Shown here piece by piece: positions 1 through 45,713 of a stretch of DNA of 45,713 nucleotides; the first letter of the stretch is position 1, and the number at the start of each line of letters is the position of its first letter. The stretch is from Lachnospiraceae bacterium. GTDB lineage: Bacteria > Bacillota > Clostridia > Lachnospirales > Lachnospiraceae. The notes under the pieces are model-generated. The model saw nothing but the letters and a program-made list of their open reading frames with translations, ran no database searches and was not told the DNA's origin. The position numbers and the translations under genes were made by a program. The DNA lies in assembly GCA_024696005.1 (NCBI GenBank), contig JAILHF010000032.1:1-45713 (forward strand). The letters run 5' to 3'.

Positions 1-262
1 CGAGCGAGAGCCACAGCAGGGATGCTGTGTTAGGGAGGCGCCATTACGCGAAGCGTAATCTCAAATGCGCCGACCGATGTGCCGCCGACCGTAGGGAGGG
101 GGCGTTTCCGCTCGAGCGGTCCCGGGCTGTACCCGGAATGAAAGCAGCGCCTTAGAGCTGCGTGGCTCCGGAGTGGTGCCCGGACTTATGTACTTCTGCT
201 CTGAGCCAACCATGAGCGTCATCCCGCGAAGTCGACCGCTCACGGTGGTGTAACAAGAAACG
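1..262. other. Non-coding hairpin-rich stretch at left edge
   Basis: I find no credible gene here: forward frames are stop-rich and the reverse open frame has no recognisable product. Several short stems are visible: CACAGC/GCTGTG around an AGGGAT loop (12-29), ATTACGC/GCGTAAT around GAA (43-59), CCGGG/CCCGG (122-136), GCAGC/GCTGC (144-161) and TGAGCG/CGCTCA (213-242), the last extended by ACC/GGT. The density of stems suggests a structured RNA or a palindromic repeat element cut by the window edge. The AGCGAG sequence followed by an AGGGAT-loop hairpin resembles part of the structured RNA at 14804-15023. Identity is not established. Confidence 0.4.
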
Positions 263-265
263 CTC

Positions 266-294
266 TTTACTTGCGGAGGGTTTCCGATTATAAT
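266..294 (+). promoter_or_regulatory. Sigma-A-like promoter of the aminotransferase gene
   Basis: A TTTACT -35 (266-271), a 17-nt spacer and a perfect TATAAT -10 (289-294) lie 35 nt before the aminotransferase start. An AAAGGAG ribosome site sits just before the ATG at 330. Confidence 0.7.
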
Positions 295-329
295 TCTGGG
301 CAGGTATTTCAGATCAAAGGAGAAATGCG

Positions 330-1517
330 ATGATATCGGAAAAGTACAAGAACATGTGCAATACCCCTTCGGTGATCCGGGCCCTTTCGGTCTATGCCAC
401 GGAACGGGGAAAAGAGATCGGATATGAGAATGTGTTTGATTTCAGCCTGGGGAATCCGAGCGTGCCCGCTCCGGCAGCCTTTGACCAGGCGATCCGCGAT
501 CTGACCGAGGAGAAGAGCAGCGCGGAACTTCACGGATACAGCCCCAATCCGGGGAATCCCGAGGTACGAAGGATCGTGGCGGAAAGCCTGAAGCGCCGTT
601 TCGGCATCGATTACAGGGCGGAGCATATCTTCATGACCAGCGCCGCAGCTTCGGCGATTGCCCATGCCCTGCGCTGCGTGACGGAGCCGGGCGATGAGGT
701 GCTCACGTTTGCGCCGTTCTTTCCGGAATACAATCCGTATGTAAACCAGACCGGTGCGGTGCTTCGTGTGGTGCCGGCAGATACGAAGAGCTTCCAGATC
801 AATTTTGACGCGTTCAAGGCCATGCTCAGCAGCAAGGTGCAGGCGGTGCTGATCAATACCCCCAATAACCCTTCCGGGGTGGCATATTCCTCGGAGACCC
901 TGAAAACGCTGGCTTCGATCATGAAAGAGGCCGAGAAGACCTATGGGCACGAGATCTTTCTGATCTCGGATGAGCCTTACCGTGAGATCGTGTTTGAGGG
1001 AGCCGACGCGCCTTATGTGTCCTCCTTCTATGATAATACCATCAGCTGCTATTCCTTCTCCAAGTCCCTGTCTGTTCCGGGAGAACGCATCGGCTATGTT
1101 GCGGTCAACCCGGCGGCAAAGGATGCGGAGATGATCGTTCCCATGTGTGTTCAGATCAGCCGCGGCACGGGGCATAACTGCCCGTCCTCCATCATCCAGA
1201 TGGCCATGGCGCGCTGCGTGGACATGACCAGCGATCTGCGTGTATATGAGACCAACATGAACATATTGTATAAGGAACTGAAGGAACTCGGCTTCACGGT
1301 CGTGAAACCGGGCGGAACCTTCTATATCTTCCCGAAGGCACTGGAGGAAGATGCGAACGCCTTCTGCGAGAAGGCCAAGAAGTATGACCTGATCCTGGTA
1401 CCTTCGGACAGCTTCGGCGTGAAGGGGTATTTCCGCATGGCATACTGCATTGATACCGAGAAGGTGGAGCGGAGCATCCCGGTTCTCAGGAAGTTTGTCA
1501 GGGAATGCTACGGCTGA
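330..1517 (+). CDS. PLP-dependent class I/II aminotransferase
   Basis: The 395-residue protein has the fold-type I aminotransferase pattern: an N-terminal 'FSLGNPSVPAP' substrate loop, 'NTPNNPSG' near residue 175, 'ISDEPYREI' with the cofactor-binding Asp and Tyr, and the Schiff-base lysine in 'SFSKSLSVPGERIGY' (about Lys245). It should transfer amino groups between an amino acid (probably aspartate or an aromatic or hydrophobic amino acid) and a 2-oxo acid in the cytoplasm. Exact substrate specificity cannot be read from the sequence. The start at 330 is supported by AAAGGAG and the promoter at 266-294. The gene appears monocistronic, since the next gene has its own strong promoter. A weak 6-bp stem follows the stop, without a T-run. 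Confidence 0.92.
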   Translation: MISEKYKNMCNTPSVIRALSVYATERGKEIGYENVFDFSLGNPSVPAPAAFDQAIRDLTEEKSSAELHGYSPNPGNPEVRRIVAESLKRRFGIDYRAEHIFMTSAAASAIAHALRCVTEPGDEVLTFAPFFPEYNPYVNQTGAVLRVVPADTKSFQINFDAFKAMLSSKVQAVLINTPNNPSGVAYSSETLKTLASIMKEAEKTYGHEIFLISDEPYREIVFEGADAPYVSSFYDNTISCYSFSKSLSVPGERIGYVAVNPAAKDAEMIVPMCVQISRGTGHNCPSSIIQMAMARCVDMTSDLRVYETNMNILYKELKELGFTVVKPGGTFYIFPKALEEDANAFCEKAKKYDLILVPSDSFGVKGYFRMAYCIDTEKVERSIPVLRKFVRECYG

Positions 1518-1604
1518 AAAACCGTCAGCGTTCTCTGCGTGGAACGCCTTGTGAAACAGGACATCGGAGCGCCGGAAGAGGGGGGCGGCATCTTCTGATA
1601 TCAT

Positions 1605-1633
1605 TTGACAGAGACGCGGGATTGCGATATGAT
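1605..1633 (+). promoter_or_regulatory. Strong sigma-A promoter of the Lys/Ala-rich protein gene
   Basis: A perfect TTGACA -35 (1605-1610), a 17-nt spacer and TATGAT -10 (1628-1633) sit 53 nt before the ATG at 1687. A CCCGGAGG ribosome site lies shortly before the start. Confidence 0.85.
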
Positions 1634-1686
1634 GTAATTTAGTGTAGTTTTATCAAAGGAGAGATCCTAGATCCCGGAGGCGTATT

Positions 1687-2616
1687 ATGGCAGGCAAAAA
1701 TAACGCGGTAAATGGTGTTCTTAAACCGCAGGCACTGGCTTTTCTGACGATGGAACCCGAGGAGGAAAAGGCCGCGGAGACCAAAGAGGTCGCCAAAAAG
1801 ACACCTGCAAAGCCGGCCGCGAAACCCGCGGATAACAAGGCCGGTGAACTGAGCCGTGAGGAGACGCGTGCCCTGCTGCGTGAACAGCTGGTTGCGGCTT
1901 CGCCGGATGAGCTTTCCGGGCTTGCGGAAGCGGAGGAAAAGGATCGTGCTCCGAAGAAGAAGGCTGACGGAGCCGGGAAGAAAGATGCTCCGGTGAAGAA
2001 GGAAGCCGCGCCGAAGAAGGAAAGCACACCGGCCAAGAAGCCGGCAGCGGCAAGCGCGAAGAAGGAAAGCGCCCCGGCGAAGAAGCCGGCAGCAGTGAAG
2101 AAGGAAGCCGCCCCGGCCAAGAAGCAGGCGCCGACGGCCGTGAAGAAGGAAGCCGCACCGGCGAAGAAGCCGGCAGCAGTGAAGAAGGAATCTGCACCGG
2201 CAAAGAAGCAGGCAGCTGCAACAGCGAAGAAGGAAAGCGCCCCGGCCAAGAAACAGGCGCCGGCGGCCGTGAAGAAGGAAGCCGCCCCGGCGAAGAAGCA
2301 GGCAGCAGCAACTGCGAAGAAGGAAGCCGCAGCGGTAAAAAAGCAGGCACCGGAACCCCAAAAGAAGGCAGCGGTGAAAAAGAAAGCGGAAGAAAAGCCG
2401 GCCGCCGGGAGAGCAAAGGCGGAGGAGCTGGTGATCGAATACGCCGGAAAGTCCTGGTCCTGCGAAGATCTGACCGAAGAGGCCCTGAAGATCTGGACGC
2501 GCAAACTGAAAAGAGGACGTTCGGAGCTGCACAGCATGGAGCTGTACGTGAAACCCGGAGAGAAGACGGTCTATTACGTCTTTAACGGAACGAGAAAAGG
2601 CAGTTTCGGCATATAA
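1687..2616 (+). CDS. Lys/Ala/Pro-repeat protein with C-terminal DUF6465-like domain
   Basis: This 309-residue protein is very basic and low in complexity. Residues 1-85 are mixed and Glu/Ala/Lys-rich. Residues ~95-240 are a tandem array of 13-15-residue units built on KKEAAPAKKQA / KKESAPAKKPA, resembling the tails of histone H1 and of bacterial histone-like proteins. Residues ~245-309 form a compact non-repetitive domain beginning 'ELVIEYAGKSW' and ending 'VYYVFNGTRKGSFGI', which I recognise as DUF6465-like, a Clostridia family without assigned function. No signal peptide or membrane segment is present. The Lys-rich tail suggests nucleic-acid or polyanion binding, but that is inference. A strong private promoter suggests high expression. 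It directly precedes the heat-shock operon and may be read into it, because no clear terminator follows. Confidence 0.8.
   Translation: MAGKNNAVNGVLKPQALAFLTMEPEEEKAAETKEVAKKTPAKPAAKPADNKAGELSREETRALLREQLVAASPDELSGLAEAEEKDRAPKKKADGAGKKDAPVKKEAAPKKESTPAKKPAAASAKKESAPAKKPAAVKKEAAPAKKQAPTAVKKEAAPAKKPAAVKKESAPAKKQAAATAKKESAPAKKQAPAAVKKEAAPAKKQAAATAKKEAAAVKKQAPEPQKKAAVKKKAEEKPAAGRAKAEELVIEYAGKSWSCEDLTEEALKIWTRKLKRGRSELHSMELYVKPGEKTVYYVFNGTRKGSFGI
1990..2350 (+). repeat. In-frame degenerate tandem repeat (KKEAAPAKK units)
   Basis: Units of roughly 39-48 bp built on aagaaggaagccgc / ccggcgaagaag recur about eight times within the coding sequence, with two alternating spacers (PAAV and QAxxA type). 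Such arrays expand and contract by slippage or recombination, so copy number is likely to vary among strains. Confidence 0.8.
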
Positions 2617-2632
2617 GAAGAACAATTCAGAG

Positions 2633-2684
2633 TACCACTACCGAAGAGCGAAAAAAATGTTGACAAGCTTTAGCGGTAGTGGTA
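2633..2684. promoter_or_regulatory. 11-bp perfect inverted repeat flanking the hrcA -35 box
   Basis: TACCACTACCG (2633-2643) and its exact complement CGGTAGTGGTA (2674-2684) are separated by 30 nt. The right arm reaches the first bases of the -10 and the interval holds the -35. It is not CIRCE and I do not recognise it as a CtsR site. It could be a second operator, or, since TTTTATTT follows, a long-loop terminator of the upstream gene. Confidence 0.55.
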
Positions 2685-2688
2685 TTTT
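2660..2688 (+). promoter_or_regulatory. Sigma-A promoter of the hrcA-grpE-dnaK-dnaJ operon
   Basis: TTGACA (2660-2665), a 17-nt spacer and TATTTT (2683-2688) place transcription start near 2695, immediately before the CIRCE operator. This is the classical arrangement for HrcA control. Confidence 0.85.
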
Positions 2689-2700
2689 ATTTCCAGAGTG

Positions 2701-2727
2701 TTAGCACTCTATAAAACCGAGTGCTAA
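2701..2727. promoter_or_regulatory. CIRCE operator (HrcA binding site)
   Basis: A perfect TTAGCACTC-N9-GAGTGCTAA inverted repeat lies at the expected transcript start, 32 nt before hrcA. HrcA binding here represses the operon under non-stress conditions. An extra half-site-like GAGTGTTAG (2696-2704) immediately precedes it, so GAGTG (2696-2700) can also pair with CACTC (2705-2709) and compete with the standard hairpin. Confidence 0.97.
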
Positions 2728-2758
2728 TAAAACGAGCGGAAAAGGAGGAGCTGCCGCG

Positions 2759-3793
2759 ATGCCGGAAGAATTGGATGAACGGAAAAGGAAGATCCTGCAT
2801 GCCATTATCCGGAACTATCTGGAAACCGGGGAACCGGTGGGCAGCCGTACCATTTCCAAATATACGGATCTGAATCTGAGTTCCGCGACGATACGGAACG
2901 AGATGAGCGATCTGGAGGAAATGGGCTTCATCATCCAGCCGCATACCTCTGCGGGACGCATCCCCACAGACCGGGCTTACCGGATGTACGTGGATCAGAT
3001 GATGGAAGAAAAGGACCGCGAGATCCAGGAACTGAAGGGAATGCTTCTGCAGACCGAGGACAAGATGGACAAGGTCCTGAAGAATGTGGCCCATCTGCTC
3101 GCAACGAACACCAACTATGCGACGGTGGTATCCGCTCCGCAGATCCGCGGGAACCGCGTGAAGTTCATCCAGCTGTCCCGTGTGGATGAGAACCAGCTTC
3201 TGGCGGTCATCGTGGTGGAAGGGAATGTGATCCGCAACGAGATGATCCACGTGGACGAGAGCTTAAGCGATGAGACCATGCTCAAGCTCAACATCCTGCT
3301 GAACACGAACTTGAACGGGCTGGCTCTGGAGCAGATCAATCTCGCGACCATAACGGCATTGAAGGAACAGGCCGGCATCCACAGCGACATCATCGGAAAC
3401 GTGCTGGATGCGGTGGCACAGGCGATCCGCAGCGAAGAGGAACTGGAGATCTATACAAGCGGTTCCAACAACATCCTGAAGTATCCGGAACTGGCGGATC
3501 AGGAGAAAGCGGGAGAGCTGATCCACACCTTTGAAGAAAAGAAAGCGCTGGCCAAGCTGGCGACCGACAAGCTCTCCGATGAGCAGAGCACCGGCATACA
3601 GGTATATATCGGCGAGGAAGCACCCATACAGGCGATGAAGGACTGCAGTGTGGTGACCGCCACCTACGAGCTGGGAGACGGAATGCGCGGAAGCATCGCG
3701 GTGGTGGGACCGAAGCGCATGGATTATGATAAAGTGGTAAACTCACTCCGGACCATGATGAAAGAACTGGAGCGTGTATATAAAAAGGAATGA
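2759..3793 (+). CDS. hrcA: Heat-inducible transcription repressor HrcA
   Basis: The 344-residue protein matches HrcA in length and order. The N-terminal winged helix (residues ~1-75) contains 'ILHAIIRNYLETGEPVGSRTI' features and the 'SSATIRNEMSDLEEMGFIIQPHTSAGRIPTDRAYR' recognition region. A central dimerisation/GAF-like region follows, with a C-terminal 'GSIAVVGPKRMDYDKVV' motif near residue 310. HrcA represses the class I heat-shock operon by binding CIRCE, and GroEL maintains its active form, so the operon senses unfolded protein load. The perfect CIRCE upstream shows autoregulation. GGAGGAG stands at the right distance from the ATG. Confidence 0.98.
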   Translation: MPEELDERKRKILHAIIRNYLETGEPVGSRTISKYTDLNLSSATIRNEMSDLEEMGFIIQPHTSAGRIPTDRAYRMYVDQMMEEKDREIQELKGMLLQTEDKMDKVLKNVAHLLATNTNYATVVSAPQIRGNRVKFIQLSRVDENQLLAVIVVEGNVIRNEMIHVDESLSDETMLKLNILLNTNLNGLALEQINLATITALKEQAGIHSDIIGNVLDAVAQAIRSEEELEIYTSGSNNILKYPELADQEKAGELIHTFEEKKALAKLATDKLSDEQSTGIQVYIGEEAPIQAMKDCSVVTATYELGDGMRGSIAVVGPKRMDYDKVVNSLRTMMKELERVYKKE

Positions 3794-3813
3794 CGAAAAG
3801 GAGTTGAGGGCAG

Positions 3814-4476
3814 ATGGCAAAGAAACCCGGAAAGGGAAACCGCCAGACGGGATCCCGGGAGGAAACGATCAATAAGCTGAAGGATCTGGAAAAAGCCGCG
3901 AAGGAAAAAGCCGAAGAGGAAAAAGCGGAAGAAGAGTCCGGAAAGGCTGAGGAAAAAGCTGCCGAAGCAGCGGATGAAACGCCGGAAAAGACCGAAGAGG
4001 CGGCGGCAGAGAACGCGGAAGAGGCCGGAGGCGCAGACGAAAAGCTGCAGGCAAAGATCGACGAGCTGAATGACAAGGTCATGAGGCAGATGGCGGAATT
4101 TGAGAATTTCCGCAAGCGTACCGAGAAAGAAAAAGCCGCGATGTTCGAGACCGGCGCAAAGAGCGTGATCGAAAAGCTCCTGCCGGTGGTGGACAATTTC
4201 GAAAGAGGTCTGGGAGGCCTTTCCGAAGAAGAAAAGAAAGGCGCCTTCGCGGAAGGGATGCAGATGGTATACAAGCAGATGATGGACGAGCTGGAAAAGC
4301 TGGAAGTGAAGGCCATCGATGCGGTGGGACAGGAATTCGATCCGAATCTGCACAACGCCGTGATGCACGTGGAGGACGAAAACGCCCCCGACAACACGGT
4401 GGTTGAGGAATTCCAGAAGGGCTACACTTACCGGAACAACGTGGTAAGGCACAGCATGGTAAAGGTTGCGAACTAG
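3814..4476 (+). CDS. grpE: Nucleotide exchange factor GrpE
   Basis: The 220-residue protein begins with a basic stretch and an unusually long Glu/Ala/Lys-rich low-complexity region (residues ~18-70), followed by the GrpE coiled coil ('KIDELNDKVMRQMAEFENFRKRTEKEK') and the C-terminal beta domain ending in the conserved 'GYTYRNNVVRHSMVKV'. It promotes ADP release from DnaK and so drives the chaperone cycle in the cytoplasm. It starts 20 nt after hrcA with an AAAGGAG site. The acidic N-terminal extension is longer than in E. coli GrpE, which is common in Gram-positives. Confidence 0.97.
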   Translation: MAKKPGKGNRQTGSREETINKLKDLEKAAKEKAEEEKAEEESGKAEEKAAEAADETPEKTEEAAAENAEEAGGADEKLQAKIDELNDKVMRQMAEFENFRKRTEKEKAAMFETGAKSVIEKLLPVVDNFERGLGGLSEEEKKGAFAEGMQMVYKQMMDELEKLEVKAIDAVGQEFDPNLHNAVMHVEDENAPDNTVVEEFQKGYTYRNNVVRHSMVKVAN

Positions 4477-4492
4477 GTAAGGACTTAATGAA

Positions 4493-4628
4493 AACGAGCG
4501 AAGCGAAGTTTGAATTTAGTCCGAACCTACCTGCTGAGCTTAACGAGGGCGAGGCGAAGCCGAAGGCCGAGTTTAGCGACATCAGGTAGCTGAGAATATA
4601 ACGAACCCGAGTTTATCAACATCAGGTA
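4493..4628 (+). repeat. Imperfect direct repeats between grpE and dnaK
   Basis: The 222-nt gap holds a degenerate repeat. GAGTTTAGCGACATCAGGTA (4569-4588) recurs as GAGTTTATCAACATCAGGTA (4609-4628), 17 of 20 identical at a 40-bp spacing. Each is preceded by an AACGA-type start (4542 and 4600), and a more diverged copy begins at 4493. CTACCTG (4527-4533) can pair with CAGGTAG (4583-4589), giving a folded element around GGCGAAGCC. No gene is present. It may be a dispersed intergenic repeat or an RNA processing element. Confidence 0.6.
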
Positions 4629-4629
4629 A

Positions 4630-6600
<1,971 letters not shown>

Positions 6601-6645
6601 GAAAGAGCCCGATAAAATATAAAAGTAAGCAAGCAATGGCAGGGG

Positions 6646-6701
6646 TGCCGTTCAAAGCCCCGGTCCCGCGAAAGGAAAGCGCGGCCCGGGGCTGAACGGT
6701 A
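6646..6701 (+). other. Long hairpin in the dnaK-dnaJ intergenic region
   Basis: CCGTTCA (6648-6654) pairs with TGAACGG (6693-6699), GCCCCGG (6657-6663) with CCGGGGC (6686-6692), and CCGCG (6666-6670) with CGCGG (6680-6684), with a two-base AA bulge and a small internal loop. The stem of about 19 pairs encloses an AAAGGAAAG loop. There is no T-run after it. It may attenuate or segment the message so that dnaK is made in excess over dnaJ; this is inference. Confidence 0.75.
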
Positions 6702-6735
6702 AGCCCCGCATCTTGCGTTAAGGAAGTGACGGATC

Positions 6736-7905
6736 ATGGCGGATAAAAGAGATTATTATGAGGTTCTCGGCGTGGACAAAAATGCGGACGACGCGGCGAT
6801 CAAGGCGGCGTACCGCAAGCTTGCGAAAAAGTACCACCCGGACATGAACCCCGGTGACAAGGAGGCGGAAGCGAAGTTCAAGGAAGCTTCCGAAGCATAC
6901 GGTGTACTGTCCGATGCGGAAAAGCGGCGGCAGTACGACCAGTACGGACATGCGGCCTTTGACGGCGGCATGGGAGGCAACCCGTTCGGCGAATACAGCA
7001 GCATGGACTTCGCCGATATCTTCGGTGATATCTTCGGCGATATCTTCGGAGGTTCCAGACGCCGGCAGAGCAACGGGCCCATGAAGGGAGCCAATCTCCG
7101 GACCAGTGTGCGCCTGAAGTTCGAAGAGGCGGTATTCGGCTGCAAGAAGCAGATCGAGCTGGACGTGAAGGAGACCTGCAAGACCTGTAACGGCAGCGGA
7201 GCTAAGCCCGGCAGCAGCGTCGATACCTGCCCGAAGTGTGGCGGCAAGGGAAAGGTGGTCTTTTCCACCCAAAGCTTCTTTGGTGTGATGCAGAATGTGC
7301 AGAGCTGCCCGGATTGCCGCGGCACCGGAAGGATCATCCGGGAAAAATGCCCGGACTGCGGCGGCAGCGGCTATGTTTCCATGCGCAAACGTTATGAGGT
7401 GGAATTCCCCGCCGGTGTGGACAACGGACAGTTCAAGCGCATGAGCGGACTCGGCGAACCCGGTCAGAACGGCGGGCCCCGCGGAGATGTGCTCGTGGAA
7501 GCGGTGATCGACCGGCATCCGATCTTCCAGAGGGAAGACAGGGACATCTATTCCACGGTGCAGGTGAGCTACGCGGTAGCCGCACTCGGCGGCGAGATCG
7601 TGATCGATACCGTGGACGGTCCCGTGATCTATGACGTGAAACCGGGGACGGCGACCGATACCCGCGTGCGTCTGCGAGGCAAGGGTGTTCCGTCTCTCAG
7701 GGATGCAAGGAGCCGCGGCGATCATTACGTGCTCCTGAACGTGCAGGTTCCGACGAAACTGAGCGCAAAAGCGAAGGAGCTTTTGAAGGAATTCGATGCG
7801 GAATGCGGCGACAGCCTTCATGCGGCGGAACGTTTCCGTGAGGAGCATAACGGAGAGAATGTCGACGCCGGAAAGAAGAAAAAGAAAAAAGGATTGTTCG
7901 GATGA
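6736..7905 (+). CDS. dnaJ: Hsp40 co-chaperone DnaJ
   Basis: The 389-residue type I J-protein has a J domain (residues ~5-70, with the 'YHPD' HPD tripeptide that stimulates DnaK ATPase), a Gly/Phe-type linker with a repeated [10 protein letters not shown] segment, four CxxCxGxG zinc repeats ([32 protein letters not shown]), substrate-binding beta domains, and an unusual Lys-rich end ([11 protein letters not shown]). It delivers substrates to DnaK. Its stop overlaps the next gene's start by ATGA, so translation of the glycosidase is probably coupled to it. Confidence 0.98.
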
Positions 7906-10160
7906 AGAGTGTTCCTTATCGGTATAAAAACGCCCCCATTCCCGGCGGCGGTTACGTGACAGGCTTCTCTTTTGATCCGTCGGAAGAGGGGCGGCTGTAC
8001 TGCCGCACGGACATCGGAGGCTGCTATCGTTTTTCTCCGTCCGAGGAGAGATGGTACAGCCTGATCGAGCACGTGGGGATGGAAGATCTGAGCGAAACCT
8101 TTCCCATTGCCCTCGCTGCCGAGGGCGGGATCGTATATATCATCTGCGGCGACGGACGTTCCGATGCGGGACGCTCGCCGGAAGAGACGGCTGCGCATTG
8201 CGGCCGTTTGTGCGTTTCAAAGGACGAAGGAAAAAGCTTCGTTTATGAAGAGATCCCCTGCTATGTGCATGGGAACCTGAACGGACGGGGAACCGGAAAA
8301 CGCCTTGTTGTCTCGCCCTCCGGGAGGCTCTTCTTTGCTTCGCAGCGGAACGGCCTGGGCATTCGCGAAACGGACGGCAGCTGGAGCTTCCGCCCGGTTG
8401 GCAAGGAGCGCTTTCTGACCTTTGTGTGGGTGTCGGCGGACGAAAGGACGCTGGTCGCGGGCACGGCGGGGATCGACGGCCGCCGGGACGAACGCCGCGG
8501 ACACAGCCTGTTCCTTTCCACGGACGGGGGAGAGAGCTTTGTGCCCCTGAAAGAGCCCGAAGATCCGGACAGGGAGACTTACAGCGGCTGCGTGGCTTAC
8601 CGTTACGCCACGGATGGAGACTATCTGTATGTCAGCTTTACCTGCAGCGCGCCTTACGTATACAGCGGCTGGTGGGGCTATTCCTGTGACGGCGGTAACA
8701 TGCGAAACGGCCGGGTGATGCGTTATTCCCTGACGGACTGGACTGCTGAGGACATCACGCCGGAAGGAGAAGCGCTGCAGCGCTGCTACGGCTTCGGCGG
8801 GATCGCCACGCAGGACGGCATGCTGGTGGTCTCGAGCATAGGCAAGATGGATAACGGGGATGTCATGTGGCTTTCCCGTGACCGTGGAGAACACTGGGAA
8901 GAGGTGCTCCATGACTTGGCCGTCGGGAACATCCGTTTCCGCGCGCCCTACATGAGGCCCGAGTGTCATGAAGGGCATTCCCTCGTGCATTGGATGACGG
9001 ACCTGGAGTTTGATCCGTTCAACGCGGATGTGCTCTGGTTCACTACCGGCACGGGCGCTTTCAGGAGCACAAACTTCCGTTCTTCCGACCGCAGCTTTGC
9101 GGACTGCTGCGACGGCATTGAGGAGACGGTACACCTGAATCTGTACAGCCCGCCTTCGGGAGATGTGCTGCTTCTGGATATCCTGGGTGATCTGGGCGGC
9201 TTTGCTTTCCGCGATCTGGACCGTCCCTGCGACAATTCCTTTGCGGATGAGAAAAACAACCGCTATATCACCTGCATCAACGCCGATTATCCCGATGCCG
9301 ATCCGTCGCTGATCGCGGTATCGGCCCGCGGCAACTGGGTCGGGACCACAAAGGGAGGCGTGATCCTGAGCAGGGATCAGGCGAAAAGCTGGGAGCGCCT
9401 GCCGCTGCCCTTCGGCCTGAACGCGGATCTGGACAGGATCTGCGCGGCGATCGAGACACCGAATGTCAACCCTGGCTGGGTGGCAATGAACGCGGACGGG
9501 TCCGTTATCCTCGTTACCCTTGCGGAAGGGATACGTCTCGGGATACGGAATGCCGTGCGTTATGACATGAAAGAAAAGAGCTGGAGCAGCGTGATCCTTC
9601 CGGAGACCGGAGAGGGTGCGACGGTCAAGTTCATGGCCGATCCGGTGGACAGCAGCCTGTTCTACGGCTTCGGCGATCACAGCCGCCTGTATGTCAGCCG
9701 TGACGGCGGGCGCAGCTTTACCGAAGAAAACTCGCCGCTTCCGGAAGGGATCGAGTTCGGCCTGATCGACTGCGCCGACCGGACGGAGATCCGCAGGGAC
9801 AGCGGTGTCAGGGGACGTTTCTATCTTGCATTGGAAAAACACGGCCTCTGGGTGTTGGAGTATGACGGTGCTTTCCGTGCGCAAAGGCTCAGCCGCCCCG
9901 GTGATACCGTATTCTGCTGCGGCCTGGGCTTTCTGGAAGAGCCCTATATCGGCGGGAAGAAGATGATCTATATCAGCGGCATCCTGGACGGGCGTTACGG
10001 TTTTTACCGCAGTGCCGATGAAGGGGAGAGCTGGGAACTGTTAAACGACGACGAACACCGCTTCGGCGAGATCAACAGCGTTGAAGGAGACAGCCGCTGC
10101 TTCGGCCGTTTCTTCATCGCGACCGGAAGCCTGGGCGTCCTGGTCGGAGAAGAACAATGA
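7902..10160 (+). CDS. GH74-type beta-propeller glycosidase (xyloglucanase-like)
   Basis: The 752-residue protein begins like GH74 enzymes with '[12 protein letters not shown]' and '[13 protein letters not shown]', where Asp37 matches the proposed catalytic base. It later has '[28 protein letters not shown]' and 'LGDLGGF', which correspond to the second-propeller signature of the family. Repeated 'LSTDGGESF', 'LSRDRGEHW', 'SRDGGRSF' and 'SADEGESWE' blocks are Asp-box (BNR) turns of the two seven-bladed propellers. The family cleaves xyloglucan or its oligosaccharides. No signal peptide is visible, so it may act on imported oligosaccharides; exact specificity is unproven. It overlaps dnaJ and the next gene by ATGA, placing it in the heat-shock transcription unit, which is unusual. 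Confidence 0.85.
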
Positions 10161-11074
10161 AAAAGCGTTCCGCGTTTCTGTTCTGTTTTCTCATTCTTTT
10201 TGTGTTTTCCGCAGGCGGCTGCCTGAAGGCGGATGAAGCCCTGCCGGTCCTGACGGAGGAAGTGCGTGTCACGATACCCGGCATGAAGGGGGAAGTGACG
10301 CTTTTGTGGCTTTCGGACCTGCACATGGTCGTACCCGGGGAAAGCGCGGATCCGGCCTGTGCCGATTCGATCAGCGCCAGGAGTGCTTATTCGTCCTGGG
10401 AGGGACAGACGGCAGAGGCACAGTGGAACGGCTGGGTGGATGCCGTGAATGCGGCCGACGCCGATGCCGTGATCTTTGGCGGGGATATTCTGGATCTCTG
10501 TTCCCGCGAAGGGACCGAAAGCCTGAAGAACGGCTTTGGGCGTCTGAACAAGCCGTTTCTGTACCTGCGGGCCGATCACGATCTGCTCCCGACCTATCTG
10601 AGCGGTGTGGATGAGGGGATGTGCGCCGGATGGCAGTCGGCTCTGTGTGAAAATGCGGATGTGATGAGCATGGAATTCGATGATTTCATCGTGGTGGGCT
10701 GGAACAATTCCACTTCAAACGTAAGCGATGCCGGGCTGGAGCGCTTCCGGGAGCTTGCGGAAAGCGGGAAACCTCTGATCCTCCTTACGCATGTTCCGAT
10801 CGAGCCGCTGTCGGATGACAGCCTGGCTGCGGCTTCCGAGGCGGCATATGACGGAAGGTCCCTGATCTGGGGTTACCGGAATGCCGCATACTGGCCGGAG
10901 GAAAACACCAGAAAACTCCTGGATCTGCTCTATGCCGAGGACAGTCCCTTCGTTGCCGTCTTCTGCGGCCATCTGCATCTGAGCTGGGACGGACAGCTTA
11001 CGGACCGGGTACGGGAACACGTTTTCCCGGCAGCCTTTTCACGCCAAATGGGAGTGATCCGGGTCGGGGGCTGA
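10157..11074 (+). CDS. Secreted or lipid-anchored metallophosphoesterase
   Basis: The 305-residue protein has a hydrophobic N-terminal signal (residues ~4-22) followed by AGGC, a possible but atypical lipobox. Calcineurin-like metal ligands are in order: 'LSDLHM' (~54), 'FGGDILDL' (~113), 'LRADHD' in place of the usual GNHD (~138), 'LLTHVP' (~212) and 'CGHLHL' (~273). It should hydrolyse a phosphate mono- or diester outside the membrane; the substrate is unknown. It overlaps the glycosidase gene by ATGA and is the last gene before the dnaE promoter. No intrinsic terminator is evident. Confidence 0.85.
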   Translation: MKKRSAFLFCFLILFVFSAGGCLKADEALPVLTEEVRVTIPGMKGEVTLLWLSDLHMVVPGESADPACADSISARSAYSSWEGQTAEAQWNGWVDAVNAADADAVIFGGDILDLCSREGTESLKNGFGRLNKPFLYLRADHDLLPTYLSGVDEGMCAGWQSALCENADVMSMEFDDFIVVGWNNSTSNVSDAGLERFRELAESGKPLILLTHVPIEPLSDDSLAAASEAAYDGRSLIWGYRNAAYWPEENTRKLLDLLYAEDSPFVAVFCGHLHLSWDGQLTDRVREHVFPAAFSRQMGVIRVGG

Positions 11075-11076
11075 GC

Positions 11077-11105
11077 TTGCGCGGCCACTGTGCCTGTGTT
11101 ATAAT
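11077..11105 (+). promoter_or_regulatory. Promoter of dnaE
   Basis: TTGCGC (11077-11082), a 17-nt spacer and a perfect TATAAT (11100-11105) directly follow the phosphoesterase stop and lie 60 nt before dnaE. The T-run just after the -10 belongs to the initial transcribed region, not to a terminator stem. Confidence 0.65.
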
Positions 11106-11165
11106 TTTTTTCGCTTGCAATGAGGATCTGAAGCATTTGAAACGGTAAAGCCGGGGAGAGCGAGC

Positions 11166-14100
11166 ATGGCATTTGTACATCTTCATGTCCATACGGAATA
11201 CAGCCTTCTGGATGGGGCAAACAAGATCAGCGAATATGTCAAGCGGGTAAAAGAGCTTGGAATGAATGCGGCAGCAATTACCGATCACGGCGTGATGTAC
11301 GGCGTGATCGATTTTTATGAGGCGGCAAAAGCGGCAGGGATCAAGCCGATCCTGGGCTGTGAGGTCTATGTGGCGCCCAATTCCCGTTTTGACAAGGAGA
11401 TCACGGGCGGTGAGGACCGCTACAACCATCTGATCCTGCTGGCGGAAAACGAGCAGGGATACAAAAACCTGATGAAGATCGTATCCATCGGTTTTACGGA
11501 AGGATATTATTACAAGCCCCGTGTCGACAAGGAAGTGCTGGCGCGTTATCACGAGGGGCTGATCTGTCTGTCCGCCTGTCTGGCGGGGTCGGTGCCGCGC
11601 ATGATCACGAGGGGGCAGCTCGAAGATGCCAGGGAAGAGGCACGCTGGTTCAAGGAGACCTTCGGCCCCGGCAACTACTATCTGGAGCTGCAGGATCACG
11701 GATTGCCGGATCAGCGTCTCGTGAACATGGAGCTGCTCAATATCAGCAGGGAGCTGGACATCCCGCTGGCCGCGACCAATGACTGTCATTATACCTATCC
11801 CGAGGATGCGGAGCCGCATGACGTGCTGATCTGTGTCCAGACCAAAAAGACCATAAACGACCCGGACCGCATGCGCTCGTACGAGGGCGGACAGTTTTAC
11901 GTCAAGAGTGAGGAAGAGATGCGGGCCGTCTTTCCCTATGCGCCCGAAGCACTGGAAAACACGGCGCTCATCGCCGAACGCTGCAATGTGGAGATCCGCT
12001 TTGGCGAGCGGAAACTCCCGCACTATGAGGTGCCGGAGGGCTATGATTCCTGGACCTATCTGAACAAACTCTGCGATGACGGTCTGAAGAGACGCTACGC
12101 ATCCTGTGCCGAGGGGGCGGAGCCTTCCGAAGAGAGCAGAATGCTGCGGGAACGTCTGGATCACGAACTGTCCATCATACGGGAGATGGGCTTCGTGGAT
12201 TATTTCCTGATCGTCTGGGATTTCATCAATTATTCCAAGAGCCACGGCATCCCGGTGGGACCGGGAAGAGGAAGCGCCGCAGGCAGCATCGTTTCCTATT
12301 GCATTGGGATTACCGATACGGATCCGATCCGCTATCAGTTGCTCTTTGAACGTTTCCTGAATCCGGAGCGCGTATCCATGCCCGATATCGACGTGGATTT
12401 CGGAACCTTCCGGAGGCAGGACGTGATCGATTACGTGAGCGAAAAGTATGGCCCCGAAAAGGTGGTTCAGATCATCGCCTTCGGAACGCTGAAGGCAAAG
12501 GCTGCGATCGGAGCCGTGGGACGCGCTCTGGATATTCCTTTTGCGAGACGCAACGAGATCTCCAAGATGATACCGAACGATCTGGGCATCACCCTCGACA
12601 AGGCGCTGGAGATGAATCCGGATCTGCGCGCGCTCTACGAGCAGGACAGCGAGGTGATGCGCCTGATCGACATGAGCCGCAAGCTGGAAGGGCTGCCGCG
12701 CAGCGTGACCCTTCATGCGGCCGGCGTGGTGATCTGCCCCGAAGCGGCGGACAATCTGATCCCCTTGAGCCGCGGCGGTGACAACAATCCGATCACGACG
12801 CAGTTTCCGGCCCCCACGCTGGAGCATCTGGGACTGCTGAAGATGGACTTCCTTGCCCTGCGCAATCTGGACGTCATCGTGCAGGCCGTGGACTATATCC
12901 GTACGGGACGGGGCGAGGAGATCGACATCAATGCTCTGGATTACAGCGACCCGAAGGTCTTTTCCTATATCGGTACCGGCAAATGCGACGGTATCTTCCA
13001 GCTGGAGAGCAGCGGAATGAAGAATTTCATGAAAGAGCTGCGTCCCGGCAATCTTGAGGATGTGATCGCCGGCCTGGCGCTCTACCGTCCGGGACCGATG
13101 TCGATCATCCCGCAGTACATCGAGAGCAGGGAGCATCCCGAGAAGGTGCATTATGACTGCGACAGGCTCGAGCCTATCCTTGCGCCTACCTACGGTTTTA
13201 TCGTGTATCAGGAACAGGTGATGCGGATCGTGCGGGATCTGGCAGGCTACACGATGGGGCGTTCGGACAATCTGCGCCGCGCGATGAGCAAGAAGAAAGC
13301 CAAGGACATGGACCGGGAGCGCGCGATCTTTGTATACGGCAACGACAGTGAGATCGAAAAGGCAAAGGAGGAGGGCAAGCCCGAATCGGAATGGCCCAGG
13401 CCCGTGCCCGGCTGTGTGCGCAACGGGATCGGCGAAGAGGTCGCGAACGGGATCTATGATCTGCTGATCCGCTTTGCGGACTACGGCTTCAACAAGTCGC
13501 ATGCGGCCAGTTATGCCATGATCTCGTACCAGACCGCATGGCTGAAATACTACTATCCCGCGGAGTACATGGCGGCTCTCATGACCTCGGTTGCCGATTC
13601 GGCCAAAAAGGTCGCGGCTTATAACATGATCGCCAGACAGATGGGGCTGAAGCTGCTGCCGCCTGACGTGAACCGCGGAGGAGTGGGCTTTACGGTAAGC
13701 GGTGACGGCATCGTGTATTCGCTGGTCGCGATCAGCGGGATCGGAAACGGCTTTGTGCAGGAACTCATGGATGAGAGGGAGGCACACGGCGAATTCCGGG
13801 ATGCCGCCGACTTCCTGGAGCGCATGATCCCGAAGGGGGTCAACAAGAGACAGGTCGAGAACCTGATCAAGGCCGGGGCGATGGATTGCTTCGGAGCAAC
13901 GCGAAAGCAGCTGATGTACGTGTACCAGCCTTTGATGGATTCGATCACAAAACAGAAGAAACAGGAGATGAACGGACAGATCAGCCTCTTCGATCTGGGT
14001 GACGAGGAGCTCAAAAAGAGCGTGACGGTCAGTCTGCCCGAGAATGTAGGCGAATATCCCCGTGATGTGCTGCTGAGCTTTGAAAAGGAAATGCTCGGGA

Positions 14101-14762
14101 TCTATGTCAGCGGGCATCCGCTGGAGGAGTACAGCGGGCTTTGGGACAGGATCATCGGCAATCTCACGAGTGACCTGCAGACGGAAAACGACGGGGACGG
14201 CGAAGAGGACGCGCCCGGAGAACAGGTCGAAGAGGAGCTGAAGGTTTCGGACGGGGAGCTGATCAGCCTGGGCGGCATCCTGGAGGAAGTGAAGGTGATC
14301 TATACCCGAAAGGGCGATGCCATGGCTTATCTCACGCTGGAGGACATGGTATCCCAGGCCGAGATCATCGCGTTCCCGAAGATCTACCGCGAGAACCAGC
14401 GCATACTCACGGAGGGAGCGAAGCTTTTGATCCGGGGGAAGGTGCAGCTGCAGGAGGAGCGGAACGCGAAGCTGATCGCGGAGAGCATCGTTCCGTTTGA
14501 AGAGATCCCGCGCACGCTCTGGCTGCAGTTTGATTCCAAAGGGCAGAAGGAAGAGCTCTGGCCGCAGATCGACAGACTGCTGACGGAAAACGAAGGCGGG
14601 GATGGCGTGAAACTCTATTTTGCCGACGCGGACAGGATACAGGAACTGCCGCCGGACCACTGTGTGCATGCGGATCTCGGCCTGCGGGAGAAGCTGGAGG
14701 CACTGCTCGGCAGGGATAACGTGCGCCTGACTTACCGGCCGCCCGTCATGCGGCGCAGCTGA
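11166..14762 (+). CDS. dnaE: DNA polymerase III alpha subunit DnaE
   Basis: The 1198-residue C-family polymerase starts with a PHP domain ('HLHVHTEYSLLDG', 'ITDHGVMYGVIDFY', 'LGCEVYVAP'). The palm carries 'VGPGRGSAAGS' and the catalytic 'PDIDVDF' aspartates. The finger region contains 'YQEQVMRIV' and 'FNKSHAASYA'. A helix-hairpin-helix region is followed by a clamp-binding QISLF motif (about residue 939) and an OB-fold ('GGILEEVKVIYTRKGDAMAYLTLED'). In Firmicutes with PolC, DnaE extends primers; otherwise it is the replicase. Which applies is not visible here. After the DxD the usual ERR is FRR, a small departure from common Firmicute sequences. The start has a GGGGAGA ribosome site. Confidence 0.97.
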   Translation: MAFVHLHVHTEYSLLDGANKISEYVKRVKELGMNAAAITDHGVMYGVIDFYEAAKAAGIKPILGCEVYVAPNSRFDKEITGGEDRYNHLILLAENEQGYKNLMKIVSIGFTEGYYYKPRVDKEVLARYHEGLICLSACLAGSVPRMITRGQLEDAREEARWFKETFGPGNYYLELQDHGLPDQRLVNMELLNISRELDIPLAATNDCHYTYPEDAEPHDVLICVQTKKTINDPDRMRSYEGGQFYVKSEEEMRAVFPYAPEALENTALIAERCNVEIRFGERKLPHYEVPEGYDSWTYLNKLCDDGLKRRYASCAEGAEPSEESRMLRERLDHELSIIREMGFVDYFLIVWDFINYSKSHGIPVGPGRGSAAGSIVSYCIGITDTDPIRYQLLFERFLNPERVSMPDIDVDFGTFRRQDVIDYVSEKYGPEKVVQIIAFGTLKAKAAIGAVGRALDIPFARRNEISKMIPNDLGITLDKALEMNPDLRALYEQDSEVMRLIDMSRKLEGLPRSVTLHAAGVVICPEAADNLIPLSRGGDNNPITTQFPAPTLEHLGLLKMDFLALRNLDVIVQAVDYIRTGRGEEIDINALDYSDPKVFSYIGTGKCDGIFQLESSGMKNFMKELRPGNLEDVIAGLALYRPGPMSIIPQYIESREHPEKVHYDCDRLEPILAPTYGFIVYQEQVMRIVRDLAGYTMGRSDNLRRAMSKKKAKDMDRERAIFVYGNDSEIEKAKEEGKPESEWPRPVPGCVRNGIGEEVANGIYDLLIRFADYGFNKSHAASYAMISYQTAWLKYYYPAEYMAALMTSVADSAKKVAAYNMIARQMGLKLLPPDVNRGGVGFTVSGDGIVYSLVAISGIGNGFVQELMDEREAHGEFRDAADFLERMIPKGVNKRQVENLIKAGAMDCFGATRKQLMYVYQPLMDSITKQKKQEMNGQISLFDLGDEELKKSVTVSLPENVGEYPRDVLLSFEKEMLGIYVSGHPLEEYSGLWDRIIGNLTSDLQTENDGDGEEDAPGEQVEEELKVSDGELISLGGILEEVKVIYTRKGDAMAYLTLEDMVSQAEIIAFPKIYRENQRILTEGAKLLIRGKVQLQEERNAKLIAESIVPFEEIPRTLWLQFDSKGQKEELWPQIDRLLTENEGGDGVKLYFADADRIQELPPDHCVHADLGLREKLEALLGRDNVRLTYRPPVMRRS

Positions 14763-14803
14763 GGAGCACCCCCTAGAGAATGATGCTGTTCAGTCTGCTG
14801 TTA

Positions 14804-15023
14804 CTGCAGGCAGATATTTGTCCGTGGCAACCTATGGAGGAGCTTAGCCACTCTCGAAACTGCATGAAAGATCAGGAACGCGAAGCCCGGATGGCTGAGC
14901 GAGGCAGACTACGGCAGGGATGCCGAATGTCGACTGGTTTCGTACTGTTTGAATCCGGTCAAGGCAGTTTCGCTGAGTGGCTTGGCGACGGAATCGGGCG
15001 CCACGGACTATATCTGCATGCAG
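14804..15023 (+). ncRNA. Predicted ~220-nt structured RNA (possibly raiA-motif class)
   Basis: The 426-nt gap after dnaE contains nested long-range pairings. An outer stem joins CTGCA (14804-14808), GCAGATAT (14810-14817) and GTCCGTGG (14820-14827) to CCACGGAC (15001-15008), ATATCTGC (15010-15017) and TGCAG (15019-15023). An inner stem joins AGCCACTC (14846-14853) and CGAAACTGC (14855-14863) to GCAGTTTCG (14964-14972) and GAGTGGCT (14975-14982). Within it are CGGC-AGGGAT-GCCG (14912-14925) and GACTGG/CCGGTC (14932-14960). GCCCG (14885-14889) with CGGGC (14995-14999) would make a pseudoknot. About 40 long-range base pairs are hard to explain by chance. Size and shape suggest the raiA-motif RNA of Clostridia, but I cannot confirm the class. 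Strand is assigned from neighbours and the downstream layout. No upstream promoter or clear terminator is certain. Confidence 0.8.
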
Positions 15024-15065
15024 AAGGACAATGCTTAGTAAATAGCGATTAATCTGTTTTTAACG

Positions 15066-15094
15066 TTGAAAGAGGGGGCGGAAACCGTTATAAT
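15066..15094 (+). promoter_or_regulatory. Promoter of the arabinose module
   Basis: TTGAAA (15066-15071), a 17-nt spacer and TATAAT (15089-15094) predict a leader of about 88 nt before the GH51 gene. No clear operator repeat was seen in the leader. Confidence 0.8.
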
Positions 15095-15188
15095 GTAAAA
15101 GCGGCGGTTTTCGCTCCTCTTGGATTCTTTGAGAGCAGGCGGGGACGCGGCGTATTCCAAAATATATCAGGAAAAGGAGAAGAAGCTA

Positions 15189-16691
15189 ATGAAGCTGTTC
15201 ATCAATCCGAAACACAGTCAGGGGCACATCAATCCCGAACTGCAGGGGCATTTTTCCGAACATCTGGGGCGCTGCATCTACGAAGGTCTTTATGTGGGCG
15301 AAAACAACAAGGACATCCCGAATGTGAACGGGATGCGCACGGACGTGGTGGAGGCTCTGAAGCAGATCCGGATCCCCGTTCTGCGCTGGCCCGGAGGCTG
15401 CTTTGCCGATGAGTATCACTGGAAAGACGGGATCGGCCCGAAGGAAAGCCGGAAAAAGATGATCAACACCCACTGGGGCGGTGTGGTAGAGGATAACAGT
15501 TTCGGAACCCATGAGTTCATGGAGCTCTGCCGCCAGCTGGGCTGCAAGACCTATGTCAACGGCAACCTGGGGAGCGGTACCGTTCAGGAGATGAGTGAGT
15601 GGGTCGAATACATGACCTTTGAAGGTGTTTCGCCGATGGCGGACCAGCGGAAAGCAAACGGCCATGAAGCACCCTGGACCGTGGATTATTTCGGTGTGGG
15701 CAATGAGAACTGGGGCTGCGGCGGAAACATGCGGCCGGAGTATTACGGCGACCTTTACCGCCGTTACCAGACCTATGTCCGCAATTACGATCCGAAGAAG
15801 CCGATCTTCAAGATCGCTTGCGGAGCTAATGCCCAGGACTATGATTGGACCGAAGGCGTGATGAAGACCTGTTTCCGGGGAGCAGACCAGTTCCACGGAT
15901 TCATGGACGGCATTTCCCTTCATTACTACACGGTGCCCGGCGGCTGGGAGCATAAGGGAAGCGCCGTGGATTTCGATGAGAAGCGCTGGTACAAGACGAT
16001 GGCCACCACGCTTTTCATGGAGGAACTGATCCGCAAGCACGAAGCCGTGATGATCCGTCACGACAAGGATCACAAGGTGGCCCTGATCGTGGATGAATGG
16101 GGCACCTGGTATGATGTGGAGGAAGGCACCAATCCGGGCTTTCTGTATCAGCAGAACACGATCCGCGATGCGCTCGTGGCCGGCATCAACCTGAATATCT
16201 TCAACAAGCACTGCGACCGCGTGAAGATGGCAAACATCGCGCAGCTCGTGAACGTGCTGCAGGCCGTGATCCTTACGGACGGCGATAAGATGATCAAAAC
16301 GCCGACCTATCATGTATTCGACATGTACAAGCATCATCAGGATGCGGAACTGGTGGAGAGCTATGTGGAGAACGAGACCATCGGCATCGAGGATGAGAAC
16401 AAGGTCCCCGCGCTTCATGAGTCGGTTTCCCTCGGGAAGGACGGAAAGCTCCACATCACGATCAACAATCTGTCCGCCGAAAAGGATTATGAGATCGAAG
16501 GCATCGTGACCGATTCCGAGATAAAGGGTGTGAGTGCCGAGATCGTGAGCGGAGAGATGCACGAACATAACAGCTTTGACGATCCGGAACGCGTTACGAA
16601 AAAGAGCTTTTCGGATGTGAGCATCAAAGACAACCGCATCTGCTTCACGATCCCGAAGTGCAGTGTCATGCACATCGCGGTCGAGATCTGA
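15189..16691 (+). CDS. GH51 alpha-L-arabinofuranosidase, intracellular
   Basis: The 500-residue enzyme matches GH51 in length and motifs: '[17 protein letters not shown]' at the start, '[15 protein letters not shown]' (~60), the acid/base Glu173 in 'GNENWGCGG' and the nucleophile Glu303 in 'IVDEWGTWY'. A C-terminal beta domain follows. It removes terminal arabinofuranose from arabinan, arabinoxylan or their oligosaccharides. No signal peptide is present, so it acts on imported oligosaccharides. I chose ATG 15189 because AAGGAGA (15174-15180) lies 8 nt before it and homology begins there; an upstream TTG in frame has no support. With the kinase and epimerase downstream it forms an arabinose-use module, although the isomerase araA is absent. 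Confidence 0.95.
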
Positions 16692-16704
16692 GCGGACGAA
16701 AAGC

Positions 16705-16956
16705 ATGACGGAACGCAAGCCCTGCCGGAAATGCCTGCTCGAGGAATATGACGAGGCGCGTTATCAGGAGCTGATCCGTCGGGAGATCGACTGGATGGAT
16801 GCCGAAATGCGCGCGCCGGAGGAGCTGTACCGGAAGCGGCTTGCGATCTGCACGGAATGTGAAAAACTGTTGCAGGGGACCTGCCAGTCCTGCGGCTGTT
16901 ATGTGGAGCTGCGGGCTGCGGCAGTGAAGGGAAACTGCCCGCGGAAAAAGTGGTAG
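16705..16956 (+). CDS. Small Cys-rich DUF6171-like protein
   Basis: The 83-residue protein has 'CRKC' near the start, then 'CTECEKLLQGTCQSCGCYVELRAAAVKGNCP' and a terminal Trp. The spacing of seven cysteines suggests a zinc-ribbon fold. I recognise the pattern as DUF6171-like; its function is unknown. It sits 13 nt after the arabinofuranosidase and 22 nt before the kinase, so it is cotranscribed, but position alone does not show a role in arabinose use. An in-frame earlier start overlapping the upstream gene lacks support. Confidence 0.8.
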   Translation: MTERKPCRKCLLEEYDEARYQELIRREIDWMDAEMRAPEELYRKRLAICTECEKLLQGTCQSCGCYVELRAAAVKGNCPRKKW

Positions 16957-16978
16957 GAGCAAATCAGGAGGAAAGAGC

Positions 16979-18577
16979 ATGAACAAGGAAGCAGTAAAGC
17001 AGAGCATCGAAGCAGCCCGCACCGCGCTGGGCATCGAACTGGGAAGCACGCGCATCAAGGCCTGCCTGATCGATGAAAAGCATGTTCCCGTTGCGGCCGG
17101 GGAATTCACCTGGGAGAACCGCCTGGAAAACGGGATCTGGACCTATCACATGGATGACGATATCATCCGCGGCATTCAGAGCTGTTATGCGGATCTGGCA
17201 GCCAATGTGGAAAAAGAGTATGGCGTGAAGCTGACGAAGGTCGGCGCGATCGGCGTTTCCGCGATGATGCACGGCTATCTGCCTTTTGACAGCGAGTGGA
17301 AGCAGCTGGCCGAGTTCCGTACCTGGCGGAACACGATCACCGGAGAGGCTGCCGAAAAGCTGACGGAGCTTTTTCATTTTAACGTGCCGCAGCGCTGGAG
17401 CATCGCGCATCTTTACCAGGCAGTGCTGAAGAAGGAAGAACATCTGCCCAGGCTGGCGCATCTTACCACGCTTGCAGGCTATATCCATTACCGTCTGACC
17501 GGGGAGAACGTGATGGGCGTCGGGGAAGCATCCGGCATGTTCCCGATCGATTCCGCAGCCCTGGATTACGATGCGGCGATGGCGGACAAGTTTGATGCGC
17601 TGATCGCGGGAAGCTATTCCTGGAAGCTGCGTGAAGTGCTTCCGAAGGTATTGACGGCCGGAGCGGATGCGGGCTGTCTGAGTGAAGAGGGAGCGAAGTT
17701 CCTGGATCCGACCGGAACGCTTCAGGCAGGGATCGTCTGTGTTCCGCCCGAAGGCGATGCGGGGACCGGCATGGTCGCGACCAATGCGGTCCGGGGAAAG
17801 ACCGGCAATGTTTCGGCAGGAACCTCTGACTTTGCCATGGTGGTACTGGAAAAGCCTATCGGTGTGCATGAGGAGTTGGACATGGTGACAACGCCCGCGG
17901 GGCTGCCCGTCGCGATGGTCCATTGCAACAACTGCACTTCCGATATCAATGCCTGGGCCGGACTGTTCAAGGATTTCGCGAAAGCGGCCGGCATGGAGAT
18001 ATCGACCAACGATCTGTATACGACACTGTTCAAGTCCGCACTGGAAGGCGAGAAAGACGCGGGCGGCCTGATCCCCTTCAACTACGTTTCCGGTGAAGGC
18101 GTGACGAAGCTGGACAGCGGACGTCCTCTCTTTATCCGCACGCAGGAGGCCAGACTTTCGCTGGCCAATTTCATGCGCGCGAATCTGATGAGTGCCATGG
18201 CAACACTGGCGATCGGCATGGAGATCCTGACCCGGGAAGAAAAGGTGGAGATCACCTCCCTGACCGGACACGGCGGCTATTTCAAGACGCCCGGCGTCGG
18301 ACAGCTCATCCTTTCGGCTGCCTGCGGCACCTCCGTTTCGGTGATGGAGAGCGCCGGAGAAGGCGGGCCTTACGGCATGGCCATCCTGGCTGCTTACCGG
18401 ATCGAAAAGGAAGACGGGGAGACCCTCGAGGATTATCTGGACAGGAAGGTCTTTTCCGATGCGAAGATCGAGACTCTGAAGGCAGAGGACGCGGATATCG
18501 AAGGATTTGCGAAGTTCCTCGGAGGATACAAAAAAGCGCTGGCCGTGGAAAGGGCAGCGGTGGAAAACGTGGGGTGA
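16979..18577 (+). CDS. FGGY-family carbohydrate kinase (ribulokinase-like)
   Basis: The 532-residue protein shows the FGGY/actin-like fold: '[15 protein letters not shown]' phosphate-1 loop (residues ~15-29), '[14 protein letters not shown]' substrate region, 'AEFRTWRNT', '[12 protein letters not shown]' and '[22 protein letters not shown]' in the ATP-binding half. The neighbouring L-ribulose-5-phosphate 4-epimerase makes L-ribulose the most likely substrate, so it would produce L-ribulose 5-phosphate. It is not a classical AraB by length or motifs, and xylulose or another ketose remains possible. The start has an AGGAGGAAAG ribosome site. Confidence 0.88.
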
Positions 18578-18581
18578 CGAC

Positions 18582-19280
18582 ATGCTGGAAGAATTGAAGA
18601 AAATCGTTTACGAAGCAAACATGCTTTTGCCGAAATACGGCCTGGTGACGTTTACCTGGGGTAACGTCTCCGGGATCGACCGCCAGAAGGGCCTGATGGT
18701 GATCAAGCCCTCCGGTGTGGATTACGAGATCATGAAGGCGGAAGACATGGTGGTGCTGGACGTTAAGAGCGGGGAGCAGGTAGAAGGAAAGATGCGCCCT
18801 TCGTCCGATACGCCCACACATCTGGAGCTGTATCGCGCATTTCCGGAAATCGGAGGAGTTGTGCATACACATTCATCCTATGCGACCAGCTGGGCGCAGG
18901 CCGGAAGGGACATTCCCTGCTATGGGACTACCCATGCGGATTATTTTTTCGGACCCATTCCCTGCCTTCGCGTGCTTACGAAAGAAGAGATCGACGAGGC
19001 TTACGAGGAGAATACCGGTCATCTGATCGTGAACGAATTCAAGGCCAGGAATCTGGATGTCATGGCTGTCCCTGCCTGCCTTTGCAAGAACCACGGGCCT
19101 TTCGCCTGGGGCAAGGACCCGCACGAGGCCGTGCATAACGCGGTCGTGCTCGACGAGGTGGCCAAGATGGCGCTTCGGGCCGAGATGATCAAGCCCGATG
19201 TTCTTCCGGCACCGCAGGAGCTCCAGGACAAGCATTATTACCGGAAGCACGGTGCAAATGCCTATTACGGCCAGAATTAA
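18582..19280 (+). CDS. araD: L-ribulose-5-phosphate 4-epimerase
   Basis: The 232-residue class II aldolase-fold protein has '[24 protein letters not shown]', '[27 protein letters not shown]' with zinc-binding His residues, '[13 protein letters not shown]' and a C-terminal '[15 protein letters not shown]' typical of AraD. It converts L-ribulose 5-phosphate to D-xylulose 5-phosphate, feeding arabinose into the pentose phosphate pathway. It begins 4 nt after the kinase stop, so the two are translationally close. The upstream in-frame extension overlaps the kinase and has no homology. Confidence 0.95.
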
Positions 19281-19295
19281 AAATATGAAAAATTA

Positions 19296-19326
19296 TTCAC
19301 ACAAATTTAGAAAAGTGTGGTAAACT
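19296..19326 (+). promoter_or_regulatory. Weak promoter giving an apparently leaderless message
   Basis: A TTCACA-like -35 (19296-19301) and TAAACT -10 (19321-19326) with a 19-nt spacer stand so that the -10 ends 7 nt before the ATG at 19334. No Shine-Dalgarno sequence is seen, so transcription and translation may begin at the same base. Confidence 0.5.
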
Positions 19327-19333
19327 ATCTGAC

Positions 19334-20665
19334 ATGAAGCAAATTCTGATCATAGACGATAATACGATTAACCAGGCTTGTGCCCAGTCTGCGCTGGGCG
19401 ATGTTTATCAGGTCATCGGCGCGATCACCGCATCGCAGGGCATGCAGTATCTGCAGCACCTTACGCCGGATCTGCTGCTGCTTGACCTGAACATGCCTTT
19501 GATGAACGGATATGAGATGATGCGAAGGGTGCGTGCGGATGCCCGTACGGCCGGGATTCCCATCGTCTTTCTTTCGTATGAGAAAGACGCGGTTACCGAA
19601 GCAAGATGTCTGGAACTCGGGGCCGTGGACTTCATTCCCAAGCCCTTTGTGGCGTCGATCCTGAAATCCCGCATCGCCAAGATCTTTCAGAATATCGAGG
19701 CAAAGAACCAGCTTTCCAGCGAACTGAATGCCATCAAGGACCGCTCCCAGAGAGATCCGCTGACGGGGCTTTTCAACCGCAACTACGCAAACAGTGCCGT
19801 GGATGAAAAACTCCGGAACGGTTCGGTTGGCGCGCTCTTCATGATCGACATGGATAATTTCAAGGCCATTAACGATAACTACGGGCACGATGCCGGGGAC
19901 CGGACGCTGCAGATGTTTGCGGATACGCTCAGGTCCTATGCCGAAGAGAATGACGTGACCTGCCGCATCGGCGGTGACGAGTTCGTGATGTTCGTCGACG
20001 GGGTCACGGACAAAATGCAGCTGGCGGACCGCGCGGCTTCGATCATCGCGGATCTGAGCCAGAAGATCGAGGAATGCAAGTTCGAGACCAATTCCTCGGT
20101 TTCGGTGGGCATCGCGATCGTCGGCTCGGACGGCCATACCTTTAACGATCTGTACAACGCGGCGGATAAAGCGCTTTATTACGTGAAGATGAACGGAAAG
20201 AATTCTTTCCATTTCTTCAGCGAGGAGAGCGCGGTGGAGGAATCGAGAAAGAGCGTGATGCTCGACCTTCATGGTTTTCACGAGGCGATGCTGCGTTCCG
20301 ATCATGAGAAAAGCAGCGTGTATTCCCCCGGTTTCCAGGGGATCACGAATGTATATCAGTTCCTCTGCAGACAGGCAGAGCCCGCCGGGCGTCTGATCCT
20401 TCTGAACCTTCAGCCCGAAGAGGGTGCCGAGGACGGGCAGGAAAAGGCCGCGGAGATACTGGAAGCAGTACTGAAGCGCTGCCTTCCCAGGACGGCGATG
20501 CAGGCCAGGTATTCCACCAAGCAGTTCCTGATCCATACGCAGGATCTCGGAGACGAGGAGGCCGTGGCACTGGTCGGACAGATCGGCGCGGAATACGGGA
20601 ATGATGCAGGAGGGAACAGGATCAACCTGTTTTACGAAACGATAACGCTTTCCGCTCTGCGATAG
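19334..20665 (+). CDS. Receiver-GGDEF diguanylate cyclase
   Basis: The 443-residue protein has an N-terminal response-regulator receiver (acidic pair Asp8/Asp9, phospho-acceptor Asp51 in 'LLLDLNMPLMNGYEM', Lys in 'PKPF') followed by a GGDEF domain ('DPLTGLFNRNY', 'MIDMDNFKAINDNYGHDAGD', 'RIGGDEFVMF'). The active-site GGDEF is intact, so it should make c-di-GMP when phosphorylated. The inhibitory RxxD site is replaced by EEND, so product feedback may be absent. Residues ~300-443 form an extra domain I cannot identify, possibly a degenerate second cyclase fold. No partner histidine kinase is near. The start lacks a ribosome site. Confidence 0.92.
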   Translation: MKQILIIDDNTINQACAQSALGDVYQVIGAITASQGMQYLQHLTPDLLLLDLNMPLMNGYEMMRRVRADARTAGIPIVFLSYEKDAVTEARCLELGAVDFIPKPFVASILKSRIAKIFQNIEAKNQLSSELNAIKDRSQRDPLTGLFNRNYANSAVDEKLRNGSVGALFMIDMDNFKAINDNYGHDAGDRTLQMFADTLRSYAEENDVTCRIGGDEFVMFVDGVTDKMQLADRAASIIADLSQKIEECKFETNSSVSVGIAIVGSDGHTFNDLYNAADKALYYVKMNGKNSFHFFSEESAVEESRKSVMLDLHGFHEAMLRSDHEKSSVYSPGFQGITNVYQFLCRQAEPAGRLILLNLQPEEGAEDGQEKAAEILEAVLKRCLPRTAMQARYSTKQFLIHTQDLGDEEAVALVGQIGAEYGNDAGGNRINLFYETITLSALR

Positions 20666-20707
20666 GGCGGCGGGCAGGCTGAACGTAACGATAATCGGAA
20701 AAGACAG

Positions 20708-20745
20708 TAAGGCGCCGGAACCCGAAAAACGGCGCCTTATTCTTT
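20708..20745 (+). terminator. Rho-independent terminator after the GGDEF gene
   Basis: TAAGGCGCCG and CGGCGCCTTA form a perfect 10-bp stem around a 12-nt loop, followed by TTCTTT. It lies 43 nt after the cyclase stop and 18 nt before the MATE gene, so it separates the two. Confidence 0.75.
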
Positions 20746-20762
20746 CCGGGAGAAGGGAATTC

Positions 20763-22145
20763 ATGAAACAGAAAAGTTACGAGATCGACATGTGCGCGGA
20801 TCCGCTGATGCCAAAGCTTCTGGTGTTTTCGATCCCTCTGATCCTTTCGGGGATCCTCCAGCTGCTCTTCAATTCGGCAGACATGATCATCATAGGGCGT
20901 TTTGCGCAGACGCCGGAGCTCGCGGAGAGCGGACTGGCGGCGATCGGGGCCACGGCGGCCCTGATCAATTTTTTTGTGAACGTGATCATCGGCGTGTCGG
21001 TCGGATGCAATGTGATCGTTGCCAGGTATTACGGCGCGAAGAAGGATTCTGAGGTCCGGGGGGCGGTTCATACTTCGATCGCGCTGTGTCTGCTGCTGGG
21101 GGTGTCGGTCGGCATCCCGGCCATGCTGCTCTGCAAACCGATCCTGATCCTGATGAAAACGCCGGAGAACGTGCTTGATCAGGCGGTCCTTTACATGCGC
21201 ATCTATTTTGCGGGGCTTCCCGTCATCATGCTTTATAATTTCGGGAGCGCCATATTGCGTGCGATAGGGGATACCAAGCGCCCGCTTTATTACCTGACCG
21301 CGGCCGGGATCATCAACGTGCTGATGAACCTTTTCTTTGTCCTTGTGCTGAAGATGAACGTCGAGGGCGTTGCGCTTGCGACCGTGCTTTCCCAGACCAT
21401 ATCCGCGTTTCTGGTGCTCCGCAGTCTGATGCGCTCCGATGCGGCCTATCGGCTGGAATTGCGGAAACTGCGGATCGACCGGCGCTTAGCCGCAAAGATC
21501 ATGGGGATCGGGCTGCCGGCCGGTGTGCAGGGCATGGTCTTTTCCCTGTCCAACATGCTCATACAGTCATCGGTGAACTCCTTCGGATCCACGGCAATGG
21601 CCGGGAATACGGCGGCGGGAAACCTGGAGGGCTTTGTCTATACCTCGATGAATTCGATCTACCAGACCTCCATCAGCTTTACTTCGCAAAATCTCGGCGG
21701 AGGCTTCTACAAGCGCATCAACAAGATCCTGGCATACTGCCTGCTGATCGTGAGCGCCGTGGGCCTGATCATGGGATATTCGTTCTATTTTGCGGGGAGG
21801 ACTCTTCTGGGATTGTATTCGCAGGATCCGCATGTGGTCGATTACGGGATGATCCGAATGAGGGTCATCATGACATCCTATCTTTTGTGCGGGATCATGG
21901 ATGTGCTCTGCGGCTCCCTCAGGGGACTGGGCTACGGAATGCTCCCGATGGTCGTTTCGCTCCTGGGGGCCTGCGGCTTCCGCGTGTTCTGGATCTTCAC
22001 GATCTTCAGGGCGTACCATGACCTGACGGTCCTTTATGTTTCGTATCCGATCTCCTGGGCCCTTACGGCTTCGGTCCACCTGATCTGTTTTACGATCATA
22101 CGCCGCAGGCAGGATCGAAAACTTGTAAAAGAAGGCCGAATGTAA
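20763..22145 (+). CDS. MATE-family multidrug/toxin efflux transporter
   Basis: The 460-residue protein is hydrophobic with about twelve membrane segments in two similar halves. 'PLILSGILQLLFNSADMIIIGRF' near the start and 'GLPAGVQGMVFSLSNMLIQSSVNSFGS' at the start of the second half are characteristic MATE helices. Members export cationic drugs or metabolites in exchange for Na+ or H+. The substrate is not predictable. A GAAGGG ribosome site precedes the ATG. I could not find a clear promoter between the terminator and this gene; initiation may lie within the upstream stem region. Confidence 0.93.
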   Translation: MKQKSYEIDMCADPLMPKLLVFSIPLILSGILQLLFNSADMIIIGRFAQTPELAESGLAAIGATAALINFFVNVIIGVSVGCNVIVARYYGAKKDSEVRGAVHTSIALCLLLGVSVGIPAMLLCKPILILMKTPENVLDQAVLYMRIYFAGLPVIMLYNFGSAILRAIGDTKRPLYYLTAAGIINVLMNLFFVLVLKMNVEGVALATVLSQTISAFLVLRSLMRSDAAYRLELRKLRIDRRLAAKIMGIGLPAGVQGMVFSLSNMLIQSSVNSFGSTAMAGNTAAGNLEGFVYTSMNSIYQTSISFTSQNLGGGFYKRINKILAYCLLIVSAVGLIMGYSFYFAGRTLLGLYSQDPHVVDYGMIRMRVIMTSYLLCGIMDVLCGSLRGLGYGMLPMVVSLLGACGFRVFWIFTIFRAYHDLTVLYVSYPISWALTASVHLICFTIIRRRQDRKLVKEGRM

Positions 22146-22208
22146 TAAAATAGAAGAGCCGTCCGGCAGACAGGCCGGCGGAAAAATACGGGACAGGAGG
22201 AGTGAATC

Positions 22209-23285
22209 ATGAAGAGGATCGGAATGCTGACCAGCGGCGGAGATTGCCAGGCACTGAACGCGGCGATGCGCGGCGTGGTCAAGGTACTGCATAACAGTGG
22301 TGAAGAAACAGAGATCTTTGGTTTCCGCAACGGGTATAAGGGCATGATCAACAGCGATTTCCGTATGCTGACCAACAAAGACTTCTCCGGAATCCTGACG
22401 AAGGGCGGCACGATCCTGGGATCGTCCCGCATGCCTTTCAAGGAGATCGACATCCCGGATGAGAAAGGGCGCAACAAGGTCGAGGAGATGAAGCATACCT
22501 ATTACAAGCTGAACCTCGACTGCATGGTGATCCTCGGCGGGAACGGAACGCACAAGACCGCGAACCGTTTGCGTGAAGAGGGGCTGAACATCATCACCCT
22601 GCCCAAGACCATTGATAACGACCTTTGGGGGACCGACATGACCTTCGGCTTCCAGAGTGCGGTAGACATTGCAACGAATGTGATCGACTGCATCCATACC
22701 ACGGCGGATTCCCACGGCAGGGTGTTCATCGTGGAAGTGATGGGACATAAGGCCGGCTGGCTTACCCTTAACGCGGGCATGGCTTCCGGCGCGGATATCA
22801 TCCTGATCCCCGAGATCCCTTACCGGATCGACAGTGTCATCAAGGCGATCCGCAGGAGAGAGGCGGGCGGAAGCCGCTTCACGATCCTGGCGGTGGCAGA
22901 GGGCGCGATCTCGGAGGAGGATTCCAAGCTTTCCAAAAAAGACTACAAGAAAAAGATGGAGCAATACCCGTTCCCGAGTGTCTCCTATGAGGTGGCGGAT
23001 GCCATCCAGCAGAGGACCGGGCTTGAGGTGCGCGTGACCGTTCCCGGGCACATGCAGCGCGGCGGCGCGCCCTGTCCGTATGACCGTGTTTTTGCATCCC
23101 GACTGGGAGCAGAAGCCGGCAAGCTGATCCTGAAGAGCGAGTACGGATGCATGGTGGGATACAGGAACCGTGAAGTGGTGACCGTTCCCCTGAAGGAAGT
23201 GGCGGGCAAGCTCAAGACCGTTGATCCCGAGGCGACCATCGTCAAGGAAGCCAAGATGCTGGGGATCAGCTTCGGAGACGAGTAA
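22209..23285 (+). CDS. pfkA: 6-phosphofructokinase, group III-like
   Basis: The 358-residue enzyme starts 'IGMLTSGGDCQALNAAMRG' and has the catalytic 'TIDND' (Asp136). It should phosphorylate fructose 6-phosphate at C1. Specificity markers are mixed: 'GGNGT' (residues 110-114) keeps the Gly typical of ATP-dependent enzymes but has Asn in place of the metal-linked Asp, whereas Lys133 in 'PKTIDND' is typical of pyrophosphate enzymes. This combination occurs in the group III clade, which includes both types, so the phosphoryl donor is uncertain. GGAGGAG precedes the start. dnaX begins 3 nt after the stop. Confidence 0.93.
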   Translation: MKRIGMLTSGGDCQALNAAMRGVVKVLHNSGEETEIFGFRNGYKGMINSDFRMLTNKDFSGILTKGGTILGSSRMPFKEIDIPDEKGRNKVEEMKHTYYKLNLDCMVILGGNGTHKTANRLREEGLNIITLPKTIDNDLWGTDMTFGFQSAVDIATNVIDCIHTTADSHGRVFIVEVMGHKAGWLTLNAGMASGADIILIPEIPYRIDSVIKAIRRREAGGSRFTILAVAEGAISEEDSKLSKKDYKKKMEQYPFPSVSYEVADAIQQRTGLEVRVTVPGHMQRGGAPCPYDRVFASRLGAEAGKLILKSEYGCMVGYRNREVVTVPLKEVAGKLKTVDPEATIVKEAKMLGISFGDE

Positions 23286-23288
23286 GTC

Positions 23289-24854
23289 ATGGCATATACG
23301 GCACTGTACCGCAAATTCCGCCCCCAGGGTTTTCCCGATGTCAGGGGGCAGGAGCATATCGTGACGACCCTGCGCAACCAGCTTTTGCTTAACCGTATCG
23401 GGCATGCCTATCTTTTTACCGGCACCAGGGGAACGGGAAAGACCACCGTGGCCAAGATCCTTGCGCGCGCGGTCAATTGCGAGAACCTCTCGGATGACGG
23501 CAGTCCCTGCGGGGAGTGCGAGATGTGCCGCGCGATCGCGGCCGGCAACAGCCTGAATGTGGCGGAAATTGACGCGGCGTCCAACAACAGCGTGGAGAAT
23601 GTCCGCCAGATCATCGAAGAGGTAAGCTATCCGCCTTCGAACGGGAAGTACAAGGTCTACATCCTGGATGAGGCACACATGCTCACGCCTGCGGCCTGCA
23701 ACGCGCTGCTCAAGACCCTTGAGGAGCCGCCGCATTATGTGATCTTTATCCTGGCAACAACGGATCCGGGCAGGCTCCCGATCACGATCCTGAGCCGCTG
23801 CCAGCGTTACGATTTCAAGCGCATACCGATCGAGACCATCGCGGGGCGCATGAAGGAGCTCGTTGCAGCCGAAGGGATCGATGTGGAAGAAAAAGCCCTG
23901 CAGTATGTGGCAAAGGCCGCGGATGGTTCGATGCGTGACGGCCTGAGCCTTTTGGATCAGTGCGTGGCTTTCCACTTCGGTGAGACGCTGACGTATGACA
24001 AGGTGCTGGAGATCCTGGGGGCGGTGGATACCGAGGTGTTCAGCCGTCTGGTCCGCGCGGTGATGGCGGAGGATGTGAGCAGCGCCATGCGCATCGTGGA
24101 AGAAGTGGTCATGCAGGGCCGGGAGATCAGCCAGTTTACGGCGGATTTCATCTGGTACCTTCGAAATATCATGCTCCTGAAGGCTTCGGACGGAGGCGAC
24201 ATGGAGGAGCTGCTGAACGTGTCCTCCGATCACCTGGCCCGCCTGAAGGAAGAGGCGCAGAAGCTGGAAATGAACACGATCCTGCGCTATATCCGCGTGT
24301 TCTCGGAGCTTCAGCAGAATATGCGTTACGCGACGCAGAAGCGCATCATGCTGGAAACCTGGCTGATACGTCTGATGCGCCCGCAGATGGATACGGATCC
24401 GGAGTCGCTTCTGGAGCGCCTCCGTTCCCTGGAACGGCAGATCCGGGAGGGGCTCGTGCCGGTGGCTGCGGCGGCACCGGGCGCTGAAACGACAGCAGCG
24501 GCCCCACCGAAAAAGATTGAGCTCGGACGCGCGGTGCCTGAAGATATCCGTGCCATCGTGAGGGACTGGCCGGTGATCCTGGGCAAGTCCGACGGATGGC
24601 TGAAGGGCATGCTCTGCAAGGCGGAGCTTTCCATGGGAGAGGATGACAGGCTGCTGATCTGTTTTCCGAATGCCTTCGCGGCGAACGCGATCAACGAGAC
24701 CATGCTGGATGCGCTGAGGCAATTGCTGAACGAGCACAGCGGCAAGGAAATACCCTTTGAGCTGCGGGAGTTTGATCACAAGCAGGAATTTGACACGCAG
24801 TTTGCGGATCTGAAGGAGATACTGCATTTCGATTACGATGTGGAGGATGAGTAG
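23289..24854 (+). CDS. dnaX: DNA polymerase III subunits gamma/tau DnaX
   Basis: The 521-residue clamp-loader subunit has 'YRKFRP' at the start, Walker A 'GTRGTGKTTVAKI' (~38-50), four zinc-binding cysteines (residues ~60-80), Walker B 'YILDEAHML' and the sensor 'ILATTDP' and arginine finger 'SRCQRYDFKRI'. Domain III follows, then a Pro/Ala linker (residues ~390-408) and a C-terminal tau-like region. It loads the sliding clamp and connects the polymerase to DnaB. A GAAAAAG sequence at codons 407-409 could support a -1 shift yielding a shorter product. Confidence 0.97.
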   Translation: MAYTALYRKFRPQGFPDVRGQEHIVTTLRNQLLLNRIGHAYLFTGTRGTGKTTVAKILARAVNCENLSDDGSPCGECEMCRAIAAGNSLNVAEIDAASNNSVENVRQIIEEVSYPPSNGKYKVYILDEAHMLTPAACNALLKTLEEPPHYVIFILATTDPGRLPITILSRCQRYDFKRIPIETIAGRMKELVAAEGIDVEEKALQYVAKAADGSMRDGLSLLDQCVAFHFGETLTYDKVLEILGAVDTEVFSRLVRAVMAEDVSSAMRIVEEVVMQGREISQFTADFIWYLRNIMLLKASDGGDMEELLNVSSDHLARLKEEAQKLEMNTILRYIRVFSELQQNMRYATQKRIMLETWLIRLMRPQMDTDPESLLERLRSLERQIREGLVPVAAAAPGAETTAAAPPKKIELGRAVPEDIRAIVRDWPVILGKSDGWLKGMLCKAELSMGEDDRLLICFPNAFAANAINETMLDALRQLLNEHSGKEIPFELREFDHKQEFDTQFADLKEILHFDYDVEDE

Positions 24855-24925
24855 CCCTTTGGGATGCCGGGGCTCATGCAGCGCCGGCGCGGGGATACGA
24901 GGATAAAAAAGAGAGGAGTAAACAA

Positions 24926-25264
24926 ATGGCAAGAAGAGGCGGATTTTCGGGAGGCATGCCCGGGAACATGAACAATCTGATGAAGCAGGCGCAGCGCATG
25001 CAGCGTCAGATGGAGGAGAAGCAGAAGGAACTGGAAGAAAAGGAATATACGGCAAAGTCCGGCGGCGGAGCCGTGGAAGCGACCGTTACCGGCAAGAAGC
25101 TGCTGACCAAGCTCACCATCTCACCCGATGCCCTGGATCCCGATGATGTGGAGATGCTCCAGGACATGATCATCGTTGCCGTTAATGAAGCCATCAACCA
25201 GGCGGAAGAGGAGAGCGATGAGCTGATGCGGGGAATCTCGTCCGGCCTGAACGTGCCCTTCTGA
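24926..25264 (+). CDS. YbaB/EbfC nucleoid-associated protein
   Basis: The 112-residue protein begins with a basic Gly/Met-rich segment, then the amphipathic helix 'LMKQAQRMQRQMEEKQKELEEKEY' and the 'GGGAVEATVTGKKLLTKLTISPDALDPDDVEMLQDMIIVAVNEAI' core of the YbaB family. It dimerises, binds DNA and is nearly always next to dnaX and recR, as here. The start has an AGAGGAG site. The preceding 71 nt carry a small GC stem but no SRP RNA that I can recognise. Confidence 0.96.
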   Translation: MARRGGFSGGMPGNMNNLMKQAQRMQRQMEEKQKELEEKEYTAKSGGGAVEATVTGKKLLTKLTISPDALDPDDVEMLQDMIIVAVNEAINQAEEESDELMRGISSGLNVPF

Positions 25265-25860
25265 TGGAACTCTACAGCAAGGACATCAGCAGCCTGATCG
25301 AGGAACTGGGGGCTTTGCCCGGCATAGGGAAAAAATCCGCCGAGCGCATGGCCTTTCATATCATCAATCTGCCGCATGACCGGGTCAAACGGCTTTCCGA
25401 CAGCATCATCCACGCGAAGGAAAACGCGCATTACTGCCGGGAATGCTGCACGCTCACGGATGCGGACTGTTGCCCCATCTGCTCCAATCCCAAACGGAAC
25501 CACGGCCAGATCATGGTGGTGGAAAATCCTCGTGATCTGGCGGCGTATGAAAAGACGGGGAAGTATGACGGCGTATATCATGTGCTGCATGGCGCGATCT
25601 CGCCGATGAACGGCATAGGCCCGGGTGATATCCGTCTGAAGGAGCTGATCAGCCGTCTGGAGGGGGATGTGGATGAGGTGATCATCGCGACCAACTCCTC
25701 GCTGGAAGGCGAGACGACGGCCATGTACATCAGCAAGCTGATCAAGCCGGCGGGGATCAAAGTGACCCGGATCGCGAGCGGCGTGCCGGTTGGCGGGGAT
25801 CTGGAGTATATCGATGAAGTTACGCTCCTGCGTGCCCTGGAGGGACGCACGGAGTTATAA
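25264..25860 (+). CDS. recR: Recombination mediator RecR
   Basis: The 198-residue protein shows the helix-hairpin-helix 'LGALPGIGKKSAERMAFHII', a four-cysteine zinc finger ('CRECCTLTDADCCPIC'), and the Toprim motif beginning 'IMVVENPRDLAAYEKTGKYDGVYHVLHGAISP'. With RecO it loads RecA on SSB-coated DNA during gap repair. Its ATG overlaps the ybaB stop in TGATG, so translation is coupled. Confidence 0.98.
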   Translation: MELYSKDISSLIEELGALPGIGKKSAERMAFHIINLPHDRVKRLSDSIIHAKENAHYCRECCTLTDADCCPICSNPKRNHGQIMVVENPRDLAAYEKTGKYDGVYHVLHGAISPMNGIGPGDIRLKELISRLEGDVDEVIIATNSSLEGETTAMYISKLIKPAGIKVTRIASGVPVGGDLEYIDEVTLLRALEGRTEL

Positions 25861-25879
25861 AAAAGGAGGAGGCGGATTC

Positions 25880-26926
25880 ATGGTTACAAAAAGTGTATTC
25901 GGGGAGACACGTGACGGGAAGCAGGTCGACTGCTATACCCTCACAAACAAGAACGGGATGCGTGCCGATGTCATCACCTACGGCGCGATCCTTAAGAATC
26001 TTTTTGTTCCCGACAAAAAGGGCAAGGCGCAGGATGTGGTCCTGGGCTATGACGCGTTGTGGATGTATTTCAAGAACGGCAGTTTCTTCGGAGCTACCGT
26101 GGGTCCCATCGCGAACCGTACCAAGGACGGCTGCTACCGTGTGGACGGCAAAAAGGTGCAGCTGCCGATCAATGACAGAAAGGCCAATAACCTTCACAGT
26201 GATTTCGAGACCGGTTTCCACAAACGCGTCTGGGACGCGGAGGCCGGAAAGAATTCCGTAAAGCTGACGCTTAAGAAAAATCACGGTGAGATGGGGCATC
26301 CCGGCAACATGACGGTGTCCGTTACCTATACGCTGACCGACAAGAATGAGCTTCGCATCGATTATGAGGCAACGACCGACCGGAAGACCGTGATCAACAT
26401 GACGAATCATTCCTATTTCAATCTGCAGGGGCCGGCGAGCGATTCCATCCACGATACCACGCTGACGATCCACGCGTCCCGTTATACGGAGGTGGACAAG
26501 CAGGCCATCCCGACCGGAGCGCTGCCCGAGGTAAAGGGGACGCCCATGGATTTCACGAAGCCCAAAAAGATCGGCCGGGACATCGAACAGACGGATTTCC
26601 GCCAGATCAGGCTTGTGGGAGGCTACGATCACAATTACTGCATCGACGGATACAACGGGAAGAAGAAGCTGATCGCCGAAGCGTTTGACAGCAAGTCCGG
26701 ACGCAGGATGAGCGTATACAGCGATCTGCCCGGCGTGCAGTTCTATGCGGGCAACTTCATCGCAAAGAACATCGGGAAGGATAACTATCCCAATCATCCC
26801 CGCAAGGGCTTTTGCCTGGAAACGCAGTATTATCCCGACGCGGCAAATCACGAGGATTTCCCGCAGCCGGTATTCGGACCCGACAAAGCATACAAGACTT
26901 CGACTACCTATCAGTTCAGTTGGTAA
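25880..26926 (+). CDS. galM: Aldose 1-epimerase (mutarotase)
   Basis: The 348-residue protein has GalM landmarks: 'ITYGAILKNLFVPDKKG' early, 'TVGPIANRTKDGCY', 'NNLHSDFETGFHKRVW', catalytic His in 'NMTNHSYFNL' (~177), 'GGYDHNYCIDG' and catalytic Glu in 'GFCLETQYYPDA' near the C terminus. It interconverts the alpha and beta anomers of aldoses such as glucose or galactose. AAAGGAGGAGG before ATG 25880 fixes the start; the earlier in-frame start lies in recR. Confidence 0.95.
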   Translation: MVTKSVFGETRDGKQVDCYTLTNKNGMRADVITYGAILKNLFVPDKKGKAQDVVLGYDALWMYFKNGSFFGATVGPIANRTKDGCYRVDGKKVQLPINDRKANNLHSDFETGFHKRVWDAEAGKNSVKLTLKKNHGEMGHPGNMTVSVTYTLTDKNELRIDYEATTDRKTVINMTNHSYFNLQGPASDSIHDTTLTIHASRYTEVDKQAIPTGALPEVKGTPMDFTKPKKIGRDIEQTDFRQIRLVGGYDHNYCIDGYNGKKKLIAEAFDSKSGRRMSVYSDLPGVQFYAGNFIAKNIGKDNYPNHPRKGFCLETQYYPDAANHEDFPQPVFGPDKAYKTSTTYQFSW

Positions 26927-26938
26927 AGCAATACGATC

Positions 26939-28135
26939 ATGGCGGGAAGAAAGCAGGATACGAACGACAACGGCCCGAAGCTGGTCGATAAAAAAGAGTT
27001 TGAAGCCAGACATTTCCGGCTGAGAGCACGGCGCTTTGCGATAGGCGCCGTGCTTGTTGCTGCGGTCCTGATCGTTGTTTTCGTGATCTATAAGCAGATC
27101 AGTGAAAAGGTCTATACCGAATACGAGGTCATCGGAACGGTCGACTGGACGCCGGTGAGCGGGACCACGGTGCTGCCTTACGGCAGCGACCTGGTTTCCT
27201 ACAGCGCCGACGGGATTCACTGCACCAACGCAAAGGGCCAGGATCTGTGGAGCTTTTCCTATGTGATGCAGAACCCCATGGTGGAAGTGCAGGGAGATTA
27301 CGTGGCTGTGGCGGACCACGGCGGACGGAAGGTGTATATCTATGACCGGACCGGGCTGATCGGAGAGATCGAGGTGAACAATCCCGTGCGCAGCATCTGT
27401 CTGTCAGGCGGCGGTGTCGTGGCGGCTGTCCTCGATGACGGCGATACGGCGCCGATCTACCTCTATTACCGCGACGGCACGCCGATCTCGTATTTCCGGA
27501 CGACGATGTCACGAAGCGGCTATCCCGCTGCGATCGGGATCTCGGACAGCGGCAAGCTGGTGGGCGTATCCTATTTTTATCTGGATAGCGGCCAGCTGAC
27601 CTCGCATGTGGCGTTTTACAATTTCGATGAAGTGGGCAAGAACGAAACGGATAATCTCGTGTGCGGTTATGAATACCGCGGGGAGCTGGTGCCCATGGTC
27701 CGTTTCATGGATGAGGATTCGGCCTTTGCCGTTGCCAATGACCGCCTGGTGATCTACGAAGGCAAACAGCGTCCGCAGGACATTGCGAACCGCCTGCTGC
27801 AGGATGAGATCCGTTCGGTCTATTACGGGAAGGATTATGTCGGCCTGGTCTATTTTGACCGGAGCGGAGAAGGCAAATACCGCATGGAAGTGTATGATGC
27901 GAAGGGGAACCAGAAATGCGAACTGCATTTCGATCAGGAATACAACGATATCCGCTTCGCGGGAGAGAATATCCTGATCTATAATTCCGCGTCCTGCCAG
28001 GTGTACACCACCAAGGGCAGGCTCAAATTCCAGGGAACGTTCGAAAGTTCCGTCTATCTGATGCTGCCGGGCACGAACCCGACATCCTGCATCCTGGTCA
28101 CCGACCAGGGCATCCAGACGATCCAGCTGAAATAA
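26939..28135 (+). CDS. Membrane-anchored DUF5711-like protein
   Basis: The 398-residue protein has a basic cytoplasmic N terminus, one membrane segment (residues ~34-54, 'FAIGAVLVAAVLIVVFVIY') and a large outside domain with recurring 'YVAVADHGGRKVYIYD', 'LVIYEGKQ' and 'YYGKDYVGLVYFD' blocks that resemble beta-propeller blades. I recognise it as the DUF5711 type of Lachnospiraceae; function unknown. It begins 12 nt after galM and ends only 16 nt from the convergent hydrolase gene, with no terminator visible between them. The ribosome site is weak. Confidence 0.8.
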   Translation: MAGRKQDTNDNGPKLVDKKEFEARHFRLRARRFAIGAVLVAAVLIVVFVIYKQISEKVYTEYEVIGTVDWTPVSGTTVLPYGSDLVSYSADGIHCTNAKGQDLWSFSYVMQNPMVEVQGDYVAVADHGGRKVYIYDRTGLIGEIEVNNPVRSICLSGGGVVAAVLDDGDTAPIYLYYRDGTPISYFRTTMSRSGYPAAIGISDSGKLVGVSYFYLDSGQLTSHVAFYNFDEVGKNETDNLVCGYEYRGELVPMVRFMDEDSAFAVANDRLVIYEGKQRPQDIANRLLQDEIRSVYYGKDYVGLVYFDRSGEGKYRMEVYDAKGNQKCELHFDQEYNDIRFAGENILIYNSASCQVYTTKGRLKFQGTFESSVYLMLPGTNPTSCILVTDQGIQTIQLK

Positions 28136-28151
28136 GAAAGTAGGGGATCAA

Positions 28152-29366
28152 TCAATAGAAGATATGTCCTCCAATCCTGATCCCTTCGAGTCCGGGGATG
28201 GGAGTGCGGAAGTAGACGCAGTTGCCCACGTTGGTCCTGCCGGACATTGCCTCGTCGGCAGCGCGGTAACAGCTGTCCGTTGCACGGTTTACCGCCAGGG
28301 CGGCGGCAAGGGAACCGTACTGCACCGGAGAAAACTGCGAACGCTGGTAGATCACGCCGGTGACGGTATCCGGATAGACCGAGCTGAGGACGCGGTTGAT
28401 GACAACGGCCCCCACGGCAACCTGTCCTTCATAGGGTTCTCCGCCTGCTTCGCAATAGATCAGGTTGGCAAGCAGATAACGGTCGCCTTCCTCAAAGGTG
28501 ACCTGTGAGATGTCGCGCCAGGCAGACTGGGCGGCCAGACGGGAGAGACGGAGCTCTTCCTCGTATTTCGCCTTGATGGCTTCGTATTCCGCGGTGGCAT
28601 CGGCAACTTCCTGTTCTCTTGCATCCACCTGCTCTTCGATCGCGTCGGCCACGGAGGTCACATCCTCGATGGAATCAACGGTAGCAGCGATCTTTTGCGC
28701 GGTCTTGTCGATCAGTCCCGAGACGCGGCCCTGCTGCTCCGCGACATTTGCCTGCAGCTCGTCCAGCTCGGCCATCTCCTGATCCAGACGCATGGCAGTC
28801 TCGGTGATCGCTTTTTCGGTCGCCACGTATTCTTCGAGCATCCTTCGGTCATAAGCCGAAAGCTGGTCGATGTAATCGGCATAATTCAAAAACTCTCCGA
28901 AGCTTTCCGCGCTCAGCAGCAGATCCACATAGGTTGTCCCGCCGCTTTCGTAAAGGAAGCGGATGCGCATTTTCATGCTCTCGTACTGGTTGAGCCTGGT
29001 TTCGCTCGCTTCCATGAGTGCAGCCCGGGTTTCGTCGATCTCCATCTGTTTCAGGTCGATCTTGGTCTCGAGCACGGCAAGCTGGTCCGCGACAAGCTGC
29101 ATCTCCTCGTTCAGAACATCCATCTCGCCCTGGTAGCCGCTCTTTACGACCTGCAGGGCGGCAAGGTTATCCTCGGTGCGCGCAAGCTCCGCCTGCGCGG
29201 CTTCCAGTTCGTTCTGCTTTTCCTCCTTTTTCCGTTCGGCTTCTTCCATCTTTTCTTTGGTCTCCTCCGTTGCGGAGGCGGGAAGCGTGCAGGAAAAGAG
29301 GAGCAGGAGCAGAAATACCGCGGTGTGCAGAAATCCTCTTTTGTGTTTTTGCTTACGTTCGTCCAT
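28152..29366 (-). CDS. SleB/CwlJ-type cell wall hydrolase with coiled coil
   Basis: The 404-residue protein has a signal peptide (residues ~12-30, 'TAVFLLLLLFSCTLPASA'), a long PcsB-like coiled coil (~35-265) rich in Glu, Ala and Lys, and a C-terminal hydrolase_2 domain ('YLLANLIYCEAGGEPYEGQVAVGAVVINRVLSS' to 'RIGGHIFY'). This domain is a peptidoglycan hydrolase of the cortex-lytic kind, with Glu in 'CEAGGE' as expected catalytic residue. The coiled coil resembles division-associated hydrolases regulated by FtsEX, so a vegetative wall-remodelling role is as likely as a spore role. ATG at 29366 is 5 nt after the deaminase stop. A longer in-frame N terminus lacks homology. Confidence 0.9.
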   Translation of the reverse strand: MDERKQKHKRGFLHTAVFLLLLLFSCTLPASATEETKEKMEEAERKKEEKQNELEAAQAELARTEDNLAALQVVKSGYQGEMDVLNEEMQLVADQLAVLETKIDLKQMEIDETRAALMEASETRLNQYESMKMRIRFLYESGGTTYVDLLLSAESFGEFLNYADYIDQLSAYDRRMLEEYVATEKAITETAMRLDQEMAELDELQANVAEQQGRVSGLIDKTAQKIAATVDSIEDVTSVADAIEEQVDAREQEVADATAEYEAIKAKYEEELRLSRLAAQSAWRDISQVTFEEGDRYLLANLIYCEAGGEPYEGQVAVGAVVINRVLSSVYPDTVTGVIYQRSQFSPVQYGSLAAALAVNRATDSCYRAADEAMSGRTNVGNCVYFRTPIPGLEGIRIGGHIFY

Positions 29367-29371
29367 GACTG

Positions 29372-29869
29372 TTACAGCTCGATCACGATCTTTTTGCCGC
29401 TGCGCTGGTATTTGTAATAGCGGACACCGGCCGCGTTGAAGAGCCGCTTGGCCGCCGTATTGGCGGGTGTGCCGTCGTATTTGTCGTCGGCATAGACAAC
29501 GGTGCGGATCCCGGCCTGGATGATGGCCTTGGCGCATTCGTTGCAGGGGAAAAGGCTGACGTAGAGCTTGGTGCCGTCCAGGGAGCCGCCGCGGTAATTC
29601 AGGATCGCGTTCAGCTCACTGTGCGTTACATAGGGATACTTGGTATCCAGCTCGTCTCCTTCCCTTGCCCAGGGAAACTCATCGTCGCTCACCCCGTTCG
29701 GGAAGCCGTTGTAGCCCATGGAGAGGATCTTGTTGTCCGGGCTGACGATGCAGGCGCCCACCTGGGTGCTGGGATCCTTGCTGCGCTGGGCGGAGAGTAT
29801 GGATACGCCCATGAAGTATTCGTCCCAGCTGATATAATCGCTGCGTTTGGGTACCATCTTTACGTTCAT
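29372..29869 (-). CDS. Deoxycytidylate (dCMP) deaminase
   Basis: The 165-residue zinc deaminase has 'DEYFMGVSILSAQRSKDPSTQVGACIV', 'SMGYNGFPNGVSDDEFPW', the metal/catalytic 'VTHSELNAI' and 'SLFPCNECAKAIIQAG'. It converts dCMP to dUMP for dTTP synthesis; it resembles ComEB and eukaryotic dCMP deaminases. GAGGGG forms the ribosome site, overlapping the end of rpiB. Confidence 0.93.
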   Translation of the reverse strand: MNVKMVPKRSDYISWDEYFMGVSILSAQRSKDPSTQVGACIVSPDNKILSMGYNGFPNGVSDDEFPWAREGDELDTKYPYVTHSELNAILNYRGGSLDGTKLYVSLFPCNECAKAIIQAGIRTVVYADDKYDGTPANTAAKRLFNAAGVRYYKYQRSGKKIVIEL

Positions 29870-29874
29870 GAGTC

Positions 29875-30306
29875 TTACCCCTCGATCTGCGCAATGCGAC
29901 GCGCGTGCTTTTCCTCACCGGAGAATTCCGTTTCCAGCCAGATGTCCGCGATGCGCTCCGCAAGAGTGGGAGTGAGCTCGGCCGCACCCATGGCCAGCAC
30001 GTTGGAATCATTGTGAAGGCGCGTCATCAGAGCGGTGTGCTCGTTGTGGCAAAGGGCACAGCGAATGCCCGGGACCTTGTTGGCCGTGATGCTCACGCCG
30101 ATGCCGGTGGTGCAGAGCACGATCCCGCGCTCGGCCGCTCCCGAGGCGACATCCCGGGCTACAGCCTTTGCAAAAGCGGGATAATCACAGGACTCTTTGG
30201 AATGGCAGCCCTTGTCGTCCAGCTCGTAGCCTTTTTCCGAAAGATAGCGGATCAGTTCCTGCTTCAGGTCATAGGCTCCGTGGTCACTTCCGATGGCGAT
30301 CTTCAT
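29875..30306 (-). CDS. rpiB: Ribose-5-phosphate isomerase B
   Basis: The 143-residue protein starts 'MKIAIGSDHGAYDLKQELIRYL' and has the catalytic Cys in 'CTTGIGVSITANKVPGIRCALCHNEHTA' and 'HNDSNVLAMGA'. It interconverts ribose 5-phosphate and ribulose 5-phosphate in the pentose phosphate pathway; some members act on allose or galactose phosphates. Its ATG overlaps the tsaC stop by four bases. Confidence 0.95.
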   Translation of the reverse strand: MKIAIGSDHGAYDLKQELIRYLSEKGYELDDKGCHSKESCDYPAFAKAVARDVASGAAERGIVLCTTGIGVSITANKVPGIRCALCHNEHTALMTRLHNDSNVLAMGAAELTPTLAERIADIWLETEFSGEEKHARRIAQIEG

Positions 30307-31343
30307 TGTTTGTTCCCTCCTGTTTTTAAGATGCGGTAACCCGCAGCCTTCAGCATGCGGTTCATGACCGCCTGTCCGAAGCCTTCCGCGGGAAAACTTT
30401 CCGAATAGATCTCTTCAATGCCCTCTTTGTCAAATTCGCGAAGCGCGCGGTAAAGCTGCAGGGCGATCGAAGACAGGTCGTTCCTGTTTCCGAGACTGCG
30501 CACGAGACCGCCTTCGTAGAGGGCTTTTGTTTCGTCGGTGCAGAGCACGCCGCAGCGCAGGCTGCTTTCACGGATCCGCCGGTTGATCTCGGCCGTAACA
30601 TCGGCCGCTTCTCCTTCCACCAGCTGCATGCTGCCCTTCGGCGCATAATGCCGGTAGCGCATGCCGGGCGCTTTCGGACGGGCCGTCGCGTCGGGATGCA
30701 TGAGGGTCGGGTCGACGGAGACCTCGCCCAGGACGCGGGAAAGCATTTCTTCCGTGATGTAGCCCGGACGCAGGATGGTGGGAACCTCTCCGCTCAGATC
30801 CACGATCGTGGATTCCACGCCGATGCCTACTTCGCCTCCGTCCAGTATCGCGTCGATCCTGCCGTTTAAGTCTTCCCACACATGGGAAGCCAGGGTGGGG
30901 CTGGGGCGCCCCGATGCATTGGCACTGGGAGCGGCGATATAGCCTCCGGCTTCGCGGATCAGCGCGAGCGCGGTCTCATGATGCGGCATGCGGATCGCGA
31001 CGGTGTCCAGTCCTCCGGTCGTTTCGGACGGGAGCTCGGGACGTTTTTCGACGATCATCGTCAACGGGCCGGGCCAGAAGGCATCGGCAAGAAGATGCAG
31101 ACGCTCCGGGATCCGGGGGCAGAGACGGTCCAGGGATTCCATATCCGCTATGTGCACGATCAGCGGATTGTCGGAGGGCCGTCCTTTCGCGGCATAGATC
31201 CGGCGGGCGCTGTCGGGATTGAACGCGTCACCGCCCAGGCCGTATACGGTTTCGGTGGGAAAAGCCACTAGGCCGCCCTCCCGAAGGATGGCGGCGGCTT
31301 TATGTATCGATGTTTCGTCTTCTTTCAGTTCCAGTGTCATCAT
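30303..31343 (-). CDS. L-threonylcarbamoyladenylate synthase, long form
   Basis: The 346-residue protein combines a YrdC domain (residues ~5-205: 'GGLVAFPTETVYGLGGDA', 'KGRPSDNPLIVHI', 'FWPGPLTMIV', 'APSANASGRPSPT') with a C-terminal Sua5 domain (after residue ~230, 'PGMRYRHYAPKG'). It makes threonylcarbamoyl-AMP for the t6A37 modification of ANN-decoding tRNAs. Two adjacent ATG codons start the gene, overlapping the GH18 stop in ATGATGA, so it is translationally coupled. Confidence 0.96.
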   Translation of the reverse strand: MMTLELKEDETSIHKAAAILREGGLVAFPTETVYGLGGDAFNPDSARRIYAAKGRPSDNPLIVHIADMESLDRLCPRIPERLHLLADAFWPGPLTMIVEKRPELPSETTGGLDTVAIRMPHHETALALIREAGGYIAAPSANASGRPSPTLASHVWEDLNGRIDAILDGGEVGIGVESTIVDLSGEVPTILRPGYITEEMLSRVLGEVSVDPTLMHPDATARPKAPGMRYRHYAPKGSMQLVEGEAADVTAEINRRIRESSLRCGVLCTDETKALYEGGLVRSLGNRNDLSSIALQLYRALREFDKEGIEEIYSESFPAEGFGQAVMNRMLKAAGYRILKTGGNKQ

Positions 31344-33421
31344 TTCAGTTTATCCGATATGACCGGCCAGACGTCTTTGTCTTCCAGTCCCAGCTTCCAG
31401 GCAGCGATGCTGTGGATGCCGTGTCCGCTGATCACGTCGATCTTGGCCTTCAGCGATTCCGGATCCTCCAGCCAGATCTGGTAGAGGGCCGTTCCGTCCT
31501 GTTTTTCCACGTAGTACTGGCAGCAGTCGTCGAGCCAGTCGGGCGTGATGTTCCTGCTTTCGACCCATTCCCAGGCCGTGGGCATGCTCACGGCTTCCGA
31601 ATGCGTGCTGGAGCCTTCCGTGCGCCAGATCCTTGTATAGAAGGGCAGGCCGCATACGATCTTTTCCGCGGGTACTTTATACTTGTCCAGCGTGTCCGTC
31701 ACGGCTTTTTCCACGAAGGGAATGGAGGAGACACTGCCGGCATCCGATCCGGCATAGTGTTCGTCGTAGGCCATCAGGACAACATAGTCGGTCACATAAC
31801 CGAGTTCCTTCAGATCAAAGGCCTTGTTGCTCTCCGTGGGAGGCGGGACGTCCACCGAAAGGACCAGGCCGCGCGCATGCAGCGCGATCGAAAGCTCACG
31901 CAAAAACTGCACGTAATGCGGGCCGGTCTTGCCGAGGTTGGCGTCGTTCATCTCGATGTCCATGTTGATCCCGTCGAAACCGTATTGCTCGGCTTCGGCG
32001 ACAAGTGCTTCGATCAGGGAGGCGCGGCGTTCCGAAGACGAGAAGAGGTTCAGCTCTTCAAAATCGGTTTCCGCGTCCATGTTTTCCACCAGTGCCCATA
32101 CCTGATAGCCCTTGTCGTGGGCGGCCTGCACATAGGCGGCGCTGGCAAGGGATTTGTAGGTGCCTTCTTCATCCTGCAGGAAATACCAGGTCGGGGAGAC
32201 AACGTTCAGGGAAGAGGCTGCTTCGGTCAGGGAAGCCATGCCGCTGCCGTTGTCGGCATCGGCAAGCATCTGATGCCAGCCGAGAACCACCTGCTGCAGA
32301 GGAGGTGTCATGGCGTAATCGGCCTCGGGCTGATAAGCCCCGCTTGCCGGAGTTGCGTTGCGGGTCTGGGATTCGCTGAGGCATTTGTTCTCGACATAAC
32401 CGATGAAGGCGTCGTTCGTCTTGACCATGGTCCAGGTTTCCATGACGTTGAGGACTTCTACTTCCTCGCCCTTTTCGAGAGAGCGGAGGACCTCGCTCTT
32501 GATACCGCCCTTCAGGCGCAGCTTTGTTTCGTTCTTGAGCGATGCAATGCGGTCCTCGCCCCAGGAGGTGTAGACCTGCACGCGGTTGATATGCTCATCA
32601 TTGGTATGGAAGCTGTAATCAAAATCCGCAAAGAGGCGGACGTAGTCGGCGGCGATATAGAAGGTGCCGTCTTTTCCGAAACGGGAAACGGGGAAGGAGA
32701 AGCTCTCCTGCTTTCCGTCTTTTTCATAGCTCTTTTCACCGATCACATTGCGGATCACCTGCTTGGAAGTGGAATACAGAAGCACGTTCTCGTCGCTGTT
32801 GACATAGAAGCGGTCCGTGAACAGATCGCGTATCGTGTCAATGGAGAAATAGACAGCGCCGTCCAGATACTTTGCGTGTGCGGCGATGCGCTCGTCCTGA
32901 AGCACGATGGCGACGTCGTCATCGGAATAGAGCTGGAAATAGTCCTTGAGATTGGCCGGATCATTCCCGTAGGAATACTTTTCGGGATACAGAAGGGACA
33001 GAAGCCAGCGGCCTCCCAGCTCTTCGTGGTTCTGGAAGCTTTCGCGGATCCGTTTGCCGAAAGCGATCGCGATGACCGCGACGATCAGGATCAGCGCAAC
33101 GACGATGGCCAGAACGCTCTGCCCGAAACGCTTGAGCAGATCGCGGTTGGCGCGCTTCGCACGGCGGCCGCCCGAGCGGGAAGCCCCTTTCTTTTTGGAG
33201 GACGCAGAGCGACGCCTCCCCGTTTTTTTCTTCCGCGGGCGGGGCGGCTCTTCATAATATCCGTTGTTATCCTCTGCCGAAGGATCCCCGTAATAGGCAT
33301 CATCGTAGGTTTCGTCATAGGAGGCGTCGTCATAGGACTCGTCATACGCTTCCTCGTAAACCTCGTCGTAAACCTCTTCGTAATCACCGGGGGTCGCGCC
33401 GGTATCGTTATTCTTTCCCAT
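31340..33421 (-). CDS. Membrane-anchored GH18 protein with acidic Tyr-rich tail
   Basis: From ATG 33421 the product is 693 residues. Residues ~10-65 are a Tyr/Glu/Asp-rich low-complexity tail (repeats such as YDEVYEEAYDESYDD). Residues ~70-100 are Arg/Lys/Ser/Gly-rich, followed by one membrane segment (~105-128, 'VLAIVVALILIVAVIAIAF'). Outside are a stalk-like region similar to copper-amine-oxidase N-terminal folds, an SH3-like segment (~290-340) and a GH18 domain with the 'FDGINMDIEM' DxxxDxE signature. The family hydrolyses beta-1,4-linked GlcNAc sugars, as in cortical or vegetative peptidoglycan. It heads a five-gene operon. The start lacks a ribosome site and sits exactly at the predicted transcription start. 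Two earlier in-frame ATGs lie upstream of or inside the promoter. Confidence 0.87.
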   Translation of the reverse strand: MGKNNDTGATPGDYEEVYDEVYEEAYDESYDDASYDETYDDAYYGDPSAEDNNGYYEEPPRPRKKKTGRRRSASSKKKGASRSGGRRAKRANRDLLKRFGQSVLAIVVALILIVAVIAIAFGKRIRESFQNHEELGGRWLLSLLYPEKYSYGNDPANLKDYFQLYSDDDVAIVLQDERIAAHAKYLDGAVYFSIDTIRDLFTDRFYVNSDENVLLYSTSKQVIRNVIGEKSYEKDGKQESFSFPVSRFGKDGTFYIAADYVRLFADFDYSFHTNDEHINRVQVYTSWGEDRIASLKNETKLRLKGGIKSEVLRSLEKGEEVEVLNVMETWTMVKTNDAFIGYVENKCLSESQTRNATPASGAYQPEADYAMTPPLQQVVLGWHQMLADADNGSGMASLTEAASSLNVVSPTWYFLQDEEGTYKSLASAAYVQAAHDKGYQVWALVENMDAETDFEELNLFSSSERRASLIEALVAEAEQYGFDGINMDIEMNDANLGKTGPHYVQFLRELSIALHARGLVLSVDVPPPTESNKAFDLKELGYVTDYVVLMAYDEHYAGSDAGSVSSIPFVEKAVTDTLDKYKVPAEKIVCGLPFYTRIWRTEGSSTHSEAVSMPTAWEWVESRNITPDWLDDCCQYYVEKQDGTALYQIWLEDPESLKAKIDVISGHGIHSIAAWKLGLEDKDVWPVISDKLK

Positions 33422-33428
33422 GCCGCTC

Positions 33429-33457
33429 ATTATAACAGAGAAAAGCCTGCGCGTCAA
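33429..33457 (-). promoter_or_regulatory. Promoter of the GH18 operon, leaderless arrangement
   Basis: Read on the minus strand, TTGACG (33457-33452), a 17-nt spacer and a perfect TATAAT (33434-33429) end 7 nt before ATG 33421. Transcription should start at or within one base of the start codon. No Shine-Dalgarno sequence is present. Confidence 0.75.
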
Positions 33458-33514
33458 AAAGATTACATAAGAGGGAAACATAATATCTAAAGCACAGAAT
33501 TAAGAAAAAAAAGC

Positions 33515-33543
33515 TTGCTCCGGAGAAAAGGCTGATCTATAAT
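33515..33543 (+). promoter_or_regulatory. Promoter inside the 653-nt gap
   Basis: TTGCTC (33515-33520), a 17-nt spacer and perfect TATAAT (33538-33543) point rightward with no gene for 590 nt. It is divergent from the GH18 promoter, with which it shares a short interval. Confidence 0.6.
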
Positions 33544-33549
33544 GCGTAG

Positions 33550-33892
33550 CATAAGACGCTGCAGAAAATCCGTACCGGAAAGGAGGGCAGGGGGAACACA
33601 TTTCTGCAAGTATCTCTGGGGTATCACAACCCATCTAATCAGACCGGGTTTCCGGTTGCCATATCATTGGCGTTGTCTTACAAGGTTCGTTTGAACTGAT
33701 CATTTGATCTTGATCAAGATACGTTACCGCAAAAGATCCTGGATGCAAATCAAGATTGTGTTTTTTGTTAAGCGATAATACAAACCGGGTACATCTGCAT
33801 GTCTTATGTAACACCGGGCCGGAGCGCAAGCTGACCCAGACCTTCGGAAGACCGGCCGGGCTTTGAGGATATTTCACGGATCCCTCTTTTTT
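33550..33892 (+). ncRNA. Candidate ~340-nt transcript of unknown class
   Basis: Between the promoter at 33515 and a T6-ending hairpin at 33865 no credible ORF exists. Stems visible include TGCAGAAA (33560-33567) with TTTCTGCA (33601-33608), GTTC/GAAC near 33685, a perfect 14-nt palindrome (33707-33720) and GGCCGG/CCGGCC near 33818 and 33852. ACCGGG occurs three times. I compared it with what I remember of RNase P RNA, tmRNA, 6S RNA and c-di-AMP/c-di-GMP riboswitch cores and found no match. It may be an untranslated leader of gdpP rather than an independent RNA. Confidence 0.4.
33865..33892 (+). terminator. Terminator-like hairpin in the gap
   Basis: GAGGAT (33865-33870) can pair with ATCCCTC (33880-33886) with one bulged C, followed by six T (33887-33892). 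It is short and imperfect, so either a weak terminator or an attenuator before gdpP. A competing pairing of GCCGGGCTTT just upstream with AAAGCCCCGGC just downstream encloses it. Confidence 0.45.
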
Positions 33893-34064
33893 AAGGAAAG
33901 CCCCGGCAGGACGGACGAGCGTAAGGAACCGTCGTAGAACAAATATGTCACGAGGCACAAGACCTTCTCAGAGTAAACCTCCTGGCGGCGGAACCGACAA
34001 GCAAAGGAAAGGGAAGCGGCTCCGGCCCTCTTTTGTACGCAGGCCGGTCTTCCTTTGCCCGAGG

Positions 34065-34094
34065 TTGCAATTCTGTATGGAAAAGTGGTATAAT
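34065..34094 (+). promoter_or_regulatory. Promoter of the gdpP-to-envelope operon
   Basis: TTGCAA (34065-34070), an 18-nt spacer and TATAAT (34089-34094) lie 40 nt before gdpP. An imperfect long hairpin (roughly 34006-34058, with CCGGCC/GGCCGG core) stands just before it. Confidence 0.7.
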
Positions 34095-34134
34095 CATCCA
34101 TTAGTCAGGTAACAATAATCACAGGCGAGGGTTT

Positions 34135-36183
34135 ATGGCGGGTAAAGTAAAGCTAAACGGAAAACTCAGGGCTTATGTTCAGGCACCCTTATTGCTTGGG
34201 GTGATCCTTTTGCTCATAAACATCTGGATCTACCTGATCAGCATCCGGGCAGGGGCAGTGCTTAGCATTTTCCTTCTGATCTATCTGATCACGATGGTGT
34301 GCATGATCATCTTTGCGAGACCGGCCCTGAACACGGAACTGGTGACCTTTGCCACGGAATACGGACAGATCCAGAAGCAGCTGTTAAAGGAGCTGGAACT
34401 GCCGCATGTATTGCTGGACGAGAGCGGCCGCATCGTCTGGATGAACCGGGCCTTTGAAAAGCTCGGGGAAAAAGAGAAGTTTTATAAGAAGAACATCCAC
34501 AGCTTCATGCCGGAAATGAAGCGGGAGCTCTTTCCCGAAGAGGGCGAGACCAGGGAGCTGGAGCTTGTCTATGACGACAAGGAATATCTGGCCAGGATCA
34601 AGCGGATCGCGCTCAAGGAGATGGCGACCCTTTCGGAGCTGAAGGATGCCGAAGAATACGATGGCTTCCTTTACGCAGTCTATCTGTTTGACCGCACGGC
34701 CCTGAACCTTGCGCTGAAGGAACTGGACCGGCAGAGCGTGACCGTCGGCTTCCTTTATATTGATAATTATGAGGAAGCGATGGACAGTGTGGAGGATGTG
34801 GGACGAAGCCTCCTCGGCGCGTTTATCGACCGTCAGGTGAACCAGTATGTGAACGACCTCGACGGGATCGTGATCAAAACGGAAAAAGACAAATACCGCA
34901 TCATCCTGCGGAAGAGCTCGCTGGAACAGGCCATGGAAGGGAAGTTTAAGCTGCTGGAGGATGTGAAGGGCATTAATATCGGAAACGAGATCTCGGTAAC
35001 GCTTTCCATCGGGATCGGTCTGGGCGGACTGAGCTATGCGCAGAACATCGAATTCGCCCGCAACGCCATGGACCTTGCCCTGGGCCGCGGCGGTGACCAG
35101 GCCGTGGTAAAGAACAAGGACGAGATCAGCTATTTTGGCGGAAAGAGCCAGCAGAAGGAGACGACCACACGCGTGCGTGCCAGGGTGAAGGCCCAGGCCA
35201 TGGAAGAGATCATCTCGGCCAGGGACAAGGTCTTCGTGATGGGGCACCGGAACGGGGATATGGACAGCTTCGGAGCAACGGTCGGCATCAGGGCCGCGGC
35301 GCTCAGCCTGCAGAAGCCCTGCCAGATCGTGCTGGACAACGTTACGCCTTCGCTGAAGCCGCTGGTGGATCTGTACCGGGCCATCCCGGACCTGGAAGAG
35401 ACGGCCATCATCTCGCCCCAGCAGGCGATGGAACTGATCGACGCGAACAGCGTGGTGGTCGTGGTGGACGTGAACAGGCCAAGCATCACCGAATGTCCGG
35501 AACTTTTGAAGCGCTGCCGGACCATCATCGTTCTGGATCATCACCGCCAGGGAACGGAAGTGATCGAGAACGCGACGCTTTCCTACGTGGAACCGAACGC
35601 ATCCTCGGCCTGTGAGATGACGGCCGAGATCCTGCAATACATCAATAACGGTGTGCGCTTCAAGGGCGCGGTTGCGGACTGCCTGTATGCGGGCATCGTC
35701 ATGGATACACAGAACTTTACCAGCAAAACCGGCGTGCGTACCTTCGAGGCGGCCGCTTTCCTTCGCAGGAGCGGCGCGGATGTTACCAGGGTGCGCAAGA
35801 TGTTCAGGGAGGACGCTGCGGATTACAAGGCCAAGGCGGATGCGGTGCGCGGTGCGGAGGTCTACCGCAAGGAATACGTGATCGGCATCTGTTCCGGAGA
35901 GGGGCTCAAGAGCCCGACCGTGGTGGCGGCCCAGGCAGCGAACGATCTGCTCAACATCAACGGCGTGAAAGCAAGCTTTGTGCTGACCGAATACCAGGGG
36001 CAGATCTATATCTCGGCCCGTTCCATTGATGAAGTAAACGTGCAGATCATTATGGAAAAGTTCGGAGGCGGAGGACACATGAGCAGCAGCGGAGCCCAGC
36101 TGAAGAGTACCACGATGGATGCGGCGGTCCTGATGCTCAAGAATACATTGGATACCATGATACAGGAGGGTGAGATCGGATGA
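34135..36183 (+). CDS. gdpP: Cyclic-di-AMP phosphodiesterase GdpP
   Basis: The 682-residue protein has two N-terminal membrane helices (~16-35 and 40-62), a PAS-like domain (~85-165, 'HVLLDESGRIVWMNRAFEKL'), a degenerate GGDEF domain (~190-330) lacking the active motif, and a DHH/DHHA1 phosphoesterase ('MGHRNGDMDSFGATVG', 'VVDVNRP', 'IIVLDHHRQG', 'FGGGGHMSSSGAQ'). It degrades c-di-AMP to pApA at the membrane and so controls potassium, turgor and wall homeostasis. Its stop overlaps rplI by ATGA, the arrangement usual in Firmicutes. Confidence 0.97.
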   Translation: MAGKVKLNGKLRAYVQAPLLLGVILLLINIWIYLISIRAGAVLSIFLLIYLITMVCMIIFARPALNTELVTFATEYGQIQKQLLKELELPHVLLDESGRIVWMNRAFEKLGEKEKFYKKNIHSFMPEMKRELFPEEGETRELELVYDDKEYLARIKRIALKEMATLSELKDAEEYDGFLYAVYLFDRTALNLALKELDRQSVTVGFLYIDNYEEAMDSVEDVGRSLLGAFIDRQVNQYVNDLDGIVIKTEKDKYRIILRKSSLEQAMEGKFKLLEDVKGINIGNEISVTLSIGIGLGGLSYAQNIEFARNAMDLALGRGGDQAVVKNKDEISYFGGKSQQKETTTRVRARVKAQAMEEIISARDKVFVMGHRNGDMDSFGATVGIRAAALSLQKPCQIVLDNVTPSLKPLVDLYRAIPDLEETAIISPQQAMELIDANSVVVVVDVNRPSITECPELLKRCRTIIVLDHHRQGTEVIENATLSYVEPNASSACEMTAEILQYINNGVRFKGAVADCLYAGIVMDTQNFTSKTGVRTFEAAAFLRRSGADVTRVRKMFREDAADYKAKADAVRGAEVYRKEYVIGICSGEGLKSPTVVAAQAANDLLNINGVKASFVLTEYQGQIYISARSIDEVNVQIIMEKFGGGGHMSSSGAQLKSTTMDAAVLMLKNTLDTMIQEGEIG

Positions 36184-36629
36184 AAGTGATATTGACGGAG
36201 GATGTAAAATCCCTTGGAAAAAAAGGCGAAGTGGTGGAAGTGAGCGACGGCTATGCCCGCAATTTCATTCTGAGCAAAAAGAAGGGTGTGGAAGCCACGG
36301 CTGCCAACATGAACAACCTGAAGCTGAAAAAGGCGAATGACGAAAGGATCGCGAAAGAGCAGTTCGAGGAAGCGAAAGCCTTTGCGGCAGAGCTTGCTAC
36401 GAAAGAGGTGAAGCTTTCGATCCGTTTCGGAGAAGGAGGAAAATCCTTCGGTTCCGTTACTTCAAAGGAGATCGCGGCTGCGGCTGAGGAGCAGCTGGGA
36501 CTTAGCCTGGACAAGAAAAAGATCGTGCTGAAGGAGCCGCTCAAGACGGCCGGTGAACACCGTGTCGCGATCAAGCTGCATCCCGAGGTAACGGCCGAGC
36601 TCAAGGTCACGATCACAGAGGAGCAATAA
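36180..36629 (+). CDS. rplI: Ribosomal protein bL9
   Basis: The 149-residue protein begins 'MKVILTEDVKSLGKKGEVVEVSDGYARNFIL', the L9 N-domain, followed by the long linker helix and C-domain ending 'HPEVTAELKVTITEE'. It binds 23S rRNA and restrains frameshifting. GGAGGGTGAG inside the gdpP end provides the ribosome site. Confidence 0.98.
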   Translation: MKVILTEDVKSLGKKGEVVEVSDGYARNFILSKKKGVEATAANMNNLKLKKANDERIAKEQFEEAKAFAAELATKEVKLSIRFGEGGKSFGSVTSKEIAAAAEEQLGLSLDKKKIVLKEPLKTAGEHRVAIKLHPEVTAELKVTITEEQ

Positions 36630-36632
36630 ACG

Positions 36633-37976
36633 ATGCCGGAAGGAATGGGATCGACAGCGGTCCGGCAGAAACCCCACAGCCGTGAGGCGGAACGGGCGGT
36701 CCTCGGAGCGCTCTTCATCGATAACAGCAAGATCCGTGAAGTCATGGACGTGCTGCCGGACGGAAAACAGTTTTACAGCGAACAATACGGCAAGGTATAC
36801 GACGCCATGCTCGCCCTGCACCGCAAATCGGTGGCGATCGATGAGGTGACGCTGGCGGACATGCTCCGGCAGATGGGCGTCCCGCCCGAGGTGGCGGATG
36901 AACAGTTCATCATCGAACTGGTCACTTCCACGCCCACAGCCGTCAATGCCCTGCATTATGCGAATCGTGTAGCAGAGAAAGCCCTGCTGCGCGATCTTCT
37001 TCGTGCCATGGAAGGGATAGGGGACGAGTGCTATCAGTGCGAGGATGTGAGCGCGCTGCTGGAAAAGACCGAGAAGGATATCTTTACGATCGTGCAGCGC
37101 CGTAGCGTCGGGGAGCTTACGCCCACCCAAAAGATCGTGATGGAGTCCCTGAACCAGATCGACCAGGCAAGCCGCATGAAGGGCGACATAACGGGACTGG
37201 CGACAGGGTTTCTCGACCTGGACCATCTTACGGCCGGGTTTCGCGAGGGACAGCTGGTGCTCGTGGCTGCGCGTCCCGCAATGGGAAAGACGTCCTTCGT
37301 GCTCAGCATCCTGGAGAATGTAACGGTCAAGCAGAAAAAGCCGGCTCTGATGTTCTCGCTGGAAATGAGCGAGACGGAGCTGATGAACCGTCTGCTTTCC
37401 ATGAACAGCCATGTGGATTCCCAGAAGTTCAAAAAAGGCGAGCTGACGGACGCGGAATGGGAGCTTTTGGCAGAGAGCGGCGGAATGATGGCGCAGGCAC
37501 CGGTCTATCTCTCCGACCGCGTGACCACGGTAGGCGAGATCTCTTCGATCGCGCGCAAATACCGGGCAGAGAAAAAGATCGAGCTGGTGGTGATCGACTA
37601 CCTGCAGCTGATGAATTCGTCAAGCACAAGGCGCTCGGACTCCAGACAGCAGGAGATCTCGGATATCTCCAGAGGCTTAAAGCTTCTGGCCAAGGAGCTC
37701 GGGATCCCCATCATCGCGCTCAGCCAGCTTTCCCGAGGCGTGGAGAGCCGTACCGATCACAGACCGCAGCTTTCGGATCTGCGTGAATCGGGAGCCATCG
37801 AGCAGGATGCCGATATCGTGATCTTCATCTACAGGGATGAGGTCTATAACAGCGACAGCGAAAAGAAAGGCATCGCGGAGATACTGGTGAAGAAGAACAG
37901 GAGCGGTCCCACCGGCGACATCGAGCTGGTATGGCTGCCTCAGTTTACACAATTCAATAACAAGGAATACAGATAA
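36633..37976 (+). CDS. dnaB: Replicative DNA helicase DnaB
   Basis: The 447-residue helicase has the N-terminal primase-interacting domain ('PHSREAERAVLGALFID'), linker helix, and RecA-like domain with Walker A 'ARPAMGKTSFVL', Walker B 'LVVIDYLQLM', 'SQLSRGVESR' and 'LRESGAIEQDADIVIF'. It unwinds DNA at the fork as a hexamer. No intein is present. It is called dnaC in Bacillus. It starts 3 nt after rplI and its TAA abuts the next ATG. Confidence 0.98.
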   Translation: MPEGMGSTAVRQKPHSREAERAVLGALFIDNSKIREVMDVLPDGKQFYSEQYGKVYDAMLALHRKSVAIDEVTLADMLRQMGVPPEVADEQFIIELVTSTPTAVNALHYANRVAEKALLRDLLRAMEGIGDECYQCEDVSALLEKTEKDIFTIVQRRSVGELTPTQKIVMESLNQIDQASRMKGDITGLATGFLDLDHLTAGFREGQLVLVAARPAMGKTSFVLSILENVTVKQKKPALMFSLEMSETELMNRLLSMNSHVDSQKFKKGELTDAEWELLAESGGMMAQAPVYLSDRVTTVGEISSIARKYRAEKKIELVVIDYLQLMNSSSTRRSDSRQQEISDISRGLKLLAKELGIPIIALSQLSRGVESRTDHRPQLSDLRESGAIEQDADIVIFIYRDEVYNSDSEKKGIAEILVKKNRSGPTGDIELVWLPQFTQFNNKEYR

Positions 37977-39608
37977 ATGGCCAGCAGAAGAAGAATCGAT
38001 CCGCGCAAAACACATGCGGAATTAAAGGAAGAGATCCTCATACAGGAACTGTATCCCGCCGGGAACGGGACCGAAGAGGAGGAAGAATACTACGAGGACG
38101 AAGCCGGACCTTCGGAAGAAGATTACGAAGAAGACGGGTACGAAGAGGAAGCACCGTATGAAGAGGAAGCCGCCGCTTACGAAGAGGGGGATGACGCTTA
38201 TTACGATGACGAAGAAGAGTATTACGACGAAGACGGGGAATACTACGACGAAGAGGAAGAGTATTACGACGACGGCACCTATGAAGAAGGTGAAGACGGA
38301 GAATACTACGACGAGGGCAACGAAGGCTATTATGAGGAAGACGACGCCGCTTACGGAGATGCTCCGTATGAGGAGGAAGCCGCATACGAAGAGGAAGAGC
38401 CGGAGTATGAAGGCGGCGTATATCTGGAGAACGGCGATTATATCCCGGACGGGGAATATCTGGAGGACGACGATCCGTATTACGCGAAGAGCACCGTCCG
38501 CAGTGAAAAGCGCAGAGACACGCGCAGCGCGCATAGCAGCGCCGGCAGCCGGAAAAAGAGCAAAAAAGCGGGAAAACGAAAGGGCGGAGTGGGACATGCC
38601 ATTGCGTCCTTTGTCGGGCATTTCCTGATCTTTCTTCTGATCACGGTCCTTTTGCTGGTCTTTTTCCTGTACGGGGCCGTCAAGATCATTTTGCGCGGGC
38701 CTTCCCAGGCCATTTCCACGCAGTATGTTTCCACCTTCCATGAGACCAGTGCCCTGAAATGGCTTCCCGAGCTCTTCATGAGCAAGGAGGAGATGGAGGC
38801 CATCCTGGCGAAGAACGCAATGCCCGAGGTGGAAGAGGGCAGGGCTTCGGACACGGAGCTGATCGTGATCAACGAGGAGCCCACGCCGGATGCGGAGCCG
38901 ATCGAGCTCGAAGAGATCTTCGGGACGACTTATCACGGATACATGATGACGATACAGGATCCCTCCAGGGTATTTCTCGGGATCGTGGATCAGTTTGCCC
39001 AGTCTTCGGGCTGGATCGTTCCGCAGTTTGCGGAGAAATACAACGCCATAGGCGGCGTGAACGGCGGAGAGTTCTTTGACGCCGGCAGTTATTCCTACAC
39101 GGCATGGCCGGTGGGCGGCGTGATCAGCCAGGGCGAGGGCGTGTTTGAAAACAACGCTTCCGGCGGCTGGAATCTGGTCTGCATGACCAATGAGAACAAG
39201 CTGGTGCTCCTGAAGGGCTATTCGGTGAAGGCGGCACTGGAGATGGGCGTGCGTGACGGTGTGCATGTGCGTCATGAAACGGGACCTTTTCTGATCATCG
39301 ACGGCGAACCGCTGGAGGTGCCGGATACCGAGGTATACGGAGGCGGAAAGAATCCCCGTACCGCGATCGGACAGAGAGCGGACGGTGCCATCCTCATGTG
39401 TGTGGTGGACGGCCGGCAGGCATCCAGCCTGGGTGCGACCTTCAAGGACATGATCGATATCATGAAAGAATACGGCGCGGTAAACGCCGCCTGCCTGGAC
39501 GGCGGGACTTCGACACAGATGTATTATGAAGGCGAGATCGTGAACAATCCTTACTCGCCCACGGGACCCAGACGTTGTCCGACGGCCTGGATGGTGAAGG
39601 GAGAGTAA
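37977..39608 (+). CDS. Membrane phosphodiester glycosidase (NAGPA-like) with acidic Tyr-rich tail
   Basis: The 543-residue protein starts with a short basic segment, then an extremely acidic Tyr-rich low-complexity tail (~33-170; units such as EEEEYYED and YYDEDGEYYDE), a Lys/Arg/Ser-rich stretch (~176-204) and one membrane segment (~212-235). The outside region (~300-543) has the NAGPA/DUF2233 fold ('GGVNGGEFFD', 'NPRTAIGQRADGAILMCVVDGRQ', 'CLDGGTSTQMYYEGEIVN'). This family hydrolyses or transfers GlcNAc phosphodiesters on glycans and wall polymers. It touches dnaB with no spacer and starts the envelope block. The tail matches in design the GH18 protein at 31340-33421. Confidence 0.88.
   Translation: MASRRRIDPRKTHAELKEEILIQELYPAGNGTEEEEEYYEDEAGPSEEDYEEDGYEEEAPYEEEAAAYEEGDDAYYDDEEEYYDEDGEYYDEEEEYYDDGTYEEGEDGEYYDEGNEGYYEEDDAAYGDAPYEEEAAYEEEEPEYEGGVYLENGDYIPDGEYLEDDDPYYAKSTVRSEKRRDTRSAHSSAGSRKKSKKAGKRKGGVGHAIASFVGHFLIFLLITVLLLVFFLYGAVKIILRGPSQAISTQYVSTFHETSALKWLPELFMSKEEMEAILAKNAMPEVEEGRASDTELIVINEEPTPDAEPIELEEIFGTTYHGYMMTIQDPSRVFLGIVDQFAQSSGWIVPQFAEKYNAIGGVNGGEFFDAGSYSYTAWPVGGVISQGEGVFENNASGGWNLVCMTNENKLVLLKGYSVKAALEMGVRDGVHVRHETGPFLIIDGEPLEVPDTEVYGGGKNPRTAIGQRADGAILMCVVDGRQASSLGATFKDMIDIMKEYGAVNAACLDGGTSTQMYYEGEIVNNPYSPTGPRRCPTAWMVKGE
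38060..38490 (+). repeat. In-frame acidic Tyr/Glu/Asp low-complexity segment
   Basis: gaagaagag, tactacgac and tattacgac triplet blocks recur irregularly, encoding about 140 residues nearly all Glu, Asp, Tyr, Gly or Ala. The purine-rich strand is strongly biased. No single fixed unit repeats, which points to selection on composition rather than recent slippage. Confidence 0.8.
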
Positions 39609-39609
39609 C

Positions 39610-40755
39610 GTGAGCAGAAGAGGCAGAAGAAAAAGCAGAAAGAAGTTTCCCCTGTTTGCAGCCGTGATGGTGATCTATGTCATCGTGGGTGTGATCGTGA
39701 GCTTTGTGCTCTGGGGCAAGCTGCGCAGCTATGCGGAGGATTACGAGGCATCCCTTCCGAAATACGGGATGGATGAGGTGATAGCGGCTCTCAGCGCCAA
39801 CAATGTGGAGAGCGTTGTCAGGGAGGATACGCTGGTAACCGAGCTGAAATATGAAGGCCTGGAGGAATACAGGACCTATTTGAAGCAGAAGCTGGCCGGA
39901 AAGAGCGTGACCATGCAGGAAGCCAAGGCGGCAACCAAGGAAGTGCCCCGTTATCTGGTGCTCGCGGACGGCGAGCCGGTGATGGAAGTGAGCCTGAAGG
40001 TCACCGGAAAGAATGCCCATGACATGGATCTGTGGGGGTATGACAAGATCTATGCCGACAAATACAGCATCAGCGATCTGCATTACGAGATCACGGTACC
40101 GACGGGTTCCGTCGTGCGTGTGAACAACGTGCCCATCGGAGACGCCGAGATCGCCCGTGATGAGAACGGGGAAGCGAGGATCACCGAGATCGCCGATCTG
40201 CAGGTGATCCGTGAGTATGTTGACGAGCTGCCCAGCTTTACGACCTATGAGGTGAGCGGTTTCCTGCTGGAGCCGCAGATTTCGGCAACGGACAAGAACA
40301 ACAGCCCTCTCCAGCTCACCCGGGAGGACAATCTCTATTCCGCGGGCCTGCCTGTTTACCAGTCGGCGGCAGATGAGGTCGCTGCGCTGGTCCCCACCAT
40401 CATGGAGGCATACGGCAATCATTTCATCGGTCTCAACAGCGGCGGGATCTATCAATACCTTCTGCCCGGCTCGCAATATAAGGAAGACCTGAAGACGGCT
40501 ACCACGTATTTCTATCCCACCTCGAGGATCACAAGCCATACCTTCTCGAACGAGAAGTGCGAGGACTTTGTGACCTACAGTGAGGATTGTGTGTCCTGTC
40601 ATATCTATTTCGACCTGATCGTGACCTTTAATTCCGCGGCCTACAAGACCAAGAACGAAGGCGCGGATGCTACCTGGATCTTCGTCAAACGCGACGGGAC
40701 CTGGTATCTGGCACAGGTGCTGAGGCAAAAGAACATCGAATACAAGGAAGGCTGA
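39610..40755 (+). CDS. Single-pass membrane protein of unknown function
   Basis: The 381-residue product starts at GTG (GGGAGAG ribosome site 4 nt before) with a strongly basic SRRGRRKSRKKF segment and one membrane helix (~15-36). The outside region has two apparent similar lobes: a first with 'YLVLADGEPVMEVSLKV' and 'ITVPTGSVVRVNNVPIGDAEI', and a C-terminal one with 'YYFYPTSRITSHTF' and 'DATWIFVKRDGTWYLAQVLRQ' resembling NTF2-like scaffold strands. I do not recognise a family. Its place between the glycosidase and the sortase suggests a wall-related accessory role, an inference from position only. Confidence 0.82.
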   Translation: MSRRGRRKSRKKFPLFAAVMVIYVIVGVIVSFVLWGKLRSYAEDYEASLPKYGMDEVIAALSANNVESVVREDTLVTELKYEGLEEYRTYLKQKLAGKSVTMQEAKAATKEVPRYLVLADGEPVMEVSLKVTGKNAHDMDLWGYDKIYADKYSISDLHYEITVPTGSVVRVNNVPIGDAEIARDENGEARITEIADLQVIREYVDELPSFTTYEVSGFLLEPQISATDKNNSPLQLTREDNLYSAGLPVYQSAADEVAALVPTIMEAYGNHFIGLNSGGIYQYLLPGSQYKEDLKTATTYFYPTSRITSHTFSNEKCEDFVTYSEDCVSCHIYFDLIVTFNSAAYKTKNEGADATWIFVKRDGTWYLAQVLRQKNIEYKEG

Positions 40756-40757
40756 GT

Positions 40758-41681
40758 TTGGAGGACGGGAAGAAGAAAAAGCCCTTATGGCTTTTGCTCC
40801 TGCTGCTGTGTCTGCTGACGGCGGCCGGAGCCCTTCTGTACATCGTGATCGGAAAGCATCGCGAGGCTGCGGCAGAGCGGGAGATGGAAAGGATCCGACA
40901 GATGGAAGCGGCAGAGAGCATGCCGGATCCCGAACCGACACTTCCCGCACCCGAAGCGGAGCCGACGGCGGCCGATGCGCGCGCGGAAGCCGAAGTCACT
41001 CCGTTCCCCACCCCGGTCCGCGAGCCCGGACGGGAGCTTCCGCAGATCCCGGAACGCATTATTGACTGGGAAAGCCTGCAGAAGGAGAATCCCGACATCT
41101 ATGCCTGGGTGTGCGTGCCGGATACGGACGTGGACTATCCGGTGCTGCAGCATCCTTCGGATGACAGCTTTTATCTGAATCATAATCTGGACGGCAGTTA
41201 CGGGAATCCCGGCTGCATCTATACCGAGAAAGAGTGGAACAGCAAGGACTTTACCGACCCCAATACCGTGCTTTACGGGCACAATTTTAACGATGACAGG
41301 ATGTTTTCGACCCTGCACCGTTTTGACGACGGGGCGTTTTTCGAAGGGGACCATTACATCTTCGTTTTCCGTGAGGACGGCGATCCGCTCGCATACCTGA
41401 TCTTTGCGGCGTACGAGACCAACGCCATGCATCTTCTGGCCAACGGGGACATGCACAACGAATATGTTTTCGCGGATTATCTTAAGAACATCCGGACTGC
41501 CGGCAGCAGGGTGGTCCATTACCGTGACGATATCGAACTGACGACGGAGGACAGATTGATCACACTTTCCACCTGCCCGTTCGGAGCGGGCAAAGACAAA
41601 CGGTATCTGGTGCAGGGAGTGCTGCTGAATCCGGAAGCGGCGGAGCGGGATGCGGTCCTGCCTGCCATCGATCTGGAATGA
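40758..41681 (+). CDS. Class B sortase
   Basis: The 307-residue product starts at TTG, with AAGGAAGG six bases before it. A membrane segment (~9-33) is followed by a Glu/Pro/Ala-rich stalk (~35-95) and the sortase domain: 'DTDVDYPVLQ', the catalytic His in 'VLYGHNFNDDRMF', Cys in 'LITLSTC' and Arg in 'DKRYLVQGVL'. Class B enzymes attach surface proteins carrying NPQTN-like signals or build pili. No substrate with a sorting signal is in the window. The gene overlaps the LCP gene by ATGA. Confidence 0.95.
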   Translation: MEDGKKKKPLWLLLLLLCLLTAAGALLYIVIGKHREAAAEREMERIRQMEAAESMPDPEPTLPAPEAEPTAADARAEAEVTPFPTPVREPGRELPQIPERIIDWESLQKENPDIYAWVCVPDTDVDYPVLQHPSDDSFYLNHNLDGSYGNPGCIYTEKEWNSKDFTDPNTVLYGHNFNDDRMFSTLHRFDDGAFFEGDHYIFVFREDGDPLAYLIFAAYETNAMHLLANGDMHNEYVFADYLKNIRTAGSRVVHYRDDIELTTEDRLITLSTCPFGAGKDKRYLVQGVLLNPEAAERDAVLPAIDLE

Positions 41682-42748
41682 AGAAGGCCGTCAAAGTCCT
41701 GGCCGGACTGGGGATCGCGCTGCTGGTCTTTGCGGCGGCGGTCCTGCTTTTGTTTGCGGGCCTGCGTGCACGCGGAAAGAAGGCGATGCAGGAAGTCGTG
41801 AGCGGTGTGGAGATACCGCCGATCGACCTCGGAAGCGTTTCTGCGGCATCGGCGGATACGATCGCATGGGAGCCGGAAGAGGAACCTTTGCGGGAAGGAG
41901 AGATCCTCTACGAAGGGAAGCGCTACCGTTACCGTGATGACATGATCTGCATGCTCCTGATGGGGATCGACAAGAAGGGGAAACTCGGCGGAGCCGGAAA
42001 CGCGCTGGACGGCGGACAGGCCGATGCCTTGTTCCTGCTCGTGCTGGATCCGCAGAAGAAGGAGTATACGATCCTGACGATCAACCGCAATACCATGGCG
42101 GAAGTGGATGTGTTCCGGGAAGACGGCAGTTACGAAGGACTGAAGATCGCGCAGCTGGCGCTGCAGCACGGATACGGGGACGGACTGGAAGAGAGCTGCC
42201 TGCGGCAGATCAAGGCGGTATCCCGTTTCCTGCACAATGTACCGGTAAACAGTTATGTCGCGCTCAACATCGCGGCGGTGCCCGAGCTCAATGACGCTGT
42301 GGGAGGCGTGCCGGTCGTGCTTGCGGAGGACATGCGGCTGGACGGCGTTACACATGCCGCCGGTGAAGAAGTGCTGCTTGACGGGAAGCAGGCCGTGGAA
42401 TACGTGCAGCAAAGGGATGTCAATGTGTTTGACTCCAACAGCGAACGGCAGCAGCGGCAGAAGCAGTACATGACGGGCTTTGTTTCGAAGCTCAGGGAAG
42501 GGGCCCGCAGGGATCCCGGCCTGACACTGGAGCTGTACCGGATCGCCCGGGATTATATGGTCACGGATATCGATATCAGCAGGGTGACCTACATGACGAG
42601 CGAGTTTTTGTCCTATCACATGAGTGAGGCGGGAATACGCAGCATCCCCGGTGAAGTGCGCCAGGGAGAGCTGCTGGAGGAATTTTACGCGGATGATGAA
42701 GCCGTAAAGGATCTGATCGTGGAGCTTTTTTATGACGAAGTCGAATGA
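41678..42748 (+). CDS. LytR-CpsA-Psr (LCP) family ligase
   Basis: The 356-residue protein has an N-terminal membrane segment (~5-28) and an LCP domain with 'MICMLLMGIDKK', 'GQADALFLLVLDPQKKEYTILTINRNTMAEV' and 'VGGVPVVLAEDM', including the Asp and Arg residues used to bind the lipid pyrophosphate. LCP proteins transfer capsule, teichoic acid or secondary wall polymers from undecaprenyl carrier to peptidoglycan. Next to CpsB/Wzz/CpsD it most likely attaches the exopolysaccharide. The end overlaps the next gene by 17 nt. Confidence 0.92.
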   Translation: MKKAVKVLAGLGIALLVFAAAVLLLFAGLRARGKKAMQEVVSGVEIPPIDLGSVSAASADTIAWEPEEEPLREGEILYEGKRYRYRDDMICMLLMGIDKKGKLGGAGNALDGGQADALFLLVLDPQKKEYTILTINRNTMAEVDVFREDGSYEGLKIAQLALQHGYGDGLEESCLRQIKAVSRFLHNVPVNSYVALNIAAVPELNDAVGGVPVVLAEDMRLDGVTHAAGEEVLLDGKQAVEYVQQRDVNVFDSNSERQQRQKQYMTGFVSKLREGARRDPGLTLELYRIARDYMVTDIDISRVTYMTSEFLSYHMSEAGIRSIPGEVRQGELLEEFYADDEAVKDLIVELFYDEVE

Positions 42749-43469
42749 AAGCGGATTTACCGATGTTCACTGCCATCTGCTTCCGGCTGTTGATGACGGC
42801 GCGGCGGATGGCGGGAGCGCGCGTGAACAGATCGGCATCGCGGCGGCGGACGGCATATCCAGGATCTTTTTCACGCCCCATGTGCGCAGCCCCTGGCTAA
42901 GGCGCCCCTGGAGCGAGGTGGAGGAAGCCTTTTCGCAGATGCGTGAATGGTGTGCCGAAGCTTATCCGGGCCTTAAGCTTTATCTCGGAAGCGAGTTTGC
43001 TTTTTCGGAATCGATCCTCAGGGAAGAGCCGGAAAAGATCCGCGACATGAACGGCAGCGGGATCCTGCTCGTGGAGTTTAAGCCGCGTGACAGCTTTGAA
43101 CGTATCGTAAACGCCTGCCAGCAGGTACAGATGGCCGGATACGACGTGCTCCTTGCGCATGCCGAGCGTTATGACTGCATGCTCGAAAAACCGGAGAGGG
43201 CGCGAAGGATCGCCGAACTGGGCGTGAGCATACAGATCAACTGTGATGATATCGTACGGCCCGCAGGCTTCGGGATGAAACGCTTCCTGAAGCTGCTCCT
43301 GAAGGAACACCTTGCGGACATGGCCGGAACGGACGCGCACGATGCAAAGCACCGGCGTCCCGAGATGAAAAAAGCATACGGGATCGTAAAGAAGTACACG
43401 GATGAGGAATACGCGGAACAGCTGTTTAAGACGAACGCGGATATCCTTTGCAAAGGAAAAGAGGACTGA
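42732..43469 (+). CDS. CpsB/YwqE-type protein-tyrosine phosphatase (PHP)
   Basis: The 245-residue protein has metal ligands of the PHP fold in 'DVHCHLLPAVDDGAADG', 'FFTPHVRS', 'LGSEFAFSE' and 'MAGTDAHDAKHR'. It dephosphorylates the tyrosine-rich tail of the CpsD kinase, so cycling between phosphorylated and free states tunes polymer synthesis and chain length. It uses an ATG inside the LCP coding sequence, 17 nt before its stop. Confidence 0.95.
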   Translation: MTKSNESGFTDVHCHLLPAVDDGAADGGSAREQIGIAAADGISRIFFTPHVRSPWLRRPWSEVEEAFSQMREWCAEAYPGLKLYLGSEFAFSESILREEPEKIRDMNGSGILLVEFKPRDSFERIVNACQQVQMAGYDVLLAHAERYDCMLEKPERARRIAELGVSIQINCDDIVRPAGFGMKRFLKLLLKEHLADMAGTDAHDAKHRRPEMKKAYGIVKKYTDEEYAEQLFKTNADILCKGKED

Positions 43470-43472
43470 TCC

Positions 43473-44204
43473 ATGGAAGAAAACACAAGGCTGGCCCAGG
43501 GAAGGCGGGGCGACAGTGTGGAGATCGACCTCGGAGAGCTTTTGTTCGAGCTCTGGGTCAATAAGTGGGAATTGCTTCTGGCCACGGTATTCGGAGGCTT
43601 GCTGGCCTTTTTCCTGTCGGCCTGCGTCATGACGCCGAAGTATACCTCCGTTACCAGTCTGTACGTACTGGCACAGCAGGATAACGAGACCATCACGACG
43701 GCGGATCTGACGGTCGGCGCACAGCTGACGAACGATTACGCGATCCTCGTGACGTCCCGTCCCGTGCTGGAGCAGACCATTGCGGAACTGGGACTGGACA
43801 TGACCACGGAGGAACTGGGAAAGCTGATCCACGTGGAGAATGAGACGAATACCCGCATCCTGAAGATATCGGTCAGCTATACCGATCCGCTGCTGGTACG
43901 CCGCATTGCCGACAGCCTGCGGAACGCGGTCGGGGAACAGATCGTCTCGGTCATGAACATCGATGCGGTCAATACCGTGGAGGAAGCGAGTCTTCCTACC
44001 GAGCCCAGTGAGCCGGGGATCCTCAGGAACACGCTGATCGGTCTGGCATTGGGCTTCTTTTTGAGCGCCGGCTTCCTGGTGATCCGGAACCTCCTGGATG
44101 ATACGGTGAAGACGGCGGAGGATGTGGAGCATTATCTCGGACTTCCGGTTTTGGGAACGATCCCGGATTCCAAGAGCAAAGACATATCGAAAGCGAAGGT
44201 CTGA
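43473..44204 (+). CDS. Wzz/YveK-type polysaccharide chain-length co-polymerase
   Basis: The 243-residue protein has two membrane helices (~30-50 and ~184-205) with an outside coiled domain between them, and a Pro-rich 'PTEPSEPG' before the second helix. The C-terminal 'VKTAEDVEHYLGLPVLGTIPDS' contacts the CpsD kinase. It sets chain length and activates the kinase. It follows cpsB after 3 nt. Confidence 0.95.
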   Translation: MEENTRLAQGRRGDSVEIDLGELLFELWVNKWELLLATVFGGLLAFFLSACVMTPKYTSVTSLYVLAQQDNETITTADLTVGAQLTNDYAILVTSRPVLEQTIAELGLDMTTEELGKLIHVENETNTRILKISVSYTDPLLVRRIADSLRNAVGEQIVSVMNIDAVNTVEEASLPTEPSEPGILRNTLIGLALGFFLSAGFLVIRNLLDDTVKTAEDVEHYLGLPVLGTIPDSKSKDISKAKV

Positions 44205-44205
44205 C

Positions 44206-44970
44206 ATGGCAGAAGAGAACAAGGGAACGATCGGAGAACGCACGGAACTGAAGCGCATCAACATGCGCCTGCCCCAGTTTGAGGATGATTACGCGCTGCG
44301 GGAGGCGGTGAAAGCTCTGCGGACAAACATTGAGTTCATGGGCGAGGACAAAAAAGCCCTCGCGGTCACTTCCTGCGTGCGGGACGAGGGGAAGAGCTTT
44401 GTCTCCATGAACCTGGCGATGAGCCTGGCCGAGAGCGGGAAGCGCGTGCTCTTCATGGATGCCGACCTGCGCAAATCGGTGGTGATCGGGCGCTATAACA
44501 TCAAGGGACACAGTGACGGGCTGTCGAATTATCTCGCGGCGCGCGTCAACATCGATGCGGTCCTGGTGGGAACGAACCTTCGGAAGCTCGACATCATCGT
44601 GGCGGGACACCGTCCGCCCAATCCCACGGAGCTGCTGGGAGGAAAGCGATTCCAGAAGATGATGGGAGACCTCAGGAGTTATTACGAGTATGTGATCGTG
44701 GACTGCCCGCCGATCGGAGAGGTCATCGACGCGGCAGTGGTGGCCAAGGCCTGCGACGGTGTGATCCTGGTCACGGCTTCCGGGCACGACAGCAACCGTT
44801 TCCTTCTGGACGCGAGGGACCAGATGGAAAAATCCGGCGCGCATGTGCTGGGCGTGGTGCTTAACAAGATGCCCAGGGAGCGGCAGGCTCACGGCAAATA
44901 CGGCCGCTATTACGGACGTTACTACGGGAAATCCTACGGAGATTACGGGCGGGAGGACAAGTCGGAATGA
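44206..44970 (+). CDS. CpsD/CapB-type bacterial tyrosine autokinase
   Basis: The 254-residue BY-kinase has 'ALREAVKALRTNI', Walker A 'SCVRDEGKSFVSMNLA', Walker A' 'VLFMDADLRKS' and Walker B 'YVIVDCPPIGEV'. It ends in the Tyr cluster 'YGRYYGRYYGKSYGDYG', which is the autophosphorylation tail. With the co-polymerase and phosphatase it forms the control module of capsule/exopolysaccharide export. Chosen start ATG 44206 is 1 nt after the previous stop; an earlier in-frame ATG lies within the co-polymerase gene. Confidence 0.96.
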   Translation: MAEENKGTIGERTELKRINMRLPQFEDDYALREAVKALRTNIEFMGEDKKALAVTSCVRDEGKSFVSMNLAMSLAESGKRVLFMDADLRKSVVIGRYNIKGHSDGLSNYLAARVNIDAVLVGTNLRKLDIIVAGHRPPNPTELLGGKRFQKMMGDLRSYYEYVIVDCPPIGEVIDAAVVAKACDGVILVTASGHDSNRFLLDARDQMEKSGAHVLGVVLNKMPRERQAHGKYGRYYGRYYGKSYGDYGREDKSE

Positions 44971-45572
44971 TCAGAAAGGGCCTGTATTTCGCCATCCTTT
45001 CCCTTCTGTGTATCACGCTGATCATCCTTACGGTTGTCCTGTGGAAGCAGAAGGACCGGGAAGCTCCGGTGATCAGTCTCCCGATGGGAGAGATCAGCTA
45101 TACCGAGGGCGATCCCGAGGAAGGGCTGCTTTTGGGCGTGTCGGCCAGGGATAATGTGGACGGCGATCTGAGCAGCCGGGTCTTCGTATACGAGGTGCTT
45201 CCGATCCGGGCGCTGGGCCAGGCCAAAGTCGTATTTGCCGTTTGCGACAGTTCGATGAACGTGGGCACGGCCGAGCTGATGGTGAATTACGAACGGAAAA
45301 AGGAGAAGTACCGTTTTTCGGAATCCGGTGAGCCGGTGCTGAGGCTCAAGCGCTACGGCACTACGCTGAAGAAGGGGGAGGTCTTTGATCCCCACGATTA
45401 TGTGGCATCGGTCAGCGATGACAAGGATGAGGAAGAAGAGCTGCTGCGCCAGCTGAACGTGAAGGGAAACTACGATCTGACAAAGACAGGGCATTACCGT
45501 CTGCACATGTATGTCTGCGACAGTGACGGAAACGAGAGCAAGCGCGCGGAGTTCCTGCTCGTGGTGGAATAG
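44967..45572 (+). CDS. Membrane-anchored protein with Ig-like (DUF5011-type) domains
   Basis: The 201-residue protein has one N-terminal membrane segment (~6-26) and an outside region with 'DREAPVISLPMGEISYTEGD...LLGVSARDNVDGDLSSRV', the hallmark of DUF5011/HYR-like Ig folds. A second similar lobe ends 'TGHYRLHMYVCDSDGNES'. It may bind or space surface glycan. It overlaps cpsD by ATGA and is the last gene in the window. No enzyme motif is evident. Confidence 0.82.
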   Translation: MIRKGLYFAILSLLCITLIILTVVLWKQKDREAPVISLPMGEISYTEGDPEEGLLLGVSARDNVDGDLSSRVFVYEVLPIRALGQAKVVFAVCDSSMNVGTAELMVNYERKKEKYRFSESGEPVLRLKRYGTTLKKGEVFDPHDYVASVSDDKDEEEELLRQLNVKGNYDLTKTGHYRLHMYVCDSDGNESKRAEFLLVVE

Positions 45573-45586
45573 GGTTACTGTTCAGT

Positions 45587-45713
45587 CCCGAGCCACGCAC
45601 TTCGCTGCGTGGCTACGGGCCGACACTTGGGCTGGCAGGCTTGCCGCCCATCGGCGAAGCCGATTATGCATGGCGGCAAGCCAGTTACGTTCAGTGGCTG
45701 GCAAGCCACTGAA
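45587..45713. repeat. Cluster of palindromic hairpins at the right edge
   Basis: Three stems follow the last gene. CCCG+AGCCACGCA pairs with TGCGTGGCT+CGGG (45587-45619, one bulged A). A long imperfect stem joins 45632-45651 to 45670-45684 around an inner ATCGGC-GAA-GCCGAT. TTCAGTGGCT-GGCA-AGCCACTGAA (45690-45713) is a perfect 10-bp palindrome running to the last base. GTTAC-(T)-GTTCAG occurs both before and after the block (45574 and 45684). No T-run, so not ordinary terminators. A dispersed palindromic repeat family, probably continuing beyond the window, is the best reading. Confidence 0.65.

What the first reader, a model, noticed from the sequence alone, without database searches (positions are those of the whole stretch)
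14804..15023. A ~220-nt structured RNA between dnaE and the arabinose module
The sequence shows an outer stem of about 21 pairs and a nested stem of 17 pairs (AGCCACTC/GAGTGGCT and CGAAACTGC/GCAGTTTCG), internal hairpins with an AGGGAT loop, and a possible pseudoknot GCCCG/CGGGC. This is far beyond a terminator or leader. It resembles large Clostridial RNA classes such as the raiA motif; class assignment is from memory and unconfirmed. It could act in trans and has no link in function to either neighbour.
Basis: partly seen in the sequence, partly recalled or inferred. Interest (0 to 1): 0.85.

Follow-up and report, generated by a model that had tools for sequence, protein, structure and literature searches.

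The report
Dispersed folding repeat (TwoAYGGAY), mobile-like
The foldable stretch is real, but it is one of about two dozen scattered copies of a known "orphan RNA" (TwoAYGGAY) that behaves like a small mobile repeat and may work as folded DNA rather than as a regulatory RNA.

Summary
The structure at 14804-15023 is real (RNA fold z -5.9, DNA fold z -7.5). It is not raiA but Rfam TwoAYGGAY (RF01731, 66.9 bits, cut-off 43). New is what TwoAYGGAY looks like here: a dispersed, lineage-amplified palindromic repeat. The own genome has 24 copies over the cut-off; 22 of 24 have their nearest relative in the same genome. At three sites tested no held relative locus carries one (0 of 18, 25, 17); nrdD and nrdG lie 44 nt apart or less in 18 of 25 relatives, about 350 here with a copy between. 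Stems covary in 36 of 38 pairs, almost only between Watson-Crick pairs: G-U is 1.9-2.6% of standard pairs against 6.8% in 6S and 13.5% in RNase P RNA of the genus. That suggests pairing kept at DNA level; an RNA role is not excluded. The published CsrA-sponge idea is weakened: loop retention does not track csrA. No mobilising enzyme was found; Y1 transposases are absent here, others were not sought. A second copy, interrupted by GA-cis, starts the window at an assembly break.

The parts
14804..15023 (+). whole TwoAYGGAY element (type A copy), bounded by the outer stem CTGCAGGCAG...CTGCATGCAG
   Evidence: folds; similarity among own copies stops there
14833..14996 (+). Rfam TwoAYGGAY RF01731 core match
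   Evidence: 66.9 bits, cut-off 43
14804..14828 (+). outer stem, 5' arm; here GTCC stands where most type A copies have GGAC (tandem G.A opposite the 3' arm)
15000..15023 (+). outer stem, 3' arm
14846..14863 (+). inner stem, 5' arms AGCCACTC and CGAAACTGC
   Evidence: covariation
14964..14982 (+). inner stem, 3' arms GCAGTTTCG and GAGTGGCT
   Evidence: covariation
14879..14901 (+). hairpin 1, loop CGGAT (GGA motif)
14907..14931 (+). hairpin 2, tip AGGGAT (GGA motif)
1..237 (+). 3' part of a second TwoAYGGAY copy (type B), cut by the contig start; 3' end approximate
31..111 (+). 81-bp GA-cis (RF02987) insert inside that second copy
   Evidence: Rfam match 29-113, 62.4 bits; identical 81-mer in L043, L180, L187 and L192

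Best explanation
The element is a copy of a non-autonomous, mobile-like palindromic repeat of about 220 bp (type A; the sister type B is 306-312 bp between its terminal motifs), namely the Rfam family TwoAYGGAY. Shown: many dispersed intergenic copies, lineage-specific amplification, sites unoccupied in relatives, pairing kept by double Watson-Crick changes, GGA hairpin loops kept in most copies. Inferred: the folded top strand is exposed as single-stranded DNA (or the duplex extrudes a cruciform), an enzyme supplied in trans recognises stem and loops and copies or moves it, copies decay after insertion, and mainly well-paired copies multiply. Arm-templated repair of the hairpin may add to the Watson-Crick-only pattern. 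The copy between dnaE and the arabinofuranosidase-like gene has no evident function for either gene.
For: 24 copies over cut-off in one genome; matches in 30 of 98 genomes, own included, 5 of 60 genera, patchy; 36 of 391 genomes of the class; 18 matches, 16 over cut-off, scattered round a one-contig 3.1 Mb genome. 0 of 46 copies inside predicted genes. Nearest neighbour in the same genome for 72 of 142 copies against 9 expected, 22 of 24 in the own genome. Unoccupied sites: nrdD-nrdG 44 nt or less in 18 of 25 relatives; a jag-like gene directly before mnmE in 13 of 17; no copy in 25, 17 or 18 held loci at the three sites. Two-sided change in 36 of 38 pairs with G-U only 2.6% of standard pairs (1.9-2.0% after dereplication) against 6.8% (6S) and 13.5% (RNase P), and 3 of 1100 in hairpin 2. 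Top strand folds better than bottom in 92% of 148 copies with DNA parameters. Both orientations to genes occur: 77 with, 49 against the downstream gene, 21 undetermined.
Against: No target-site duplication was seen and no mobilising gene found. The top strand also folds better with RNA parameters (86% of copies with 20-nt flanks, 80% for the core; RNase P and 6S 100%). G-U exceeds A-C, 86 to 26 in the core, as RNA selection predicts; 56 of the 86 sit in three columns. Among copies at least 95% alike G-U makes up 31.5% of 89 differing pairs. DNA and RNA z-scores do not discriminate (DNA more extreme in 16 of 32; 6S 7 of 16, RNase P 4 of 14). Mean conservation of unpaired columns equals that of stem columns (0.674 and 0.675). 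Mild co-orientation with genes; 11 of 13 type A own copies share the strand of the downstream gene, type B 5 of 11. Unoccupied sites were compared with other species, not strains, so exact insertion ends are not shown. Only two RNA families served as G-U controls, both less divergent than the element.
Confidence: 0.6

Rival explanations
1. A CsrA-binding sponge RNA: each copy carries two GGA hairpin loops that hold one CsrA dimer, and many copies titrate CsrA (CsrA binding was proposed in PMC4333381, passages read).
For: GGA in loop 2 of 158 of 160 and in loop 1 of 132 of 160 aligned copies. CsrA is present in the own genome; 71 of 98 genomes, own included, pass the cut-off.
Against: 5 of the 6 genomes of the genus without a csrA match carry the element, against 21 of 29 with one. 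Both loops keep GGA in 18 of 22 copies from csrA-less genomes and 114 of 138 from the rest, the same share: all 18 in G020, G026 and G031 keep both, the 4 in csrA-less G008 lack it in loop 1, and so do all 17 in csrA-bearing G012, G016 and G019. No shared promoter or terminator is apparent. csrA loss could be recent or a draft gap (G008 is 88% complete).
Confidence: 0.15
2. An RNA element in untranslated regions, mobile or not, that affects transcript ends or stability of its neighbours, selected as RNA.
For: Strong covariation; top strand folds better as RNA; G-U over A-C 86:26; copies co-oriented with both neighbours 46, against both 28; type A 11 of 13 with the downstream gene.
Against: Very low G-U fraction; 49 of 126 copies with a determined downstream gene face against it; in the window the promoter-like site for the next gene lies 3' of the element, so it would not be in that gene's leader.
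Confidence: 0.2
3. A palindrome without function: arm-to-arm template switching keeps the arms matched and produces covariation without selection.
For: In 4 of 24 own copies (window, L053, L002, L048) the 5' arm reads GTCC, matching the 3' arm, where other copies have G.A mismatches (direction of change inferred). Double Watson-Crick changes are 15.7% of 89 differing pairs between copies at least 95% alike.
Against: In the two type A cases the match comes with an extra base beside it, so it is not exact copying. GGA of hairpin 2 and a few other unpaired letters are 99-100% conserved while stems have turned over; but unpaired columns as a whole are no more conserved than stems. Spread over many genera.
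Confidence: 0.05

Closest known systems
TwoAYGGAY RNA motif (Rfam RF01731; PMC2864571)
   Same: Core scores above the cut-off over the whole model; two hairpins with GGA loops; helices match.
   Different: Listed as probably an RNA, not cis-regulatory, in PMC2864571 (passage read) and typed Cis-reg in Rfam. Here: multi-copy dispersed repeat, extended outer stem, very few G-U pairs. The window's hairpin 1 has a five-base CGGAT loop.
MITEs and ERIC/REP-like intergenic palindromes (features recalled)
   Same: Short, non-coding, imperfect palindromes, intergenic, tens of copies, nested insertions, patchy.
   Different: Conserved multi-hairpin interior with fixed loops; no duplication or partner transposase found; REP-style Y1 transposase absent from this genome.
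raiA RNA (RF03072)
   Same: Large structured RNA of Clostridia (recalled).
   Different: Not among the matches at E up to 5.
GA-cis RNA (RF02987)
   Same: Also an Rfam RNA that is repeated here; the 5 matches listed in the own genome lie in TwoAYGGAY copies.
   Different: 81-bp insert, different fold. In other genomes it is mostly not with TwoAYGGAY: 1 of 17 loci scanned.

Membership tests
TwoAYGGAY (RF01731) | Covariance-model score above gathering cut-off | tested here: met
   66.9 against 43 bits, positions 1-168 of 168
TwoAYGGAY (RF01731) | Two terminal loops of type AYGGAY | tested here: inconclusive
   Window loops are CGGAT (one base short) and AGGGAT; GGA in both
raiA (RF03072) | Match to the raiA model | tested here: not met
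   Not listed at E up to 5 in 14700-15200
MITE | Many short non-coding copies with terminal inverted repeats | tested here: met
   24 own copies; terminal stems in types A and B
MITE | Target-site duplication | tested here: inconclusive
   None apparent by eye in flanks of own copies, but the exact ends are uncertain
MITE | Partner transposase with the same ends | not tested
   Only Y1 transposases were sought
REP/RAYT or IS200/IS605-derived | Y1 (PF01797) transposase in the genome | tested here: not met
   0 in own genome; 13 of 26 copy-bearing genomes of the genus have none
CsrA-sponge sRNA | GGA hairpin loops | tested here: met
   both loops of the window copy; 132 of 160 copies in both
CsrA-sponge sRNA | Occurrence tied to CsrA | tested here: not met
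   5 of 6 csrA-less against 21 of 29 csrA-bearing genomes of the genus
CsrA-sponge sRNA | Transcript that binds CsrA | not testable with these tools
   needs RNA-seq and a binding assay

The most novel reading that the evidence does not exclude
TwoAYGGAY is not a regulatory RNA at all but a class of non-autonomous mobile elements that act as folded single-stranded DNA, with GGA-loop hairpins as recognition marks for an unidentified, non-Y1 enzyme; Rfam motifs found by covariation would then include mobile DNA hairpins, and the share of G-U pairs could separate them from true RNAs.
Probability: 0.35. Interest if true: 0.75.

Novelty: new variant of a known kind. Interest (0 to 1): 0.5.

Why it matters
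An orphan RNA class described in 2010 gets a different and testable reading. If right, covariation alone does not prove an RNA, and a near-absence of G-U pairs is a cheap flag for folded DNA elements among orphan motifs. It also gives a search target for a mobilising enzyme in Clostridia, and explains an assembly break in this genome.

Tried and rejected
Rejected: raiA; pseudoknot GCCCG/CGGGC; coding by the 90-aa ORF 14780-15052: read from the shared ATGGAGGAGCT, the frame closes before 55 codons in 7 of 10 type A copies and 3 more lack the motif; Y1/RAYT mobilisation. Phage or plasmid carriage: the window's sequence has no match in the phage or plasmid collections and two exact patterns none in viral contigs; a looser pattern hit two viral contigs that the covariance model does not match. 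Replication-strand bias: 29 with, 17 against local G skew, weak. DNA against RNA z-scores: inconclusive.

Rows left out: the 6S control used 16 of 17 hits (one partial, L330, dropped); only 5 of the 17 pass the Rfam cut-off. The RNase P control used 27 of 30 fetched loci, the weakest three dropped. Of 233 matches counted, 148 distinct copies with 60-nt flanks were kept and used, 147 of them; 117 and 43 matches entered the model alignments. Gene calls are from a simple codon model trained on the window, also applied to other genomes.

Errors corrected: the cores of L009-L037 were used without turning those on the minus strand; inherited this. rebuilt the profile with correct strands, and results from then on rest on it. 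Negative gaps printed for minus-strand loci are a sign artefact of my script; I converted them. On re-checking the draft I corrected several counts and narrowed the claims on loop conservation, arm copying and GA-cis; GA-cis was taken out of the novel case, so its odds stay.

Full report
What is there. The stretch 14804-15023 folds as described: an outer stem of 22 pairs in three runs, a nested stem with the named runs of 8 and 9 pairs, and inner hairpins (z -5.93, 0 of 200 shuffles as stable). The bottom strand is almost as extreme, the top strand as DNA more so. Rfam assigns 14833-14996 to TwoAYGGAY, RF01731, at 66.9 bits against a cut-off of 43; a permissive search of 14700-15200 lists two other, sub-threshold families but no raiA.

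A dispersed repeat. The same model finds 24 copies over the cut-off in the own genome (3.75 Mb, 74 contigs). Of 98 genomes, own included, 30 have matches (29 over the cut-off), in 5 of 60 genera, with 0 to 21 in the others (stricter filters). Over the class 36 of 391 genomes match, 27 over the cut-off, with at most seven candidates scored per genome. In a one-contig genome, G134, 18 matches (16 over the cut-off) lie round the chromosome on both strands. Named records with one type A signature, nine stretches, are all Lachnospiraceae metagenome assemblies, five of the nine with sheep rumen or goat omasum in the contig name. The own copies fall into type A and A-like (13, the window's among them; two, L097 and L098, have other outer-stem sequences) and type B (11); by eye similarity stops at the stem ends, perhaps a little further 5' in type B. 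Type B has a further outer inverted repeat, CGGCTTTGCGGGATGA/TCATCCCGCAAAGCCG. Some relatives hold head-to-head pairs within one larger palindromic unit. None of 46 copies in the own genome, G034 and G002 lies inside a predicted gene.

Amplified within lineages, absent from the same sites elsewhere. Of 142 copies in genomes with more than one, 72 have their closest relative in the same genome, 9 expected by shuffling; in the own genome 22 of 24. Some genomes (G012, G019) instead share near-identical copies across species, so amplification is not always species-specific. At nrdD-nrdG the own genome has about 350 bp with a type A copy; of 25 relatives, 18 have 44 nt or less between the genes, often an overlapping ATGTAATG, 3 have about 172-457 nt of other sequence, and in 4 the held stretch does not hold both genes. 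Between a jag-like gene and mnmE the own genome has two genes and a type B copy; 13 of 17 relatives have the jag-like gene directly before mnmE. No copy was found in the 25, 17 and, for the window's right neighbour, 18 held loci. For the window's own copy this is absence near one gene, not a clean empty site: in the 14 relatives with matches to both the dnaE part and the right neighbour, the two lie on different contigs.

How the pairing evolves. On 117 copies aligned to a covariance model built here from 38 copies, 95.1% of cells pair (67.1% shuffled, 32-41% with partners slid) and 36 of 38 pairs show two-sided change. The alignment was fitted to this structure, which favours pairing. G-U makes up 2.6% of standard pairs, and 2.0, 1.9 and 2.0% after dereplication at 90, 80 and 70% identity, against 6.8% for 6S (16 sequences) and 13.5% for RNase P RNA (27) of the same genus; in hairpin 2 it is 3 of 1100 with 411 two-sided changes. 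Among copies at least 95% alike, 49.4% of 89 differing pairs are one-sided mismatches, 31.5% G-U and 15.7% double Watson-Crick changes; between distant copies double Watson-Crick changes dominate (73.7%). My reading: copies decay after insertion, and the lineages that go on multiplying are those with Watson-Crick stems. That is expected if DNA is the folded substrate, since G-T is a mismatch there; it does not prove it. In four own copies, the window's among them, the outer stem's usual G.A mismatches are absent because the 5' arm reads GTCC, complementary to the 3' arm; arm-templated repair could do this, but in the two type A cases an extra base stands beside it.

Results that speak for RNA or against my reading. 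G-U exceeds A-C, 86 to 26 in the core, though 56 of the 86 sit in three columns. The top strand folds better than the bottom with RNA parameters in 86% of 148 copies (80% for the bare core), with DNA parameters in 92%, so the top strand matters either way. Shuffle z-scores under the two parameter sets do not separate the cases. Unpaired columns are on average no more conserved than stem columns; conservation is concentrated in a few letters, GGA of hairpin 2, GA of hairpin 1 and an AG..A before hairpin 1. Copies face with the downstream gene 77 times and against it 49 times, a mild bias; in the own genome type A shows 11 of 13 and type B 5 of 11.

CsrA. The two GGA loops led the authors of PMC4333381 (passages read) to propose CsrA binding. 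In this genus 5 of 6 genomes without a csrA match have copies against 21 of 29 with one (one of the 29 is a fragment at a contig end). Both loops keep GGA in 18 of 22 copies from csrA-less genomes and in 114 of 138 from the others. The exceptions follow lineage, not csrA: csrA-bearing G012, G016 and G019 (17 copies) and csrA-less G008 (4) all lack it in hairpin 1. Loop 2 keeps GGA in 158 of 160 copies, which still calls for a recognising partner.

What moves it. Unknown. Y1 transposases (REP and IS200/IS605 type) are absent from the own genome and from 13 of 26 carriers in the genus. The phage, plasmid and viral collections gave no copy with the queries used. I saw no target-site duplication. 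Other enzyme families were not searched.

Second copy and GA-cis. The window begins inside a type B copy interrupted by GA-cis (RF02987, 62.4 bits): an 81-bp insert, identical at five contig places, at the same point of the host repeat. Four of these places are contig ends that share the same 140 bp, so the assembly broke in this repeat; they probably stand for two loci, with one further intact locus on contig 73. There the 200-bp stretch is 88.5% identical to the window's while the 81 bp are identical. The five GA-cis matches listed in the own genome thus all lie in TwoAYGGAY copies; of 17 GA-cis loci from other genomes only one has TwoAYGGAY near, so the link is not general.

Literature. 'TwoAYGGAY' is in 7 papers of the library, 5 listed; I read the matching passages in all five, not the whole papers. 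None of those passages mentions dispersed copies, mobility or a DNA-level reading; the listings show none by title. Precedents exist: PMC2864571 suggests single-stranded DNA as a possible form of another motif, STAXI (passage), and PMC8040213 finds 250 palindromic candidates among 3161 and names REPs as a known palindromic class (passages). PMC7657543 notes extra covarying pairs that lengthen a helix of TwoAYGGAY (passage), in line with the long outer stem here. Subscription papers and Rfam's own pages were not available, so prior notice is possible.

Noticed in passing
window 1-237: Truncated second TwoAYGGAY copy interrupted by an 81-bp GA-cis element; the contig start lies in this repeat and four contig ends share the same 140 bp.
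   Followed up: yes
L101, L103, L104, L105 around 2350-3110: Head-to-head TwoAYGGAY pairs inside one larger palindromic unit of roughly 650-700 bp with ends like AAATTCATGTTTATCGA in G018 and G032.
   Followed up: partly
L110 (G004) 2350-3050: Two TwoAYGGAY copies in tandem, 219 bp apart, with short direct repeats at one side.
   Followed up: no
L152, L157 after nrdD: A stretch starting GCGATAAGCGACGA follows nrdD in two relatives, with an inverted copy at the other end in L157, and its left end also precedes the TwoAYGGAY copy in the own genome: the site seems to attract repeats.
   Followed up: partly
window 15066-15094: Promoter-like TTGAAA-17-TATAAT downstream of the element, ahead of the arabinofuranosidase-like gene.
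   Followed up: no
L050 between 878 and 2815: Two extra genes (171 aa, and a methyltransferase-like protein of up to 310 aa) sit between the jag-like gene and mnmE in the own genome, next to a type B copy.
   Followed up: no
window 1954-2372: Internal repeats in the lysine/alanine-rich 309-aa ORF at 1687-2616.
   Followed up: no
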